Assembly: GCA_031271805.1 (NCBI GenBank)
Contig: JAISUX010000131.1
Span: 1 to 54,116, forward strand
Source: Tannerella sp.
GTDB lineage: Bacteria > Bacteroidota > Bacteroidia > Bacteroidales > Tannerellaceae
Direction: 5' to 3'
DNA: 54,116 nt
Every line of letters starts with the position of its first letter. Within the stretch, counting starts at the first letter, position 1. The translations under genes were made by a program, and so were the position numbers. The notes under the pieces are model-generated. The model was not told the DNA's origin and searched no databases. It saw nothing but the letters and a program-made list of their open reading frames with translations. Below are positions 1 through 54,116 of this stretch, piece after piece.

Positions 1-308
1 GCGATGCCTTCGAGCGCCTTATAGACATCGCTGTCGTCGAAGAAGATACCCGAATGTTTGCCCTCGCCCTTAGCTGCATTCTCGAAGTTACGGATGCGAC
101 CGGTCTGATTTTCAATCTGATCAATGCAGACCGCCAGCGTAGTAGTGGCATGACTTCTAAGGCATGGCGCCCAGAAGTTGTCGGTGATTTTCACGTGCGA
201 AAAATCAACGGGGGTAATCAGCCGTAAAGACTGATTACCCGCCTGTTTCTCATCTTTGCATCCGCAAATGGCTGCAAATGACAGTAATAGGAATAAATAT
301 CGTTTCAT
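1..308 (-). CDS. GH127-type beta-L-arabinofuranosidase lipoprotein, N-terminal fragment
   Basis: A minus-strand reading frame opens at 308 (ATG AAA CGA TAT) and runs off the left edge with about 102 codons visible. It begins with a lipoprotein-type signal (LLLSFAAICGCKD). It then shows the opening block of the DUF1680/GH127 family: VKITDNFWAP, a CIDQIENQTGRIRNF stretch and a DDSDVYKALEG stretch. Known family members release beta-L-arabinofuranose from plant glycoproteins and glycans with a cysteine nucleophile located further on, outside the window. It is the fourth gene of the susC-susD-EEP operon, only 3 bp after the upstream gene, so it should be the catalytic partner of that transporter. 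The family call is fairly firm; the substrate is inferred. Confidence 0.82.
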   Translation of the reverse strand, partial: MKRYLFLLLSFAAICGCKDEKQAGNQSLRLITPVDFSHVKITDNFWAPCLRSHATTTLAVCIDQIENQTGRIRNFENAAKGEGKHSGIFFDDSDVYKALEGI

Positions 309-311
309 ATT

Positions 312-1157
312 TTATTTAAGTGTTAGTTCGACAGTAACCGGCTGATGATCCGAAGGAAAGAAGGGAAATTCCCGATAGTCGGTGAGAACGCCGTATCGGC
401 TCACATTGAAATGGTCGCTTACGAAGATATAATCAATGCGATTCGGCCCTATGGGATTGGAAAAACGTCTGTTGAACGTGCCTTCAGGTCCGTAAGGCGG
501 CGTCTCGCTTATTTTGCGCGAATCGTTTAGAAAATCGGATAGCGCTTTAATTTGTTCCGTTTCGGGATTGGAATTGTAGTCGCCGGTGGCAAAAACGGGT
601 GCGTTCTTTGCTATTTCCTTAATTTTTTTAATCATCAGTTGGCCTGATTCTCGGCGTGCGACTACGCCTTGATGGTCGAAATGGACGTTAAAGACATAAA
701 ATTCGGCGCCGCTCTTTTTCTCTTTTAGTTTGACCCATGAGCAGATGCGGTTGCAACATGTTGCATCCCAGCCTTTTCCCGGTTCATCGGGTGTCTCGCG
801 CAGCCAGAAATTACCCGATTCCTTAACCGTAAATTTGTCTTTTTTGTAGATAATGGCCGAGTGTTCGCCGGCGTCTTTTCCGTCGTCGCGTCCGGCACCG
901 AAATATGTGTATTCGGGCAGTTCGCAAACGCCTTGCAGTTGATGCAGGAAGCCTTCCTGTGTCCCGACAATATCAAAATCGTGGAACCGAATCAGCGCTT
1001 TCACGGCTTCTTTGCGGTATTGCCATGCGTTGGCGCTGTCGGAAGGGGTGTCCATCCGGAGATTGTAAGTGGCCACTTTCAGTTTCAATGGTTCCTTACA
1101 GTTACTTGATACGATTGCAAAGGCAATCATCGCTACTAATGTAATTAATTTTCTCAT
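312..1157 (-). CDS. Exported endonuclease/exonuclease/phosphatase-fold lipoprotein
   Basis: A 281-residue protein with a lipoprotein signal peptide (IAFAIVSSNC, Cys20) followed by a complete EEP (DNase I-like) domain. Family motifs appear in order: ATYNLRMD, the metal-binding Glu in VGTQEG, NVHFDHQG, TGDYNSNP, NRIDYIFVS and the terminal SDHQPV. The divalent-metal and catalytic Asp/His residues therefore look intact. EEP enzymes of this size in Bacteroidales glycan loci are exported phosphodiesterases or phosphomonoesterases, and the substrate cannot be deduced here. It sits between susD and the GH127 gene in one minus-strand operon, which suggests it trims a phosphate-bearing or nucleotide-like decoration on the imported glycan. 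That last point is inference. Confidence 0.85.
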   Translation of the reverse strand: MRKLITLVAMIAFAIVSSNCKEPLKLKVATYNLRMDTPSDSANAWQYRKEAVKALIRFHDFDIVGTQEGFLHQLQGVCELPEYTYFGAGRDDGKDAGEHSAIIYKKDKFTVKESGNFWLRETPDEPGKGWDATCCNRICSWVKLKEKKSGAEFYVFNVHFDHQGVVARRESGQLMIKKIKEIAKNAPVFATGDYNSNPETEQIKALSDFLNDSRKISETPPYGPEGTFNRRFSNPIGPNRIDYIFVSDHFNVSRYGVLTDYREFPFFPSDHQPVTVELTLK

Positions 1158-1190
1158 TGTTATTATAGTTTAAATAGTAAAAATAATGTA

Positions 1191-1223
1191 TGCCCGGAGC
1201 ACTTTGTTACGGTGTTCCGGGCA
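1191..1223 (-). terminator. Hairpin between susD and the EEP gene (terminator or attenuator)
   Basis: A 12-bp stem: TGCCCGGAGCAC at 1191-1202 pairs with GTGTTCCGGGCA at 1212-1223, with one G-T pair and a 9-base loop. On the minus strand it follows the susD stop and is followed by an A/T-rich but not pure U tract. It probably reduces transcription into the downstream EEP and GH127 genes, or protects the susCD message, as is common in sus-type operons. Confidence 0.55.
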
Positions 1224-1241
1224 CAAATATAGTAAATTTTT

Positions 1242-3002
1242 TTAATCCCAGCCTGGATTTTGTCCGAGATTAGGATTTTTTATTTTATCCGTTTCGGGAA
1301 TAGGGTAGAGATATTTCTTGTCGAGCCATTCGCGAGCGCCCGGATTATAGACGATTTCGCCCGACGTATCGTTCGACAGCGTTCTTTTTCCTACTGCCGT
1401 ACTCGGCGTTACGTCAACAAAAATTATCGACGGATTTGTTGATGACGGCTTGGTGTTTTGATAGAAACAGACGTCCATAATGCCGTCGCTATTCAGGTCG
1501 TATTCGCCGAGTTCGGGCACATACATGCCGTGCATTTCCGCTTCGGCAAACAGTTCTCCTATATGCCATCTTATCAGGTCATCGCCACGCAGCCCTTCGA
1601 AAATCATTTCTATGGCGCGTTCGCGGAAGATTTCAAGTAATACCGGATCGGTAAATTTATTCTTGTAGAACGACAGCAGGTATTGGTCGGCCGTTGTCGG
1701 CATCTGTGTCAGCGTAGCGCCGGTGATGCCTGCGCGTGCACGGATTGCCCCGATGGTGCTTGCCCATTCGGCGTTAGTCATCTGCCCCAGTTCGGCGAGA
1801 GCTTCCGCCTTATTAAGCAGCACTTCAGCCCAACGGAAGATGAGATGTGCATTCTCATTACGGCTCTCATCGTCGTAAGGGAAACGCTCGTCATAACATC
1901 CTTTGATGATCTGATAGCCGGTGAACGACTGGTCGAGATTCGGCGGCGCGACTACGGGAACGCCGTTTTCGGTACGCATATAGTCACCCAGGCGGATGGT
2001 CTGTTTCATACGCGGATCACGATTTTTTACTTCTTCCGTAAAAGGCGTGGTCTTATATGACGGATTGTCGGTAAACGATGTGCCGTCGGCGTTCAGATAC
2101 ATGTTGATAAATCCTCGCGTCAATGCCGGACGGTTACTATATGTCGGGCTGATAGTCTTACGGTTTCTCGAACTGTAAGTTGACAGTGCGGCGTCGAGGG
2201 CTACGCAGAGGATTGTTTCGTCCGTATAAGGCGCTTTTTGCAGGAACATGTCGCGATACGCGTTAGCGCCCTGATGCAGTGAGAATCCGGTGATTTCGTT
2301 GGCCGTTTTCACGACTTCCTGAAACCATGTGTTGGCCGTTCCCTGTTTGCCGTAGCTCGTATGATATTTCCGCAAGGAGGCTTCATAAAGGCACAGGCGG
2401 GTTTTGAATGCTCTTACCACGTTTTTTGTGATAAGGGTGCAAGTCGGGTCGCTTGTGGTCGTGATGTGTTCTATCGCATAATTAAGGTCGGCGAGTACTT
2501 TTTCCATCACCTCGAAGCGGTCGTCACGAGGCCCGTAAAGCGTAGCTTCGTCGTCCACTTCGATAGTCCGGTCAATCCATGGCACATCGCCGAAACGTTT
2601 CACCATGCCGAAATAGAAATAAGCGCGGAAGAATCGGGCAAGTCCGAGATAATGTTCCCGCTCGGCAACAGAACTTTTTTCGCAATTCTCAATGAAATAG
2701 TTGATTGCGCGAAGGCTTGTCCACGTCCATCCGGAGCTTGTGATAGCGCTCAGCACGTTTGGCTGGAAGCGTGAATCCACGCCGTTACGGGCGACGAGAT
2801 CCGAGTTGTCGTCCAACAGGAATACTCCGTCGTATGGAGTGGGCAGCAATTCATAAAAAGAGTTTGAATATAACTCTAAGCCGCTTTTCGATTCGAAGAT
2901 AGCTTGTTTTGAAGCCGTCGCCTGCGGCATTTCGTTGAGGTCGCATCCGGTTATGCCTGCGAACATTAATAAACCGGCGACAATATATTTAATATTTTTC
3001 AT
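1242..3002 (-). CDS. SusD/RagB-family surface glycan-binding lipoprotein
   Basis: A 586-residue SusD-like protein. The lipoprotein signal has its Cys in GITGCDL (Cys20). The fold features of the family follow: an N-terminal helical region (SGLELYSNSFYELLP), the ARFFRAYFYFGMVKRFGDVP block typical of the SusD TPR core, a C-terminal RWAEVLLNKAEALAELG block and the closing NPNLGQNPGWD. It is anchored on the cell surface and delivers glycan to the SusC pore encoded 20 bp upstream. The ligand is not determinable. The neighbouring GH127 fragment suggests an arabinose-containing glycan, which is inference. Confidence 0.95.
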   Translation of the reverse strand: MKNIKYIVAGLLMFAGITGCDLNEMPQATASKQAIFESKSGLELYSNSFYELLPTPYDGVFLLDDNSDLVARNGVDSRFQPNVLSAITSSGWTWTSLRAINYFIENCEKSSVAEREHYLGLARFFRAYFYFGMVKRFGDVPWIDRTIEVDDEATLYGPRDDRFEVMEKVLADLNYAIEHITTTSDPTCTLITKNVVRAFKTRLCLYEASLRKYHTSYGKQGTANTWFQEVVKTANEITGFSLHQGANAYRDMFLQKAPYTDETILCVALDAALSTYSSRNRKTISPTYSNRPALTRGFINMYLNADGTSFTDNPSYKTTPFTEEVKNRDPRMKQTIRLGDYMRTENGVPVVAPPNLDQSFTGYQIIKGCYDERFPYDDESRNENAHLIFRWAEVLLNKAEALAELGQMTNAEWASTIGAIRARAGITGATLTQMPTTADQYLLSFYKNKFTDPVLLEIFRERAIEMIFEGLRGDDLIRWHIGELFAEAEMHGMYVPELGEYDLNSDGIMDVCFYQNTKPSSTNPSIIFVDVTPSTAVGKRTLSNDTSGEIVYNPGAREWLDKKYLYPIPETDKIKNPNLGQNPGWD

Positions 3003-3022
3003 TTTTTTCTTTATTTAATTGA

Positions 3023-6000
3023 TTAAAAACTAACAGATATACCAAGCGTAATTGCTTTCAACATAGGATAACCGTAGCCGTCGCCATCGGTTCGAGTGTC
3101 GTTACTATCGAGGCCGGTCAATTGTGTGCCGGCGCCGAAAACGCTTGTCACGTCGGTGTCTCTTGTGATGTTATACAAGGGCGACCATGTCCATAGGTTT
3201 TCGCCGGAGATATAAACCTGCAAGGCGCTTGCTTTGAGCTTGTCCGTGATAGATTTGGGCAGGGAGTAGCCCACATTAAGCGTCCGCAGACGGATGTATG
3301 CCACATTCTGCAGGTAGCGGTCGTTAGCCAGACGAAGTTGTCCGCTTCCGTTTTGAGCCGAATATCCCGAAAGCAACGGCAGATAGGCATCAAAATTTTG
3401 CAATTCGGTACGGAACTGCTGGTCTTCCTGCCATCGCGGATAGTCGTTGTAAGGACGATTGTACTGTCCCCAGAAACGCGCTTCGGTTGAGGGGTACCAC
3501 TGCTGCTTTCCTACACCCTGGAAGAAGGCATTCAGCGAGAAGCCTTTCCAGTCGCCGCCCATCGAAAAACCGTAGATATAATGAGGCGAGTTGTTTCCGA
3601 TTATTGTTTTGTCACCCGAATCGCCTACGCGGTTAAGTCCCTGATAAATAACATCGTCGCCATCAAGATTTTTGAATTTCAGGTCGCCGACATAATTCTT
3701 GCGGGTTGTGTGGGCGAGGATATTGGACTGTGACGGCGAATTGGCGATTTCTTCTTCCGATTTGAACAATCCTTCCACACGGTAACCCCATATTTCACCT
3801 ATTGTCTGACCGATATAGTAGTCCGACAGGTTCATTTCGGGATTGTAATAATCCGTAATGACGGCCTTGTAGTCGGACAATGTAAATTTAATGTTGTAAT
3901 ACAGCGGGTCGCTGCCCAATTGTACTTTGTCGTTCCAGTTCAGCGAGATTTCCCATCCTGTTGTTTCGAGGCTGGCATAGTTGCCTTTGGGCACGCTTGT
4001 TCCGAAGATAGCCGGAACGCTTGGTCCTACGGTGTACATATTCTTTGTCCAACGACGGTAGAGGTCGCCCGAAAAACTCAACCGGTTATTCAGGCTGTTG
4101 ATGTCCAACCCTACGTTTCCGGTCGTTGCCGTTTCCCATGTCAGGCTGTTGGGGATAACGTTAGGTTGGCTGGTGCGTTGGGGGCGGGTGCCGTTCAGGA
4201 TGCGTTCCGACTGGCTTATGCTGAAGTTTTCGCTGAAAGTATAGGGGCTGATGGAACCGTTGCCCAACGAGCCGTAAGAAACGCGCAACTTGAGGTTGGA
4301 TATTGCTTGCGGGTCAACACTCCAGAATTTTTCTTCCGACAATCTCCATCCGGCAGATACCGATGGAAAGAACGCCCATTGCTGGTTGTCGGGGAATTTC
4401 GACGAGCCGTCGTAACGACCGTTGACTTCGAGCAGATAACGCTCATCGAAATTATAGTTCAAACGGAAGAAACCGCCGGCGATACGCCATTTGTTATAAC
4501 CTCCCGATGTGCTGATGTTTTCGCCAACCGTCAGGTTGATGTCTTTTGCGTCTTCATAAACGATACCGTTTCGCTGCATCGTAACCTGTTTATAAACAGA
4601 TTGTTCGTAGTTGTATCCGACAAGCAGGTTGAGGTTGTGCACCTTGCCTAATGTTTTCTCATAATTGGCATAAACATTGGTTGCGATATATTCGGTCGTA
4701 TTGCGGCGTTCCTGCAGGTCGTTGGTATTTGCGCCGGTGTAGCCGATAACGCCTTCATAGCGGCTGTAAGGCACTTGGACGCGGATCTGCTGGTGTCCGT
4801 ACTCCTTGTTCTGGAACGTGAAATCGGCGCGTAGCGTCAGGCTTTTGTCGAAAAATTCGGCTTTAAACGCCGTTTTGTTCTTGAACACTTTCTGATACAA
4901 ATCGGCATAACTCTTGCCGAGATAGCGGTCGCCTACCGTATATGCCGCAGGGAACGACAGCGTTCCGTCGGGATTGAGCAGCGGCGCGAGCGGGTTGCCT
5001 TCGTCGGCTATGTTTCTCCAGATATTGCTGCCCTCGCCGACGTTGATCGGCTGGTGATAACTCATGGTGGAATATTCCGTGTTGTTATCTACCGACAGCC
5101 ATTTTGTCAACTGAATTGTCCCTTTAGCGCGGAGGTTGTACATCGAATATTTGTCCGAATTGTAGCGATACAGACCGTCTTCGCCGTTGTAACGTCCTGT
5201 CAGATAGTAGGATGCTATCTCATTGCCTCCTGTAACCGTCACGTTATGATCTTGTGCGAAGAAACTTTCCTTGTTAAGTTCTTTGTACCAGTCGGTGCTG
5301 TAATAATATTCGTACGCGCCGGTTGTAGGATTGATTTCGATGCGCGGCAGGCTGGGATCTTCCCAACGACGCTTTATCTCGGCTAAGTAAGCTGGCGAGA
5401 ACGTCATTGTTTTATTGACTGCCGTAGGGGTATTTCCGTTGTCGTTCCAGCGCGACCATGCGTCGCTGAACGATTGCGCCCAGGGATAGGAATCAACGAT
5501 ATTGTCGGGAACGGTCGTCGGCGATTTCGACGAGAAGTTGCCCGTGTAGTTGATGGTCGTTTTTCCTATGGCCGACGATTTGGTCGTGATCAGCACAACT
5601 CCGAACGCCGCACGCGCTCCGTAAATAGAAGCCGATGCCGCATCTTTTAATACCGAAACGCTCTCAATGTCGTTAGGATTCAACATTCTGGGGTCGCCTT
5701 CAACGCCGTCAATAAGGATTAAAGCGCTGCCGCCCTGTCCGATAGATGTCGTTCCGCGAACGTTGTAAGTAGGTGAGTTTGTCGGCTTACCGTCGGTCAT
5801 CACGATATTCAGGTTCGGGATAGCGCCCACCAAACCTTGCGAAATGTTAGTGATAGGACGATGCTCGAACACCTCCGAGGTAACCTGGTCAACGGCGCCG
5901 GTCAGGTTCACTTTTCGTTGAGTGCCGTAACCCACGACTACGATTTCTTCAAGCGCCTGAACGTCTTCCGACAGCGTGATTTGCAGATTACTCTGGTTCC

Positions 6001-6286
6001 CGACAGCGATTTCTTGCGTTACGTACCCGATATACGATACCTGCAATACCGCATTTGCCGATACTCGTAACGAGAAAATACCGTCGGCATTAGTGATCGT
6101 TCCGTTTTGCGTGCCTTTCTCGACAATATTTGCGCCGATGACGGTTTCGCCGGTTTTATCGACCACTTTCCCTCTAATTTCCCTGTTCTGCGCAAACAGC
6201 GACATGGAAATACACAATGACATTCCCGCCAATATTATAGCACGGGATAAGTCTTTTCCGAATTTTAATTTAAACTTCTTGAACAT
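3023..6286 (-). CDS. SusC/RagA-family TonB-linked outer-membrane transporter
   Basis: A 1087-residue SusC protein and first gene of the operon. The signal peptide ends near SLFAQ (residue 33). A carboxypeptidase-regulatory-like beta-sandwich follows (about 34-115, GKVVDKTGETVIGANI), then the TonB-box-like VVVGYGTQRK segment and a plug domain (about 125-235, with IESVSVLKDAASASIYGARA). The remainder is the 22-strand barrel ending in the aromatic TLGISVSF. It imports oligosaccharides bound by its SusD partner using TonB energy. A matching promoter lies at 6440-6471. Length and domain order are normal for the family. Confidence 0.96.
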   Translation of the reverse strand: MFKKFKLKFGKDLSRAIILAGMSLCISMSLFAQNREIRGKVVDKTGETVIGANIVEKGTQNGTITNADGIFSLRVSANAVLQVSYIGYVTQEIAVGNQSNLQITLSEDVQALEEIVVVGYGTQRKVNLTGAVDQVTSEVFEHRPITNISQGLVGAIPNLNIVMTDGKPTNSPTYNVRGTTSIGQGGSALILIDGVEGDPRMLNPNDIESVSVLKDAASASIYGARAAFGVVLITTKSSAIGKTTINYTGNFSSKSPTTVPDNIVDSYPWAQSFSDAWSRWNDNGNTPTAVNKTMTFSPAYLAEIKRRWEDPSLPRIEINPTTGAYEYYYSTDWYKELNKESFFAQDHNVTVTGGNEIASYYLTGRYNGEDGLYRYNSDKYSMYNLRAKGTIQLTKWLSVDNNTEYSTMSYHQPINVGEGSNIWRNIADEGNPLAPLLNPDGTLSFPAAYTVGDRYLGKSYADLYQKVFKNKTAFKAEFFDKSLTLRADFTFQNKEYGHQQIRVQVPYSRYEGVIGYTGANTNDLQERRNTTEYIATNVYANYEKTLGKVHNLNLLVGYNYEQSVYKQVTMQRNGIVYEDAKDINLTVGENISTSGGYNKWRIAGGFFRLNYNFDERYLLEVNGRYDGSSKFPDNQQWAFFPSVSAGWRLSEEKFWSVDPQAISNLKLRVSYGSLGNGSISPYTFSENFSISQSERILNGTRPQRTSQPNVIPNSLTWETATTGNVGLDINSLNNRLSFSGDLYRRWTKNMYTVGPSVPAIFGTSVPKGNYASLETTGWEISLNWNDKVQLGSDPLYYNIKFTLSDYKAVITDYYNPEMNLSDYYIGQTIGEIWGYRVEGLFKSEEEIANSPSQSNILAHTTRKNYVGDLKFKNLDGDDVIYQGLNRVGDSGDKTIIGNNSPHYIYGFSMGGDWKGFSLNAFFQGVGKQQWYPSTEARFWGQYNRPYNDYPRWQEDQQFRTELQNFDAYLPLLSGYSAQNGSGQLRLANDRYLQNVAYIRLRTLNVGYSLPKSITDKLKASALQVYISGENLWTWSPLYNITRDTDVTSVFGAGTQLTGLDSNDTRTDGDGYGYPMLKAITLGISVSF

Positions 6287-6439
6287 AAAAAATAGGTTTT
6301 AGTATATAAAATGTTGAATAGAAAATATATAGACATTGCCGACAGCCATCCGATTAGGACAGGCGCCAACAAAGAGTATTACATGGTGTATTTTTCTATA
6401 TAACTTGTATTTCATGTCTATTTATTTTGTATTTCGAGG

Positions 6440-6471
6440 CAAAGTAAGGAATAAAAAATGTGATATGCAAA
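6440..6471 (-). promoter_or_regulatory. Promoter of the first susCD operon
   Basis: On the minus strand, TTTG (6468-6471) is followed after 20 bp by TTACTTTG (6440-6447), a near match to the Bacteroidota consensus TTTG-N19-21-TAnnTTTG. The implied 5' leader before the susC start at 6286 is roughly 140 bases. Confidence 0.65.
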
Positions 6472-6487
6472 TAAAACCAAGGAAAAA

Positions 6488-6519
6488 TTTGTTTTATTTC
6501 GCAATTTTACCTATTTTTG
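6488..6519 (+). promoter_or_regulatory. Promoter of the glycerophosphodiesterase operon
   Basis: A perfect consensus match: TTTG at 6488-6491, a 20-bp spacer, TATTTTTG at 6512-6519. It is divergent from, and about 20 bp away from, the susC promoter. Transcription would begin near 6525, leaving a very short leader before the start codon at 6546. Confidence 0.75.
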
Positions 6520-6545
6520 TCGCCGAATCAATAAAAAAATGAAGC

Positions 6546-7460
6546 ATGAAAAATTTTGGAATGAACAAATGGATTATATTGTTTGCCTTTTTGGGCTTAC
6601 ATTCAATAGGTTGCGGGCAAGATGACGGAAAGCTCAAGAAATTGGTCGGCGAAAAGACCGATTTACACGAGTTTTTCAAATATAAGGCCGATGGGTCGAT
6701 AATCATCAGCGGGCATCGTGGCGGACTGGAACCGGGCTTTCCGGAAAACAGTCTCGAAGGGTTCGAAAATGTATTGACAAAGACGCCGTCTTTCTTCGAG
6801 ATAGACCCTCGCCTGACTAAAGATAGCGTCATTGTTCTGATGCACGACGCCACTTTGGATCGTACTACCGACGGCAAAGGCAATTTGTCCGACTATACTT
6901 GGGCGCAATTGCAATCCGTCAGGCTGAAGGATATGAATGGAAAAACGACGGCGTATAAGATTCCCACACTCAAGGATGTTATCCTCTGGAGCAAAGGTAA
7001 GACGGTCGTCAATCTCGACAAGAAAGACGTGCCGATGGCGATGATTGTTGAGTTGATAAAAGAATGTGACGCGGAAAACCAAATAATGCTGACTGTTCAC
7101 ACGGGCGCGCAGGCGCGTTACTATTATGACAGATTGCCGAACGTCATGTTTTCGGCTTTTGTGCGCGACGACAAAGAATACGAGGACATGGCCATTTCGG
7201 GCGTTCCATGGAAGAATATGATAGCATACATCGGAGCGAGTATCAATGAGAAGAATCGTCATATAGTCGAAAAACTGCATCGGAACGGCGTGCGATGTAT
7301 GATTTCGCTCGCCCCGACTCACGACAAACTGAAATCGGCCGCCGAACGCGACGAAGCTTATCGCAAAGAAATCGCCCTGAAACCCGATATCATAGAGTCC
7401 GACCTCCCAGTCGAAGTCTCTAAAACCCTTGCCAAAACTATTGCCGGAACAAAAAAATAA
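6546..7460 (+). CDS. Exported glycerophosphodiester phosphodiesterase family protein
   Basis: A 304-residue protein with an N-terminal hydrophobic signal and a plausible lipobox Cys23 (LHSIGC). The GDPD TIM-barrel motifs are complete: GHRGG (His57, Arg58), PEN (66-68), EIDPR (Glu85, Asp87) and MHDATLDRT (His100). These are the general acid/base and metal-binding positions of the family, which hydrolyses glycerophosphodiesters to glycerol-3-phosphate and an alcohol. The next gene encodes a GlpT/UhpT-like transporter, which fits capture of released glycerol-3-phosphate. Met6 at 6561 is an alternative start. A paralogous GDPD domain, including the same LHEF-(F/Y) lead-in and the LDKKDVP motif, is fused to the sialidase at 12706-15120. 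Confidence 0.9.
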   Translation: MKNFGMNKWIILFAFLGLHSIGCGQDDGKLKKLVGEKTDLHEFFKYKADGSIIISGHRGGLEPGFPENSLEGFENVLTKTPSFFEIDPRLTKDSVIVLMHDATLDRTTDGKGNLSDYTWAQLQSVRLKDMNGKTTAYKIPTLKDVILWSKGKTVVNLDKKDVPMAMIVELIKECDAENQIMLTVHTGAQARYYYDRLPNVMFSAFVRDDKEYEDMAISGVPWKNMIAYIGASINEKNRHIVEKLHRNGVRCMISLAPTHDKLKSAAERDEAYRKEIALKPDIIESDLPVEVSKTLAKTIAGTKK

Positions 7461-7466
7461 TTGAAT

Positions 7467-8828
7467 ATGAGTGATGATTTAAAAAACAACCCTGAAGTAT
7501 CAAAATTATTCAAACGTTGGCAGGTGCGTACAATCATTGTAACGATGATAGGATATGCCTTGTTTTATTTCGTGCGAAAGAATTTCAGTATGGCTATGCC
7601 CGGCCTTAACGCCGACCTCGGAATCTCGAAGGTCAATCTCGGTATCTTTCTGACGCTTAACGGATTAATATATGGTTTGTCGCGTTTTGTAAACGGCATA
7701 TTCGCCGACAGGCTCAACGCACGATTTTATATGGCGACAGGCTTGTTGCTTTGTGCGGTCGCCAATTTCGCTTTTGGCTTCGGCGAGGACATCTCGGCAT
7801 GGATCACCGGTGAGCCTTCCGGTTCAAACTTTACAAATACCCTTATCCTTTTCATGGGGATACTGTGGGTCATCAACGGCTTATTGCAGGGCGCGGGCTT
7901 CCCGCCGTGTGCGAGGCTGCTCACCCACTGGATACCGCCGAAGGAATTAGCGACCAAAATGTCGGTATGGAACACCTCGCACTCTATCGGGGCAGGATTG
8001 GTCGTGATACTCTGCGGATACATCATGGGCAACATGGGGGTAGGCGAGAACCATGTAGGCGCGTGGAAATGGTGCTTTTGGATACCTGCGGGGATTTCTT
8101 TTGTGGGCGCCATCATGCTGTTTGTTTTTCTGCGCGACACGCCTTCGACTGTCGGCCTTCCCGAATTGCCCGGCACCGAAACGAAAAAGGACGAATCGGA
8201 GAAATCCGCCGAAACGAAGGCTTTCCTTCGCAAGAAAGTATTCGGCAATCCATTGATATGGATACTTGGCGTAGCTAATTTCTTTGTTTACATAGTGCGT
8301 TTTTCGGTGCTCGACTGGGGGCCGACCCTGCTTAAGCAATCGAAGAACGTCAGTATGGAAAGCGCCGGCTGGATTGTCGCGCTCTTTGAGATAGCAGGCA
8401 TAATCGGCATGTTGGTCGCCGGCTGGGCTACCGACCGCTATTTGAAAGGTCGCGCTCATCGCACTTGTGTGTTTTGTATGCTTGGGACGCTGATTTTTGT
8501 GCTGATTTTCTGGCAATTACCTTCCGATGCGCCGGTCTGGATGCTGTTTGCAACCCTTTGCGCGACAGGCTTTTTCATCTATGGCCCCCAGGCGTTAATA
8601 GGAATTGCAGCAGCCAATCAAGCCACTAAGAAAGCCGCAGCTACGGCTAACGGGCTTACCGGCATGTTCGGTTATGCAAGCACTGCCGTATCGGGAGTAG
8701 GATTCGGCTATATCGCTCAACATTACGGATGGAACTTGGCATACATCACGATTATCGTTATGGCCTTCATCGGTATGGGCGTATTTATGCTTATGTGGAA
8801 CGCAAAAGCGGATGGATATGAAGAATGA
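7467..8828 (+). CDS. glpT: Glycerol-3-phosphate/hexose-phosphate transporter (OPA family MFS)
   Basis: A 12-helix major facilitator protein of about 453 residues. ATG 7467 is preferred over an in-frame TTG at 7461, 6 bases upstream. The segment YALFYFVRKNFSMAMP and the following LGISKVNLGIFLTLNG are characteristic of the organophosphate:phosphate antiporter group (GlpT, UhpT), with Arg in the first helix able to bind phosphate. The long central cytoplasmic loop (ETKKDESEKSAETKAF) is normal. It starts directly after the glycerophosphodiesterase stop and overlaps the following HAD phosphatase, so the three form an operon. Glycerol-3-phosphate is the most likely substrate from context, and a hexose phosphate is possible. 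The symbol is by family analogy. Confidence 0.82.
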   Translation: MSDDLKNNPEVSKLFKRWQVRTIIVTMIGYALFYFVRKNFSMAMPGLNADLGISKVNLGIFLTLNGLIYGLSRFVNGIFADRLNARFYMATGLLLCAVANFAFGFGEDISAWITGEPSGSNFTNTLILFMGILWVINGLLQGAGFPPCARLLTHWIPPKELATKMSVWNTSHSIGAGLVVILCGYIMGNMGVGENHVGAWKWCFWIPAGISFVGAIMLFVFLRDTPSTVGLPELPGTETKKDESEKSAETKAFLRKKVFGNPLIWILGVANFFVYIVRFSVLDWGPTLLKQSKNVSMESAGWIVALFEIAGIIGMLVAGWATDRYLKGRAHRTCVFCMLGTLIFVLIFWQLPSDAPVWMLFATLCATGFFIYGPQALIGIAAANQATKKAAATANGLTGMFGYASTAVSGVGFGYIAQHYGWNLAYITIIVMAFIGMGVFMLMWNAKADGYEE

Positions 8829-9645
8829 AGAATTGAATTTACGGCTGCGGAAGATCCGGCATGTAGCATTGGATATGGACGGGACGATTTACAAAGGTAA
8901 GACGCTGTTTCCTTTCACCGTGCCCTTTCTGATGCGTTTGAAAGAGAATGGTATAAGCTATTCTTTTTTGACTAATAATCCGTCCAAAAGCACCGACGAT
9001 TATGTGAAACGCCTCGATGCGATGGGCATACCGGCGCGTCGCGAGGAAATTTATACTTCGGCTCAGGCGACGATTGATTATATAAGGTTTAACTTCCCGG
9101 CTTTCAAGCGGTTGTTTATCCTTGGTACGCCGAGTATGATTGAGGAATTTGAAGATGCGGGATTCGTTTCGACTGCCGATGATGTCGCCGACGAGCCTGA
9201 TGCGGTAGTTGTTGGCTTCGATATGTCGTTGGTTTATAGTCGTTTGTGTCGCGCGTCTTGGTGGATTCAACAGGGACTGCCTTATATCGCTACCAATCCC
9301 GACCGTGTGTGTCCGACCGACCAGCCTGTTGTGTTGGTCGATTGCGGTTCGATATGCGCCTGCATAGAGAAAGCCGTCGGCCGCACGCCCGACGTCGTCA
9401 TAGGCAAGCCCGACCCACGTATGTTGTCGGGCATTTTGCAACGCTATAATCTTGAACCCGAAGAGGTTGCGATGATAGGCGACCGAATTTACACCGACAT
9501 GCAGTTGGCTCATAACGTCGGGGCTTTGGGCGTGTTAGTGCTGTCGGGTGAGGCGACTGTCGAAGATGTTGAAGCCTCCGAACTCAAACCCAACCTCGTC
9601 GTCGAAAACATTGCACAATTCGGAAATTTATTGCTAAATACTTGA
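8812..9645 (+). CDS. HAD-IIA (NagD/phosphoglycolate phosphatase-like) hydrolase
   Basis: A 277-residue cytoplasmic haloacid-dehalogenase phosphatase of subclass IIA. Motif I is DMDGT (nucleophile Asp21, acid/base Asp23), motif II is FLTNNPSKS, the motif III Lys is in VIGKPDPRML, and motif IV is MIGDRIYTDMQLA. A C2-type cap separates motifs II and III. ATG 8812 overlaps the transporter gene by 17 bp, and ATG 8818 is an equally good start. Relatives dephosphorylate glycerol-3-phosphate, phosphoglycolate or sugar phosphates. Placement after a glycerol-3-phosphate carrier makes glycerol-3-phosphate a reasonable guess, but the substrate is not shown by sequence alone. Confidence 0.88.
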   Translation: MDMKNEELNLRLRKIRHVALDMDGTIYKGKTLFPFTVPFLMRLKENGISYSFLTNNPSKSTDDYVKRLDAMGIPARREEIYTSAQATIDYIRFNFPAFKRLFILGTPSMIEEFEDAGFVSTADDVADEPDAVVVGFDMSLVYSRLCRASWWIQQGLPYIATNPDRVCPTDQPVVLVDCGSICACIEKAVGRTPDVVIGKPDPRMLSGILQRYNLEPEEVAMIGDRIYTDMQLAHNVGALGVLVLSGEATVEDVEASELKPNLVVENIAQFGNLLLNT

Positions 9646-9672
9646 CTGTTTCCGTAAAATCTATTATATTTG
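9641..9672 (+). promoter_or_regulatory. Promoter of the exported oxidoreductase gene
   Basis: CTTG (9641-9644), a 20-bp spacer and TATATTTG (9665-9672, full match to TAnnTTTG). The -33 element overlaps the stop codon of the HAD gene. This places the transcription start near 9680 and supports ATG 9708 as the true start of the next gene. Confidence 0.65.
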
Positions 9673-9707
9673 CAATCGTTTTTAGACTTACGAATGGAGT
9701 AAATATT

Positions 9708-10721
9708 ATGAGTATCAATAGATTAACGGTAATTGTCATTCTTCTCACCTTCGTTTTCCGGCTTGCGGCGCAAGAGGTCGTTAAAATCGGAATAATAGGT
9801 TTGGACACATCCCACTCGCCGGCGTTCATTAAGATGTTGAACTACGACAATCCGTTGCCCGAACATCGTGGTTTCAAGATAGTTGCCGCCTATCCCTACG
9901 GTTCGAAGAAAATCGCAAGCAGTGCGCAGCGTATAAACGGTTATGTCCGCGATGCGATCAAAAATGACGTCAAGATAGTCAATTCCATAGCCGAGCTTTT
10001 GCAGGAAGTCGATTGTGTAATGCTCGAAACCAACGATGGCAACCTGCATCTCGAACAGGCCGCGGAGGTGATAAAATCCGGCAAGCCGCTGTTTGTCGAT
10101 AAGCCTGTCGCTGCTAATCTCACCGAGGCGATAGCTATTTTCCTGTTGGCAAAAAAATATAACGTCAAGTTTTTCTCGGCCTCGCCTTTGCGCTATTCTG
10201 CTCGTAATCAGGAAATTATCAAGGGGAAGTATGGTAAAGTCTTAGGAGCCGACTGTTATTCGCCTTCCACGCGGGAGCCTTCGCACGACGACTTTGCGTG
10301 GTACGGGATTCATGGCATAGAATTGCTGTTCACGGTCATGGGGCAGGGTTGCAAAAGCGTGTCCCGCGTTTCGACGGACGGCACAGACCTTGTTGTCGGC
10401 GTCTGGGCTGACGGACGTATAGGAACGTATCGCGGCGGCCGTACAGGCAAACAGGATTTCGGCGGGACAGCCTTCTGCGAAAAAGGAACTATCTCGGCAG
10501 GCGGCTACGAAGGTAATAGCGAGTTGTTAACCGAAATACTCAAGTTTTTCAAGACAAAAAACATCCCGTTCTCCGAGAATGAAACACTTGAAATCTTCAC
10601 CTTTATGGACGCCTCCGACGAAAGTATCCGTAACGACGGCAAGCCGGTCGATATGGATAAAACCTTCAAAAAAGCGCTCAAGGAAGCTACTAAGGTGTTG
10701 AATAAGAAGAAATTATTGTGA
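9708..10721 (+). CDS. Exported Gfo/Idh/MocA-family oxidoreductase
   Basis: A protein of about 337 residues from ATG 9708. An upstream TTG-initiated extension would begin inside the promoter and is rejected. It starts with a Sec-type signal peptide (VIVILLTFVFRLAAQ). A Rossmann domain follows, whose nucleotide loop reads GIIGLDTSHSPAF instead of the usual GxGxxG. Further motifs are MLETNDGNLHLEQA and FVDKPVAANLTEA, the Lys of the (E/D)KP motif that is catalytic in the family. The second half is the alpha/beta dimer domain with WYGIHGIELL. Family members oxidise or reduce sugars and cyclitols with NAD(P). Export of such an enzyme is unusual unless it carries tightly bound cofactor. It overlaps the convergent MFS gene by 9 bp. 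Confidence 0.85.
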   Translation: MSINRLTVIVILLTFVFRLAAQEVVKIGIIGLDTSHSPAFIKMLNYDNPLPEHRGFKIVAAYPYGSKKIASSAQRINGYVRDAIKNDVKIVNSIAELLQEVDCVMLETNDGNLHLEQAAEVIKSGKPLFVDKPVAANLTEAIAIFLLAKKYNVKFFSASPLRYSARNQEIIKGKYGKVLGADCYSPSTREPSHDDFAWYGIHGIELLFTVMGQGCKSVSRVSTDGTDLVVGVWADGRIGTYRGGRTGKQDFGGTAFCEKGTISAGGYEGNSELLTEILKFFKTKNIPFSENETLEIFTFMDASDESIRNDGKPVDMDKTFKKALKEATKVLNKKKLL

Positions 10722-11951
10722 TTGATCCTCCATATTGGCTGTTTTCGGTTTTAAAACGGTCAATTGCAGGATGATAGCTATTGCGACCACGCCTATAAGC
10801 AGTATAAAGTCGCGGCTCATATTTCCGGTGTCGATAGATTTTCCGAAAATATTGGTGATAAACGCGCCGGCCGTGACGCCGACGAAATTCATCAATCCGT
10901 AAGCCGTAGCGCGGTAACGCGATGAGACGAACTGGCACAAAATAGGCATATTATTGGCGTCGTAGAATCCGAATCCGAACCCGAAGCACAATGCGCCGGC
11001 AAAGACTGTGAACATCGTATCGCCGAATCCGAGCAGGAACAGCGCCGGAATAGTCAGCGCCATGCCGATAGCGCTTATGTAGATGCGTCCCCGCAGGTTT
11101 GATTGTATCCATTTGTCGGAAATCCGGCCTCCGATCAATGTTCCCGCAAACGAAGTCATGGCTAAAGTAATTGTGGCGAAAGGCCCGGCCTCTTCCATCG
11201 GTAATCCGAGAGTATTTGCAAATAGCGTCGGCAGCCAGTTTTTCGTCACCCAACCAGGCATACTTGGCACAGCGAAGAAAAACAGAATGACCCAGAACGC
11301 CACGTTGCCGAACAACATGCCTAAGACTTTGAGGACGTTTCTTTTTTCTGCAATATTTTTTGATGCGTTAATTCTCCTGTCTTTCAGGAAAATTATCAGC
11401 ACAATACTGTAGATAATGCCGATCAAACCGAAAGAGTGGAAAGTCGTCTGCCACGAGTATGCCGCCGCGACGGTTGCTCCGAAGCCTCCTAATGCTTGCC
11501 CGATATAGATGCCGGTGCTGTGTACGCCTACAGCAAGCGATCGAGTGTTAGCCCTGTGATAATCAGCTATTAACGCTAAGGCGGTGGGGATGTAAAACGC
11601 TTCGCTGATCCCCATCAAAGCCCTTAGGATATACAGTTGGTTAAACGTTTTAGCAAATCCCATAACCAATGTCACGCCCGACCATACGAATAAACTGCCT
11701 ACTATCAGCCATTTACGATTTACGCGGTCGCCGATAATTCCCGAAACGGGACTCATAAAAGCGTAAATCCACAGGAAGACGGCCATCAGGCGTCCGAAAT
11801 TGGTTGCGGTATTAAGCTCCGCAATGTCCTCTTTCATAAACGGTTGCATAGTTGAAAGCATCTGGCGGTCAAGGTAATTGAGCATCCCAACGCCCCAGAG
11901 AAGCCCCACAACAAGCCAGGGATAATACTTAAGATTCTGTAATTTATTCAT
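10713..11951 (-). CDS. MFS transporter, probable sialic-acid (NanT-like) carrier
   Basis: A 412-residue, 12-helix major facilitator protein. It opens with the NYLDRQMLSTMQPF segment seen in anion/organic-acid symporters and has the loop 2-3 motif GIIGDRVNRKWLIVG. It is the last gene of the sialic-acid operon, 5 bp after the GntR regulator. By analogy with Bacteroidales nan clusters, where an MFS permease moves N-acetylneuraminate across the inner membrane after SusCD import, this is the likely inner-membrane step. The assignment is by context, because the sequence resembles hexuronate/sialate/tricarboxylate carriers in general. Its 3' end overlaps the convergent oxidoreductase gene. Confidence 0.8.
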   Translation of the reverse strand: MNKLQNLKYYPWLVVGLLWGVGMLNYLDRQMLSTMQPFMKEDIAELNTATNFGRLMAVFLWIYAFMSPVSGIIGDRVNRKWLIVGSLFVWSGVTLVMGFAKTFNQLYILRALMGISEAFYIPTALALIADYHRANTRSLAVGVHSTGIYIGQALGGFGATVAAAYSWQTTFHSFGLIGIIYSIVLIIFLKDRRINASKNIAEKRNVLKVLGMLFGNVAFWVILFFFAVPSMPGWVTKNWLPTLFANTLGLPMEEAGPFATITLAMTSFAGTLIGGRISDKWIQSNLRGRIYISAIGMALTIPALFLLGFGDTMFTVFAGALCFGFGFGFYDANNMPILCQFVSSRYRATAYGLMNFVGVTAGAFITNIFGKSIDTGNMSRDFILLIGVVAIAIILQLTVLKPKTANMEDQSQ

Positions 11952-11956
11952 GATTT

Positions 11957-12682
11957 TTAATTATTCGATAACTTCTTGTTTTTAAGGAAAATCCTGTAAA
12001 CTTCAAAATGTTTTTCGAGCGCCTCGCGATAGCCCTTCTCGTCGTTTTTCTTGATATAATGCAATAAGTCGGTATGAGTGACTATATTGTCCTGTTTTTT
12101 CATCTCAATGTTGATCGGCTCAAGGAAATTTTTGAATTTATCTTTGACGAAAACCATTACGGGATGAATGATATCCTGAAACTCGGATATGGTTTTATTT
12201 CCGGTTATTTCGTATAGGCGGGAATGGAACGAAAATTCGCTGATGGGTGCATATTCGTTGTTTTCGAATACAACACTCATAGTCACAATGCTTTCCAAAT
12301 CAGCCACATCCTTGTCGGTGAGGTTTTGAAATAAGTCGCTACACATGCCTAACTCCAAAGTGATTCGGAAACCAAGCAGGTCGAACAAGGCATCTTCACC
12401 CAGTATTCGCGGGTCAACAATGCGCTTCATCCCGCCAAAAATCGTTGGCTCCGTCAGAATCATTCCCCTGCGTGTCCTGCTCTCTATCAAGCCCATCATT
12501 TTCAGCCGACTCAAGGCTTCGCGCAATACGCTTCGCGCCACACCCAAGGCCCCGGCCAACTCCATCTCGTTAGGAATTGTGTCGCCAACCTTGATGTTCT
12601 TCTCCTTGAAATATGTCAACAACTTGTCTTCGATCTGATCTACCAACGTGACTGTATGATTCTGTATTTTAAGTACTTCCAT
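11957..12682 (-). CDS. GntR-family (FadR/FCD) transcriptional regulator
   Basis: A 241-residue protein with an N-terminal winged helix (about 25-85: GDTIPNEMELAGALGVARSV, LREALSRLKMMGLIESR, RRGMIL). A C-terminal all-helical FCD ligand domain follows (about 110-235, including FSFHSRLYEITGNK and the late THTDLLHYI). FCD regulators commonly sense acidic sugars or carboxylates and repress their own operon. It lies inside the sialic-acid operon, so N-acetylneuraminate or a breakdown product is the likely effector. Candidate operators are the palindromes at 20861-20875 and 20823-20837 by the operon promoter. Confidence 0.9.
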   Translation of the reverse strand: MEVLKIQNHTVTLVDQIEDKLLTYFKEKNIKVGDTIPNEMELAGALGVARSVLREALSRLKMMGLIESRTRRGMILTEPTIFGGMKRIVDPRILGEDALFDLLGFRITLELGMCSDLFQNLTDKDVADLESIVTMSVVFENNEYAPISEFSFHSRLYEITGNKTISEFQDIIHPVMVFVKDKFKNFLEPINIEMKKQDNIVTHTDLLHYIKKNDEKGYREALEKHFEVYRIFLKNKKLSNN

Positions 12683-12705
12683 AAATTTAGCTATTAATAT
12701 TTATT

Positions 12706-15120
12706 TCATTTTATTGCTCGCCATACTTCTATAGGATAGTTCGATTCTATCATTGAGGCGCCTGATTCAATGATTTTGCGATACATTGCCGCACGTTCCT
12801 CAGGCGTTTTCAGTTTGTCGGAAGTCGATGCGGTCGCTACCAGACAACGTAAGCCGTTTTCTTTCATCAAACGGCATAATTCTATTGTTTGCTCGTCGAT
12901 TAAAGCCCCGACGGCGGCAAACATCTGTTCTTTGGGGATGCCGGCGTTGATGTATGCTTGGTAGTCTTCGGGCTTGCGAATTAAAGCCGAAAACATCCGT
13001 TCGTTGTTTTCGTCGAAATAAAACTTCGCTTCTTCGACCGAACGCACCATATTCATTACATAACTATTTGCATCACAGCTCCTTATCATTTCGGCAATCA
13101 TTCCCGGCGGCACGTCTTTTTTATCCAGCAACAACACAGTTTTCCCCCTCGCCCAAAGCAACACCTCTTCGAGCGTCGGTATCCGATAATAGGTGACATC
13201 GCCCTTGGCGTTTTTAAGTCGTAACTGTTGCAGTTCCGTGTATGTATGGTCTGCCACCTTGCCTGTTCCTGTGCTTGTGCGCTCCAAAGTCGCATCGTGG
13301 AAAACCACTATGACGCTGTCTTTCGTTAGCCTTGGGTCGATTTCGAAAACGGCGGGCATCTGCGACAATACATACTCGAATGTCTCAATACAGTTTTCGG
13401 GCAGGCCATTCTCAATGCTTCCCCTATGTCCCTGTACGACAGGCATTTGCCCGTCTTTGTATCTGTAAAACTCATGCAAGGCTTTACTGTCGGAAAGTCC
13501 GAGGTAATGTTTTTTGCATGCTAAATCCCTGATATTCACTTGTTGGAAAATGAGGTCGGCCTGACTGCTTTCGTATAGTATGCCTACGACGGAATCGTTT
13601 ACCGACGTGAGGCACGAGTAACCTCTGCCGCTATATTCATCGAGCAGGACACTGCTTGTCCACGTCATCCCATCGTCGTAGCTTGCTTTTAGCGTTATGT
13701 GATCGCGGGTGTAGCAACTTTCCGGATTACTGAATAGCAGTATGGAGCGTTCCTGACCGTCTTTAATGTAAACATGCTTGAGCAAGCCCGCCATGCAGGT
13801 GGGTTCGATGAGGGCAGAACGCGAGGTCGGATGTTCTGTCCATGTAGCGCCCAAGTCGGTGGTGACGCATATACGTCGCCCATTCTCGGCGCTATTCCCG
13901 CGGTTGCGGTTATCCCTCATATTCAGCATTATAGATCCATCGGAAAGTTGTGCCGCCATACATTCTGTTGTGTTGTTGTAGGCAGGAGCGCTTGTAGTCC
14001 ATGTTTTGCCTCCGTCACGACTGTATGTGATATTCGAGAACGGCAGTCCGGTTTTGTCGCGTCCCTGAGACGGGAAAACCAGAGTGCCGTTGTCAAGCGT
14101 GATGCCGTGTCCGGGCGCCGGGGCGAAGAGCCACCATTCCTGTTTCTTTGCAGTGGTGATATTAATCGGCTCACTCCACGTCAGACCGTCGTCTGTGCTT
14201 TTTGTAATAAGGAACTGCGAGGTTTCTTTGACTCCAAAGCCGGGCTGCGAGCCTTTGGCCTGCCACTGATGCAACCAGCGCGTACTGTCGGCGGTCAGTC
14301 CTTCGACCCATTTACCTGTCTCGCGGTCTAAAACTCCGTGCATCCACAAGCCGGCGATATAGATGTCGCCCGTTGTCTCGTCCGTCAGGATGCAGGCGTC
14401 GCTAACCCCATTGTATTTCTGAGGCAAACCGCCCCATTCCCCCATGTCGAGCGCTATCTGCATCGGTAGCCATGTCCTTCCGCCGTCGAAACTGCGATTC
14501 AGCGCAATGTCGATATCTCCCTGCAAATCGCGGTTCAAATCGCGGCGGGCGTCGTAGATAGCAATCAGGGTGCCTTTTTTAGTCTTAGTTATACCTGGAA
14601 TACGGGTAGTATGAACGCCATCCTGATTGTGCTGTCGGAGAGCCACTCCGGTACGCAAGCCTTCAAACTTAGGCATGGAGGATAAATTCACCATGCCAAA
14701 GGAAGTGGCTATTTCATGGCACGTAACATTGATATGATGTAATAGGTCGATGGAATCTTTCAGTTTGACGGAAAGCCAGAAGATGGTGGTATCTCGACAT
14801 TCGGAGTTCAGAGAGATACTTTTCCCCGGCATCGCAACGCTTCCGTACAAAACTTTATCCGAAAAATTCCCGTTTTCGTCGGCTAAATACAATTCAACTT
14901 TCTCGATATCGGATATGTCGGTCGTGCCTTCAAACGAAAGTTTAAGACTGTTCAAAGAGACTGTTTCCGGACTGATCATTGTGATTTTCAGTACCGGATT
15001 AGTCTCTTTGAGAGTCAAAACCGGCAAAACCGGTTGTTTGCATACGACGGCTACCTTGTCGGTGTAGCCGTCGCATGATGCTAACATGATAATAAGAAAA
15101 GATAAAACAAAATGTCTCAT
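12706..15120 (-). CDS. Bifunctional lipoprotein: GH33 sialidase fused to glycerophosphodiesterase
   Basis: 804 residues with lipobox Cys16 (IMLASC). An N-terminal beta domain (about 40-145) precedes a six-bladed sialidase propeller (about 155-530). The RIP motif supplies Arg173. Asp boxes are at 210-217 (SFDGGRTW), 308-315, 367-374, 420-427 and 480-487. Further triad arginines are Arg402 (LNMRDNR) and Arg472 (CYTRDHITL), and the nucleophile region is Tyr501 with LYES. All catalytic positions appear present. From about 545 a complete GDPD domain follows: GHRG (His565), PEN, EIDPR (593-597), FHDATLERT (His608) and LDKKDVP. Residues 548-566 resemble the lead-in of the stand-alone GDPD at 6546-7460, which marks the joint. 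It is encoded between susD and the GntR gene. The sialidase role is strong; why a diesterase is attached is unknown. Confidence 0.9.
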   Translation of the reverse strand: MRHFVLSFLIIMLASCDGYTDKVAVVCKQPVLPVLTLKETNPVLKITMISPETVSLNSLKLSFEGTTDISDIEKVELYLADENGNFSDKVLYGSVAMPGKSISLNSECRDTTIFWLSVKLKDSIDLLHHINVTCHEIATSFGMVNLSSMPKFEGLRTGVALRQHNQDGVHTTRIPGITKTKKGTLIAIYDARRDLNRDLQGDIDIALNRSFDGGRTWLPMQIALDMGEWGGLPQKYNGVSDACILTDETTGDIYIAGLWMHGVLDRETGKWVEGLTADSTRWLHQWQAKGSQPGFGVKETSQFLITKSTDDGLTWSEPINITTAKKQEWWLFAPAPGHGITLDNGTLVFPSQGRDKTGLPFSNITYSRDGGKTWTTSAPAYNNTTECMAAQLSDGSIMLNMRDNRNRGNSAENGRRICVTTDLGATWTEHPTSRSALIEPTCMAGLLKHVYIKDGQERSILLFSNPESCYTRDHITLKASYDDGMTWTSSVLLDEYSGRGYSCLTSVNDSVVGILYESSQADLIFQQVNIRDLACKKHYLGLSDSKALHEFYRYKDGQMPVVQGHRGSIENGLPENCIETFEYVLSQMPAVFEIDPRLTKDSVIVVFHDATLERTSTGTGKVADHTYTELQQLRLKNAKGDVTYYRIPTLEEVLLWARGKTVLLLDKKDVPPGMIAEMIRSCDANSYVMNMVRSVEEAKFYFDENNERMFSALIRKPEDYQAYINAGIPKEQMFAAVGALIDEQTIELCRLMKENGLRCLVATASTSDKLKTPEERAAMYRKIIESGASMIESNYPIEVWRAIK

Positions 15121-15126
15121 AATAGT

Positions 15127-16578
15127 TTATTTATCATACCCGGGAGTTTGGGTAATATTAGGATTCTGATTGATAGACGTTTGTGAAACAGGCCACAGCA
15201 GTACGTTTTGCACATTCTCGCGCCCTGTCAGGTAGGAATTGCGTTTGAACGCTACGCCCATGCGGATATAATCCCACCAGAGTTTTCCCTCTGCGGCAAA
15301 CTCTTTCAGTCGCTCGTTGAGGATAGCATCGTTGATTTCGTCGGTCGAAAGGCTTGACGAATAGTAGTTGTCCTTGCCGTAGGCGCGTTTGGCAATCTTG
15401 TTCAGGGCGGTGATAGCGCCTGCGCGGTCGTTGTTGGCGTTCTTTATTTCAGCGTCGAAAAGCACTGCGTCGGCATACCGGTAAAAGATAATATCGGAAT
15501 CGAAAATACGGGTTTCGTTTACCCAGTGACCGCAAAACTTGTTGATCCATTGGAAAGTACCGTTTTTCTTGTCGTCGAAGAAGGTTTCAAAACTTACAGT
15601 TGTACGTTGGTCGTCTTCGTTTTCCGACAAAAGCGTTTTATAATCGCTCGTGAAGAAACACCATTGCTGATGGCTGCCGACTTTTACCGGATGTTCAATA
15701 TATTCCGGCGAGATATACTGCGACGGTACAAGCCAGTCGGAAGCCGCTCCGCCGGTATATTCATCTTGTATGAAACTCAATGCGAAGATGATTTCGGGGC
15801 CGAGTTCGTTCTCAAAGATAGATGAAAAATCGTCTTCAAGCGAATACATCGAATTGTTCAAAACGGTGTTGACGGCGCTTGCCGCGTTACTTAACGCCGT
15901 TGCACCGCCGTTGCGCACTTTGTACAACCAGAGGTTATAGTCGGCCTTGAGGATATTGAGCGCCCCCTGCGAAGGGAGATTGCGGTCGGTGACGGAAGTC
16001 GGCATTAATGCCAGCGCCGCATCAATATCCAATCCCACCTGAGCGAACACTTTGTCGGCGCTTTCACGTGTGGGGAACAGCCCTTCCTGCTTGTCGGATT
16101 CAAAACCTTCAAGCAGCAGCGGCGCATCACCCCAGATGCGTCCGATCCAGTAATAACAGAACGCGCGTACGAAATAGGCGTTGGCAATGACGCGATTTTT
16201 CTGGATTTCGCTGGCGAACGAAATGTCGGGAGTGTATTTCAGCACAAGATTGGCTGCATTGATAGTAGTGTAAATATCAGCCCAGTTACACATTGAATGG
16301 GCGGGAGTCATGCTGTTTTGATATGTCTGGTCGTAGTCCAGCGCACTTGTTAAACCTTCGCCCCACAAGCCCGTACGGTATTCGCCCCAGTATATGTATG
16401 CTGTATTGAAAGCCGACCTGTAGCGGTTCATCAGTCCGTACATAGCCGAGGTGGCGTCGCCCTCCTCGCGCCACATGGAACTTGCGGAAACCTGACTTGT
16501 CTGAATGACGTCGAGGTCGCCGTGACACGAAATTAAGAGTAAATTCGAGATAATCAGTAAAATAATATTCTTTTTCAT
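15127..16578 (-). CDS. SusD/RagB-family lipoprotein of the sialic-acid operon (NanU-like)
   Basis: A 483-residue SusD-like surface lipoprotein with lipobox LLLISC (Cys18). Family features include an ANAYFVRAFCYYWIGRIWGD segment in the TPR core, a YRYADAVLFDAEI block near residue 375 and the terminal NPNITQTPGYDK. It follows its SusC partner by 18 bp and precedes the sialidase by 6 bp. In characterised oral Bacteroidales the SusD of a nan operon (NanU) binds sialic acid at the cell surface, so the same role is inferred here from context. The YADAVLF block departs slightly from the usual YADVLLM. Confidence 0.93.
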   Translation of the reverse strand: MKKNIILLIISNLLLISCHGDLDVIQTSQVSASSMWREEGDATSAMYGLMNRYRSAFNTAYIYWGEYRTGLWGEGLTSALDYDQTYQNSMTPAHSMCNWADIYTTINAANLVLKYTPDISFASEIQKNRVIANAYFVRAFCYYWIGRIWGDAPLLLEGFESDKQEGLFPTRESADKVFAQVGLDIDAALALMPTSVTDRNLPSQGALNILKADYNLWLYKVRNGGATALSNAASAVNTVLNNSMYSLEDDFSSIFENELGPEIIFALSFIQDEYTGGAASDWLVPSQYISPEYIEHPVKVGSHQQWCFFTSDYKTLLSENEDDQRTTVSFETFFDDKKNGTFQWINKFCGHWVNETRIFDSDIIFYRYADAVLFDAEIKNANNDRAGAITALNKIAKRAYGKDNYYSSSLSTDEINDAILNERLKEFAAEGKLWWDYIRMGVAFKRNSYLTGRENVQNVLLWPVSQTSINQNPNITQTPGYDK

Positions 16579-16596
16579 TGCATATAATATTAAATG

Positions 16597-19500
16597 TTAA
16601 AAAGTTATCTTCGCGCCTACTGCATATTTGCGGATCGGCGGATAGTTGTAATAAGAAGCATTGTAGGTAGTTGACGCGCCTATTTCGGGAGAAACGCCCT
16701 TTACTGCCGTGAAATAATGCAGGTTATTTCCCGAAAGCGTCAGAACAAGGTTCTGTATTCCGAGAAATGAGAGTTTGCCGGCCGGAACGGCGTATTGGAG
16801 GCTTACCTCGCGCAGGCACAGATAGTCGCCCTTGTAGTTGAAGATGTTTGATACACGGCCGAAGTTACGATTTCCGTCATCAGGGTCATTAGCCGTAAAA
16901 CGGGCATATTTTGTATTGTCGCCCGGCTGTTTCCAGCATTGCAAAACCTCGTCTATAAGAGTGTAGTTATTGGCGAATGTGTTCATAAAATAACGCATCT
17001 CCGAGTTCTGGTTGATAGAATGTCCGAGCGCCCAATCTAAATAGACGTTGAAGCTGAAGTCCTTATAAGTGAATGAGTTATTCAAACCGCCTGTGCTGTG
17101 TGGTACCGTATAACCGAGGAAGAACTGGTCTTGACTGTCGATATAGTCCTGTCCATTCCTCTGAAGGCTGCCTTCGCGATTAACCCATTCGTAGTCACCT
17201 ACTTCTTTTCTTCCTGCTACTTTCTTGCCGTCAGAATAACGGAATCCTATAGCGCTTGCGTCGTACATGGCGTTGTCGGCAGCCTCCTGAGTTTCAAGTA
17301 TATGGCTGACAACATAGCCGTAGTATCTGTACAGCGGCTCGCCCTCTGCCGTGCCTCCGAAAGCGGTGCCGTCGGCAAGCGTCGTGCCGCCGATACGGTT
17401 GCGGTCGCGCCCGTTATCCGGCAGTTTCAGTACGCGGTTTTTAACAAAACTCCATGTGAATTTGGAATCCCACTCGAAATTGTTGCTGCGCATATTAACC
17501 GACGATATTTCGATGTCGAAACCGTAGAATTTTACGGAACCTATATTCGTCTGAACCGACGAGAAGCCGCTGGTATTGGGTAACTCTTTGCTAAACAGCA
17601 GATTGTCGGTGATACGGTCGAAATAGTCGGCCGAAAAAGTCAGGCGGTTGTTAAACAGCGTCAGGTCGAAACCTGCATCGAGCTGGGTTGAAATCTCCCA
17701 TGTAAGGTCTTTGTTCGGCATGGTTGACGGCAGAATACCTGCAGTGCCGTCGTATTTGGCGGATGTAGAGTAAGCGCCCTCGGCATCGAACAGGCCGATA
17801 GAATTGTTTCCCGTCTGTCCGTAGCTAACCCTGAGCTTCAGATTATCAATTTTTTTCGCTTCTTTCATGAAATTTTCGTCCGAGATAACCCATCCGAGCG
17901 ACGCTCCGGGGAAGAAACCCCATTGATTGCCTTTTGCAAAGCGTGAAGAGGCGTCTTCGCGGAATGTGGCTGAGAAGATGTATTTTTTCTGATAGTCGTA
18001 GGTCAGACGTCCGAAGTAGCCGATGAGAACTTCCTCCGTCAGACTGCTTGTTGCGCCGGTCTTGTTGGGTGAAGCCGTAAGGGTAGGCACTTTGTCGGAA
18101 CTTGCGCCGTTGGCTGAGGCGGCGAAGTCTTTGTTGCGGTTCTTTTGATACGAATAACCGGCCATAGCGGACAGCGAATGAGCATCGAAAGACTTGTTGA
18201 AAGTGGCGTAAGTCTCTAATTTGTTACGCTGCAGTTCGCCGTAAGCCTCCGTAACAGGGCGTAATCCGTTAAACTCGTTTGCTTTGACAAAAGTGAACGG
18301 ATTGTTGTGGGCATTGAACGTAGAGAGCTGTGTTTCAAGTCTCAATGCGTCGATGATGCGCCATGTCAGCTTGCCGTAAGCCGTAATTCTTTTGTCCGTA
18401 CGGCTGCGGTCGTTGTAGTAATCATACCATAGCGGGTTCGGCGATGTGGCATTATAGCCTTTTGTAGGCGTGCCGTCGTCATTGTATTTGCGCTGCGTAG
18501 GAGGCGTGGCTAATCCTCTGGAAATTATATTCATCTGATTTTCAAATTCAGACGACTCAATCACCGAGTAGTCGAATCCCGAAGCGAACGACAGTTGCTT
18601 GCTGATAACAATATCGGTGCTGCTACGGAGGCTCAGACGCGAAAAGTCGGTAGCGATTGCAACACCGTCGTCGTCGGTATAGCCCAAGCTGACATTGTAC
18701 TTGATATTATCGCTGCCGCCGTCGATACCTAAATAGTAGTTCTGCCACGGCACACGGCGGTAAATTTCGCTTTGAAAATCATTATCCTGAAAGATAAGCG
18801 TTTTCGTCGGGTCTAAGGGGTCAGGCATTGATTTGTAGCCGGCCGGAATCGTTTCGCCCGCATTCAGATAGCGGGTAGTGTAAATAGAGGTTGCCGTGTT
18901 ACCCGAACTTGCCGAATAGCCGTCCATAGTATTGTAGTGCGGGTTCGGCCCTACTGCTACTGCCGGACGTACAGTTTTCAGGTAGTTTTCCGCGTTCATG
19001 AAGTTGTACAGCGTTTCCGGTTCTTGCATGGCAACGCTGGCTTCAAAAGTGATGTTGGGTTTCTTGCGTAGCGTTCCCTTTTTTGTCGTAATAAGAACAA
19101 CACCGTTAGATGCTCTTGAACCGTAAATGGCTGTTGATGAGGCGTCTTTCAATACCTCAATTGACTCAATGTCGTTAGGGTTCAGACCGGCAAAGTCGCG
19201 TTCAATGCCATCGACAATCACCAAAGGGTCATTGCTTTTGTTGATTGACGAGCCGCCGCGAATACGGATAGTAACGTCTTTTCCCGGCGAGTTGTCGTTG
19301 GTGTATAAACGTACACCCGCAATCTTGCCCTTCAGACTTTCGCCGAGGGTGTTAACCGGACGGTCACGAAGAGTCTCACCGCCTACCTTCGAGATGGACG
19401 ACGTAATCATACGCCTCGACTGGGTGCCGTAGCCTACAACCACAACCTCGTCAAGACCTACCGCTACCTCTCTCAGTGTGATGTTGATAACCGTGTTGTT

Positions 19501-19758
19501 GGCGACCACAACTTCCTGAGGGGAATAACCTACATACGAAAACGCCAGCGTAGCGCCCTTGCTGACGCTAATGCTGAAATTCCCGTTTACATCCGTGATA
19601 GTTCCTGCACTAGTTCCTTTCACGGTTACGGAAACGCCGGGCAGTTCCAAACCTTCATTGTCGGAGACATTTCCGGTGACATTTATTTCCTGAGCAAAAA
19701 CGCTGTTCACGGAAAATAAAATAAAGAACATGACAATTAATTGAAAAATTTTTTTCAT
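16597..19758 (-). CDS. SusC-family TonB-dependent transporter of the sialic-acid operon (NanO-like)
   Basis: A 1053-residue outer-membrane transporter. The signal peptide ends at SVFAQ (residue 23). A carboxypeptidase-regulatory-like domain (about 25-105) leads to the VVVGYGTQSRRMITSSIS segment, a plug (about 120-225, IESIEVLKDASSTAIYGSRA) and a barrel closing in YAVGAKITF. It lies downstream of the N-acetylneuraminate lyase gene across a 114-bp spacer containing a hairpin. It probably takes up free sialic acid handed over by its SusD partner, by analogy with NanO of Tannerella and Bacteroides. Sequence alone does not prove the ligand. Confidence 0.94.
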   Translation of the reverse strand: MKKIFQLIVMFFILFSVNSVFAQEINVTGNVSDNEGLELPGVSVTVKGTSAGTITDVNGNFSISVSKGATLAFSYVGYSPQEVVVANNTVINITLREVAVGLDEVVVVGYGTQSRRMITSSISKVGGETLRDRPVNTLGESLKGKIAGVRLYTNDNSPGKDVTIRIRGGSSINKSNDPLVIVDGIERDFAGLNPNDIESIEVLKDASSTAIYGSRASNGVVLITTKKGTLRKKPNITFEASVAMQEPETLYNFMNAENYLKTVRPAVAVGPNPHYNTMDGYSASSGNTATSIYTTRYLNAGETIPAGYKSMPDPLDPTKTLIFQDNDFQSEIYRRVPWQNYYLGIDGGSDNIKYNVSLGYTDDDGVAIATDFSRLSLRSSTDIVISKQLSFASGFDYSVIESSEFENQMNIISRGLATPPTQRKYNDDGTPTKGYNATSPNPLWYDYYNDRSRTDKRITAYGKLTWRIIDALRLETQLSTFNAHNNPFTFVKANEFNGLRPVTEAYGELQRNKLETYATFNKSFDAHSLSAMAGYSYQKNRNKDFAASANGASSDKVPTLTASPNKTGATSSLTEEVLIGYFGRLTYDYQKKYIFSATFREDASSRFAKGNQWGFFPGASLGWVISDENFMKEAKKIDNLKLRVSYGQTGNNSIGLFDAEGAYSTSAKYDGTAGILPSTMPNKDLTWEISTQLDAGFDLTLFNNRLTFSADYFDRITDNLLFSKELPNTSGFSSVQTNIGSVKFYGFDIEISSVNMRSNNFEWDSKFTWSFVKNRVLKLPDNGRDRNRIGGTTLADGTAFGGTAEGEPLYRYYGYVVSHILETQEAADNAMYDASAIGFRYSDGKKVAGRKEVGDYEWVNREGSLQRNGQDYIDSQDQFFLGYTVPHSTGGLNNSFTYKDFSFNVYLDWALGHSINQNSEMRYFMNTFANNYTLIDEVLQCWKQPGDNTKYARFTANDPDDGNRNFGRVSNIFNYKGDYLCLREVSLQYAVPAGKLSFLGIQNLVLTLSGNNLHYFTAVKGVSPEIGASTTYNASYYNYPPIRKYAVGAKITF

Positions 19759-19803
19759 CTTTGCACTGTTTTTAATGATAAATATTGTTATTAAAATCTA
19801 TTG

Positions 19804-19840
19804 CAAGGGGAAGTGAACTTGGGAGGTCTGCTGCCCCTTG
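19804..19840 (-). other. Hairpin in the lyase-susC intergenic spacer
   Basis: CAAGGGG at 19804-19810 pairs with CCCCTTG at 19834-19840. A smaller AAGT/ACTT arm (19811-19820) lies inside the loop. It sits between the lyase stop and susC in the same transcript. No strong U tract follows, so a message-processing or stability element is more likely than a full terminator. Confidence 0.4.
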
Positions 19841-19872
19841 TTTTTGTAATACATCTGTTTGAGTGAAAAATA

Positions 19873-20787
19873 TCAGTCCATGAATCCCGCCTTTTTAAGG
19901 TCGTTTCTTAATGATTCGTATTCGTCTTTTCCAAAGGCTGCGAATGGCGATCGGCAAGAACCACATTCGATACCCATAAGCGTCATCACGGCTTTGCCGC
20001 CACGTACGCCGCCGCCGTATTTGATGATAATCTTAACCATTTCTATCGACCGCATCTGAAGTTTACGCGCCGTAAGCAGGTCGTTTTTACTTATGGCATC
20101 AATGATACCGAGGTAAACTTCGGGAATGTAGTTGTACGTACTGCCGACTCCGGCCTTCACACCGAGCGCCAATCCGGCTATTAATACTTCATCGTATCCG
20201 TGCAACACTTCAAATTCGCCATCGTTAAGAGCGATACATTCTCCCATCTCCATCAGGTTGTTGTGAGTAAACTTTACACCCGCCAGATTGGGCATTTTCT
20301 TTTTCCCTTCCGTAAGGAAGGCCGGGACAGACAGGTTGACGCCTGTCATCGAAGGCATGTTGTAGTAATAGAAAGGCAGTTGGGGAGCCGCTGCGGCTAT
20401 GGGCGCGAAAAAATCCGTCAAATCGCTCACATTCTCAGGTTTGAAAAACGACGGCGCTATGGCGGCAACGGCATAGGCGCCGACTTCACCGGCGTGACGC
20501 GCCAGTTCGATCGCTTCCTTTTGCGAATTGCTGCCCGCATGAACAATCACTTTCAGCCTGTCGCCGGCCGCTTTTATCCATGCTTCGGCAATAGCTTTGC
20601 GCTCCGATGTCACTAATGAGGTCGATTCACCTGTCGTTCCGCAGACAAATGCGCCAGTAACTCCATTGTCAATCATCCGCCGGGCATACGCGTCGATGAT
20701 TGACAAATCTACTTCGCCTGCCGTATCCATCGGGGTAAACGTCGCAGCTATCAAGCCGTTTAATTTTGAAAATTTCATTGTTTGCAT
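19873..20787 (-). CDS. nanA: N-acetylneuraminate lyase (DapA/NanA superfamily)
   Basis: About 304 residues from ATG 20787 (ATG 20778 is also possible). The longest frame opens at 20901, inside the promoter, and cannot be the start. This class I aldolase has the GTTGES phosphate/carboxylate-binding loop, the Tyr-containing YYYNMPSMTGVNLS segment typical of sialic-acid lyases, and the Schiff-base lysine in LAGVKFTHNN. It cleaves N-acetylneuraminate to N-acetylmannosamine and pyruvate in the cytoplasm. As first gene of the operon with susCD, sialidase, regulator and permease, the lyase assignment is favoured over dihydrodipicolinate synthase. No NanE epimerase or ManNAc/GlcNAc kinase is visible in the window, so the next steps must be encoded elsewhere. 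Confidence 0.9.
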   Translation of the reverse strand: MQTMKFSKLNGLIAATFTPMDTAGEVDLSIIDAYARRMIDNGVTGAFVCGTTGESTSLVTSERKAIAEAWIKAAGDRLKVIVHAGSNSQKEAIELARHAGEVGAYAVAAIAPSFFKPENVSDLTDFFAPIAAAAPQLPFYYYNMPSMTGVNLSVPAFLTEGKKKMPNLAGVKFTHNNLMEMGECIALNDGEFEVLHGYDEVLIAGLALGVKAGVGSTYNYIPEVYLGIIDAISKNDLLTARKLQMRSIEMVKIIIKYGGGVRGGKAVMTLMGIECGSCRSPFAAFGKDEYESLRNDLKKAGFMD

Positions 20788-20822
20788 ATTGTATTTATTA
20801 TATGTATAATCTCCTAAGCCTT

Positions 20823-20837
20823 TCCATGTATCATGGA
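20823..20837. promoter_or_regulatory. Inverted repeat in the nan-operon leader
   Basis: TCCATG-TAT-CATGGA: 6-bp arms around a 3-base centre, between the predicted transcription start and the lyase ATG. It could be a second operator or a small leader hairpin. No other copy was noticed. Confidence 0.35.
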
Positions 20838-20860
20838 TATGAAAATATAATATATGTCGT

Positions 20861-20875
20861 ATTTGTCCGACAAAT
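20861..20875. promoter_or_regulatory. Palindromic operator candidate overlapping the nan promoter
   Basis: ATTTGTCCGACAAAT is a perfect 7-1-7 palindrome. Its right arm overlaps the TTTG of the -7 element (20871-20878) and its body covers the transcription start zone. The TTGTC-n-GACAA form resembles operators of GntR/FCD regulators, and such a regulator is encoded in the same operon. Bound protein here would block RNA polymerase. Confidence 0.6.
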
Positions 20876-20902
20876 ATATGGGGTATTTTTATTCTATCCA
20901 AA
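20871..20902 (-). promoter_or_regulatory. Promoter of the sialic-acid operon
   Basis: On the minus strand, TTTG (20899-20902), a 20-bp spacer and TATATTTG (20871-20878) match the Bacteroidota consensus exactly. Predicted start of transcription is near 20865, giving a leader of about 75 bases before ATG 20787. No other strong promoter was found down to 10713, consistent with a single long operon. Confidence 0.75.
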
Positions 20903-20993
20903 TTATTTGTGATATTTATGAATAATTAACATTCGGAGGTGTGTTTTTTGAGCTGAATAATAGTTTTTGAGAGCGAAGGATTATGAAATAAAG

Positions 20994-21026
20994 ATTGTGA
21001 TGATTCAATTATTTTATCTATCTTTG
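20994..21026 (+). promoter_or_regulatory. Promoter of the dehydratase/glycosyltransferase/MMPL operon
   Basis: ATTG (20994-20997), a 21-bp spacer and TATCTTTG (21019-21026, full match to TAnnTTTG). The start codon at 21053 follows after about 20 transcribed bases. Confidence 0.65.
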
Positions 21027-21052
21027 CGCCGTTCAAAAATTCTTTTTTCGTC

Positions 21053-21670
21053 ATGGCTACAAAGTTGAAAGAGTTGCCGCAGGGCATATATTTCTATGGG
21101 AGGTATGTGATGATTGTCGCTTTGGCGGCCTTTGTTGCGGTCTTTGTTGCGGGATGCGGAGCGGCCGGGCAAGCGGTTGGGCGTACCGGCGAGGCGGTGA
21201 TTTCGGACGCCAAGGTATGGACGGCGACTATGCGGTCGGATTCGGCGAAGAATAGTTATCGTCTGACCTTGACTACTGCCGACAATACTATTTCAGGGCT
21301 ATGTTTTGCGAAGCGTTACACCGGCGAGTGGCGCGGGACGTTCATGAATGAGATGGGGGCCAAAGCCTTTGATTTCGTCGTGACCGACGACGGATGTAAA
21401 CTATTGAATGTGATTGCATTAATGGACAAGTGGTATGTGAAACGAACGGTTGCTGCGGATTTGTTTTTTCTTTTTGCGGTGGATAGTCCGGATGCTGCGT
21501 TTGCTTCAAAAATCAAGAAATTTGAGCAGGACGGTCGGCTTGTAGTTGATTACGGCAAACGGCAAATTGTAGTTGACCAAGACGGAACAATTAGGCTTTA
21601 CAACAAGCGTCGGCGTTTGAAATACGAGCTGAGAAAGATAGTCGAAATAGATATGGATAAAATTATATAA
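21053..21670 (+). CDS. Lipoprotein of an aryl-polyene-like operon
   Basis: 205 residues with an N-terminal hydrophobic segment and lipobox-like FVAGC (Cys35, after a rather long polar N-terminus). The rest is predicted beta-rich, with blocks such as YTGEWRGTFMNEMGAKAFDF and LMDKWYVKRTVAADL. I do not recognise a named enzyme. It looks like the small lipoprotein found beside hotdog dehydratase, GT2 and MMPL genes in Bacteroidales, similar in position to the DUF3261/LolA-like lipoproteins of aryl polyene clusters. It directly abuts the dehydratase gene. A role in receiving or carrying a lipid product at the outer membrane is inference from context. Confidence 0.7.
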   Translation: MATKLKELPQGIYFYGRYVMIVALAAFVAVFVAGCGAAGQAVGRTGEAVISDAKVWTATMRSDSAKNSYRLTLTTADNTISGLCFAKRYTGEWRGTFMNEMGAKAFDFVVTDDGCKLLNVIALMDKWYVKRTVAADLFFLFAVDSPDAAFASKIKKFEQDGRLVVDYGKRQIVVDQDGTIRLYNKRRRLKYELRKIVEIDMDKII

Positions 21671-22060
21671 ATGCTTAAGGAAGAATTGTTTACAATAATT
21701 AAAGCTTCGAGCCTTGATTTTGATCCGAGTGCCGGAAAAGAGATGGAATATCGACTATTATTGAATAGCGAGAATGTGATTTTTAAAGCTCATTTCTCCG
21801 GTTATCCGATCTTGCCCGGAGCATGTATTGCGCAGATAATAAAGGAGTTGGCGGAGTGTATGTTCGAGAAAAAATTTTTCTTGCACAGCATCAGGAATAT
21901 GAAATTTCTGAACATTATCAATCCTTTGGAACATTCCGAAGTGACGGTTGAGATGGTTGCCAAGTCGAGCGACGACGGTTTGAACGTTTCTGCGCTCATT
22001 CGGGATGGCGATACGATTTTTTCAAAGGCTAATTTGACATTTTTTGAGGATGAAAGTTGA
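21671..22060 (+). CDS. FabZ-like 3-hydroxyacyl-ACP dehydratase (hotdog fold)
   Basis: A 129-residue single-hotdog protein beginning directly after the preceding stop. The catalytic segment HFSGYPILPGACIAQIIKE matches the FabZ/FabA pattern HFPGxPilPG, with the active-site His near residue 42. The acidic partner position is less clear than in housekeeping FabZ. It would dehydrate a beta-hydroxyacyl thioester in a specialised fatty-acyl or polyene pathway. In aryl polyene clusters similar dehydratases work with dedicated ketosynthases and acyl carrier proteins, none of which is present here. It must therefore borrow these from elsewhere or serve as an accessory protein. Confidence 0.82.
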   Translation: MLKEELFTIIKASSLDFDPSAGKEMEYRLLLNSENVIFKAHFSGYPILPGACIAQIIKELAECMFEKKFFLHSIRNMKFLNIINPLEHSEVTVEMVAKSSDDGLNVSALIRDGDTIFSKANLTFFEDES

Positions 22061-22835
22061 AACGGCAGACATACAAGAAATGATGAGGCATCTGCGGTTG
22101 TGCGTAGTTGTCCCTACATATAATAATCGGGGAACGCTTGAGGCGGTCGTCGAGGCGATTTTGGCGTATAGTCCGATGTTGATTGTGGTTGACGACGGTT
22201 CGACCGACGAAACAAAGGCTGTTCTCGCTGAAATTGCCGGCAGAGATGAGTATAAAGGGCGGATAGAAGTTATAGAATCTGCGCCGAACCGCGGGAAGGG
22301 CTATTCGCTTGGCTTAGGCTTCGACAAGGCGGAGGAATTGGGCTATAAAGGGGCGATAACTATGGATTCGGACGGTCAGCATTATGCCTCTGATATAACG
22401 AAATTTGTTGATGTTGCAGCTGATTATAAAGGATATATGCTGATAGGGCAGCGCTCAACGGAAGGCGATATGCCGATGAAAAATACGTTTGCAAACAAGT
22501 TTTCGAACTTCTGGTTTACGGTGCATACCGGGCGGAGGCTGAGCGACACGCAGAACGGCTTCCGCTTATATCCGTTGGCCGAAATGCGGGGATTGCGACC
22601 TTTGTCATCGCGTTATGAGGCTGAACTTGAGATGCTTGTGCGCTCGGCATGGCGGGGAATACGGATTATGCCGGTGCCTGTTCGTGTGTATTATCCTCCT
22701 GAAAACGAGCGTGTTACGCATTTCAGGCCGGGTAAGGATTTCTTTCGTATTAGTGTGTTGAACACGCTTTTTACCATTTTGGCCATAGTATATGGCTATC
22801 CGTCAATGCTTTACCATTATTTAAGGAGATTATGA
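22050..22835 (+). CDS. Family 2 glycosyltransferase (dolichol-phosphate-mannose-synthase-like)
   Basis: About 261 residues from ATG 22050. A TTG at 22044 and ATGs at 22080 and 22083 are alternatives. The GT-A fold motifs are clear: VVVPTYNNRGTLEAVV at the start, LIVVDDGSTDET for the nucleotide-sugar site, ITMDSDGQHYASDI with the metal-binding DSDGQH, and TQNGFRLYP for the acceptor region. The C-terminal hydrophobic stretch (ISVLNTLFTILAIVYGYPS) may associate it with the inner membrane. It overlaps the dehydratase gene by 11 bp and the MMPL gene by 4 bp, so translation is probably coupled. It probably glycosylates a lipid intermediate; donor and acceptor are unknown. Confidence 0.88.
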   Translation: MKVETADIQEMMRHLRLCVVVPTYNNRGTLEAVVEAILAYSPMLIVVDDGSTDETKAVLAEIAGRDEYKGRIEVIESAPNRGKGYSLGLGFDKAEELGYKGAITMDSDGQHYASDITKFVDVAADYKGYMLIGQRSTEGDMPMKNTFANKFSNFWFTVHTGRRLSDTQNGFRLYPLAEMRGLRPLSSRYEAELEMLVRSAWRGIRIMPVPVRVYYPPENERVTHFRPGKDFFRISVLNTLFTILAIVYGYPSMLYHYLRRL

Positions 22836-25800
22836 CAAAGTTTTTCCTGTCTGTATATGATTACTTTTCACAGCGCAGAAGTTTGCTTTTCGGGATTCTT
22901 GCGGTGCTTGCAGCGGTTTTTATATATGGTGCGTATCGCATTGATTTTAAGGAAGATATATCACGATTCCTGCCTGATAACAAGGATAATGAACGTATAA
23001 ACGATGCTTATCAATACGTTGCGTCGGCGAATACGATTATTGTGTATTGTTCGGCCGCGAACGGCGAAACGGATTCCCAAATCGCTGCTGTGGATGCCCT
23101 TGCCGAGCGTTTGCAGACTTGCATGGACACGACATTCGTGAAAAGCGTTTTATGCGTTATCGCGCCGGAGGATATGCTTGAAATCTCATCTTTCGTGATT
23201 GATAATATGCCTTATTTTCTTGATAATGAGGATTATAAACGCATGGATACTTTGCTTAGCCGCAAAAAAATATCCGAGCGTTTGGATGCAAACCTGGCGT
23301 TGCTGACCTCGTATGCGGGCGCGGCGTTAAGAAATAATTTGCTTGCCGACCCTCTTCAGATGTCGGCAGGATTGATGCGGAAACTGCAGGATTTCAAAGT
23401 CGGCGAACAGTTCGTGCTTTACCAGGACCATCTTTTTACAAGTGACGGCGAGGCGTTGCTATTCATCGAAAGCAATATTACGGCGAGTGAAACGGCTAAT
23501 AATGAGCTGTTTATTGATTCGCTTAATGCCATGTTACGGGAAACGGAGAGCGAATACGCCGGAGTCCGGCTCCAATCATTCGGCGCTGCCGAAATAGGCG
23601 TGTCGAACGCGCGTAGAATACAAAAAGACATTGCCGTCTCGATGTCGCTTGCGGTGCTGATTATTTTTGCCTTGCTGATTTATTCGTTCCGTAGCGGGAG
23701 AAAGATATTGTTGGTGTTCGCTTCGGTGATTTTCGGCGGGATTTTCGCATTGGCGGCGCTTGACGTCATAAGCGGCGACGTGTCGATAATCGCTGTTGGG
23801 ATAAGTTCCATAATGTTCGGAATAGCAGTCAATTACCCGCTTCATTTCATAGAACATTTCGGTCATGCCGCCGATTCGCGAACCGTGATTAAGGATATAA
23901 TACAGCCTTTGACGATAGGCAATATCACTACCGTCGGCGCCTTCCTGAGCCTTGTGTTCATCGGCTCTGCGGCGATGCGCGACCTCGGATTGTTCGCTTC
24001 GTTGCTGCTTGTGGGGACGATATTGTTTGTGCTTTTCTTCCTGCCGCATCTGCTTCGGGGAGGGAAAGCAAATGCCGTGCAAAATGCCGAATATAAAGGG
24101 ATTTGGAGGTTTATAACATCTCCTTTTGAGAATAATCGCCGGCTTATAATGTCGGTCATCGTGTTGACAGTCGTTTTTTGCTTCTTTTGTGGGGATTTGC
24201 GGTTTGAGACTAACATGCAGAATATCAACTATATGACTGAGGCGCAGAAGCAGTCCTTTGATAAGATGACAGGTCTTTTGAATCAAAATCAGCATGTAAT
24301 GTATTATGTAGTCGAGGGTCAGGATATGGAAACGGCTCTCGAAGCCAATGAAAAAGCCATGCCTGTTTTGCAAACACTGCTTGCCGACGGCGAAATCAAG
24401 CGACTTGGAGGCATCGGGAATTTCTTTCCGTCGAAAACGAGGCAGGCGGAAAATATCAAGGCCTGGAGCGATTTTTGGTCAGGCCGTCGAGACAGTGTAA
24501 TCGCCATTTTGAAAGACGAATCCCGTAAACACGGCTTCCGTAGCGATGCCTTCTCGCATTTTGAAACGATTATCAGCTGTGACCGGCCAACCGTCGATCC
24601 GTCTTTTTTTGCGCCCCTTATTGATAAAATCGCAAAAAACTATATCATAGACAAGGGCGGTAAGTATATGATTGTCAATATGTTATATACGGAGAGCGAA
24701 AAGGAGCAGGCATTGGAAGAATATCTAAACGAAAACAGCCCTGCCGATGATGCAAGCCAACTAAGCGAAGCAAACGGCATCGCATTTGATGCCGGTTCCG
24801 TAGTACGGCGTATGATTGCGTCGCTTTCTGCTAATTTCAATTATGTGCTTTACGTCTGTGGTTTTATTGTATTTGCTTTCTTGATCTTTTCGCTTGGACG
24901 TATTGAGCTGAGTATCATCGCTTTCATACCATTGGCATTGAGCTGGATATGGATACTCGGTTTGATGAACATCTTCGACATACGCTTCAATATTGTCAAC
25001 ATCATCCTTGCGACATTCATATTCGGGCAGGGCGATGATTATACAATTTTTATGACCGAGGGGCTGATGTATGAGTATGCCTATCGGCGGCGCATGGTTG
25101 CATCGTTCAAAAAAAGCATTGCCTTGTCGGCTCTGATAATGTTTGTGGGTATAGGTTCGCTGATTTTCGCTAAACATCCGGCTTTGCGGTCATTGGCCGA
25201 AGTGACGATAGTCGGCATGACCTCGGTTGTGGTGATGTCTTATATCTTTCCGCCGTTGCTGTTTAATCTGCTGACTGTCAGAAAAAAACGTAAGAGACTG
25301 ATGCCTGTGACACTCAAAAATTTCCTTTGCACAATCTATGCTTTCATGTTTTTCCTGATTATGAGTATTTACGCCACAATCACGGGAATCGTTATGTTCT
25401 TATTCACGAGGAAAATTGAGGCTAAGAAAATGCGTTATCATACATTTCTCTATCGCATTGCGAAGTTCGTCATTTCCCGTATCCCGCAGGTAAAGATGTT
25501 CTTTCATAATCCCTTAGGTGAAACATTTGAACGTCAGGGAGTTATAATCTGCAATCATCAATCTCACATTGACTTAATGTGTTTGATGATGTTGACTCCG
25601 AAACTGATTATATTGACTAACGATTGGGTATGGAATTGTCCGTTCTACGGTCGGATTATAAAAATGCTTGATTTTCATCCTGTATCCAATGGTATTGAAA
25701 ATGTTACCGATCGGTTACATAATGCTGTTAGACGTGGCTATTCCATCGTTATCTTTCCCGAAGGGACGCGCTCAAAAGACTGTTCGATAGGGCGTTTTCA

Positions 25801-26338
25801 TCGTGGCGCTTTCTATCTTGCCGAGCAGTTGGGGGTCGATATCATTCCGGTGTTGATACATGGCGTCGGACATGTCCTGCCTAAGGAGGAGTTTATGCTT
25901 CGGAAGGGGCGTATTGATGTCTGCGTACTGCCGCGTATTGCGCCTGATGACCCTCGTTTCAGCCGCGGTTATGCTACACGGTCGAAAGAAATACGCCGTT
26001 ACTACCAAGTCGAGTATGCAAAATTATGCCGCGAAGTCGAAACTCCCGATTACTACGCCGATCTTGTGATACATAATTACATTTATAAAGGGCCGGATAT
26101 TGAACGGGCGGTGAGGCGCAACCTGAAACGCCACAACAACTTCGCGGCTGAAATAGCCGCCCAACCCGACGAAGGATCCGTCACGATTCTAAATTCCGGA
26201 TACGGCGAATACCCGCTGCTTCTCGCCTTAGTCAAGAAAAATCTTATGATTACGGCAATAGAATCCGACCCCGACCGCCTTGCAATAGCGGCCAATTGCA
26301 ATTCGATTCCCGGAAATCTGAAGTACGTACTATCCTAA
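22832..26338 (+). CDS. MMPL-family exporter fused to PlsC acyltransferase and methyltransferase-like tail
   Basis: A 1168-residue fusion. Residues 1-840 form an RND/MMPL lipid exporter: one helix, a periplasmic loop (about 36-265), five helices, a central helix near 435, a second loop, then five helices with FGQGDDYTIFMTEG. A PlsC/LPLAT domain follows (about 880-1080), with NHQSHIDLM near residue 907 (H-x4-D catalytic pair) and FPEGTRS near 974. The last 80 residues contain ILNSGYGEYPLLLAL and ITAIESDP (around 1119-1140), resembling the SAM-binding loop of class I methyltransferases but too short to be a whole domain. A good AAGGAGA ribosome site precedes an ATGA overlap with the GT2 gene. 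It likely acylates and exports the product of this operon. Confidence 0.85.
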   Translation: MTKFFLSVYDYFSQRRSLLFGILAVLAAVFIYGAYRIDFKEDISRFLPDNKDNERINDAYQYVASANTIIVYCSAANGETDSQIAAVDALAERLQTCMDTTFVKSVLCVIAPEDMLEISSFVIDNMPYFLDNEDYKRMDTLLSRKKISERLDANLALLTSYAGAALRNNLLADPLQMSAGLMRKLQDFKVGEQFVLYQDHLFTSDGEALLFIESNITASETANNELFIDSLNAMLRETESEYAGVRLQSFGAAEIGVSNARRIQKDIAVSMSLAVLIIFALLIYSFRSGRKILLVFASVIFGGIFALAALDVISGDVSIIAVGISSIMFGIAVNYPLHFIEHFGHAADSRTVIKDIIQPLTIGNITTVGAFLSLVFIGSAAMRDLGLFASLLLVGTILFVLFFLPHLLRGGKANAVQNAEYKGIWRFITSPFENNRRLIMSVIVLTVVFCFFCGDLRFETNMQNINYMTEAQKQSFDKMTGLLNQNQHVMYYVVEGQDMETALEANEKAMPVLQTLLADGEIKRLGGIGNFFPSKTRQAENIKAWSDFWSGRRDSVIAILKDESRKHGFRSDAFSHFETIISCDRPTVDPSFFAPLIDKIAKNYIIDKGGKYMIVNMLYTESEKEQALEEYLNENSPADDASQLSEANGIAFDAGSVVRRMIASLSANFNYVLYVCGFIVFAFLIFSLGRIELSIIAFIPLALSWIWILGLMNIFDIRFNIVNIILATFIFGQGDDYTIFMTEGLMYEYAYRRRMVASFKKSIALSALIMFVGIGSLIFAKHPALRSLAEVTIVGMTSVVVMSYIFPPLLFNLLTVRKKRKRLMPVTLKNFLCTIYAFMFFLIMSIYATITGIVMFLFTRKIEAKKMRYHTFLYRIAKFVISRIPQVKMFFHNPLGETFERQGVIICNHQSHIDLMCLMMLTPKLIILTNDWVWNCPFYGRIIKMLDFHPVSNGIENVTDRLHNAVRRGYSIVIFPEGTRSKDCSIGRFHRGAFYLAEQLGVDIIPVLIHGVGHVLPKEEFMLRKGRIDVCVLPRIAPDDPRFSRGYATRSKEIRRYYQVEYAKLCREVETPDYYADLVIHNYIYKGPDIERAVRRNLKRHNNFAAEIAAQPDEGSVTILNSGYGEYPLLLALVKKNLMITAIESDPDRLAIAANCNSIPGNLKYVLS

Positions 26339-26380
26339 ACTGTTTTTTTGAATTTTTGGCAATAAAAAGTGCCGTAAAAA

Positions 26381-26412
26381 TTTGTGGGTTTCGTTATTTG
26401 TACATAACTTTG
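26381..26412 (+). promoter_or_regulatory. Promoter of the RND efflux operon
   Basis: TTTG (26381-26384), a 20-bp spacer and TAACTTTG (26405-26412): a full consensus match. The first gene starts at 26448. Confidence 0.75.
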
Positions 26413-26447
26413 CGATGAAGAAGTATGTATTTTAAATATTCGGAATT

Positions 26448-27539
26448 ATGCTAACAAGAAGGATATCAAGTTTATTCGTATTTATATTGACAGTGATTTT
26501 TATGTCGTGCTCGGGTGGGAGAGGGTCTTCAGGTGAAGGCTCGGCTTCGGGTGTGGTTTTGTTGACGGTCAAGACGGATACCGTACGGGTATTCGGTGAA
26601 AAACAGCAAGTTACGTTTCCAGGAAAGATCAAGGCCGCGTCCGACATTAATCTGGCGTTCCGAGTCGCGGGGCCTATTGCTCGGATGGCAGTCAGCGAGG
26701 GCGCTTTCGTGCGCAAAGGACAAACACTTGCGGAGTTGGATTCAAGGGATTATCAGATACAGTTCGATGCTACCGAGGCCGAATACAAGCGTGTCAAGGC
26801 GGAGGCCGACAGGATTATTGAACTTTATGGTAATAACAGTGTCGCCGCAAACGATTACGACAAGGCTGTCTATGGTTTGAAGCAGATTACGGCGAAGTAT
26901 GAGGCGCATCGCAACGCGCTTGCGGATGTGCGGCTGACGGCGCCATTCGACGGATTTGTTCAGAAACGCTTTTTCGGAGTTGGCGAGACGGTAGGAGCGG
27001 GGACGCCGGTATTGTCGATGATTGACGCCGGCAGTCCGGAGGTCGAGATATTTATCCCCTCATCGGAATTTATCAAACGCGATAATTTCGAATCGTATTC
27101 GTGCACGGTAGGGATTTATCCCTATAGAGTGTTTTCGCTTGATTTAGTGGGAATTACGCAGAAAGCAAATTTGAATCAGTTATATGCGGTGCGGCTTAAG
27201 ATGCGTGCCTCCGAAAAACCGCTTCCGGTGCCGGGGATGGTCGCGTTCGCTACAATATACTATAAGCCGGAAGCGTCGGAATTGGTGCGGATCCCTTATT
27301 CCGCATTGTTCGCGTATGAATCGGCTTCGGCGGTATGGGTATTCAATCCTGAAACTCAAACAGTAACATTGCGAAAAATCAAACCGAGCGAAATTCAGAC
27401 TAACGGCACGGTAGTTGTATCAAGCGGCCTCGAAGCCGGGGAAATAGTTGTTACCGCTGGCGTCCATTCATTGAAAGACGGAGATAAAGTCAAAGTTCTT
27501 CCGCCCATATCACCGACAAACGCAGGAGGTTTGCTATGA
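26448..27539 (+). CDS. RND efflux periplasmic adaptor (membrane fusion protein), lipoprotein
   Basis: 363 residues with lipoprotein Cys21 (VIFMSC). The adaptor architecture reads in order. A lipoyl half follows FPGKIKAASDINLAFRVAG, then AVSEGAFVRKGQTLAELD. A short helical hairpin carries the conserved TEAEY-like ATEAEYKRVKAEADRI, then the second lipoyl half (RLTAPFDGFVQKRFFGVGE). The beta-barrel and membrane-proximal domains end with VVSSGLEAGEIVVTAGVHSL. It would bridge the inner-membrane pump and outer-membrane channel, both encoded by the next gene through a 4-bp ATGA overlap. Substrate specificity cannot be read; the neighbouring lipid operon does not obviously require it. Confidence 0.93.
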   Translation: MLTRRISSLFVFILTVIFMSCSGGRGSSGEGSASGVVLLTVKTDTVRVFGEKQQVTFPGKIKAASDINLAFRVAGPIARMAVSEGAFVRKGQTLAELDSRDYQIQFDATEAEYKRVKAEADRIIELYGNNSVAANDYDKAVYGLKQITAKYEAHRNALADVRLTAPFDGFVQKRFFGVGETVGAGTPVLSMIDAGSPEVEIFIPSSEFIKRDNFESYSCTVGIYPYRVFSLDLVGITQKANLNQLYAVRLKMRASEKPLPVPGMVAFATIYYKPEASELVRIPYSALFAYESASAVWVFNPETQTVTLRKIKPSEIQTNGTVVVSSGLEAGEIVVTAGVHSLKDGDKVKVLPPISPTNAGGLL

Positions 27540-30500
27540 ACAAACAATTGCAATCGGGTTCTATCGGAACATGGGCATTGGATAACGCCAAACTCGTTTA
27601 TTTCCTGATTTTTGCGCTTATTGTCGGCGGCGCGAAGTCATTCTATGACATGAGCAAACTCGAAGATCCGGAAATCAAGGTTAAACAGGCGCTTGTGGTC
27701 ACTACCTATCCCGGAGCGTCGGCGCATGAGGTAGAACTTGAAGTCACGGATGTCATAGAGAAAAATGTCCGCACGATGAAAGATGTCGAATACGTGCAGA
27801 GCCGTTCTATGAACGATGTTTCTATGCTTACGGTCAATCTCTCGACCTTGGTGAAGAATGAGGATGTCGAGCAGCATTGGGACATATTGCGGCGCAAGGT
27901 CGCCGATGTTGTCGGCAAACTGCCCGAAGGAGCCGGAACGCCTGTCGTGATCGACGATTTCGGCGACGTTTACGGTATGTTTTACGCATTGACGGCCGAT
28001 GGATATACTGAGCGTGAAATCAGCGATTATGCGGGACTTATCAAGCGTGAACTGCAAGCCATCGAAGGCGTTACGCGCGTCAATTTATACGGCGAGCAGC
28101 AGGAGTGTATCGAAATAGAGCTTTATGAAGACCGCATGGCCAACCTCGGCGTCATGCCTGTGGAGGCGCTGTCCACGCTCAGAGAGCAGAATAAGACCGT
28201 CTATTCGGGCTATTACGAGGTAGGCGACAACAGGTTGAGGGTTTCCGTAAGCGACCGTTACCGCAACGTCGATGACATCGGCAACCTGCTGATTCAGGGG
28301 CATGAGGATGACCAACTGCGCTTGCGCGACATCGCCATGATCCGTAAAACGATAGAAAAGCCTGTTCGTAATGCGATGCGCTATGACCGGCATCGCGCTG
28401 TCGGCATCGCTATAGCGGCGCTGCACGGCACGGATATCACCAAACTCGGCGTTCAGGTTGAGGCTCGCCTTGCCGAACTGCAACGCGACCGGCTGCCTGC
28501 CGGAATAGAATATCACAAGGTCTTTTTCCAGCCTGCACGCGTCAACGAGGCTATCGGCACTTTCATGCTCAACCTTGCCGAATCGCTTGCCATCGTGGTT
28601 TTCCTGCTTATGCTGACTATGGGCTTCCGTAGCGGCGTCATAATCGGAAGCAGCCTTGTTATTGTCGTAATAGGATCATTTTTAATACTTAACATGTTCG
28701 ACGGCACACTACAAAGAGTTTCTTTGGCGGCTTTTGTGCTCGCTATGGGAATGTTGGTGGATAACGCCATCGTTATTATTGACGGTATTTTGGTTGACTT
28801 GAAACTTGGAAAAGAGCGCCGCGAAGCGCTGACGGCTATCGGCAGGAAGACCGGACTGCCTTTATTGGCGGCCACCCTTATCGCAGTGCTAGCCTTCTTC
28901 CCGATTTTTCTTTCGCCCGACACGGCCGGGATTTACGTTCGCGATTTGTTTATCGTCCTTGCCGTCTCGCTACTTTTGAGCTGGGTGCTGGCGCTCACGC
29001 AGGTGCCTATCCAGGCAAATTTCATGCTGAAAATAAAACCGCAAGAGGATTCTTCCGATATTTTCAACAATAAATATTACCGCGCATTGCGGAAAACCTT
29101 GTGTTGGACGCTGAAACACAAAACGATAACCATCGCTTCCGCCGTTTTTTTGCTTGCCCTGAGCGTATGGGCTTACCGTTTCCTGCCGCAAGGATTCTTT
29201 CCGGATATGGACTATGACCAACTTTATATAGAATATAAATTGCCCGAAGGTACGAATAGCTCGAAAGTTTCGGCCGATTTGTCGGAGATTGAGGATTATC
29301 TTTTGGCAAGGAAAGAAATAACCCACGTCACGACTTCCATCGGCGGGACGCCTGCGAGGTATAATTTGGTGCGCAGCATTGCCGACCCCTCGCTTGCTTA
29401 CGGCGAGCTGATAGTTGATTTTGTGTCGCCTAAAGCATTGGTTACCAATATGAAGTATATCCAGGCCGACCTTTCTGCCGCTTATCCCGAAGCCTACGTG
29501 CGGCTGAAACGATATAATCTGATGTATAAGAAATATCCTATCGAATTGCAGTTTAACGGCCCTGACCCGGCAGTGCTGCGCGACCTGACGTCCCAAGCTA
29601 TGGAAATAATGAAGCGCAGTCCGGAGGTCTGCCTTGTCAATACCGATTGGGAACCTAAGACACCGACTTTGCTTGTCGATTACAATCAGCCGGTTGCGCG
29701 GACAATAGGTCTCACAAGGCAGGACGTCGGAATCTCATTGCTGACGGCGACGGGAGGTATTCCGGCAAGCTCTTTCCATGACGGTTCGCATAGCCAGACG
29801 ATCTATCTCAAATGCGTGGACAAAAACGGTCGTCCGGTCGAATCAATCGAAAACTCGCCTGTTTTCAGCATGATGCCGTCGTTAGACAAGTTTATGGATC
29901 GGCAGGTACTGCAAGGCATACTCTCAGGTGCGATTTCGGAGGAGGAAATCCTCGAATCGGCGCTTGGAACAGTGCCATTGAGCCAGGCGACGCAAGGCGT
30001 CAAGGTCGTTTGGGAAGACCCTGTGGTCGTGCGCTACAACGGTCAGCGAGCGATGCGAGCGCAAGGAAATCCGGCCTTTGGCGTCAGTACCGAGGAGGCG
30101 CGGCAGAGTATCGTTGATGAAATTGCGAAAATCCGCCTTCCCGAAGGCTATTCTTACCAATGGGAAGGCGAACATAGTGCAAGCAGCCAGGCAATGAAAT
30201 ACCTTTTTGCCAACCTGCCTCTTAGTATAATCCTGATGCTCACGATATTGATAATGCTCTTTAAAGACTATCGCAAGCCGCTTATCATTTTTTGCTGTAT
30301 TCCACTCATCATGATGGGCGTTATCATAGCTATGTTGCTGACAGGCAAGACATTCGGTTTTGTGGCGATAGTCGGCACACTCGGATTGATGGGTATGATG
30401 ATTAAGAACGGGATAGTGCTGATGGACGAAATGGCTACGCAGATTAATAGCGGCGTCGAACCGGTAAAAGCCTTGCTCGACAGCGCCTCCGCACGTTTCC

Positions 30501-32131
30501 GCCCGGTGATGATGGCCTCGCTGACTACTATTTTCGGTATGCTGCCGCTCGTGACCGACGACCTTTTCAGTTCCGGCTCCGTTGCAATCATGGGCGGCCT
30601 GCTTTTCGGCACACTGATTACATTGCTGATTGTGCCGGTGTTGTATGCTGTGTTTTTCGGTATAAAAATAACTTCGTATATGAATAAAAATGCGTCCGGA
30701 AAATCGAAAAAAATTCCGGCTCTTAGTGTGTTGTTATTATTAACGGCGGCCTCGTCGGTAGCGCAAGAAAAATATACGCTTGACGCTTGCCGCGAATTGG
30801 CGCTGAAAAATAATAAAGAGGTGGCGATAGCCGAACAGACAGAAGCGAAAACGCTATATGAATCGAAGTCGTATTTCGCGAATTTCTTCCCTAAGTTCAC
30901 TGCTTCGGGCGCCTACCTTTTGAGTAATTCGAGTTTCAAGAAATCAATCGAAAGCGCTTATCTGCCGACGTTTACGCCCGATCCTGCGACAGGGCAACTG
31001 ACGCCCAATGTCATGACAATGCCGGATGGCTCGCCGGTTGTCGGCGCCGACGGCAACCCTGTTTTCCGGCAGTACGCCTACTTCCCCGGCATGGATTTCA
31101 ATATCCGTATGAATGGCGCTTACTTTGCCGGTCTTCAGGCGGAGCAGCCTGTTTTTTTGGGCGGCAAAATCATTTCTGCCTATAAGATGTCGAAGATAGG
31201 CCGCGACATAGCAGGTCTGAACCGCAGCCTGACACGCGCCGAGGTCATCGTCAAGACCGACGAGGCGTTCTGGCTGCATGTCAAGGCGATGGAATCGAAA
31301 AAAGTTGCCGAGGCTTTCAAAAAAGTAATTGTCGAACTTATGCAGAACGTGGATGCGGCCGTCAAAGTCGGCATGAAGACCCGCAACGATTTGCTCAAGG
31401 TGCAAGTGCAAATGAACAAAGCCGACTTGCAAATCCAACAAGCCGAAAATGCTATCCGCCTGTCGCGGATGAATCTGTGCCAAATTATGGGTATGCCGCT
31501 GACTTCGGATATCCTTATTGACGCTCGGTTCGACAATGACGATACGACGGATCCTACAACTACGCTGCCGGCGTCAGCCTATTATACCGCGCGGCCGGAG
31601 TTTTCCATTCTCGATAAGCAAATCGAACTTAAGTCGCAGCAAGTCAGGTTGGTACGTAGCGATTTCCTGCCCAATGTCGGTATAGGCGCGAATTATGGCT
31701 ATCTTCATGCTATAGAATTTAACGGCTCGCCCTTGATTGATAAGGCTTCTTTTTCGGCTTTGCTGACTGTCAGTATCCCCGTTTTCCATTGGGGCGAAGG
31801 GCTAAACAAAATCCGCGCCGCTAAAGCCGAGAAGCAAATCATTGAGCTGCAGCGCGATGACTTGTCCGAAAAGATGGAACTCGAAATGCTGCGCGCCCGC
31901 GATAAACTCAGCGAATCGCAGCTCGAAGTGTCGCTTACCGCCCGCGCTCTTGAGCAGGCTGCCGAGAATATGCGCGAGAGCGGCAACCACTACAATGTCG
32001 GTCTCGAAACTCTCGCAGATTATCTCGAAGCCCAAACTCTCTGGCAGCAAGCCTCCCTCGAAGCCCTGACAGCCAAAATAAACCGCCGACTCAACGAGAC
32101 ATATTACCTCAAAGCCGTCGGCGGACTTTAA
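27536..32131 (+). CDS. RND efflux pump fused to a TolC-family outer-membrane factor
   Basis: 1531 residues. Residues 1-1048 are a complete AcrB/MdtB-like RND pump: TM1 after NAKLVYFLIFALIVGG, porter loops, a central helix bundle with FVLAMGMLVDNAIVIIDGIL (Asp of the proton relay), and the C-terminal bundle with GTLGLMGMMIKNGIVLMDEM. At residue 1049 (codon at 30680) a new Met opens a signal-peptide-like stretch (basic GKSKKIP, hydrophobic ALSVLLLLTAASS, then VAQ). A TolC/OMF domain follows to the end (YTLDACRELALKNNKEVAI, later VGLETLADYLEAQTLW). A pump and a TolC channel lie in different membranes, so cleavage at VAQ or internal initiation at 30680 is plausible. The reading frame is continuous. 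Confidence 0.92.
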   Translation: MNKQLQSGSIGTWALDNAKLVYFLIFALIVGGAKSFYDMSKLEDPEIKVKQALVVTTYPGASAHEVELEVTDVIEKNVRTMKDVEYVQSRSMNDVSMLTVNLSTLVKNEDVEQHWDILRRKVADVVGKLPEGAGTPVVIDDFGDVYGMFYALTADGYTEREISDYAGLIKRELQAIEGVTRVNLYGEQQECIEIELYEDRMANLGVMPVEALSTLREQNKTVYSGYYEVGDNRLRVSVSDRYRNVDDIGNLLIQGHEDDQLRLRDIAMIRKTIEKPVRNAMRYDRHRAVGIAIAALHGTDITKLGVQVEARLAELQRDRLPAGIEYHKVFFQPARVNEAIGTFMLNLAESLAIVVFLLMLTMGFRSGVIIGSSLVIVVIGSFLILNMFDGTLQRVSLAAFVLAMGMLVDNAIVIIDGILVDLKLGKERREALTAIGRKTGLPLLAATLIAVLAFFPIFLSPDTAGIYVRDLFIVLAVSLLLSWVLALTQVPIQANFMLKIKPQEDSSDIFNNKYYRALRKTLCWTLKHKTITIASAVFLLALSVWAYRFLPQGFFPDMDYDQLYIEYKLPEGTNSSKVSADLSEIEDYLLARKEITHVTTSIGGTPARYNLVRSIADPSLAYGELIVDFVSPKALVTNMKYIQADLSAAYPEAYVRLKRYNLMYKKYPIELQFNGPDPAVLRDLTSQAMEIMKRSPEVCLVNTDWEPKTPTLLVDYNQPVARTIGLTRQDVGISLLTATGGIPASSFHDGSHSQTIYLKCVDKNGRPVESIENSPVFSMMPSLDKFMDRQVLQGILSGAISEEEILESALGTVPLSQATQGVKVVWEDPVVVRYNGQRAMRAQGNPAFGVSTEEARQSIVDEIAKIRLPEGYSYQWEGEHSASSQAMKYLFANLPLSIILMLTILIMLFKDYRKPLIIFCCIPLIMMGVIIAMLLTGKTFGFVAIVGTLGLMGMMIKNGIVLMDEMATQINSGVEPVKALLDSASARFRPVMMASLTTIFGMLPLVTDDLFSSGSVAIMGGLLFGTLITLLIVPVLYAVFFGIKITSYMNKNASGKSKKIPALSVLLLLTAASSVAQEKYTLDACRELALKNNKEVAIAEQTEAKTLYESKSYFANFFPKFTASGAYLLSNSSFKKSIESAYLPTFTPDPATGQLTPNVMTMPDGSPVVGADGNPVFRQYAYFPGMDFNIRMNGAYFAGLQAEQPVFLGGKIISAYKMSKIGRDIAGLNRSLTRAEVIVKTDEAFWLHVKAMESKKVAEAFKKVIVELMQNVDAAVKVGMKTRNDLLKVQVQMNKADLQIQQAENAIRLSRMNLCQIMGMPLTSDILIDARFDNDDTTDPTTTLPASAYYTARPEFSILDKQIELKSQQVRLVRSDFLPNVGIGANYGYLHAIEFNGSPLIDKASFSALLTVSIPVFHWGEGLNKIRAAKAEKQIIELQRDDLSEKMELEMLRARDKLSESQLEVSLTARALEQAAENMRESGNHYNVGLETLADYLEAQTLWQQASLEALTAKINRRLNETYYLKAVGGL

Positions 32132-32209
32132 GCCATATAGCCATTGAATGGCGTACAAACAGGTATTTTTATTTAATTTATATTTATTATATATTATTAA
32201 CCCAAATAA

Positions 32210-32242
32210 TTTGCATATTAATAAAATCTATCCATATCTTTA
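32210..32242 (+). promoter_or_regulatory. Promoter of the T9SS/subtilase cassette
   Basis: TTTG (32210-32213), a 21-bp spacer and TATCTTTA (32235-32242, one mismatch at the last base). Transcription would start near 32250, giving a short leader to the ATG at 32274. The surrounding 142-bp gap is strongly AT-rich. Confidence 0.55.
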
Positions 32243-32273
32243 CGGCTCATATTAATTTAAACTTTAAAGAAAA

Positions 32274-33146
32274 ATGAGAATGGAGGGGTTTATAATAAGT
32301 TGGTTATTTTGTCTTGTTTCGGTTCATGTATTCGGACAAGATGTTTGTTATTATCTTTTTGATGAGAAATTATGTTATGAGGTTTCCGCTGCACGTTTCC
32401 TGATGAAATCGGAAACGATGGATATACCTGACATTGAAGATGCATTACGCAATCCGATTTACGGTAATCTTAAAAATGTTTATGAGATGGGGGGTGGATT
32501 TTTCGTGATTGAAATGGATGGTACGAATAAAGAAGAGCTATGGAAGTTGCATCGTCAATTTGCTTCCCGAGAGGATGTAATCTTTACTTCACCGATTTTT
32601 GGCGATATGCCTCCATCAGCATATTCAAATGTCGTATGGGTAAGATTAAAGTCGCAGGACTATTATCCCATTTTTACTGAGTATGTTGATAGTGTTTACA
32701 ATATTATAGATATACAGGGTTATAAGCTAACGCTTCCTCATAATTCGGAAAAAGATGCTATGCAAATAGCTATTGAACTGTATGAAGAGAATGATTGGTG
32801 TATAAGTGCGGAGCCTAATTTTATCATTCTTTGTCCGTTTGAGTGGTGTCCATTTGAACCCGAACAGCCCGGAGGAAACATGAATGATGTTCAGGATGAG
32901 CGGAAAATTGTCCTTTACCCCAATCCCGCGAATGATGTTCTTTATGTGGATTTGGGAAACGAAACTGCCGGTTCTTATGACATCCGATTGTATAACAGTA
33001 CGGGTAAAATCCAATGCAGGACGAAAGCAAGGGAAGGGATTGTAGAATTAGATGTATCAAAATTCCCGAATGGCATCTATTTTATGCGTGTTTCGGATGA
33101 TATTTCTACCAAACCTTTTATTTCCAAAATTTTAGTGAAACATTAA
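32274..33146 (+). CDS. Subtilase-prodomain-like protein with T9SS sorting domain (no catalytic domain)
   Basis: 290 residues: signal peptide (1-22, ending HVFGQ), a region resembling the N-terminal prodomain of Bacteroidales S8 proteases (about 23-185), a short linker, and a type A T9SS C-terminal domain (211-290: LYPNPANDVLYVDL, YDIRLYNSTGK, FPNGIYFMRVS, ending SKILVKH). The prodomain match rests on order and motifs shared with the neighbouring protease: CYYLFDEKLCYEV, REDVIFTSPIF, VVWVRLKSQD, LPHNSEKDAMQIAIELYE and AEPNF. In the protease this last motif immediately precedes the catalytic domain, which is absent here. It probably reaches the cell surface by type IX secretion. It may be a stand-alone inhibitor or folding helper of the subtilase, or a deletion remnant. 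Confidence 0.75.
   Translation: MRMEGFIISWLFCLVSVHVFGQDVCYYLFDEKLCYEVSAARFLMKSETMDIPDIEDALRNPIYGNLKNVYEMGGGFFVIEMDGTNKEELWKLHRQFASREDVIFTSPIFGDMPPSAYSNVVWVRLKSQDYYPIFTEYVDSVYNIIDIQGYKLTLPHNSEKDAMQIAIELYEENDWCISAEPNFIILCPFEWCPFEPEQPGGNMNDVQDERKIVLYPNPANDVLYVDLGNETAGSYDIRLYNSTGKIQCRTKAREGIVELDVSKFPNGIYFMRVSDDISTKPFISKILVKH
32922..32999 (+). repeat. Near-identical sorting-domain repeat, copy 1
   Basis: A 78-base stretch coding the start of the T9SS domain differs from 35591-35668 at only 4 positions by direct comparison, while the flanking coding sequence has diverged strongly. This points to recent duplication or gene conversion. Confidence 0.85.
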
Positions 33147-33160
33147 AAAAGCAAAAAAAG

Positions 33161-34900
33161 ATGAACAGAATATATTTAATTTTAGTTTTGACTGTAGTAA
33201 TTTCAAATTTGTTTGCTCAGTCTGATTTTTTCTATTCAAAGAATGGAAAAGAAGAAACCTTTAAAATACGTAAGGATATTTTGATATTAAAAACAAAATC
33301 TTCAAATATTAAAGGAGAAATGTTACGGCAACATGTCAAATTAGAAACAGTGGAGTTTATCAGTCCGGATTTGATAAAGGCGAAAGTTGACCAAGATAAT
33401 TTTGATGTGAAAACTATTTCCGACATAGATGAAATTACCGATTGGTATTATATGTTAGAATATGAAAGAGATGGAGTATTACAGGCTTTGACTAACCGGA
33501 TTTTTCTTAGGCCAAAAAATGATGAATCAATTGAGAAGATAATTAAACAATGCGGATTGTCCGGTAAAGTTGAAAAACTTGAGGCGTTTTGGCCTGAGGC
33601 TCAGATTTACATGTTGACGTTGTCCTGCAAAATGAAAGACATTCTTCCTGTGTGTCGCAGAATATATGAAACCGGAATGGTAGATTTTGCTGATCCGAAT
33701 TTTTACAGAGAAGGTCTTCTTGGCAACACGTTATGGCCAGCCCAGTGGAACATGAAAAATACAGGACAGGGTAACGGAACTCCTGGAATAGATATAAATG
33801 TGGAACCCGCTTGGAGTATAACACAGGGAAGTAGCAATATAAAAGTTGCAATTGTTGACGAGGGAGTTGATTTAACTCATCCTGATCTTCAAACGAATCT
33901 ATTACCGGGATATGACGCCACAGGAGGAGGGTCTAATGGTGGCTATTCAGGTAATGATGCTCACGGCACCTCTTGTGCCGGAGTTATTGGAGCGATTAAT
34001 AACTCCTATGGAGTAGTAGGCGTCGCTCCTGGATGCAAGATGATTCCTATAAAAGCGTTTTCAAATGGATCTGGATATGATGATAGAATTAAGAACGGAC
34101 TTCGATATGCTTGGCAAACAGGTGGTGCAGACGTCATTAATAATTCATGGGGAGGAGGGTCTACTAACAGCGTTTATGATGAACTTATTGACTCCTGTGT
34201 TAATTATGGGAGAGGAGGGAAAGGATGTGTGTTAGTATTTTGTTCCCATAATGGTGGTGCGGCAGTGTGTTATCCTGCAAATTTACCTAATGTTATTGCG
34301 GTAGGGTCAGTTAATTGTGTCGGCCGGCGCGTTTCTGATTCTAATTACGGCGATGAGTTGGATGTGGTGGCGCCTGTTGGTGGAGGTATGGATAGCATTA
34401 ACAGTACAAAAGTCTATACAACTGATTTACAAGGTTCATTAGGGGAAAACAAAGCGAGCGGAACAGCCGGTGATTATCGTTCAGATTTTTGCGGAACTTC
34501 AGCCGCAAGTCCTCAAGTTGCCGGTATAGCCGCCCTTGTTTTATCGGCAAATCCCAATCTTACCGCTTCGGATGTACGTAATATTATATGTATGACAACA
34601 CAAAAACTTTACAACTATACTTTTGAAACGACCTCAGCGCATCCTAACGGTTCATGGAATAATGAGGTCGGTTACGGATTAGTTGATGCCGAAGCCGCAG
34701 TGCAGGCCGCACTGTATTGTTATGCCGGCCTGTCTAACCAAACATTGACATCAAATAAATTTGCTCGCAGTTGCAACAACACTTTCTCACTTCAAAACGT
34801 TACTGTGTCGAATAATTCCAAATTAACCGTCAGGTCAAATGAGACATCCATAGCAGATACATTTCGAGTATCAACCGGTTGTTCGTTTGAGATAAGGTGA
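33161..34900 (+). CDS. Secreted subtilisin-like serine protease (S8)
   Basis: 579 residues: signal peptide (1-20, SNLFAQ), prodomain (about 21-182, ending FADPNFY) and a catalytic domain (about 190-520). The triad is complete: Asp233 in AIVDEGVD, His268 in NDAHGTSCAG and Ser447 in FCGTSAASPQVAG. The oxyanion Asn is probably Asn364 in VFCSHNGG. The remaining 60 residues (NQTLTSNKFARSCNNTFSLQ and onward to TGCSFEIR) look like a short beta-strand repeat segment, with no recognisable T9SS domain, unlike both neighbours. It starts 14 bp after the preceding gene and is followed 30 bp later by a second prodomain/T9SS gene. Codon use is AT-rich compared with flanking operons. Export is certain from the signal peptide; final location is unclear. 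Confidence 0.93.
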   Translation: MNRIYLILVLTVVISNLFAQSDFFYSKNGKEETFKIRKDILILKTKSSNIKGEMLRQHVKLETVEFISPDLIKAKVDQDNFDVKTISDIDEITDWYYMLEYERDGVLQALTNRIFLRPKNDESIEKIIKQCGLSGKVEKLEAFWPEAQIYMLTLSCKMKDILPVCRRIYETGMVDFADPNFYREGLLGNTLWPAQWNMKNTGQGNGTPGIDINVEPAWSITQGSSNIKVAIVDEGVDLTHPDLQTNLLPGYDATGGGSNGGYSGNDAHGTSCAGVIGAINNSYGVVGVAPGCKMIPIKAFSNGSGYDDRIKNGLRYAWQTGGADVINNSWGGGSTNSVYDELIDSCVNYGRGGKGCVLVFCSHNGGAAVCYPANLPNVIAVGSVNCVGRRVSDSNYGDELDVVAPVGGGMDSINSTKVYTTDLQGSLGENKASGTAGDYRSDFCGTSAASPQVAGIAALVLSANPNLTASDVRNIICMTTQKLYNYTFETTSAHPNGSWNNEVGYGLVDAEAAVQAALYCYAGLSNQTLTSNKFARSCNNTFSLQNVTVSNNSKLTVRSNETSIADTFRVSTGCSFEIR

Positions 34901-34930
34901 TAAATTGTATATAATTAAATTTTAAAGAAA

Positions 34931-35818
34931 ATGAAGGAGCGTACAAGAATTAAAAAGTCGATTATGAAAAGGATATTTTTAAGTGGGTTGTTGTTATGCA
35001 TCGCGGCGGTTTATGTTGACGGGCAAGATGATATATGCTGGTATAATAAAAACGAAAAAATGTGCTTTGAGATGTCAGTAACAAAAATGATAATATGCTC
35101 GAATATACTTGACGAAACGGATATCAGCAACGCTTTACAGAACACTGTCGCCGGAAGCATTGAAAATATTGAAGAAGGTATTGTTGGTACATATTTAGTG
35201 ACGATGGCGAATACAAGTAAAGAAAACATGTTGGAATTACAACGTGAGTGGAATGCCAGAGAAGACGTCATTTATGCTACTCCGGTCTTTGGAATATATG
35301 GGGAGGCGTTAACGAATCGGTTGTATATTTGGTTAAAATCAAATAATGATTATCCTGTTTTGCAAGAAAAGGCGGAAATTTATCATTTGACTATAGAACA
35401 ATCTGGGGGGCTTGAATATCTTGCCACGCTTCCTCATAATTCGGACAAAAATGCTGCGGAAATATCATGTGAACTTTATGAAACGGGACTGTTTCAATAC
35501 GCATCACCCAGTATATATTATACCGATGCGTTCGGTGATAAAAATGGAAATGAACCTGTATCTTCGATACAAACCATATCTATTTATCCTAATCCCGTGA
35601 ATGATATTCTTTATGTGGATTTGGGAGACGAAACCGCCGGTTCTTATGACATCCGATTGTATAACAGTTTGAGTAATTTATGCCGTCAGGCAAAATCGGC
35701 AAACGAGAAAGTATTAGAGTTTAATGTTTCAAATCTTTCCGGCGGTATCTATTTTCTGATTATTTCCAATGGTGACGCCGCAAAATCCGAAACGCATAAA
35801 ATTATCGTAAAACATTGA
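34931..35818 (+). CDS. Second subtilase-prodomain-like protein with T9SS sorting domain
   Basis: 295 residues as listed. Met12 at 34964 gives a tidier signal peptide (MKRIFLSGLLLCIAAVYVDG) and may be the true start. The body (about 32-197) follows the same plan as 32274-33146: CWYNKNEKMCFEM, AREDVIYATPVF, NRLYIWLKSNND, LPHNSDKNAAEISCELYE and YASPSIY. The T9SS type A domain (215-295) starts with IYPNPVNDILYVDL and ends HKIIVKH. No protease catalytic domain is present. The bases just before both genes are also alike (TTTAAAGAAAA ahead of the ATG), which supports duplication of the whole unit. The function proposed for its partner, prodomain-type regulator or surface remnant, applies equally and is unproven. 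Confidence 0.75.
   Translation: MKERTRIKKSIMKRIFLSGLLLCIAAVYVDGQDDICWYNKNEKMCFEMSVTKMIICSNILDETDISNALQNTVAGSIENIEEGIVGTYLVTMANTSKENMLELQREWNAREDVIYATPVFGIYGEALTNRLYIWLKSNNDYPVLQEKAEIYHLTIEQSGGLEYLATLPHNSDKNAAEISCELYETGLFQYASPSIYYTDAFGDKNGNEPVSSIQTISIYPNPVNDILYVDLGDETAGSYDIRLYNSLSNLCRQAKSANEKVLEFNVSNLSGGIYFLIISNGDAAKSETHKIIVKH
35591..35668 (+). repeat. Near-identical sorting-domain repeat, copy 2
   Basis: Matches 32922-32999 at 74 of 78 bases. All four differences fall at positions that change little in the protein. The genes around the two copies are otherwise clearly diverged. Confidence 0.85.
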
Positions 35819-35822
35819 ATTA

Positions 35823-36680
35823 TTAATGAATTTTGGTTATACGTGAGGGTTTTAGCACGGCGAGATGCGCCGATTGTTGGACTATGTGTATGTTTTCCGG
35901 CGAAATCCCTTCGGGTGCACAGGTATTTCCGACTACGGTGTGTCCACTCAATTTCTCGTACCAGGTGCAGGCTGCTGTGAAACGGCCGACTTTCAGGTCG
36001 AGATGGTAACCGTCGCGGCAAAAATTATCGCCTATAACGCTTGTTCGACCGTTCTGAATCGCTGTGCCGGCCGGAATAATGATGCCGATGCCTGTCTTTG
36101 AGGCTACACGTTTGTAGGTCTTTGTAATCGCTTTGTACATTTTCTGTTGGTTTCGTCCGTAATTGGCAAAACCGGAGTGAGTAGATGTTGTTGCGTAAGC
36201 CCATGTTTGATGCAGCACGAAGTGCATATTCGGGTTAGTCGCCAAAGAGCTAACATATCCTATAAGTTTCTCTATATAAGGAAAGTATGTTTTATATATG
36301 CCCGAATTATGGCTTACTTGCTGCAAAGAAATGAAGTCCCAATCCTCATCCGGAATGGCTTCCGACAGCCGTTTACCTTTCGTTTCCGTCATCTTGCCCG
36401 TTACGTCGATTTTTCGGTAAGCATAGAGCGCGGAATCGCCCTCCGCGTTGTTCCAATGCCTTTCGAGCGAGCAGCCGCCGATGTACATGTTTCCGATGAT
36501 CATCGTGTCGCCTGCCGCTGCCGCGATACTATGCAAATAATTCTCTACGGCATCCTCGGAAAAACTGTTCCCTATGGCCAAAACCTTAATTGTCTTCGCC
36601 TGTAGCCCAAAATTGAAAACTAAGAAAAAAGCAAACAGAATTGCTTTATTAACCGGTTGATTTACAAATGTTTTATTCAT
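35823..36680 (-). CDS. Exported DUF4886 (SGNH hydrolase-like) protein
   Basis: 285 residues with a signal peptide (AILFAFFLVFNFGLQAK). The DUF4886/SGNH pattern is visible. KVLAIGNSFSEDAVENYL carries the presumed nucleophilic Ser in block I. GNMYIGGCSLERHW follows, then DFISLQQVSHNSG. Late in the protein, DGYHLDLKVGRF has the Asp-x-x-His pair of block V. Such proteins are putative esterases or acetyl hydrolases in Bacteroidales; no substrate is known to me. It starts inside the last 8 bp of ispG and is the terminal gene of the rpoN-purE-ispG transcript. It ends 4 bp from the convergent T9SS gene. The link with isoprenoid synthesis looks positional rather than functional. Confidence 0.85.
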   Translation of the reverse strand: MNKTFVNQPVNKAILFAFFLVFNFGLQAKTIKVLAIGNSFSEDAVENYLHSIAAAAGDTMIIGNMYIGGCSLERHWNNAEGDSALYAYRKIDVTGKMTETKGKRLSEAIPDEDWDFISLQQVSHNSGIYKTYFPYIEKLIGYVSSLATNPNMHFVLHQTWAYATTSTHSGFANYGRNQQKMYKAITKTYKRVASKTGIGIIIPAGTAIQNGRTSVIGDNFCRDGYHLDLKVGRFTAACTWYEKLSGHTVVGNTCAPEGISPENIHIVQQSAHLAVLKPSRITKIH

Positions 36681-38337
36681 GAGAAAATGTATTTATAAGT
36701 TCCAAGAGCCGTTCTACGGCCTCTTCTTCGGGGATGTTTTTAAGGACACATTCTTTGCCTTTGTAGAGGCTTATTCTGCCTCTGCCTGCGCCGACGTATC
36801 CGTAGTCGGCATCCGCCATTTCGCCAGGACCGTTGACTATGCAGCCCATAACGGCTATTTTCGTGCCTTTGAGATGCGATGTCGCCGCCTTAACCTGCGC
36901 GATAGTCTTTTGCAGGTCGAAGAGAGTGCGCCCGCAGCCGGGGCAGGAAATATATTCGGTGCTGCTGATACGGACACGGGTGGCTTGAAGTATGGATAAC
37001 ATGCAGTCTTCGAGGAATTTAGACGGCGTTTCCGAATCGTTGGTGTTGTTGAGGATTATCCCGTCGCCGAAGCCGTCAACCAACAGTGAGCCGAAATCGA
37101 CGGCCGCCTTAATCATCAGCGTTTCGGGATCGTTTTCGCTGTAATCGCGGCGAAGGATTACCGGCACATCGCAGTCGGCATCGAGAAGCCGGTGCATAAA
37201 CGCCCGCATCTCGCCGGTGCAGTTGATATGCTTACCGCTCAAAATCAGAACTGTGTCAAGCTCGGTTTTTAGCCGGTTGATAGTCGTATCATTGAGATCG
37301 TCATATCTCAGTTCGATAAATTTTGCGTTTCGGCAAGTTTGTATTTCGGGAGCGATGAGCGGCGGTAAGTCGCCGCCGATACCGTCAACAATGCGTGTTT
37401 TGCGTCGCGAGGGGCGGATGGGATCAAACAGCCGTGAAGGGGCGGCCGTGATGAAACGGCCTCGCGCGCGTACATTAATATATTCTATAAGTTTTTGCGC
37501 GACAGGGATTTCGGCTTCGGGTTCCTCGCTCAGCGACACGCGGATTGTGTCGCCGATATTGTCGGCAAGCAGCGTTCCTATTCCTATGGCGCTTTTGATG
37601 CGTCCGTCCACGCTGTCGCCCGCCTCCGTCACGCCAAGGTGCAGCGGATATTTCATCCCTTCGGCGTCCATTGTCAGCACAAGAAGTCTTACGGTGCGAA
37701 TCATCACAACCGTGTTCGAGGCCTTAATCGACACGACAACATCGTCGAACGCTTCGTCGCGGCATATCCTCAAAAATTCCATACATGATTCGACCATACC
37801 TTCGGGCGTATCGCCGTAACGGCTCATGATGCGGTCGGACAATGAGCCGTGGTTGACCCCGATGCGAATTGCCGTGCCATGCTCGCGGCACAACCGGAGG
37901 AAGGGTGTGAAACGCTCGCGTATCTTCCGCAATTCGTCATCGTATTCTTCGTCGGAATAATCTATGGTCTCGAATTTACGCGCTTTGTCGATGTAATTCC
38001 CCGGATTGATGCGGACTTTCTCAACGTACAATGCGGCTACGTCGGCAGCTTTGGGATTGAAATGAATATCGGCGATGATAGGGGTCGTGTAGCCGCGGGC
38101 ATTGAGCGCTTCGCGGATCTCGTGCAGGTTACGCGCTTCGCGTTCGCCCTGTGCGGTAAAGCGCACATACTCGGCGCCCGCCTCAATCATGCGTACGGCC
38201 TGTTCGACCGCTGCGGCGGTATCCATGGTCGAAACATTCGCCATCGACTGTACTCGTATGGGGTTGGCGCCGCCCAGAGGCGTATCGCCAATCCGTACGA
38301 CCGATGATTCTCTTCTACGATAGTTAAAAAAGTCCAT
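36673..38337 (-). CDS. ispG: 4-hydroxy-3-methylbut-2-enyl diphosphate synthase (long form)
   Basis: About 554 residues from ATG 38337, 5 bp after the purE stop. A TTG at 38346 overlapping that stop would add three residues and is less likely. IspG (GcpE) converts methylerythritol cyclodiphosphate to HMBPP in the MEP isoprenoid pathway. The N-terminal TIM barrel is evident (PIRVQSMANVSTMDTAAAVE, PIIADIHFNPKAADVAALY, RIGVNHGSLSDR). The C-terminal [4Fe-4S] domain carries CPGCGRTLFDLQ (about residue 465) and MGCIVNGPGEMADADYGYVG, giving three Cys and one Glu ligand. A middle insertion domain makes it longer than E. coli IspG (about 370), as usual for Bacteroidota, chlamydiae and plants. Complete and normal. 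Confidence 0.96.
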   Translation of the reverse strand: MDFFNYRRRESSVVRIGDTPLGGANPIRVQSMANVSTMDTAAAVEQAVRMIEAGAEYVRFTAQGEREARNLHEIREALNARGYTTPIIADIHFNPKAADVAALYVEKVRINPGNYIDKARKFETIDYSDEEYDDELRKIRERFTPFLRLCREHGTAIRIGVNHGSLSDRIMSRYGDTPEGMVESCMEFLRICRDEAFDDVVVSIKASNTVVMIRTVRLLVLTMDAEGMKYPLHLGVTEAGDSVDGRIKSAIGIGTLLADNIGDTIRVSLSEEPEAEIPVAQKLIEYINVRARGRFITAAPSRLFDPIRPSRRKTRIVDGIGGDLPPLIAPEIQTCRNAKFIELRYDDLNDTTINRLKTELDTVLILSGKHINCTGEMRAFMHRLLDADCDVPVILRRDYSENDPETLMIKAAVDFGSLLVDGFGDGIILNNTNDSETPSKFLEDCMLSILQATRVRISSTEYISCPGCGRTLFDLQKTIAQVKAATSHLKGTKIAVMGCIVNGPGEMADADYGYVGAGRGRISLYKGKECVLKNIPEEEAVERLLELINTFSHE

Positions 38338-38342
38338 TGACG

Positions 38343-38849
38343 TCAATTCGTCTTGTATTTGTATGATACTTTTTTGAGTTCCTCGTTTGCTTTAACGATC
38401 TTATTCTTAAGCCCTTCCTTATAGGCGAGGAGTTTGCTGCGCAGTTCGGCGTCCGATGTTGCGAGGATTTGCGTTGCGAGGATAGCGCTGTTGAGTGCGC
38501 CATTGATGCCGACGGTTGCAACCGGTATTCCCGGCGGCATCTGTACAATGGCGAGGAGTGCGTCGATACCGTCGAGTGTCGAGTTGATAGGCACGCCGAT
38601 AACAGGCAAGGCCGTCATTGAGGCGATAACCCCACATAGATGCGCCGCCATGCCGGCCGCCGCGATTATAACTTTTATCCCGCGTTTTTCGGCGTTCAGG
38701 GCAAATTCTTCGACCGCTTCGGGCGTGCGATGCGCCGACAGAGCGTGCATCTCGAACGGGATTTCCATCTCGTTGAGGAATCCGGCAGCCTTTTCCATGA
38801 CCGGAAGGTCGGACGTGCTGCCCATGATGATGCTTACAATTGGTTTCAT
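38343..38849 (-). CDS. purE: N5-carboxyaminoimidazole ribonucleotide mutase
   Basis: 168 residues, the usual length of class I PurE, which isomerises N5-CAIR to CAIR in purine synthesis. Diagnostic segments are VSIIMGSTSDLPVMEKAAG, HALSAHRTPEAVEEF (conserved Ser-Ala-His-Arg with the catalytic His), AAAGMAAHLCGVIASMT and LPVIGVPINSTLDGIDALL. The C-terminus has extra Lys-rich residues (NEELKKVSYKYKTN). It lies 12 bp after rpoN and 5 bp before ispG. A purK partner is not in the window. A standard housekeeping gene. Confidence 0.97.
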   Translation of the reverse strand: MKPIVSIIMGSTSDLPVMEKAAGFLNEMEIPFEMHALSAHRTPEAVEEFALNAEKRGIKVIIAAAGMAAHLCGVIASMTALPVIGVPINSTLDGIDALLAIVQMPPGIPVATVGINGALNSAILATQILATSDAELRSKLLAYKEGLKNKIVKANEELKKVSYKYKTN

Positions 38850-38861
38850 ATCTTCAAAAAA

Positions 38862-40337
38862 TTAAATTTCTTTTCTCATGCGGGCGATGGGTATGCCTAA
38901 CTGTTCGCGATATTTTGCAACCGTGCGCCGTGCCGTTGCAAAGCCTCTCGACTTCAGTTTCGCCGTAAGCTCCTCGTCGGTAAGCGGCTTCTTTTTCTTG
39001 TCTTCGGCATCCACCTCGTCCTTGATTATTTGCTTGATTTTGCGCGTTGAAACGGTCTCTCCGCTTTCGGTTTGCGCCGATTCGGAGAAGAAAAACTTCA
39101 ACGGATAGACGCCGAAGTTAGTCTGAACATACTTGCTGTTGCTCACACGCGAGATAGTCGAAATGTCATACCCCGTCTTTTGGGCTACATCCTTGAGTAT
39201 CATAGGATGCAGCTTGCTCTCGTCGCCATAAAGGAAAAAATCACTCTGTAGCCGGATAATCGCATCCATAGTGCGTTCCAATGTCTCCTGCCTCTGTCTC
39301 ACCGCATCAATAAAGCCTTGTGCCGCATCAATTTTTTGCTTGACAAACATTACGGCGCTTTTCATGTCGGCCGTCCGGTTGGCCTTGTTCCCCGAATAGT
39401 CCTTGAGCATATCGGCATACTCGCGGTTTATCCTGAGGTTGGGGATGCCACCGTTGTTGAGAGACATCGTAATGCCATCGCCGGCGGTTTCGACAATGAA
39501 GTCGGGAGTGACATGATTCATTATGGTCGTCATCGAATTATCCCAGTTACTTCCGGGTTTAGGATTGAGCGATTTTATCCCTTCTATAGCGGATTTCATT
39601 TGTTCTTCGCTGATATTTAGGGATTTGCGTATCTTCTCAAAGTGTTTGCCCGAAAAATCATCGAAGTAATGCGACAGGATTTTTATTGCGAGCAAGCGTT
39701 CCTTTATATCCTTGCGTTTCTTCAGCTGCAGAAGCAGACATTCCTGCAAATTCATCGCGCCCACGCCGGGAGGGTCGAAATCGCGGATTATCGACAGTAC
39801 ATCCGACAGCTCTTCTTCGCCGTATTCTTCGCCCGACTGGAAAGCAATCTGGTCGCTTATCGTCTTGAGATCGCAGCTCAAATAACCGTAGTCATCAATA
39901 TTCCCGATGATATATTCGCCGATTTTCCTGTCCGTTTCGGGCAAATCTTGCAACTGCAACTGCTGGAGAAGGTAGTCCGATAGCGACAAGTCGCTATTGT
40001 AGGACACACTCTCCCTATGCTCTTCGCGACTGCTTATTTCGGCAAGTTTATAGTCGGGGATATCATCCTCATACATATAGTCGCCTAACGACAAGTCTTC
40101 GTTGGCATCCTGCGAATCGTAATCGTCGTCCTCGTTTTCACCGCCGAAATCATTCTCTTCGGCCTTTATCTCCTTGCCTTCTTCGAGGGCGGGATTCTCT
40201 TCGAGTTCGTTTTTTATATATTCTTCCAATTCGAGGGTCGGAAGTTCCAACATCTTTATCGTTTGTATCTGCTGCGGCGAGAGCCATTGCCTTTGTTCAA
40301 GTCCCTGCCTTACCCTTTGTTGCTGCTTAATTGCCAT
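38862..40337 (-). CDS. rpoN: RNA polymerase sigma-54 factor
   Basis: 491 residues with the three regions of sigma-54. A Gln-rich N-terminal activator-interacting region opens it (IKQQQRVRQGLEQRQWLSPQ, MLELPTLELEEYIKNEL). An acidic linker follows (about 55-110). The core-binding and helix-turn-helix domains contain IRDFDPPGVGAMNLQECLLL, and the C-terminal RpoN box is ARRTVAKYREQLGI. It recognises -24/-12 promoters and needs AAA+ activators, none of which is in the window. First gene of the rpoN-purE-ispG-DUF4886 operon, preceded by two tandem housekeeping-type promoters. Confidence 0.97.
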   Translation of the reverse strand: MAIKQQQRVRQGLEQRQWLSPQQIQTIKMLELPTLELEEYIKNELEENPALEEGKEIKAEENDFGGENEDDDYDSQDANEDLSLGDYMYEDDIPDYKLAEISSREEHRESVSYNSDLSLSDYLLQQLQLQDLPETDRKIGEYIIGNIDDYGYLSCDLKTISDQIAFQSGEEYGEEELSDVLSIIRDFDPPGVGAMNLQECLLLQLKKRKDIKERLLAIKILSHYFDDFSGKHFEKIRKSLNISEEQMKSAIEGIKSLNPKPGSNWDNSMTTIMNHVTPDFIVETAGDGITMSLNNGGIPNLRINREYADMLKDYSGNKANRTADMKSAVMFVKQKIDAAQGFIDAVRQRQETLERTMDAIIRLQSDFFLYGDESKLHPMILKDVAQKTGYDISTISRVSNSKYVQTNFGVYPLKFFFSESAQTESGETVSTRKIKQIIKDEVDAEDKKKKPLTDEELTAKLKSRGFATARRTVAKYREQLGIPIARMRKEI

Positions 40338-40374
40338 AATATAAACTATTTATCATGTCTTTATATGATGTTTG

Positions 40375-40434
40375 CAAAGTAAAATATATAAGTCATGTCA
40401 TTGCAAAGATAGTACAAAACATGATAATAGCAAA
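40375..40434 (-). promoter_or_regulatory. Tandem promoters of the rpoN-purE-ispG operon
   Basis: Distal: TTTG (40431-40434, read on minus), 19-bp spacer, TATCTTTG (40404-40411), a full match. Proximal: TTTG (40404-40407) doubling as a -33, 21-bp spacer, TTACTTTG (40375-40382). The second promoter therefore reuses the -7 of the first as its -33. Confidence 0.6.
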
Positions 40435-40443
40435 AATATGCGC

Positions 40444-42459
40444 CTAAAAAATCCATTCTAATCCGGCAATAAGCCAAAATCCGGCTTGCGGGACATTCCC
40501 TATGTCATAATATTGTTCATTAAATATGTTGTTGAAATCCAGATTAATATTTACTTTTTTCAGGTTGTAAATCAGCCTTAAGTCGAGAGTAGAGAAGGGC
40601 GGGTAGTCGTGGAGGCCTTTGTCGATACCGTTTTCATAGAGGCGGAAAGATCCTGTGCGGTCTTGGAAACGGAAGTTCCAGCTTGCCGTTAAGCCTTTCA
40701 GGATATTGTGGTTGAGGCCTGCGGTCAGTTTGTCGCGCAGGTAGTTGAGTGTGTAACGCGACTCAAGTCCCTTACTGTCGCATGATTGCGTTATATGGGC
40801 GTAACTGACTGCAAATGTGGATGTTTGCCCCATGAAAGGCATGATATACCATAACAGCGTGCGGACTTGAGCTTCGACGCCTCGTTTATCGACTTCGGTA
40901 TGGTTCCACGACGCCCATTTCTCGTCGCTCGCCTCACGCACCCAGTCTATCATGTTGCGTCCGTTCATGATGTAGCCTGTCAGCGAGGCCTCGAAATATC
41001 CCCGTTTGTAAGTGACGCCAAGGTCGAAGGATTCGGATGTCTCAGGTCTCAAGGTCTCGTTCGCCGTATGCGTCTCGGTTGTGTAATAGAGGTCTGTAAA
41101 TGTCGGCAGGCGCGACGAGCGCGACCATGAAGCGTTTATTTTCAGCCCCTCGGCAGGGCGGTAGGCCATGCTTGCCGAAGGATAGAAACGGAGTTTGTCG
41201 CCCTGCAGCGTGTTGTAGTTCGCGAGCGCACCGGCAGAGAATGTGAACCTGTGTAAATTCAGGGTATGTTCGATAACGATATTTGTCAGCGTCCTGCCGT
41301 CGTAGTTCGTGTATCGACCGTGCGGCGAGGCGAGCGGTTTGCCCAGTTTGCTGCTCATGATGTCTTCGCGCCGCATTTCGCCTCCGAAATGGGTATTTCC
41401 CAAAGTCGAGGTGTAGAGAAACATCATGTTCGCCCCATAAGTATCGCCGCGATGGTAGTTGCGGCCTGTATCGGTGTTTTTTATCAGGTCGAAGCGGTCG
41501 AAATGGCGTGTCCAGTAGATTTGGGGAATGAATTTCAGTTTTTGCCCGAACATGCCGCTGACTGCTCCGAGTATCTCCGACGTCCGTTCGTATTGGTTGG
41601 GGTAAAGCGCTGAGTAAAAGGTGTTTGCGCCATAAGACTTATTATTATATCCCGCCATGATGTTGATTTTTTTGGGCTTGATATTTGTTTGGAATAAGAC
41701 ATTGTATATGTCATAGTCGCTGTTGGCGATATATCCGTCCGATCGTCGGTAGCCTGTCGAGAGGCTTAGGTTTGCTATGCCCGCTTGTGTTGCACCGCGT
41801 ATTTCGGCGTCGGCGAGCGCGTGCATGCCCGCTTTGAGTTTGGCGGCGATTCGTGCGTCGGGTTCTTTTTTCGTGATGATGTTGATACCGCCGGAGAAGG
41901 CGCTTGAGCCATAGACGAGAGCGGACGGCCCGTGGAGTATTTCTATGCGCTCGATGTCGGAAAGGTTGATGGGAATATCGAAACTGTAGTGTCCTGTGTG
42001 CGGATTAGAGATATTAACGCCGTTGAGGAGTACGGCTGTCTGGTCGGCCGAGCCGCCGCGGATTGAGATATCTGCCTGAACGCCATGCCCGCCGCGCTGA
42101 ACGACGTCGATGTTGGCTGCATAGTTGAGCAGGTCTTCGATGCTTTGGATGGGTGCTCGCGCAATGTCGTCGCGGGTTATTACGGTGACGAGTTTTGCCG
42201 TTTGGCTCAACGGTATTTCCGTCCTTGAGGCCGTGACCGTCACTTCTTCGAGTTCCTGTTCGAGCATCTCGCCCTCAGTCCGGTGATTCGTTGCTACAGA
42301 CTGTCCCTGCGCTCTTGTGGAATTTGCGAACGTAAGCGTACAGGCAGCCACAACGCCGATATTAATAACTTTGTGCATACTGTTGAACGCGCCGTATGCC
42401 TTGCGCACAAATCTTTTGAAGCGGATTTTACGCCTTTCGTTAAATACTTTAGTCTTCAT
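40444..42459 (-). CDS. TonB-dependent receptor, BtuB-like
   Basis: 671 residues. An unusual N-terminus rich in Arg/Lys (about 1-30, RKIRFKRFVRKAYGAF) precedes a hydrophobic signal (VINIGVVAACTLTFANS, then TRAQG). This lead-in is common in Bacteroidota BtuB-type receptors as I recall them. The TonB box region is EEVTVTASRTEIPLS. The plug (about 95-200) contains IQSIEDLLNYAANIDVVQRG, ISIRGGSADQTAVLLNG and ERIEILHGPSALVYGSSAFS. The barrel ends GFWLIAGLEWIF. Vitamin B12 or another corrinoid is the leading guess for the ligand, but no cobalamin riboswitch is visible in the 139-bp leader, so the substrate is open. It lacks the SusC N-terminal domain and a SusD partner. Confidence 0.88.
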   Translation of the reverse strand: MKTKVFNERRKIRFKRFVRKAYGAFNSMHKVINIGVVAACTLTFANSTRAQGQSVATNHRTEGEMLEQELEEVTVTASRTEIPLSQTAKLVTVITRDDIARAPIQSIEDLLNYAANIDVVQRGGHGVQADISIRGGSADQTAVLLNGVNISNPHTGHYSFDIPINLSDIERIEILHGPSALVYGSSAFSGGINIITKKEPDARIAAKLKAGMHALADAEIRGATQAGIANLSLSTGYRRSDGYIANSDYDIYNVLFQTNIKPKKINIMAGYNNKSYGANTFYSALYPNQYERTSEILGAVSGMFGQKLKFIPQIYWTRHFDRFDLIKNTDTGRNYHRGDTYGANMMFLYTSTLGNTHFGGEMRREDIMSSKLGKPLASPHGRYTNYDGRTLTNIVIEHTLNLHRFTFSAGALANYNTLQGDKLRFYPSASMAYRPAEGLKINASWSRSSRLPTFTDLYYTTETHTANETLRPETSESFDLGVTYKRGYFEASLTGYIMNGRNMIDWVREASDEKWASWNHTEVDKRGVEAQVRTLLWYIMPFMGQTSTFAVSYAHITQSCDSKGLESRYTLNYLRDKLTAGLNHNILKGLTASWNFRFQDRTGSFRLYENGIDKGLHDYPPFSTLDLRLIYNLKKVNINLDFNNIFNEQYYDIGNVPQAGFWLIAGLEWIF

Positions 42460-42501
42460 ATAACATTAAAATTTTAGAAAAAATCGGCGGCGAAGGTACG
42501 A

Positions 42502-42535
42502 CAAATTTACCGAACGAAAAAAATATTTCCCCAAA
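42502..42535 (-). promoter_or_regulatory. Promoter of the TonB receptor gene
   Basis: On the minus strand, TTTG (42532-42535), a 22-bp spacer (slightly long) and TAAATTTG (42502-42509, full -7 match). The gene begins at 42459. Confidence 0.5.
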
Positions 42536-42539
42536 AATT

Positions 42540-42570
42540 TTTGGTAGAAATAATTATTGTATTACCTTTG
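42540..42570 (+). promoter_or_regulatory. Promoter of the ECF sigma operon
   Basis: TTTG (42540-42543), a 19-bp spacer and TACCTTTG (42563-42570). It lies back to back with the TonB receptor promoter, their -33 elements 4 bp apart. Confidence 0.65.
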
Positions 42571-42598
42571 CGCCTGAAAAAAATGAAGTTAAGGTAAG

Positions 42599-43150
42599 AT
42601 GCAGCAGTACAGTGAAGAAGAATTAGTTGAACGTTTGCGCGATCCGGCGACACAAAGGAGCGCGTTTACACAAGTCGTTTCGCTGTACAGTGACAAATTG
42701 TACTGGCAGATTCGAAAGATGGTGATGAATCATGACGACGCCAATGACATCCTGCAGGACACGTTTATGAAAGCATGGATGAATATTGACGGTTTCAGGG
42801 GCGATTCCAAGTTATCGACATGGATGCACAAGATTGCCGTTAACGAGTGTATCACCTTTCTGAATAAGCAACGGACGATGAACAACGTCTCTATTGACGA
42901 TACGGATGTTTATCTTCTCGAAACGCTCAAGTCGGATGAGTATTTCGATGGCGATGAGATCGACGAGAAGCTTCAGAAAGCGATCCTGACCTTGCCCGAA
43001 AAGCAGCGTCTCGTATTCAATATGAAGTATTACGATGACATGAAGTACGAAGATATGTCCGACATTCTGGGGACATCCGTAGGCGCCCTGAAAGCCTCGT
43101 ATCATCATGCGGTAAAAAAAATTGAGGCGATTTTAACAGATGACATTTAA
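42599..43150 (+). CDS. ECF RNA polymerase sigma factor
   Basis: A 183-residue group 4 sigma-70 factor. Region 2 spans about 25-95 (YWQIRKMVMNHDDANDILQD, TFMKAWMNIDGFRGDSKLST, WMHKIAVNECITFL). Region 4 spans about 120-180 (LPEKQRLVFNMKYYDDMKYE, DMSDILGTSVGALKASYHHA). The linker is acidic. The next two genes on the same strand encode a one-helix membrane protein and a Spy/CpxP-like periplasmic protein, a set often seen in Bacteroidales and suggestive of envelope homeostasis. The receptor divergently encoded at 40444-42459 is not of the FecA type with a signalling domain, so direct coupling to it is not implied. Confidence 0.94.
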   Translation: MQQYSEEELVERLRDPATQRSAFTQVVSLYSDKLYWQIRKMVMNHDDANDILQDTFMKAWMNIDGFRGDSKLSTWMHKIAVNECITFLNKQRTMNNVSIDDTDVYLLETLKSDEYFDGDEIDEKLQKAILTLPEKQRLVFNMKYYDDMKYEDMSDILGTSVGALKASYHHAVKKIEAILTDDI

Positions 43151-43204
43151 ACCTTTTTTTAAACAATCAGTCAAACGATTGGAAAAAAATTGGAGGAAGA
43201 GTAT

Positions 43205-43576
43205 ATGAGTATAGAAAAAAATAAATTGGATGAATTAAGAGGCAGGAATCCGTTTCGCGTTCCTGGAGGCTATTTCGAGCATTTGACGGATGATATTATG
43301 AGCCGTTTGCCCGAAAAGACTGTTGTGCAACCCAAGGTGGTGTCGTTTTACGACCGCGTCAAGCCGTTGCTGTATATGGCAGCCGCTTTTGCCGGGGTTA
43401 TAATCTTATTCAATGTCCTTAACAAGACTGCCGATACTTCGCCGGACAGCGTTCCTGCTGTTGTTGCGGTATATGAGGAAGTCGATGAAGATGAAGAGTT
43501 TTTGGACTATATTGAAGATATGTATGCCGACAAGTATGCAGTATCTTATATTGGTGATTATTTCAATGAAAATTGA
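43205..43576 (+). CDS. Single-pass membrane protein, putative anti-sigma partner
   Basis: About 123 residues from ATG 43205. The strong GGAGG at 43191-43195 selects this start over the in-frame TTG at 43190. A cytoplasmic N-terminus carries the recurring Bacteroidales block NPFRVPGGYFEHLTDDIMSR LPEK. One transmembrane helix follows (LLYMAAAFAGVIILFNVL), then an acidic C-terminus (EEVDEDEEFLDYIEDMYAD). Position directly after an ECF sigma gene and this topology fit an anti-sigma factor or membrane sensor, but there is no recognisable zinc-binding anti-sigma motif. Known to me only as a conserved hypothetical family. Confidence 0.7.
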   Translation: MSIEKNKLDELRGRNPFRVPGGYFEHLTDDIMSRLPEKTVVQPKVVSFYDRVKPLLYMAAAFAGVIILFNVLNKTADTSPDSVPAVVAVYEEVDEDEEFLDYIEDMYADKYAVSYIGDYFNEN

Positions 43577-43579
43577 CAG

Positions 43580-44047
43580 ATGAAGAAAAATTTTTATAAA
43601 ATAATTTTTTTATTTGCAATATTATTATTATCTTTGCAGGGTTTTGCGCAGGATAATGATAATAATCGTCGCGGAAACAGGCCTGGAACGTTTGATAGAG
43701 AGGCGTTTGTGGCAAAACGCAATGCTTTTATTGCGGAGAAAATCGGGCTGGCTACAGAGGTAGCAGCGGTCTTTTTTCCAGTCGAAAACGAGTTGATTAT
43801 AAAAAAATTTGAGGCAGGGCGTGACTGTCGAAGGTTGGAACATGAGATTAGAGGGAAAAAAGACAAATCGGATGCGGAATATCAAAAACTCTTGAATTGC
43901 CGGGAAGAAGTTAAGGCAAAGACGGATAATCTCGACAAGGAGTATCTGGAAAAGTTCAAGAAGATTTTGACCGCAGAGCAAATTATTAAGTATCAGGGTG
44001 CTGATCGGGAATTTTTCGATCAGATGATGCGAGAAAGGAAGAGATAA
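43580..44047 (+). CDS. Spy/CpxP-like periplasmic protein
   Basis: 155 residues: signal peptide (IIFLFAILLLSLQGFAQ), then a charged all-helical body. LTAEQIIKYQ near the C-terminus corresponds to the LTxxQ motif of Spy/CpxP-type periplasmic chaperones. FVAKRNAFIAEKIGL and the Lys/Glu-rich EEVKAKTDNLDKEYLEKFKK suit the long-helix cradle fold. It begins 3 bp after the small membrane protein and is the last gene of the ECF operon, followed by a terminator at 44152-44185. A general envelope-stress chaperone or sensor role is inferred. Confidence 0.75.
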   Translation: MKKNFYKIIFLFAILLLSLQGFAQDNDNNRRGNRPGTFDREAFVAKRNAFIAEKIGLATEVAAVFFPVENELIIKKFEAGRDCRRLEHEIRGKKDKSDAEYQKLLNCREEVKAKTDNLDKEYLEKFKKILTAEQIIKYQGADREFFDQMMRERKR

Positions 44048-44151
44048 CACCTTGTTTTCTTTGTGGAATGTGGAAGTAAGGTGCAAGGAAACTCTTGTTG
44101 ACAGGAGTGATATCATTTTTAGTGTTTTTGTTTAGATTTAGTTTTAATGTT

Positions 44152-44185
44152 AAGGGGGACGATGAGATATCGTTCCCCTTTTCTT
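44152..44185 (+). terminator. Rho-independent terminator of the ECF operon
   Basis: AAGGGGGACGAT (44152-44163) pairs with ATCGTTCCCCTT (44169-44180) around a 5-base loop, with one G-T pair, followed by TTCTTTG. It separates the ECF operon from the ROK gene and lies inside the falsely long upstream extension of the ROK reading frame. Confidence 0.8.
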
Positions 44186-44283
44186 TGTATAAGTCCGTTG
44201 TTTATTCGATTGATAATCAGCTATATTATTTAAAACGGCAAAAAAAACTTCAATTATATATATCAAGTATCGAAAAGTTTGAG

Positions 44284-44291
44284 TACTTTTG
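44284..44291 (+). promoter_or_regulatory. -7 element of the ROK regulator gene
   Basis: TACTTTTG fully matches TAnnTTTG. No good -33 TTTG lies at the expected distance, so it may be weak or activator-dependent. Its position implies that translation starts at 44305 or later. Confidence 0.45.
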
Positions 44292-44304
44292 TCACAACGA
44301 TTTT

Positions 44305-45522
44305 ATGATATACATGATGAAAAGTCTTTTTATTTCAAACGATTCGACGAACAGGAATGATGCGCTCAAAAAGAAAATCATCTGTTCATACATAACCAAC
44401 GGCGACTCTACGATTGCCGAGTTATGCAGGGAAATAAACATGAGTATCCCGACTGTTACAAAGATAATCGGGGAGTTGCTGGATGACGGGTATATTGTGG
44501 ACTTCGGCAAACAGGAGACGAGCGGCGGACGTATGCCGAGTGTTTACGGCTTGAATCCCTCGACGGGATATTTTATAGGCGTTGACGTCCTTTGCGATAG
44601 GATTAATCTCGGCGTACTTGATTTTAAAGGCGGTAAAGTGAGGATAGAAGAGAATATGCCGTATAAGATGGAAAACACGATGGAGTCGCTCAATGACCTT
44701 TGCGAAAGAATAGATATTTTCGTCAAGTCGTTGAAGGCGCTTGAAGGTAAGATTTTTGCTATCGGCGTGAATATTTCCGGACGTGTCAACCCCGTTTCGG
44801 GATACAGTTACAGCATTTTCTATTTCCAGGAAAAACCATTGGCGCAGATTATGGAGGAGAAGCTCAAAATCAAGGTGTATGTTGAGAATGATTCGAGGGC
44901 GATGGCTTACGGCGAGTATATGCAAGGAGTTGTGAAAGGCGAGAAGAATGTGCTTTTTGTCAATATGAGTTGGGGTTTGGGGCTTGGCATAATCATCGAC
45001 GGCAAGCCTTTTTACGGCAAGTCGGGATTTTCGGGCGAGTTCGGGCATTTTTGCCTTTTCGACAACGAAGTGCTGTGTCATTGCGGCAAGAAAGGATGCC
45101 TTGAGACCGAGGCGTCGGGTTCGGCCTTGCATCGTATAGTCCTCGAACGTTATCATGCCGGCAGCAGCACGATATTATCCGAGAAAATCGACCGTAATGA
45201 ACCGATAGCATTGAACGACCTTATCAACGCCGTCAGGAAAGAAGATGTTTTGAGTATCGAAATCCTTGAACGCATGGGAATTACCTTAGGCAAAGGCATT
45301 GCCGGACTGATAAATATCTTCAATCCGGAGTTGGTTGTTCTGGGTGGCTATCTGTTTCAGGCCTCGGAATACTTGGAGTTTCCCATAAAAAGCGCCATAC
45401 GCAAATATTCCTTGAATCTTGTAAGCCAGGACACCGAGATAAAAGTCTCAAAATTGGGTGAAAGAGCCGGAATTATCGGGGCATGTCTGTTGGCTCGCGG
45501 TAAAATACTCGGCATGATTTAG
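44305..45522 (+). CDS. ROK-family transcriptional regulator (NagC/XylR type)
   Basis: About 405 residues from ATG 44305 (44314 and 44317 are alternatives). A longer frame to 44095 crosses the upstream terminator and is not used. An N-terminal winged helix (STIAELCREINMSIPTVTKI, IGELLDDGYI) precedes a ROK domain with VENDSRAMAYGEY, FSGEFGHFCL and the zinc-binding CHCGKKGCLE. The phosphate loop reads GVDVLCDRINLGVLDF instead of the DxGGT of sugar kinases, so it is a ligand-sensing regulator rather than a kinase. It is encoded just ahead of the oxidoreductase-epimerase-SusCD cluster, its probable target. A sugar or amino sugar effector is likely. Confidence 0.88.
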   Translation: MIYMMKSLFISNDSTNRNDALKKKIICSYITNGDSTIAELCREINMSIPTVTKIIGELLDDGYIVDFGKQETSGGRMPSVYGLNPSTGYFIGVDVLCDRINLGVLDFKGGKVRIEENMPYKMENTMESLNDLCERIDIFVKSLKALEGKIFAIGVNISGRVNPVSGYSYSIFYFQEKPLAQIMEEKLKIKVYVENDSRAMAYGEYMQGVVKGEKNVLFVNMSWGLGLGIIIDGKPFYGKSGFSGEFGHFCLFDNEVLCHCGKKGCLETEASGSALHRIVLERYHAGSSTILSEKIDRNEPIALNDLINAVRKEDVLSIEILERMGITLGKGIAGLINIFNPELVVLGGYLFQASEYLEFPIKSAIRKYSLNLVSQDTEIKVSKLGERAGIIGACLLARGKILGMI

Positions 45523-45585
45523 CGCATCAAATCTACGAAGTCTAATCCGTTATGAATATTTAACTAAAAAAATTTCATAAAAACA

Positions 45586-45617
45586 CTTGTATTATAATTA
45601 TTTTTTCTTTTACTTTG
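45586..45617 (+). promoter_or_regulatory. Promoter of the oxidoreductase-epimerase-SusCD operon
   Basis: CTTG (45586-45589), a 20-bp spacer and TTACTTTG (45610-45617). A good AAGGAG ribosome site (about 45648-45653) follows ahead of ATG 45665. The flanking leader is very AT-rich. Confidence 0.55.
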
Positions 45618-45664
45618 TGGTCTAATTAAAATATTTTCATAAGTAGCAAGGAGAAATTAAAATC

Positions 45665-47200
45665 ATGGAAGGAATGAAGGGTATGAAAAGAGAAATTTCA
45701 AGACGAAAGTTTTTAAAAGCCGGTGCTATGGCGGCAGTCGGTTTTACAATTGTGCCGCGTTCGGTAATGGGCAAGTCTTTTGGCATGACAGCGCCAAGCG
45801 ATAAGCTTAATATTGCCGGTATAGGTGTTGGAGGTATGGGACGTCGTAATTTGGCGAACATGAGTACTGAAAACATCGTTGCGTTATGCGATGTGGATTG
45901 GGGATATGCCGGAAAGACTTTTAACGACTATCCCAATGCCAAGCGTTATAATGATTGGCGTGTCATGTTTGACGAAATGGGTAAATCCATTGATGCTGTG
46001 TTGGTTGCTACTCCTGACCATACTCATGCAGGGGTATCGGCGCATGCAATTACATTAGGCAAGCATTGTTACACGCAGAAGCCGCTTACACATTCTGTTT
46101 ACGAATCGCGTTTGCTGACGAAGCTTGCAAAGAAGTATCGCGTTGCCACTCAGATGGGTAATCAGGGCAACTCATTTGACTGGTGTCGCCAGATAGCCGA
46201 ATGGATACAGTCAGGTGTGATAGGCGAGGTTTATGAGGTGCATTGCTGGACAGACCGTCCGATTTGGCCTCAAGGTTTACAGGCGCCTAAGGAAATCGTG
46301 AAAACGCCCAAGACATTGGATTGGGATTTGTTTATCGGTCCTTCCAAGAAGCGCCCTTACAATCCGGTATATACGCCATGGAATTGGCGTGGTTGGTGGG
46401 ATTTCGGCACCGGAGCCCTTGGCGATATGGCTTGCCACATCATGGATCCGTTATACTGGGCGTTAGACTTGAAGTATCCTACGAGCGTAATCGGCAGTTC
46501 AACATTGAGTAACATAGATTCGCCTCCTCATGCGCAGGTGGTTACTTACACTTTCCCTGCCAGACCGCCAAAGGGCTACGTGAAGATGCCCGAAGTGAAA
46601 GTATATTGGTATGACGGGGGATTGATGCCTCCTCGTCCGTCAGAACTGAAAGATGGTCAGATGATGGGGGATGAAAACGGAGGTATTATATTTATAGGTA
46701 CTAAGGGGAAAATTATGACAGGGTGCTACGGCATGAATCCGACTCTGCTTCCGGTATCGGATATGGAACATTTCAATCAACCCAAACCCGTCATACCGCG
46801 CGTGAATGGCGGTAATGGAAATATTTGGGCGACGAATGCGCATGAACAGGACTGGATACGAGCATGTAAAGAGTCTCCGGATAACAGGATAGAAGCGTCA
46901 TCGAATTTTCAGTTCTCCGGTCCGTTCAACGAAATGGTTGTTATGGGCGTTTTGGCGGTTCGTCTTTCCGGCTTGCAGGGCTTACATCGTGAGTTACAGT
47001 GGGATGGGGAGAATATGCGGTTTACAAATATCTCTCCGACGGATAAAATCAAGATAGTTACAGTTGACGATTTCAAGGTGATAGACGGCGATCCGCGTTT
47101 CGACCGTAAATATGAGGAATTCAATGCCGCCGAAATGGCTGATGAATGGATTAAACATACGTATCAGAATGGCTTTTCGCTTCCGGATATGCCAAGGTAA
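45665..47200 (+). CDS. Tat-exported Gfo/Idh/MocA-family oxidoreductase
   Basis: 511 residues. The N-terminus is a twin-arginine signal: SRRKFLKAGAMAAVGF, suggesting export folded with cofactor. The Rossmann loop is IAGIGVGGMGRRNL. It is followed by VLVATPDHTHAGVSAHAI and CYTQKPLTHS, which keeps the catalytic Lys of the EKP motif although Glu is replaced by Gln. MACHIMDPLYWAL supplies the conserved active-site His region. The long C-terminal half is the usual sugar-binding beta domain. It would oxidise a sugar hydroxyl, probably regenerating bound NAD(P) internally or by a partner. The next gene encodes a TIM-barrel epimerase-like lipoprotein and then SusCD, so the set likely acts on a glycoside in the periplasm. 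Substrate unknown. Confidence 0.9.
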   Translation: MEGMKGMKREISRRKFLKAGAMAAVGFTIVPRSVMGKSFGMTAPSDKLNIAGIGVGGMGRRNLANMSTENIVALCDVDWGYAGKTFNDYPNAKRYNDWRVMFDEMGKSIDAVLVATPDHTHAGVSAHAITLGKHCYTQKPLTHSVYESRLLTKLAKKYRVATQMGNQGNSFDWCRQIAEWIQSGVIGEVYEVHCWTDRPIWPQGLQAPKEIVKTPKTLDWDLFIGPSKKRPYNPVYTPWNWRGWWDFGTGALGDMACHIMDPLYWALDLKYPTSVIGSSTLSNIDSPPHAQVVTYTFPARPPKGYVKMPEVKVYWYDGGLMPPRPSELKDGQMMGDENGGIIFIGTKGKIMTGCYGMNPTLLPVSDMEHFNQPKPVIPRVNGGNGNIWATNAHEQDWIRACKESPDNRIEASSNFQFSGPFNEMVVMGVLAVRLSGLQGLHRELQWDGENMRFTNISPTDKIKIVTVDDFKVIDGDPRFDRKYEEFNAAEMADEWIKHTYQNGFSLPDMPR

Positions 47201-47221
47201 ATAATTTAAAATCAGGAAATT

Positions 47222-48091
47222 ATGATTAAGTTGTATAAAATTATGAGGTTCATTTGCGTTGCTGTTGTAAGCGTCTTTTTGGTAACATGTAAAAGCGGTG
47301 CAACGAAAGAACAATCCACGGTTAACGATTTTAGTTTAGGTATGCAGTCTTATACGTTCCATCTGTTTTCGTTGTCGGAAGCTTTGGACAAAACTCATGA
47401 ATTAGGAATCAAATACATTGAGGTTTATCCCGGACATAAGCTCGGAGGCAAATGGGGAGACAAGGTATTCGGATTTGATATGGATGAACAGACACGAAAA
47501 GAAATTAAGGCTTTGGCTGAATCCAAAGGCATAAAAATCGTTGGTACGGGTGTGTTTGTGACGGATAATCCCGAAGATTGGCAAAAAATGTTCGCATTTG
47601 CAAAAGACATGGATATGGATTTTATCACTTGCGAACCGAGGATTGAGGATTGGGATATTGTTGAAAAACTGGCGAAGGAATATGATATAAAAGTGTCGGT
47701 ACACAATCATCCGCAGCCATCGACTTACTGGAAACCTGAATTTCTGTTGCAGCAGATTGCGCAACGCAGTAAATTGATAGGGTCATGCGCAGATGTAGGC
47801 CATTGGCGTCGCGAAGGGCTGAATCAGATAGAATGTCTGAAAACGTTGGATGGCAGGCTTATCTCTCTGCATTTCAAAGATATAGCGGAAAAGCAGGAAG
47901 GTGAGGCCGAACAGCATGACGTGATATGGGGGACGGGTATTTTAGATGTCAAGGGAATGTTGACCGAATTAAAAAAACAAAATTTCAAGGGTATTCTTTC
48001 CATTGAATATGAATATAATTGGGAAAATTCAGTTCCTGATATAAAGCAATGTATTGATTATTACAATAAAGTAATCAAAGAAATAAAGTAG
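47222..48091 (+). CDS. TIM-barrel sugar isomerase/epimerase-like lipoprotein
   Basis: 289 residues with a lipoprotein signal (VAVVSVFLVTC, Cys23). The body is an AP-endonuclease-2/xylose-isomerase-like barrel: LGMQSYTFHLFSLSEALD, KYIEVYPGHKLGGKWGDK, DFITCEPRIEDWDIVEKLA, KVSVHNHPQPSTYW, GSCADVGHWRREG and SLHFKDIAE. The Glu, His, Asp and His residues in EPR, HNH, DVGH and HFKD are the usual metal ligands. The late SIEYEYNWENS supplies the final Glu. Members act as isomerases, epimerases, or lyases/hydratases of keto-sugars. An exported lipoprotein version next to an exported sugar dehydrogenase suggests sequential oxidation and cleavage of glycosides outside the cytoplasm. The reaction is inferred. 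Confidence 0.85.
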   Translation: MIKLYKIMRFICVAVVSVFLVTCKSGATKEQSTVNDFSLGMQSYTFHLFSLSEALDKTHELGIKYIEVYPGHKLGGKWGDKVFGFDMDEQTRKEIKALAESKGIKIVGTGVFVTDNPEDWQKMFAFAKDMDMDFITCEPRIEDWDIVEKLAKEYDIKVSVHNHPQPSTYWKPEFLLQQIAQRSKLIGSCADVGHWRREGLNQIECLKTLDGRLISLHFKDIAEKQEGEAEQHDVIWGTGILDVKGMLTELKKQNFKGILSIEYEYNWENSVPDIKQCIDYYNKVIKEIK

Positions 48092-48110
48092 TAATAAATT
48101 AAATAATTAA

Positions 48111-51100
48111 ATGACAATGAGTTTTTACACAAAAAGAAAGAGCAGATTTCACGGATGTAAAATTTTGTACATCCTGTTTATCCTGTTGGTTGCGGGAAAT
48201 ATGGAAATATATGCTCAAGGAAGACGAATCAGCGGTACAATAGTTGATTCAAGAGGTGAAGCGCTCATAGGCGCTAATATTACTGTGCAGGGGACGACCA
48301 TTGGAACTATTACGGACATTGACGGCAATTATTCGCTTGACAATGTGCCGGCGGACGCTATTCTGTCGGTATCCTATATCGGTTACCTGAATCAGGCTAT
48401 CAATGTTAATAATCAAACGACTATCAACATTACTCTGCTTGAAGACATTCAGCGTTTGGATGAAGTGGTTGTTATCGGTTACGGTGCGTTCAAGAAAAGA
48501 GATCTTACAGGTGCAGTGTCGCAGGTGAAAGGCGATGATATAGCCAACCTTCCGTTGCGTAGCGCAGCTGATGCTTTGCAAGGCAAGGCTGCGGGAGTTA
48601 CTATTACAGCCACGTCGGGCAGTCCAGGTTCTTTAGGCACGGTTCGTATTCGTGGTGTCGGTACGTTAAACGACAACAACCCGCTTTATGTGGTTGACGG
48701 TCTGCCGCAAACGGATATCGGATGGTTGAATGCTCGTGATATCGAAAGTATTGAGGTGCTGAAAGATGCTTCCGCCCAGGCAATATACGGGGCGAGAGCT
48801 GCTAACGGAGTGATCCTCCTTTCAACCAAGCGCGGCGCTGCCGGCGAAGCATACAGAAGCGGTATCGAATTTGATATGAGTATAGGTTTCCAAAATATCG
48901 CCAAGCGTTATGACATGCTTGATGCCGAGGGTTTCATGGAATACAAAAACCGAGCTTATTCTGCCGCCGGGAGGGAACTGATGGAAGATTTTGCTACGCC
49001 GGAAAAAAGGGAGCAAATTCTTACTTTTCTGGAGAAAAACGGTGGACGCGCCGGAACCGACTGGTGGAAAGAAACCACACGTCCGATGATGGAAACGCCG
49101 CTGCATAGTTACAATCTTGCAACATTCGGCGGCACAAATAAGCTGAATTACAGAGCCAGTTTTAATTATATGACGCACAAAGGTATCCTGAAAGGATCTG
49201 ATTACGACAGGTTATCAGGCCGGTTAAATCTGGATTCGGAAGTGACTAAGTGGCTGAAAGTGTCGGCCGACATAGCTGTGATATACGAATCAAGGAGAAA
49301 TCTTGATGAAAACAATCCATGGCTGGCAACGGTTTTCAATACGGAAACAGCCGACCCTATTACTCCTGTTTACAGAGATAATCTGGTAGATATTCCGAGT
49401 TTTCTGGAAGCGAGATTGATGTCCGGTTATGAACCTACGAATCCTTATTCGAGATATGCCGGCGTACTTTATTCCAATAAATCCAATGCCGTTGCGCAGG
49501 TTGAACGTTCGGCATTGAATTTATGGCATGGAATAGTGACTAAAGCGCATGTAACAGGCGAGGTCAAACTTCTGCCGTCACTTGTATTCAAATCAAGCAT
49601 CTCTTTAGACCTTAACAGAAACCAGAGCGATGGATTCACGCCGAAGTATTATCTTGACGGAGACGAGTATTCATCTTATGCTTCGGTGAGCAGAGGGGTT
49701 TCAAATACGGATTATTGGGTATTTGATAATTATCTCACATTCAGCAATAGATATGACCAACATTCCATCACGGCCATGGTCGGAACTTCTGCCGAAAAGA
49801 ACCGTTATGAATATATAGGCGCTTCCAAGCAGGGAATTGTAAATAATGATCCCAACCAGCGCATACTCAATGCTGCAACAATAAACCCCGGCGCCAGCGG
49901 ATATGTCAGTATATACAGTCTTAATTCATATTTCGGTCGTGTTTTCTACTCATTTAAGGACAAATATTTGGTTACGGCGAATATTCGTTGGGATGGTTCG
50001 TCAGCCTTTGCAAAAGGGAATAAGTGGGGTATGTTCCCTTCGCTTTCTGCCGGATGGAACTTTGCCGAAGAAGATTTTATGAAAGACAATTCATGGCTGT
50101 CGCAGGGCAAACTGCGCGTAGCATGGGGTGAAATAGGAAATCAGAATCTCAACTATACCTCAGGTGCATACCTGAATACGTATGGTAACAGCAGTTATTA
50201 TCTGTTCGGTAATCCTGCTGCGCTTCAATTGAGCGGCGGCCGTTCGTATGTGGGTAATCCCGATTTGAAATGGGAAACGACACGGCAAACAGACTTCGGT
50301 TTAGACTTGGCATTTCTTAATGGAGCATTGCGTGCTACGATTGACTATTTTGACCGCAAAACGTCGGACATGTTGCTTCAGTTACCTTTGCCGACCTCTC
50401 TCGGATTGACAAACTATCCATGGATGAACGCCGGAAGTATCAGTAACAAAGGATTTGAGTTTACGCTCGGATATGATGGAACTGCCGGAAAAGATTTTGC
50501 TTATCATGTAAGCGGCAATTTGTCAACTTACCGGAACAAAGTGGAAAGCTTAGGTAGCGGTAAAAATATTCCCGGCACTGGTACCCACCTTAATTATTTT
50601 ACCTATACGATGACCGAAGTCGGACAGCCCATAGGCTATTATTATGGTTACAAGACCGATGGAGTCTTCCAGACTCAACAGGAAGTCGATTCATACGTCA
50701 ATAACGGCACTAAAATAATGCCGAGCGCACAGGCGGGGGACTTAAGATTTGTCGATATCAACAGCGATGGTAAATTAGATGATGAAGATCGTACGATGGT
50801 AGGTAATCCCCATCCCGACTTTACCTTTGGTCTCACGCTTGGAGCCGAATACAAGAACTTTGATTTCACGGCATTTTTCCAAGGTTCTGTTGGCAATGAC
50901 ATTCTTAACATTCTGAAATACGATATTTATTCCGGAACAGGATGGTATAACGCACCAAAAGATATTTTGACGACCTTCTGGAACGGAGCGGGCAGTACCA
51001 ATAAGAATTTCGCTATTGACGCTAACAGCCGTATGAACCTTGAAATGTCGGATTGGTATGTGGAAGACGGTACGTATGTGCGCCTAAAAAATATCCAGTT

Positions 51101-51308
51101 AGGATATACATTGCCTGCATCTCTGACTAAGAAAATAACAATCAATAATTTGAGAGTTTTTGTGGCAGCTCAGAACCTGTTGACAATGACCGGTTATTCG
51201 GGTCTTGACCCGGAAATCGGCAGTAATAACCCGCAGTATATGGGTATTGATATGGGATATTATCCTCAAGCACAGACATTTATGTTTGGACTAAGTATGA
51301 AATTTTAA
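48111..51308 (+). CDS. SusC/RagA-family TonB-linked transporter (third pair)
   Basis: 1065 residues; ATG 48117 (Met3) is an alternative start. The signal peptide ends near IYAQG (residue 36). A carboxypeptidase-regulatory-like domain (SGTIVDSRGEALIGANI) leads to VVVIGYGAFKKRDLTGAV, a plug with IESIEVLKDASAQAIYGARA, and the barrel ending QTFMFGLSMKF. It lies 19 bp after the epimerase-like lipoprotein gene and 18 bp before its SusD, so it belongs to the oxidoreductase operon. The imported molecule is unknown. The only enzymes in the operon are the exported dehydrogenase and TIM-barrel protein, with no classical glycoside hydrolase. Confidence 0.96.
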   Translation: MTMSFYTKRKSRFHGCKILYILFILLVAGNMEIYAQGRRISGTIVDSRGEALIGANITVQGTTIGTITDIDGNYSLDNVPADAILSVSYIGYLNQAINVNNQTTINITLLEDIQRLDEVVVIGYGAFKKRDLTGAVSQVKGDDIANLPLRSAADALQGKAAGVTITATSGSPGSLGTVRIRGVGTLNDNNPLYVVDGLPQTDIGWLNARDIESIEVLKDASAQAIYGARAANGVILLSTKRGAAGEAYRSGIEFDMSIGFQNIAKRYDMLDAEGFMEYKNRAYSAAGRELMEDFATPEKREQILTFLEKNGGRAGTDWWKETTRPMMETPLHSYNLATFGGTNKLNYRASFNYMTHKGILKGSDYDRLSGRLNLDSEVTKWLKVSADIAVIYESRRNLDENNPWLATVFNTETADPITPVYRDNLVDIPSFLEARLMSGYEPTNPYSRYAGVLYSNKSNAVAQVERSALNLWHGIVTKAHVTGEVKLLPSLVFKSSISLDLNRNQSDGFTPKYYLDGDEYSSYASVSRGVSNTDYWVFDNYLTFSNRYDQHSITAMVGTSAEKNRYEYIGASKQGIVNNDPNQRILNAATINPGASGYVSIYSLNSYFGRVFYSFKDKYLVTANIRWDGSSAFAKGNKWGMFPSLSAGWNFAEEDFMKDNSWLSQGKLRVAWGEIGNQNLNYTSGAYLNTYGNSSYYLFGNPAALQLSGGRSYVGNPDLKWETTRQTDFGLDLAFLNGALRATIDYFDRKTSDMLLQLPLPTSLGLTNYPWMNAGSISNKGFEFTLGYDGTAGKDFAYHVSGNLSTYRNKVESLGSGKNIPGTGTHLNYFTYTMTEVGQPIGYYYGYKTDGVFQTQQEVDSYVNNGTKIMPSAQAGDLRFVDINSDGKLDDEDRTMVGNPHPDFTFGLTLGAEYKNFDFTAFFQGSVGNDILNILKYDIYSGTGWYNAPKDILTTFWNGAGSTNKNFAIDANSRMNLEMSDWYVEDGTYVRLKNIQLGYTLPASLTKKITINNLRVFVAAQNLLTMTGYSGLDPEIGSNNPQYMGIDMGYYPQAQTFMFGLSMKF

Positions 51309-51326
51309 TTTTAAAACATTTTTATT

Positions 51327-52970
51327 ATGAAATCAATAGATAAAATGACAAAGTTATATATAGCACTTTTGTTCATCAGTGCATTAGCCTTTGGATGTTC
51401 GGAGGATTTTTTAGACAGGCCTCCAATGGGCGCTCTTGATGAAGAAACTTATTTGGGCACGGAAGATGGCGGATTTAAACTTTTAACTCGTTGCTATGTT
51501 CCTATCCTTGACCATTGGACATACCAGACGGCTAAATTTTATTTTGGAGATCAGTTATGTGATGATTTTTCAAAAGGAGGTTCCGATGCCGGCGACCTCG
51601 TAGCAATTACTGAAGTTGCTCGCGGGAATCCGCTGCCTACCAGCTCATTGCTTACCGATACGTGGAATCACCGCTATCGTGATGCTATTGCTCACTGTAA
51701 TGTGTTCCTGAGTTTAGTAACGCCCGAAACAGTATTGGTTCAGTCCGGCGGAACATTGGTGTCAACGGAAACAAAGCAACGTTGGATCGCGGAAGCTCAT
51801 TTTCTGCGCGCTTTCTATTACTACGATCTGGCCACTGTATTTGCTAATATTCCGATTATTGACAAACCATTGAATGCCGTTGACAAAGGTACAATTGAGA
51901 AGTCGGATAAAGAGGCCGTTATGCAGTTTATCGTATCTGATCTGGATGCGGCAATTAACAGCAATCTGCCCAGTGCCAAGAACTTACCCGAAAGCGAATT
52001 GGGACGGGTAACAAAAGAAGCGGCTATGGCGTTTCGCGCCAGGGTCAATATGTTTAACGGTAATTATTCAAATGCTCTTTCGGACTTAAAAACCGTAATA
52101 GAGGCCAATTGCTATGACTTGATTGATGATTACGAAGACTTGTTTAACAGCGTAGATAAGGGCTATAAATCGAAAGAATCTATCTTTATAACGCTTCGTG
52201 CGTATATTCCCGGATATACCGGAGGTAGCGTATGTCCGCAATTGAATATTGGTCGCGGCGCTGTCGGCGGATGGGGCGGAGAATGTGCTACATACGATTT
52301 GGTGAGCGAATACGAAATCGGAGATCCACGCTTAGTACATACGATTCTGTCTTCCGGTGATATTTTTGAAAAGACCGACGGAACAGATGAAGTTCACGAT
52401 TATTCCGGCTATGACAACTATACTTTGCTTCACAGTCGTAAGCAATATCCGGACTTTTCACGGCGTCCGACAGGCGGATTATTGGATACTGATTGGACTT
52501 TCTATCATATTCGCTATGCCGATGTGCTTTTGATGTATGCCGAATGTTTGGTGGAGACGAATGGAGACAAACAAACTGCTGTTGACATTTTGAACCGTAT
52601 CCGTCATAGAGCATTTGTGACTACTTCGCCTGTTGATACGTATGCCAAATTCAGGAAATATAATATTCCGGAAGATCAACGGGTTACAGAAGAAATATTC
52701 GATAAGAACTACAAAGTGAAAATTAGCGATGATTTACGGGCCGCGATTCGACACGAGCGCCGTGTGGAACTCGGAGGAGAAGGCTTGCGTTTGTATGATT
52801 TGTTGCGATGGGGTACTTTTGTGTCCAAAATGCAAGCTTTCGGCAAGACGCCCGAAGGCATTTATACGGGTGCAGGCACAAATGTTACCGACAAAACATG
52901 GCCATATCCGATTCCGCAGAACGAGATAGACTACGTTGGCGGCTCATTGACGCAAAACAGTAATTATTAA
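51327..52970 (+). CDS. SusD/RagB-family lipoprotein (third pair)
   Basis: 547 residues with a lipoprotein signal (FISALAFGC, Cys24) and the SusD features EAHFLRAFYYYDLATVFANI, IRYADVLLMYAECLVET and RRVELGGEGLRLYDLLRWGT. It is the last gene of the ROK-linked operon and is followed within 6 bp by a strong terminator. It binds the glycan at the cell surface for the SusC partner. Sequence does not identify the ligand. Confidence 0.95.
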   Translation: MKSIDKMTKLYIALLFISALAFGCSEDFLDRPPMGALDEETYLGTEDGGFKLLTRCYVPILDHWTYQTAKFYFGDQLCDDFSKGGSDAGDLVAITEVARGNPLPTSSLLTDTWNHRYRDAIAHCNVFLSLVTPETVLVQSGGTLVSTETKQRWIAEAHFLRAFYYYDLATVFANIPIIDKPLNAVDKGTIEKSDKEAVMQFIVSDLDAAINSNLPSAKNLPESELGRVTKEAAMAFRARVNMFNGNYSNALSDLKTVIEANCYDLIDDYEDLFNSVDKGYKSKESIFITLRAYIPGYTGGSVCPQLNIGRGAVGGWGGECATYDLVSEYEIGDPRLVHTILSSGDIFEKTDGTDEVHDYSGYDNYTLLHSRKQYPDFSRRPTGGLLDTDWTFYHIRYADVLLMYAECLVETNGDKQTAVDILNRIRHRAFVTTSPVDTYAKFRKYNIPEDQRVTEEIFDKNYKVKISDDLRAAIRHERRVELGGEGLRLYDLLRWGTFVSKMQAFGKTPEGIYTGAGTNVTDKTWPYPIPQNEIDYVGGSLTQNSNY

Positions 52971-52975
52971 AAATA

Positions 52976-53009
52976 AAAAGGGGCTGAACTTTCGGGACAG
53001 CCCCTTTTT
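52976..53009 (+). terminator. Rho-independent terminator after the third susCD
   Basis: AAAAGGGGCTG (52976-52986) pairs perfectly with CAGCCCCTTTT (52998-53008) around an 11-base loop and ends in TTTTT. The flanking A and T runs would let it work in both directions. Confidence 0.92.
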
Positions 53010-53078
53010 AATCTTTGCAGGCGACGTGTAAGTTTTTGATTATTTAGGTTGACGGTTTACCTTTGAAAAAAAAGGATC

Positions 53079-53109
53079 GAAAAATAGTTGAGATTTAGAA
53101 AAATAGTTG
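53079..53109 (+). repeat. Direct repeat in the toxin-antitoxin promoter
   Basis: GAAAAATAGTTG occurs exactly twice, at 53079-53090 and 53098-53109, with a 19-bp period. The first copy contributes the -33 element and the second lies in the spacer next to the -7. This is a likely operator for autorepression by the antitoxin complex. Confidence 0.7.
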
Positions 53110-53117
53110 TAAATTTG
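53087..53117 (+). promoter_or_regulatory. Promoter of the toxin-antitoxin pair
   Basis: GTTG (53087-53090), a 19-bp spacer and TAAATTTG (53110-53117, full -7 match). It overlaps both direct repeats. Confidence 0.6.
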
Positions 53118-53149
53118 CGGTCGAAAATTAAATGCAAAAGATAAAAATT

Positions 53150-53329
53150 ATGGCAGAATTGATTTTAAACTACAATCCACGTAATTTAAAGGCGCAAAAC
53201 CTCGTGAATTATATGCTTTCAACAGGTTTGGTTACGCCTAAAATAGACAAAAAATCAAGTTTGTCAAGCGCTTTTGAAGATTTGAAGGCCGGTAGAATTT
53301 ATCACGCGATAAAAAGGGCGAAACAATGA
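53150..53329 (+). CDS. Antitoxin of a YafQ/RelE-type module
   Basis: 59 residues from ATG 53150; an in-frame ATG at 53132 would add six residues. The protein (MAELILNYNPRNLKAQNLVN and onward) is small, lysine-rich and overlaps the toxin gene by 4 bp (ATGA). The beginning resembles the short beta-strand/helix N-terminus of Bacteroidota RelB-like antitoxins. A classical ribbon-helix-helix is not obvious. The C-terminal part (FEDLKAGRIYHAIKR) would wrap the toxin. The assignment rests mainly on the partner and on the repeats in the promoter. Confidence 0.75.
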   Translation: MAELILNYNPRNLKAQNLVNYMLSTGLVTPKIDKKSSLSSAFEDLKAGRIYHAIKRAKQ

Positions 53330-53721
53330 ATAATAGCGCTGAACAAAGTTGCAGATTGACAGATGTTGATTTTTTTGTGGGAATTACCGTAATTGAGAAT
53401 CCAAAATATGACTTGGATTATACGCATACGTTCAAAAAGAACGTAAAAGCAAGTTATAGGTCAGGGAAAGATTTGCGATTGCTGTTAAGTGCTGTTACTC
53501 AACTTGTTCAGACCGGTAAGTTGGAAGATTTTTATTTCTCGCATCCATTGAAAGGATTTAAACAAATTCCCAACAAAAAAGTGATGGAGTGCCATATCCA
53601 ACCTAATTGGCTATTGGTGTGGATTCAGGAAGACGAGGCGTTGACGTTACTGCTATTTGACACAGGTACACACTCTAAATTGTTTAATTCTAAAACATTA
53701 AGGAAAGGAAAACTGAAATAA
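53326..53721 (+). CDS. YafQ/RelE-family mRNA interferase toxin
   Basis: 131 residues. The first 35 or so residues (SCRLTDVDFFVGITVIENPK) are extra compared with YafQ (about 92). The toxin fold proper starts at DYTHTFKKNVKASYRSGKD. The signature is clear: HPLKGFKQIPNKKVMECHI, then PNWLLVWIQ and the closing LLFDTGTHSKLF with the catalytic His. Such toxins cut mRNA on the ribosome and are neutralised by the preceding antitoxin. The next in-frame Met lies well downstream, so the extension is probably translated, or an alternative start codon is used. Confidence 0.88.
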   Translation: MNNSAEQSCRLTDVDFFVGITVIENPKYDLDYTHTFKKNVKASYRSGKDLRLLLSAVTQLVQTGKLEDFYFSHPLKGFKQIPNKKVMECHIQPNWLLVWIQEDEALTLLLFDTGTHSKLFNSKTLRKGKLK

Positions 53722-53734
53722 AAGGAGTGATTTT

Positions 53735-53809
53735 TATAGATATGCCGAAGTTTTGCTGATGATGGTTGAAATTGAGTATAGACAAGGAAACGGTTGGTAT
53801 TTTATATGA
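53735..53809 (+). pseudogene. Probable SusD gene fragment
   Basis: An open stretch ending at the TGA at 53807-53809 reads YRYAEVLLMMVEIEYRQGNG followed by WYFI. RYAEVLLM-x-x-E is the hallmark C-terminal motif of SusD proteins (compare RYADVLLMYAEC in the gene at 51327-52970). Nothing SusD-like is recognisable before or after, so this is at most a scrap left by deletion or recombination. Chance resemblance cannot be excluded. Confidence 0.4.
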
Positions 53810-53949
53810 AGGAAGTACTGCGCATCTTGTTTTCCAAGCGATAAAACTGACGGATATTGTAAGGCCGTGAGATAGACTTGCTGCGAGAAAAACATTTGCA
53901 TTGAGACGGTTTTAGCCGCTTTATTGTTTCAAAATACAATAAAAAGCAT

Positions 53950-53957
53950 TATCTTTG
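53950..53957 (+). promoter_or_regulatory. -7 element of the AAA-ATPase-like gene
   Basis: TATCTTTG fully matches TAnnTTTG. Upstream TTTC (53927-53930, 19-bp spacer) is a partial -33. The start codon is at 53987. Confidence 0.5.
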
Positions 53958-53986
53958 TAGCCGTAAATATTCAAAACGGCGCAATT

Positions 53987-54116
53987 ATGGAAAGAAGACG
54001 TATAAGAATAGGAGACAGTTTTTTCGACAATCAGGTTGCAAATTACTATTATGTCGATAAATCGCTGTTAATAAAGGAATTGCTTGACAATTCGGCTGCG
54101 GTGACGCTCATCACCC
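53987..54116 (+). CDS. AAA-ATPase-like/PD-(D/E)XK nuclease family protein, N-terminal fragment
   Basis: 43 codons are visible before the right edge. The sequence IGDSFFDNQVANYYYVDKSL, followed by LIKELLDNSAAVTLIT, is the conserved opening of the AAA-ATPase_like (PF09820) family, where YYVDKT/S-LLIKELL precedes the Walker A (RPRRFGKT) that would lie just outside the window. These proteins usually end in a PD-(D/E)XK nuclease-like domain and occur in many variable copies in Bacteroidales genomes. Their function is not established; roles in DNA mobility or defence have been suggested. Confidence 0.85.
   Translation, partial: MERRRIRIGDSFFDNQVANYYYVDKSLLIKELLDNSAAVTLIT

Follow-up and report, generated by a model that had tools for sequence, protein, structure and literature searches.

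Two genes flanking a subtilase gene in a Tannerella sp. genome encode proteins in which a subtilase (S8 family) prodomain, with no catalytic domain, is joined to a type IX secretion system (T9SS) type A domain. We put the probability at roughly one in two that these proteins, A and B, are surface-sorted standalone prodomains that inhibit proteases in trans, in place of the potempin-type lipoproteins encoded at sister loci. The window, which is the whole stretch of DNA analyzed (54,116 nucleotides, contig JAISUX010000131.1), contains the following features at this locus.

32274 to 33146, + strand: protein A, 290 amino acids; signal peptide, prodomain-only region, and T9SS type A domain (open reading frame; PF18962; S8-prodomain HMM)
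32337 to 32846, + strand: prodomain region of A (A6 profile, E 8.4e-41, a circular value because A is among the 21 A6 rows; independent S8-prodomain HMM)
32823 to 32843, + strand: presumed tail of A, IILCPFE, after A-E-P-N-F (placed from the start of the mirolase chain)
32913 to 33143, + strand: T9SS type A C-terminal domain of A (PF18962 and TIGR04183)
33161 to 34900, + strand: S8 protease (subtilase), 579 amino acids, with a putative signal peptide and without a T9SS domain (PF00082)
33224 to 33727, + strand: prodomain of the protease, two beta-alpha-beta-beta-alpha-beta units at residues 30 to 101 and 107 to 183 (model; profile)
33704 to 33724, + strand: presumed prodomain tail of the protease, YREGLLG, before the putative junction with NTLWPAQW (comparison with mirolase)
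33833 to 34678, + strand: S8 catalytic domain with Asp233, His268, Ser447, and Asn364 (domain match; alignment)
34718 to 34897, + strand: C-terminal beta-rich stretch of the protease, ending CSFEIR (no family match)
34931 to 35818, + strand: protein B, 295 amino acids; signal peptide, prodomain-only region, and T9SS type A domain (open reading frame; PF18962; HMM; model)
35030 to 35539, + strand: prodomain region of B (A6 profile, of which B is a row; model)
35516 to 35536, + strand: tail of B, YYTDAFG, after A-S-P-S-I, in ungapped register with YREGLLG of the protease
35582 to 35815, + strand: T9SS type A C-terminal domain of B (Pfam); its model resembles the C-terminal domain (CTD) of mirolase, 8qb1 (structure comparison)

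All three reading frames are intact, with gaps of 14 bases between A and the protease and 30 bases between the protease and B. The initial annotation had read A and B as a signal peptide, a prodomain, and a T9SS type A domain, with long, intact frames and no catalytic domain, and this description held. PF18962 matched A (1.3e-14) and B (9.2e-14), their T9SS type A domains scored above the curated cutoff (PF18962/TIGR04183), and a Pfam domain scan found no S8 catalytic domain in either. The signal peptides of A, B, and the protease were judged by eye. The same architecture occurs in four other Tannerella-genus genomes, in proteins 40 to 51% identical to B. SprA, of the T9SS translocon, is present in this genome, so that A and B have both the sorting domain and the secretion system of T9SS type A cargo. 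However, their passenger is a lone protease prodomain rather than an enzyme or adhesin.

The protease was also as first described: it has a prodomain, conserved Asp, His, and Ser residues, and no sorting domain. It matched PF00082 (8e-46) but neither PF18962 nor TIGR04183, and it ends in CSFEIR, not KLIKK. Asp233, His268, Ser447, and Asn364 are fully or almost fully conserved across 18 aligned sequences, and their motifs suggest that the first three form the catalytic triad and that Asn364 is the oxyanion Asn. The top PDB sequence match was Tannerella forsythia mirolase (8ehe_A, 7.2e-48). In the tree, the protease grouped with the T. forsythia contig104/058 and G025 proteases (100/100), which are 59 to 61% identical to it and have a similar C-terminal end. 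Mirolase grouped with G030, G025m, and G034 (100/96), and the window protease was outside that clade. With no T9SS domain of its own, the protease may remain periplasmic and so may not meet A and B on the cell surface.

To compare A and B with S8 prodomains, we used both single sequences and profiles. A and B are 39% identical across their length. As single sequences, A did not match the protease significantly (E 2.4), and B matched it with 27% identity over 89 amino acids (E 5e-4). An HMM of 18 S8 prodomains, built without the standalone proteins and without the G019 hybrid, matched B at 5.8e-22 (64.6 bits) and A at 3.9e-8 (19.6 bits), and the top score among 300 composition shuffles was 6.0 bits. 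Five of these 18 rows had been recruited through searches with B or a B profile. With those five removed, the stricter 13-row HMM still matched B at 58.4 bits (5.3e-20) and A at 17.3 bits (2.1e-7), with a top shuffle of 6.7 bits. Together with the shuffle controls, these matches show that A and B are homologous to propeptides of mirolase-type S8 proteases, although the prodomain of A had the lowest score among the 15 rows tested. Neither Pfam I9 nor any other prodomain family matched any of 21 members scanned (E<=0.1), S8 prodomains included.

The fold agrees between B and the protease, as the initial annotation expected. Their AlphaFold models (mean pLDDT of 86.4 and 77, respectively) have twelve prodomain elements in the same order, forming two beta-alpha-beta-beta-alpha-beta units. 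None of the 50 Foldseek matches listed for the B model was a subtilisin prodomain; they were tandem ferredoxin-like folds of a general kind, T9SS domains, other beta-sandwich folds, or unrelated folds. Two cysteines (C-x8/9-C) are present in 7/7 aligned Tannerella-genus standalone proteins and absent from the fused G019 protease, which suggests a stabilized secreted form.

Prodomain-only proteins recur in Bacteroidota, either T9SS sorted or as lipoproteins. The kinship claimed in the initial annotation stood as homology to S8 prodomains, but not as descent from the prodomain of the intervening protease: a tree with A and B as duplicates of that prodomain was rejected (p-AU 5.6e-5). A single clade of all prodomain-only proteins was also rejected (p-AU 1.5e-48, for a group that was defined after the first tree and includes several long rows), and therefore several separate origins are indicated. 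A grouped with a G027 gene (92/96 in the first tree and 92/61 in a later one), and so the A/B tandem probably predates the species split. G019 has an S8 protease with a standalone-type prodomain. It is not a clean bridge between the two forms, because its open reading frame has no signal peptide and a grouping of the Tannerella standalone proteins without it was not rejected (p-AU 0.17). All counts were made after setting aside truncated, frame-broken, contig-ended, or unclear genes (G362, G407, G202, G461, G367, G476, and G060; the unclear case is G367, with 196 amino acids, no lipobox by eye, and a tail of 12) and the cut first gene of G027.

The ends of the prodomain-only proteins bear on how they might act. 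Among nine lipoproteins in which the prodomain is the last element, seven stop 5 to 9 residues past P-N-F or its equivalent, and the other two have longer tails of 14 and 29 residues. (This count leaves out G002, G017, and G013, lipoproteins in which the chain continues past the prodomain, with a META-like end in G013.) The deposited mature mirolase chain starts 7 residues past P-N-F. IILCPFE of A would therefore sit at the register where an S8 prodomain is cut. We propose that the prodomain face of A or B would cover a protease active site and that the segment past P-N-F would occupy the cleft in the manner of a substrate or cleavage product, as happens in a subtilisin zymogen. Either the neighboring protease or a related S8 protease, or both, may be the cognate target.

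The gene order at sister loci is consistent with inhibition. In T. forsythia, G025, G034, G042, G045, and G158, an S8 gene of the same group lies right behind a small gene that by eye looks lipoprotein-like. The lipoprotein before T. forsythia mirolase is potempin C, identical to 8ehe_B, the inhibitor with which mirolase was crystallized in 8ehe. One paper (PMC7296668) describes KLIKK protease genes as directly preceded by inhibitory lipoproteins. In the window, A occupies this upstream position, and A and B might have the role of the potempin-type lipoproteins, shielding the producer cell from the coexpressed protease. In G016, two A/B-type genes are followed by a lipoprotein gene and then, where the contig ends, by the beginning of a second one; the first of these lipoproteins is a relative of that preceding the T. 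forsythia protease (39% over 267 amino acids, 2.7e-51). A prodomain-only lipoprotein gene is directly upstream of a full S8 gene in G669, and a pro-T9SS gene is directly downstream of one in a yak rumen genome.

However, the initial annotation had proposed inhibitors or chaperones dedicated to the intervening protease, and the neighborhoods argue against this. Among the 22 standalone loci read (named loci from the best 30 of each survey), an intact S8 gene adjoined the standalone gene in just four (the window, G019, yak, and G669). In G111, the S8 gene next to a pro-T9SS gene was broken. The other 17 had no S8 gene, intact or broken, with G016, G027, and G013 ending nearby at a contig end. The G013 neighbor, which has a motif suggestive of a trypsin-like protein, had no Pfam match. 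The three-gene order of the window was not seen at any other locus read. Sister genomes showed no full-length protease here that would point to a simple deletion: 226 open reading frames in the ispG flank of eight of them included no S8 or prodomain frame, which is a weak test because the DUF4886/ispG flanks are not conserved in the sisters read.

Two host genomes (G017 and G233, each with a listed completeness of 98%) encode prodomain lipoproteins but had no S8 match at E<=1e-3. Together with the 4/22 count, this weakens a strictly dedicated pair. It would fit better if surface standalone prodomains block the subtilases of competitors or the host and the neighboring protease is not the main target. 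In seven further genomes that do have S8 genes (G264, G319, G344, G421, G441, G051, and G016), the profile matches included no full-length protease with such a prodomain, and A and B are unlike their neighbor's prodomain. Even so, we consider this alternative unlikely. The standalone gene does adjoin an S8 gene at four loci, and the absence of a matching protease is soft evidence, because at most eight first-look candidates were scored per genome and the mixed profile matched mirolase at just 2.1e-6.

Subtilase prodomains are folding chaperones. A and B could therefore assist the folding of the CTD-less protease by binding it in the periplasm, with their T9SS domains ferrying the complex across the outer membrane. 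All three intact proteases with a pro-T9SS neighbor (the window, G019, and yak) lack a T9SS-like end. However, the association was not significant: 3/13 CTD-less and 0/14 CTD-bearing complete proteases had a pro-T9SS neighbor (ends judged by eye, three contig-cut proteases left out, one-sided Fisher of about 0.1 by hand). Furthermore, the T. forsythia and G025 relatives are CTD-less yet have no such neighbor, the protease has its own prodomain, and the lipoprotein forms could not act in this way. This makes an escort role rather improbable. We give very little credence to A and B being functionless relics of proteases from which the catalytic domain was cleanly deleted, even though G034 has prodomain, S8 domain, and CTD within one protein, one deletion away from A or B, G111 retains a pro-T9SS gene next to its broken S8 gene, and the seven prodomain genes set aside include damaged ones, because intact frames in five Tannerella-genus genomes, the conserved cysteine pair, the several origins, and the probable age of the tandem all argue against it.

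Inhibition in trans is supported by profile homology, common fold order, T9SS domains with SprA, gene position, tail lengths near the mirolase start, several origins, and the cysteine pair. It is weakened by the separate ancestry of A and B from the neighbor's prodomain, the loci and genomes without S8, a protease without a T9SS domain, the low score of A, and the two longer tails. A wider proposal is more tentative, with the odds somewhat against it: Bacteroidota may have repeatedly freed subtilase prodomains and displayed them on the surface, either as T9SS cargo or as lipoproteins, to serve as inhibitors unrelated to potempins, some in protease-less genomes as a shield against neighbors' surface subtilases.

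The locus resembles potempin C and mirolase in genus, in having an S8 protease of the same broad family, and in having the gene of a small secreted partner directly upstream on the same strand. However, potempins are lipoproteins, whereas A and B combine a prodomain fold with T9SS domains; A, although directly upstream, has no lipobox by eye. A phmmer search of the PDB found no kinship of A or B to solved potempins at E<=1. The window protease differs from KLIKK proteases and mirolase in that it lacks the KLIKK T9SS domain and its catalytic domain is not orthologous in the tree. A and B also resemble MEROPS I9 inhibitors (POIA1 with subtilisin, 1v5i) in being catalytic-domain-less subtilase prodomains with a ferredoxin-like fold, and they would act in the same mode. 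(POIA1 and yeast IB2 are both I9 members and have this type of fold.) Unlike these, A and B are bacterial, have two tandem units and no Pfam I9 match, and belong to a group with a sorting or lipid anchor. Among the titles listed in our literature search, none concerned standalone subtilase prodomains in Bacteroidota, which does not imply their absence from print.

If inhibition in trans is correct, the safety catch of a zymogen would have been turned several times into a standalone surface inhibitor. The genus, which includes a periodontal pathogen, would have a second class of inhibitors in addition to the potempins, and a domain without a Pfam model would have a name. Competition between proteases and inhibitors among Bacteroidota would also be directly testable with small purified proteins.

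Proteins A and B and the S8 subtilase encoded between them are consecutive genes on one strand, with intergenic gaps of 14 and 30 bases.

32274-33146, + strand: protein A, 290 amino acids; signal peptide (by eye), middle region, type A T9SS domain
Between A and B, + strand: S8 protease, 579 amino acids; no T9SS domain
34931-35818, + strand: protein B, 295 amino acids; signal peptide (by eye), middle region, type A T9SS domain

The middle regions of A and B had no meaningful match in Pfam or NCBIfam. In the protease, Asp233, His268, Ser447, and Asn364 are conserved across an alignment of 18 sequences. Besides this protease gene, the genome (G000; 3.07 Mb, 138 contigs) carries one further S8 gene, and we found the T9SS translocon protein SprA in it. 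Elsewhere in the window, a single-frame 1531-amino-acid ORF at 27536-32131 (+) comprises a full AcrB-type RND pump (PF00873) and an outer-membrane efflux protein (PF02321). Also, S8 proteases without a CTD share a beta-rich C-terminal stretch, ..FEV..G..FEIR/ELEAK (34718-34897 in the window; the ends of L062, L063, L064, and L125:6001-7746). It had no family match and could be a sorting or anchoring element that has gone unrecognised.

BLAST detected no significant similarity between A and the window protease, and an E value of 5e-4 for B. We also built an HMM from 18 S8 prodomains, leaving out a G019 hybrid and all standalones (prodomain-only proteins without an S8 catalytic domain, of T9SS or lipoprotein type). 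All 15 standalone or bridging rows outscored shuffled sequences, the best of which reached 6.0 bits (300 shuffles, 270 reported). B scored 64.6 bits (5.8e-22) and A, the lowest of the 15, scored 19.6 bits (3.9e-8). The scores barely moved when the proteases of the window, T. forsythia, and G025 were removed (B, 1.7e-21; A, 2.7e-8). Searches started from B or from its profile had brought in five of the 18 rows (G034, G042, G045, and two from G158); when these were omitted, B scored 5.3e-20 and A 2.1e-7, with a best shuffle of 6.7 bits. No Pfam prodomain model matched this region in any of 21 members scanned, and no PDB sequence covered it (best E, 0.5).

Structure prediction gave models of the window protease (pLDDT 77) and B (pLDDT 86, with the prodomain mostly >90). 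Twelve prodomain elements occur in the same order in both, as two beta-alpha-beta-beta-alpha-beta units, although the models are not fully independent because B's drew on an alignment containing S8 prodomains. In Foldseek searches, the B prodomain matched tandem ferredoxin-like folds, the C-terminal end of B matched the T9SS domains of mirolase and RemA, and the top match of the protease was mirolase, an S8 protease of T. forsythia.

The deposited mature mirolase (8ehe_A) begins 7 residues past H-P-N-F, a start that may not be the natural cut. The window protease reads A-D-P-N-F-YREGLLG, then NTLW. At the same register, B reads A-S-P-S-I-YYTDAFG and A reads A-E-P-N-F-IILCPFE. Seven of nine prodomain-terminated lipoproteins (G669, G319, G441, G890, G051, G264, and G344) stop 5, 6, 6, 6, 7, 8, and 9 residues, respectively, past P-N-F or its equivalent; the other two stop later, at 14 (G233) and 29 (double-domain G013). 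Such tail lengths, a pattern that emerged from the data without a prior prediction, are what a product-like inhibitor would show.

The N-terminal region of B had matches (E<=0.01) in 13 of 100 relatives, G000 included; in several of these the matching protein was a full S8 protease. T. forsythia ATCC 43037 contigs (L115 and L116) encode proteases 60-61% identical to the window protease, with further matches on Tannerella sp. contigs L117 and L132. The A/B architecture recurs within the genus: G016 has a tandem pair, G027 has two copies, one of them truncated at the contig end, and G019 and G013 have one each. The complete proteins are 40-51% identical to B.

A wider survey used a mixed profile (A6) that has A, B, and the window protease among its rows. 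At E<=1e-4, it matched 32 of the 393 genomes searched at order level and 24 of the 395 at phylum level (each count includes G000); the phylum-level matches, among the loci listed, were mostly full proteases. The loci read held 13 complete, intact genes that encode only a prodomain and a T9SS-like end: two each in the window, G016, G421, and G229, and one each in G027 (plus one cut), G019, G013, G111, and a yak-rumen genome (L125). Of eight such ends scanned, those of A, B, the yak protein, G421b (L178), and G111 were over the curated cut-off, and those of G421a and both G229 proteins were under it. Another 12 standalones were judged by eye to be lipoproteins: G264, G344, G319, G441, G233, G051, G669, G890, one from G013 with two prodomains in one chain, and three with META-like ends (G002, G017, and G013). 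The two-prodomain protein (L194:6232-7584) consists of two complete tandem prodomains with no other domain, and L198:5651-6880 (G017) and L023:3169-4314 (G013) fuse a prodomain to the META-like end (by eye). A SprA match was missing in 1 of 17 genomes, G344, which carries a lipoprotein form.

In two trees, A and B clustered with Tannerella-genus standalones and not with the adjacent protease, the prodomain of which clustered with T. forsythia. Forcing A, B, and the window-protease group together was rejected (p-AU 5.6e-5). In G019, the gene after the standalone encodes an S8 protein without a signal peptide; its prodomain falls in the standalone clade (97/98; 100/98 in the second tree). A single clade for the 26 standalone rows was also rejected (p-AU 1.5e-48). 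Standalones therefore have more than one origin, or underwent fusion more than once.

A profile of the S8 catalytic domain was run over 22 standalone loci. In four (the window, G019, yak, and G669), the standalone had an intact S8 gene beside it, but the window was the discovery case and the yak locus was recruited with the protease as query, so neither is an independent count. A broken S8 gene adjoined one more (G111), and neither form was seen at the remaining 17, among which the G016, G027, and G013 loci have a contig end nearby. The G111 locus (L195:6921 to end) has an intact T9SS-type gene, directly followed by the broken, prodomain-less S8 gene and then a META-like lipoprotein.

In T. 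forsythia, the gene preceding mirolase encodes its inhibitor, potempin C (identical to 8ehe_B); inhibitory-lipoprotein genes directly precede KLIKK protease genes, according to a published account (PMC7296668). Downstream of the G016 tandem lies a lipoprotein related to those preceding the T. forsythia and G025 proteases (39% identity over 267 amino acids to the T. forsythia counterpart, 2.7e-51), and the contig then stops within the start of another lipoprotein. A lipoprotein-like family starting GIRIENL.., with no Pfam match, lies upstream of S8 proteases in T. forsythia, G025, G034, and G045 and downstream of the G016 tandem (L062:1256-2035, L063:6307-7188, L064:7689-9348, L020:11276-12142, L024:146-559, and L026:5329-5931). 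It may represent a separate inhibitor family. Small lipoproteins that resemble potempin C by eye precede prodomain or S8 genes in other families of the order (L188:2517-3011, L189:6617-7069, and L185:5602-6054).

The best-supported reading is that A and B are putative in-trans inhibitors, each a product-like or substrate-like prodomain. They would stand where potempin-type lipoproteins stand at sister loci. Neither stand-alone propeptide inhibitors nor gene pairs of a protease and its inhibitor are new as kinds. What appears to be a new variant is two-unit prodomains that are T9SS sorted or lipoproteins, have originated repeatedly, and have no Pfam model; a search of open-access literature showed, among the titles listed, no paper on T9SS-sorted or lipoprotein stand-alone subtilase prodomains. 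G017 and G233, both with prodomain lipoproteins, had no S8 match at all. Together with the orphan copies, these genomes argue that at least some standalones act on proteases that their own cell does not produce, or have another role.
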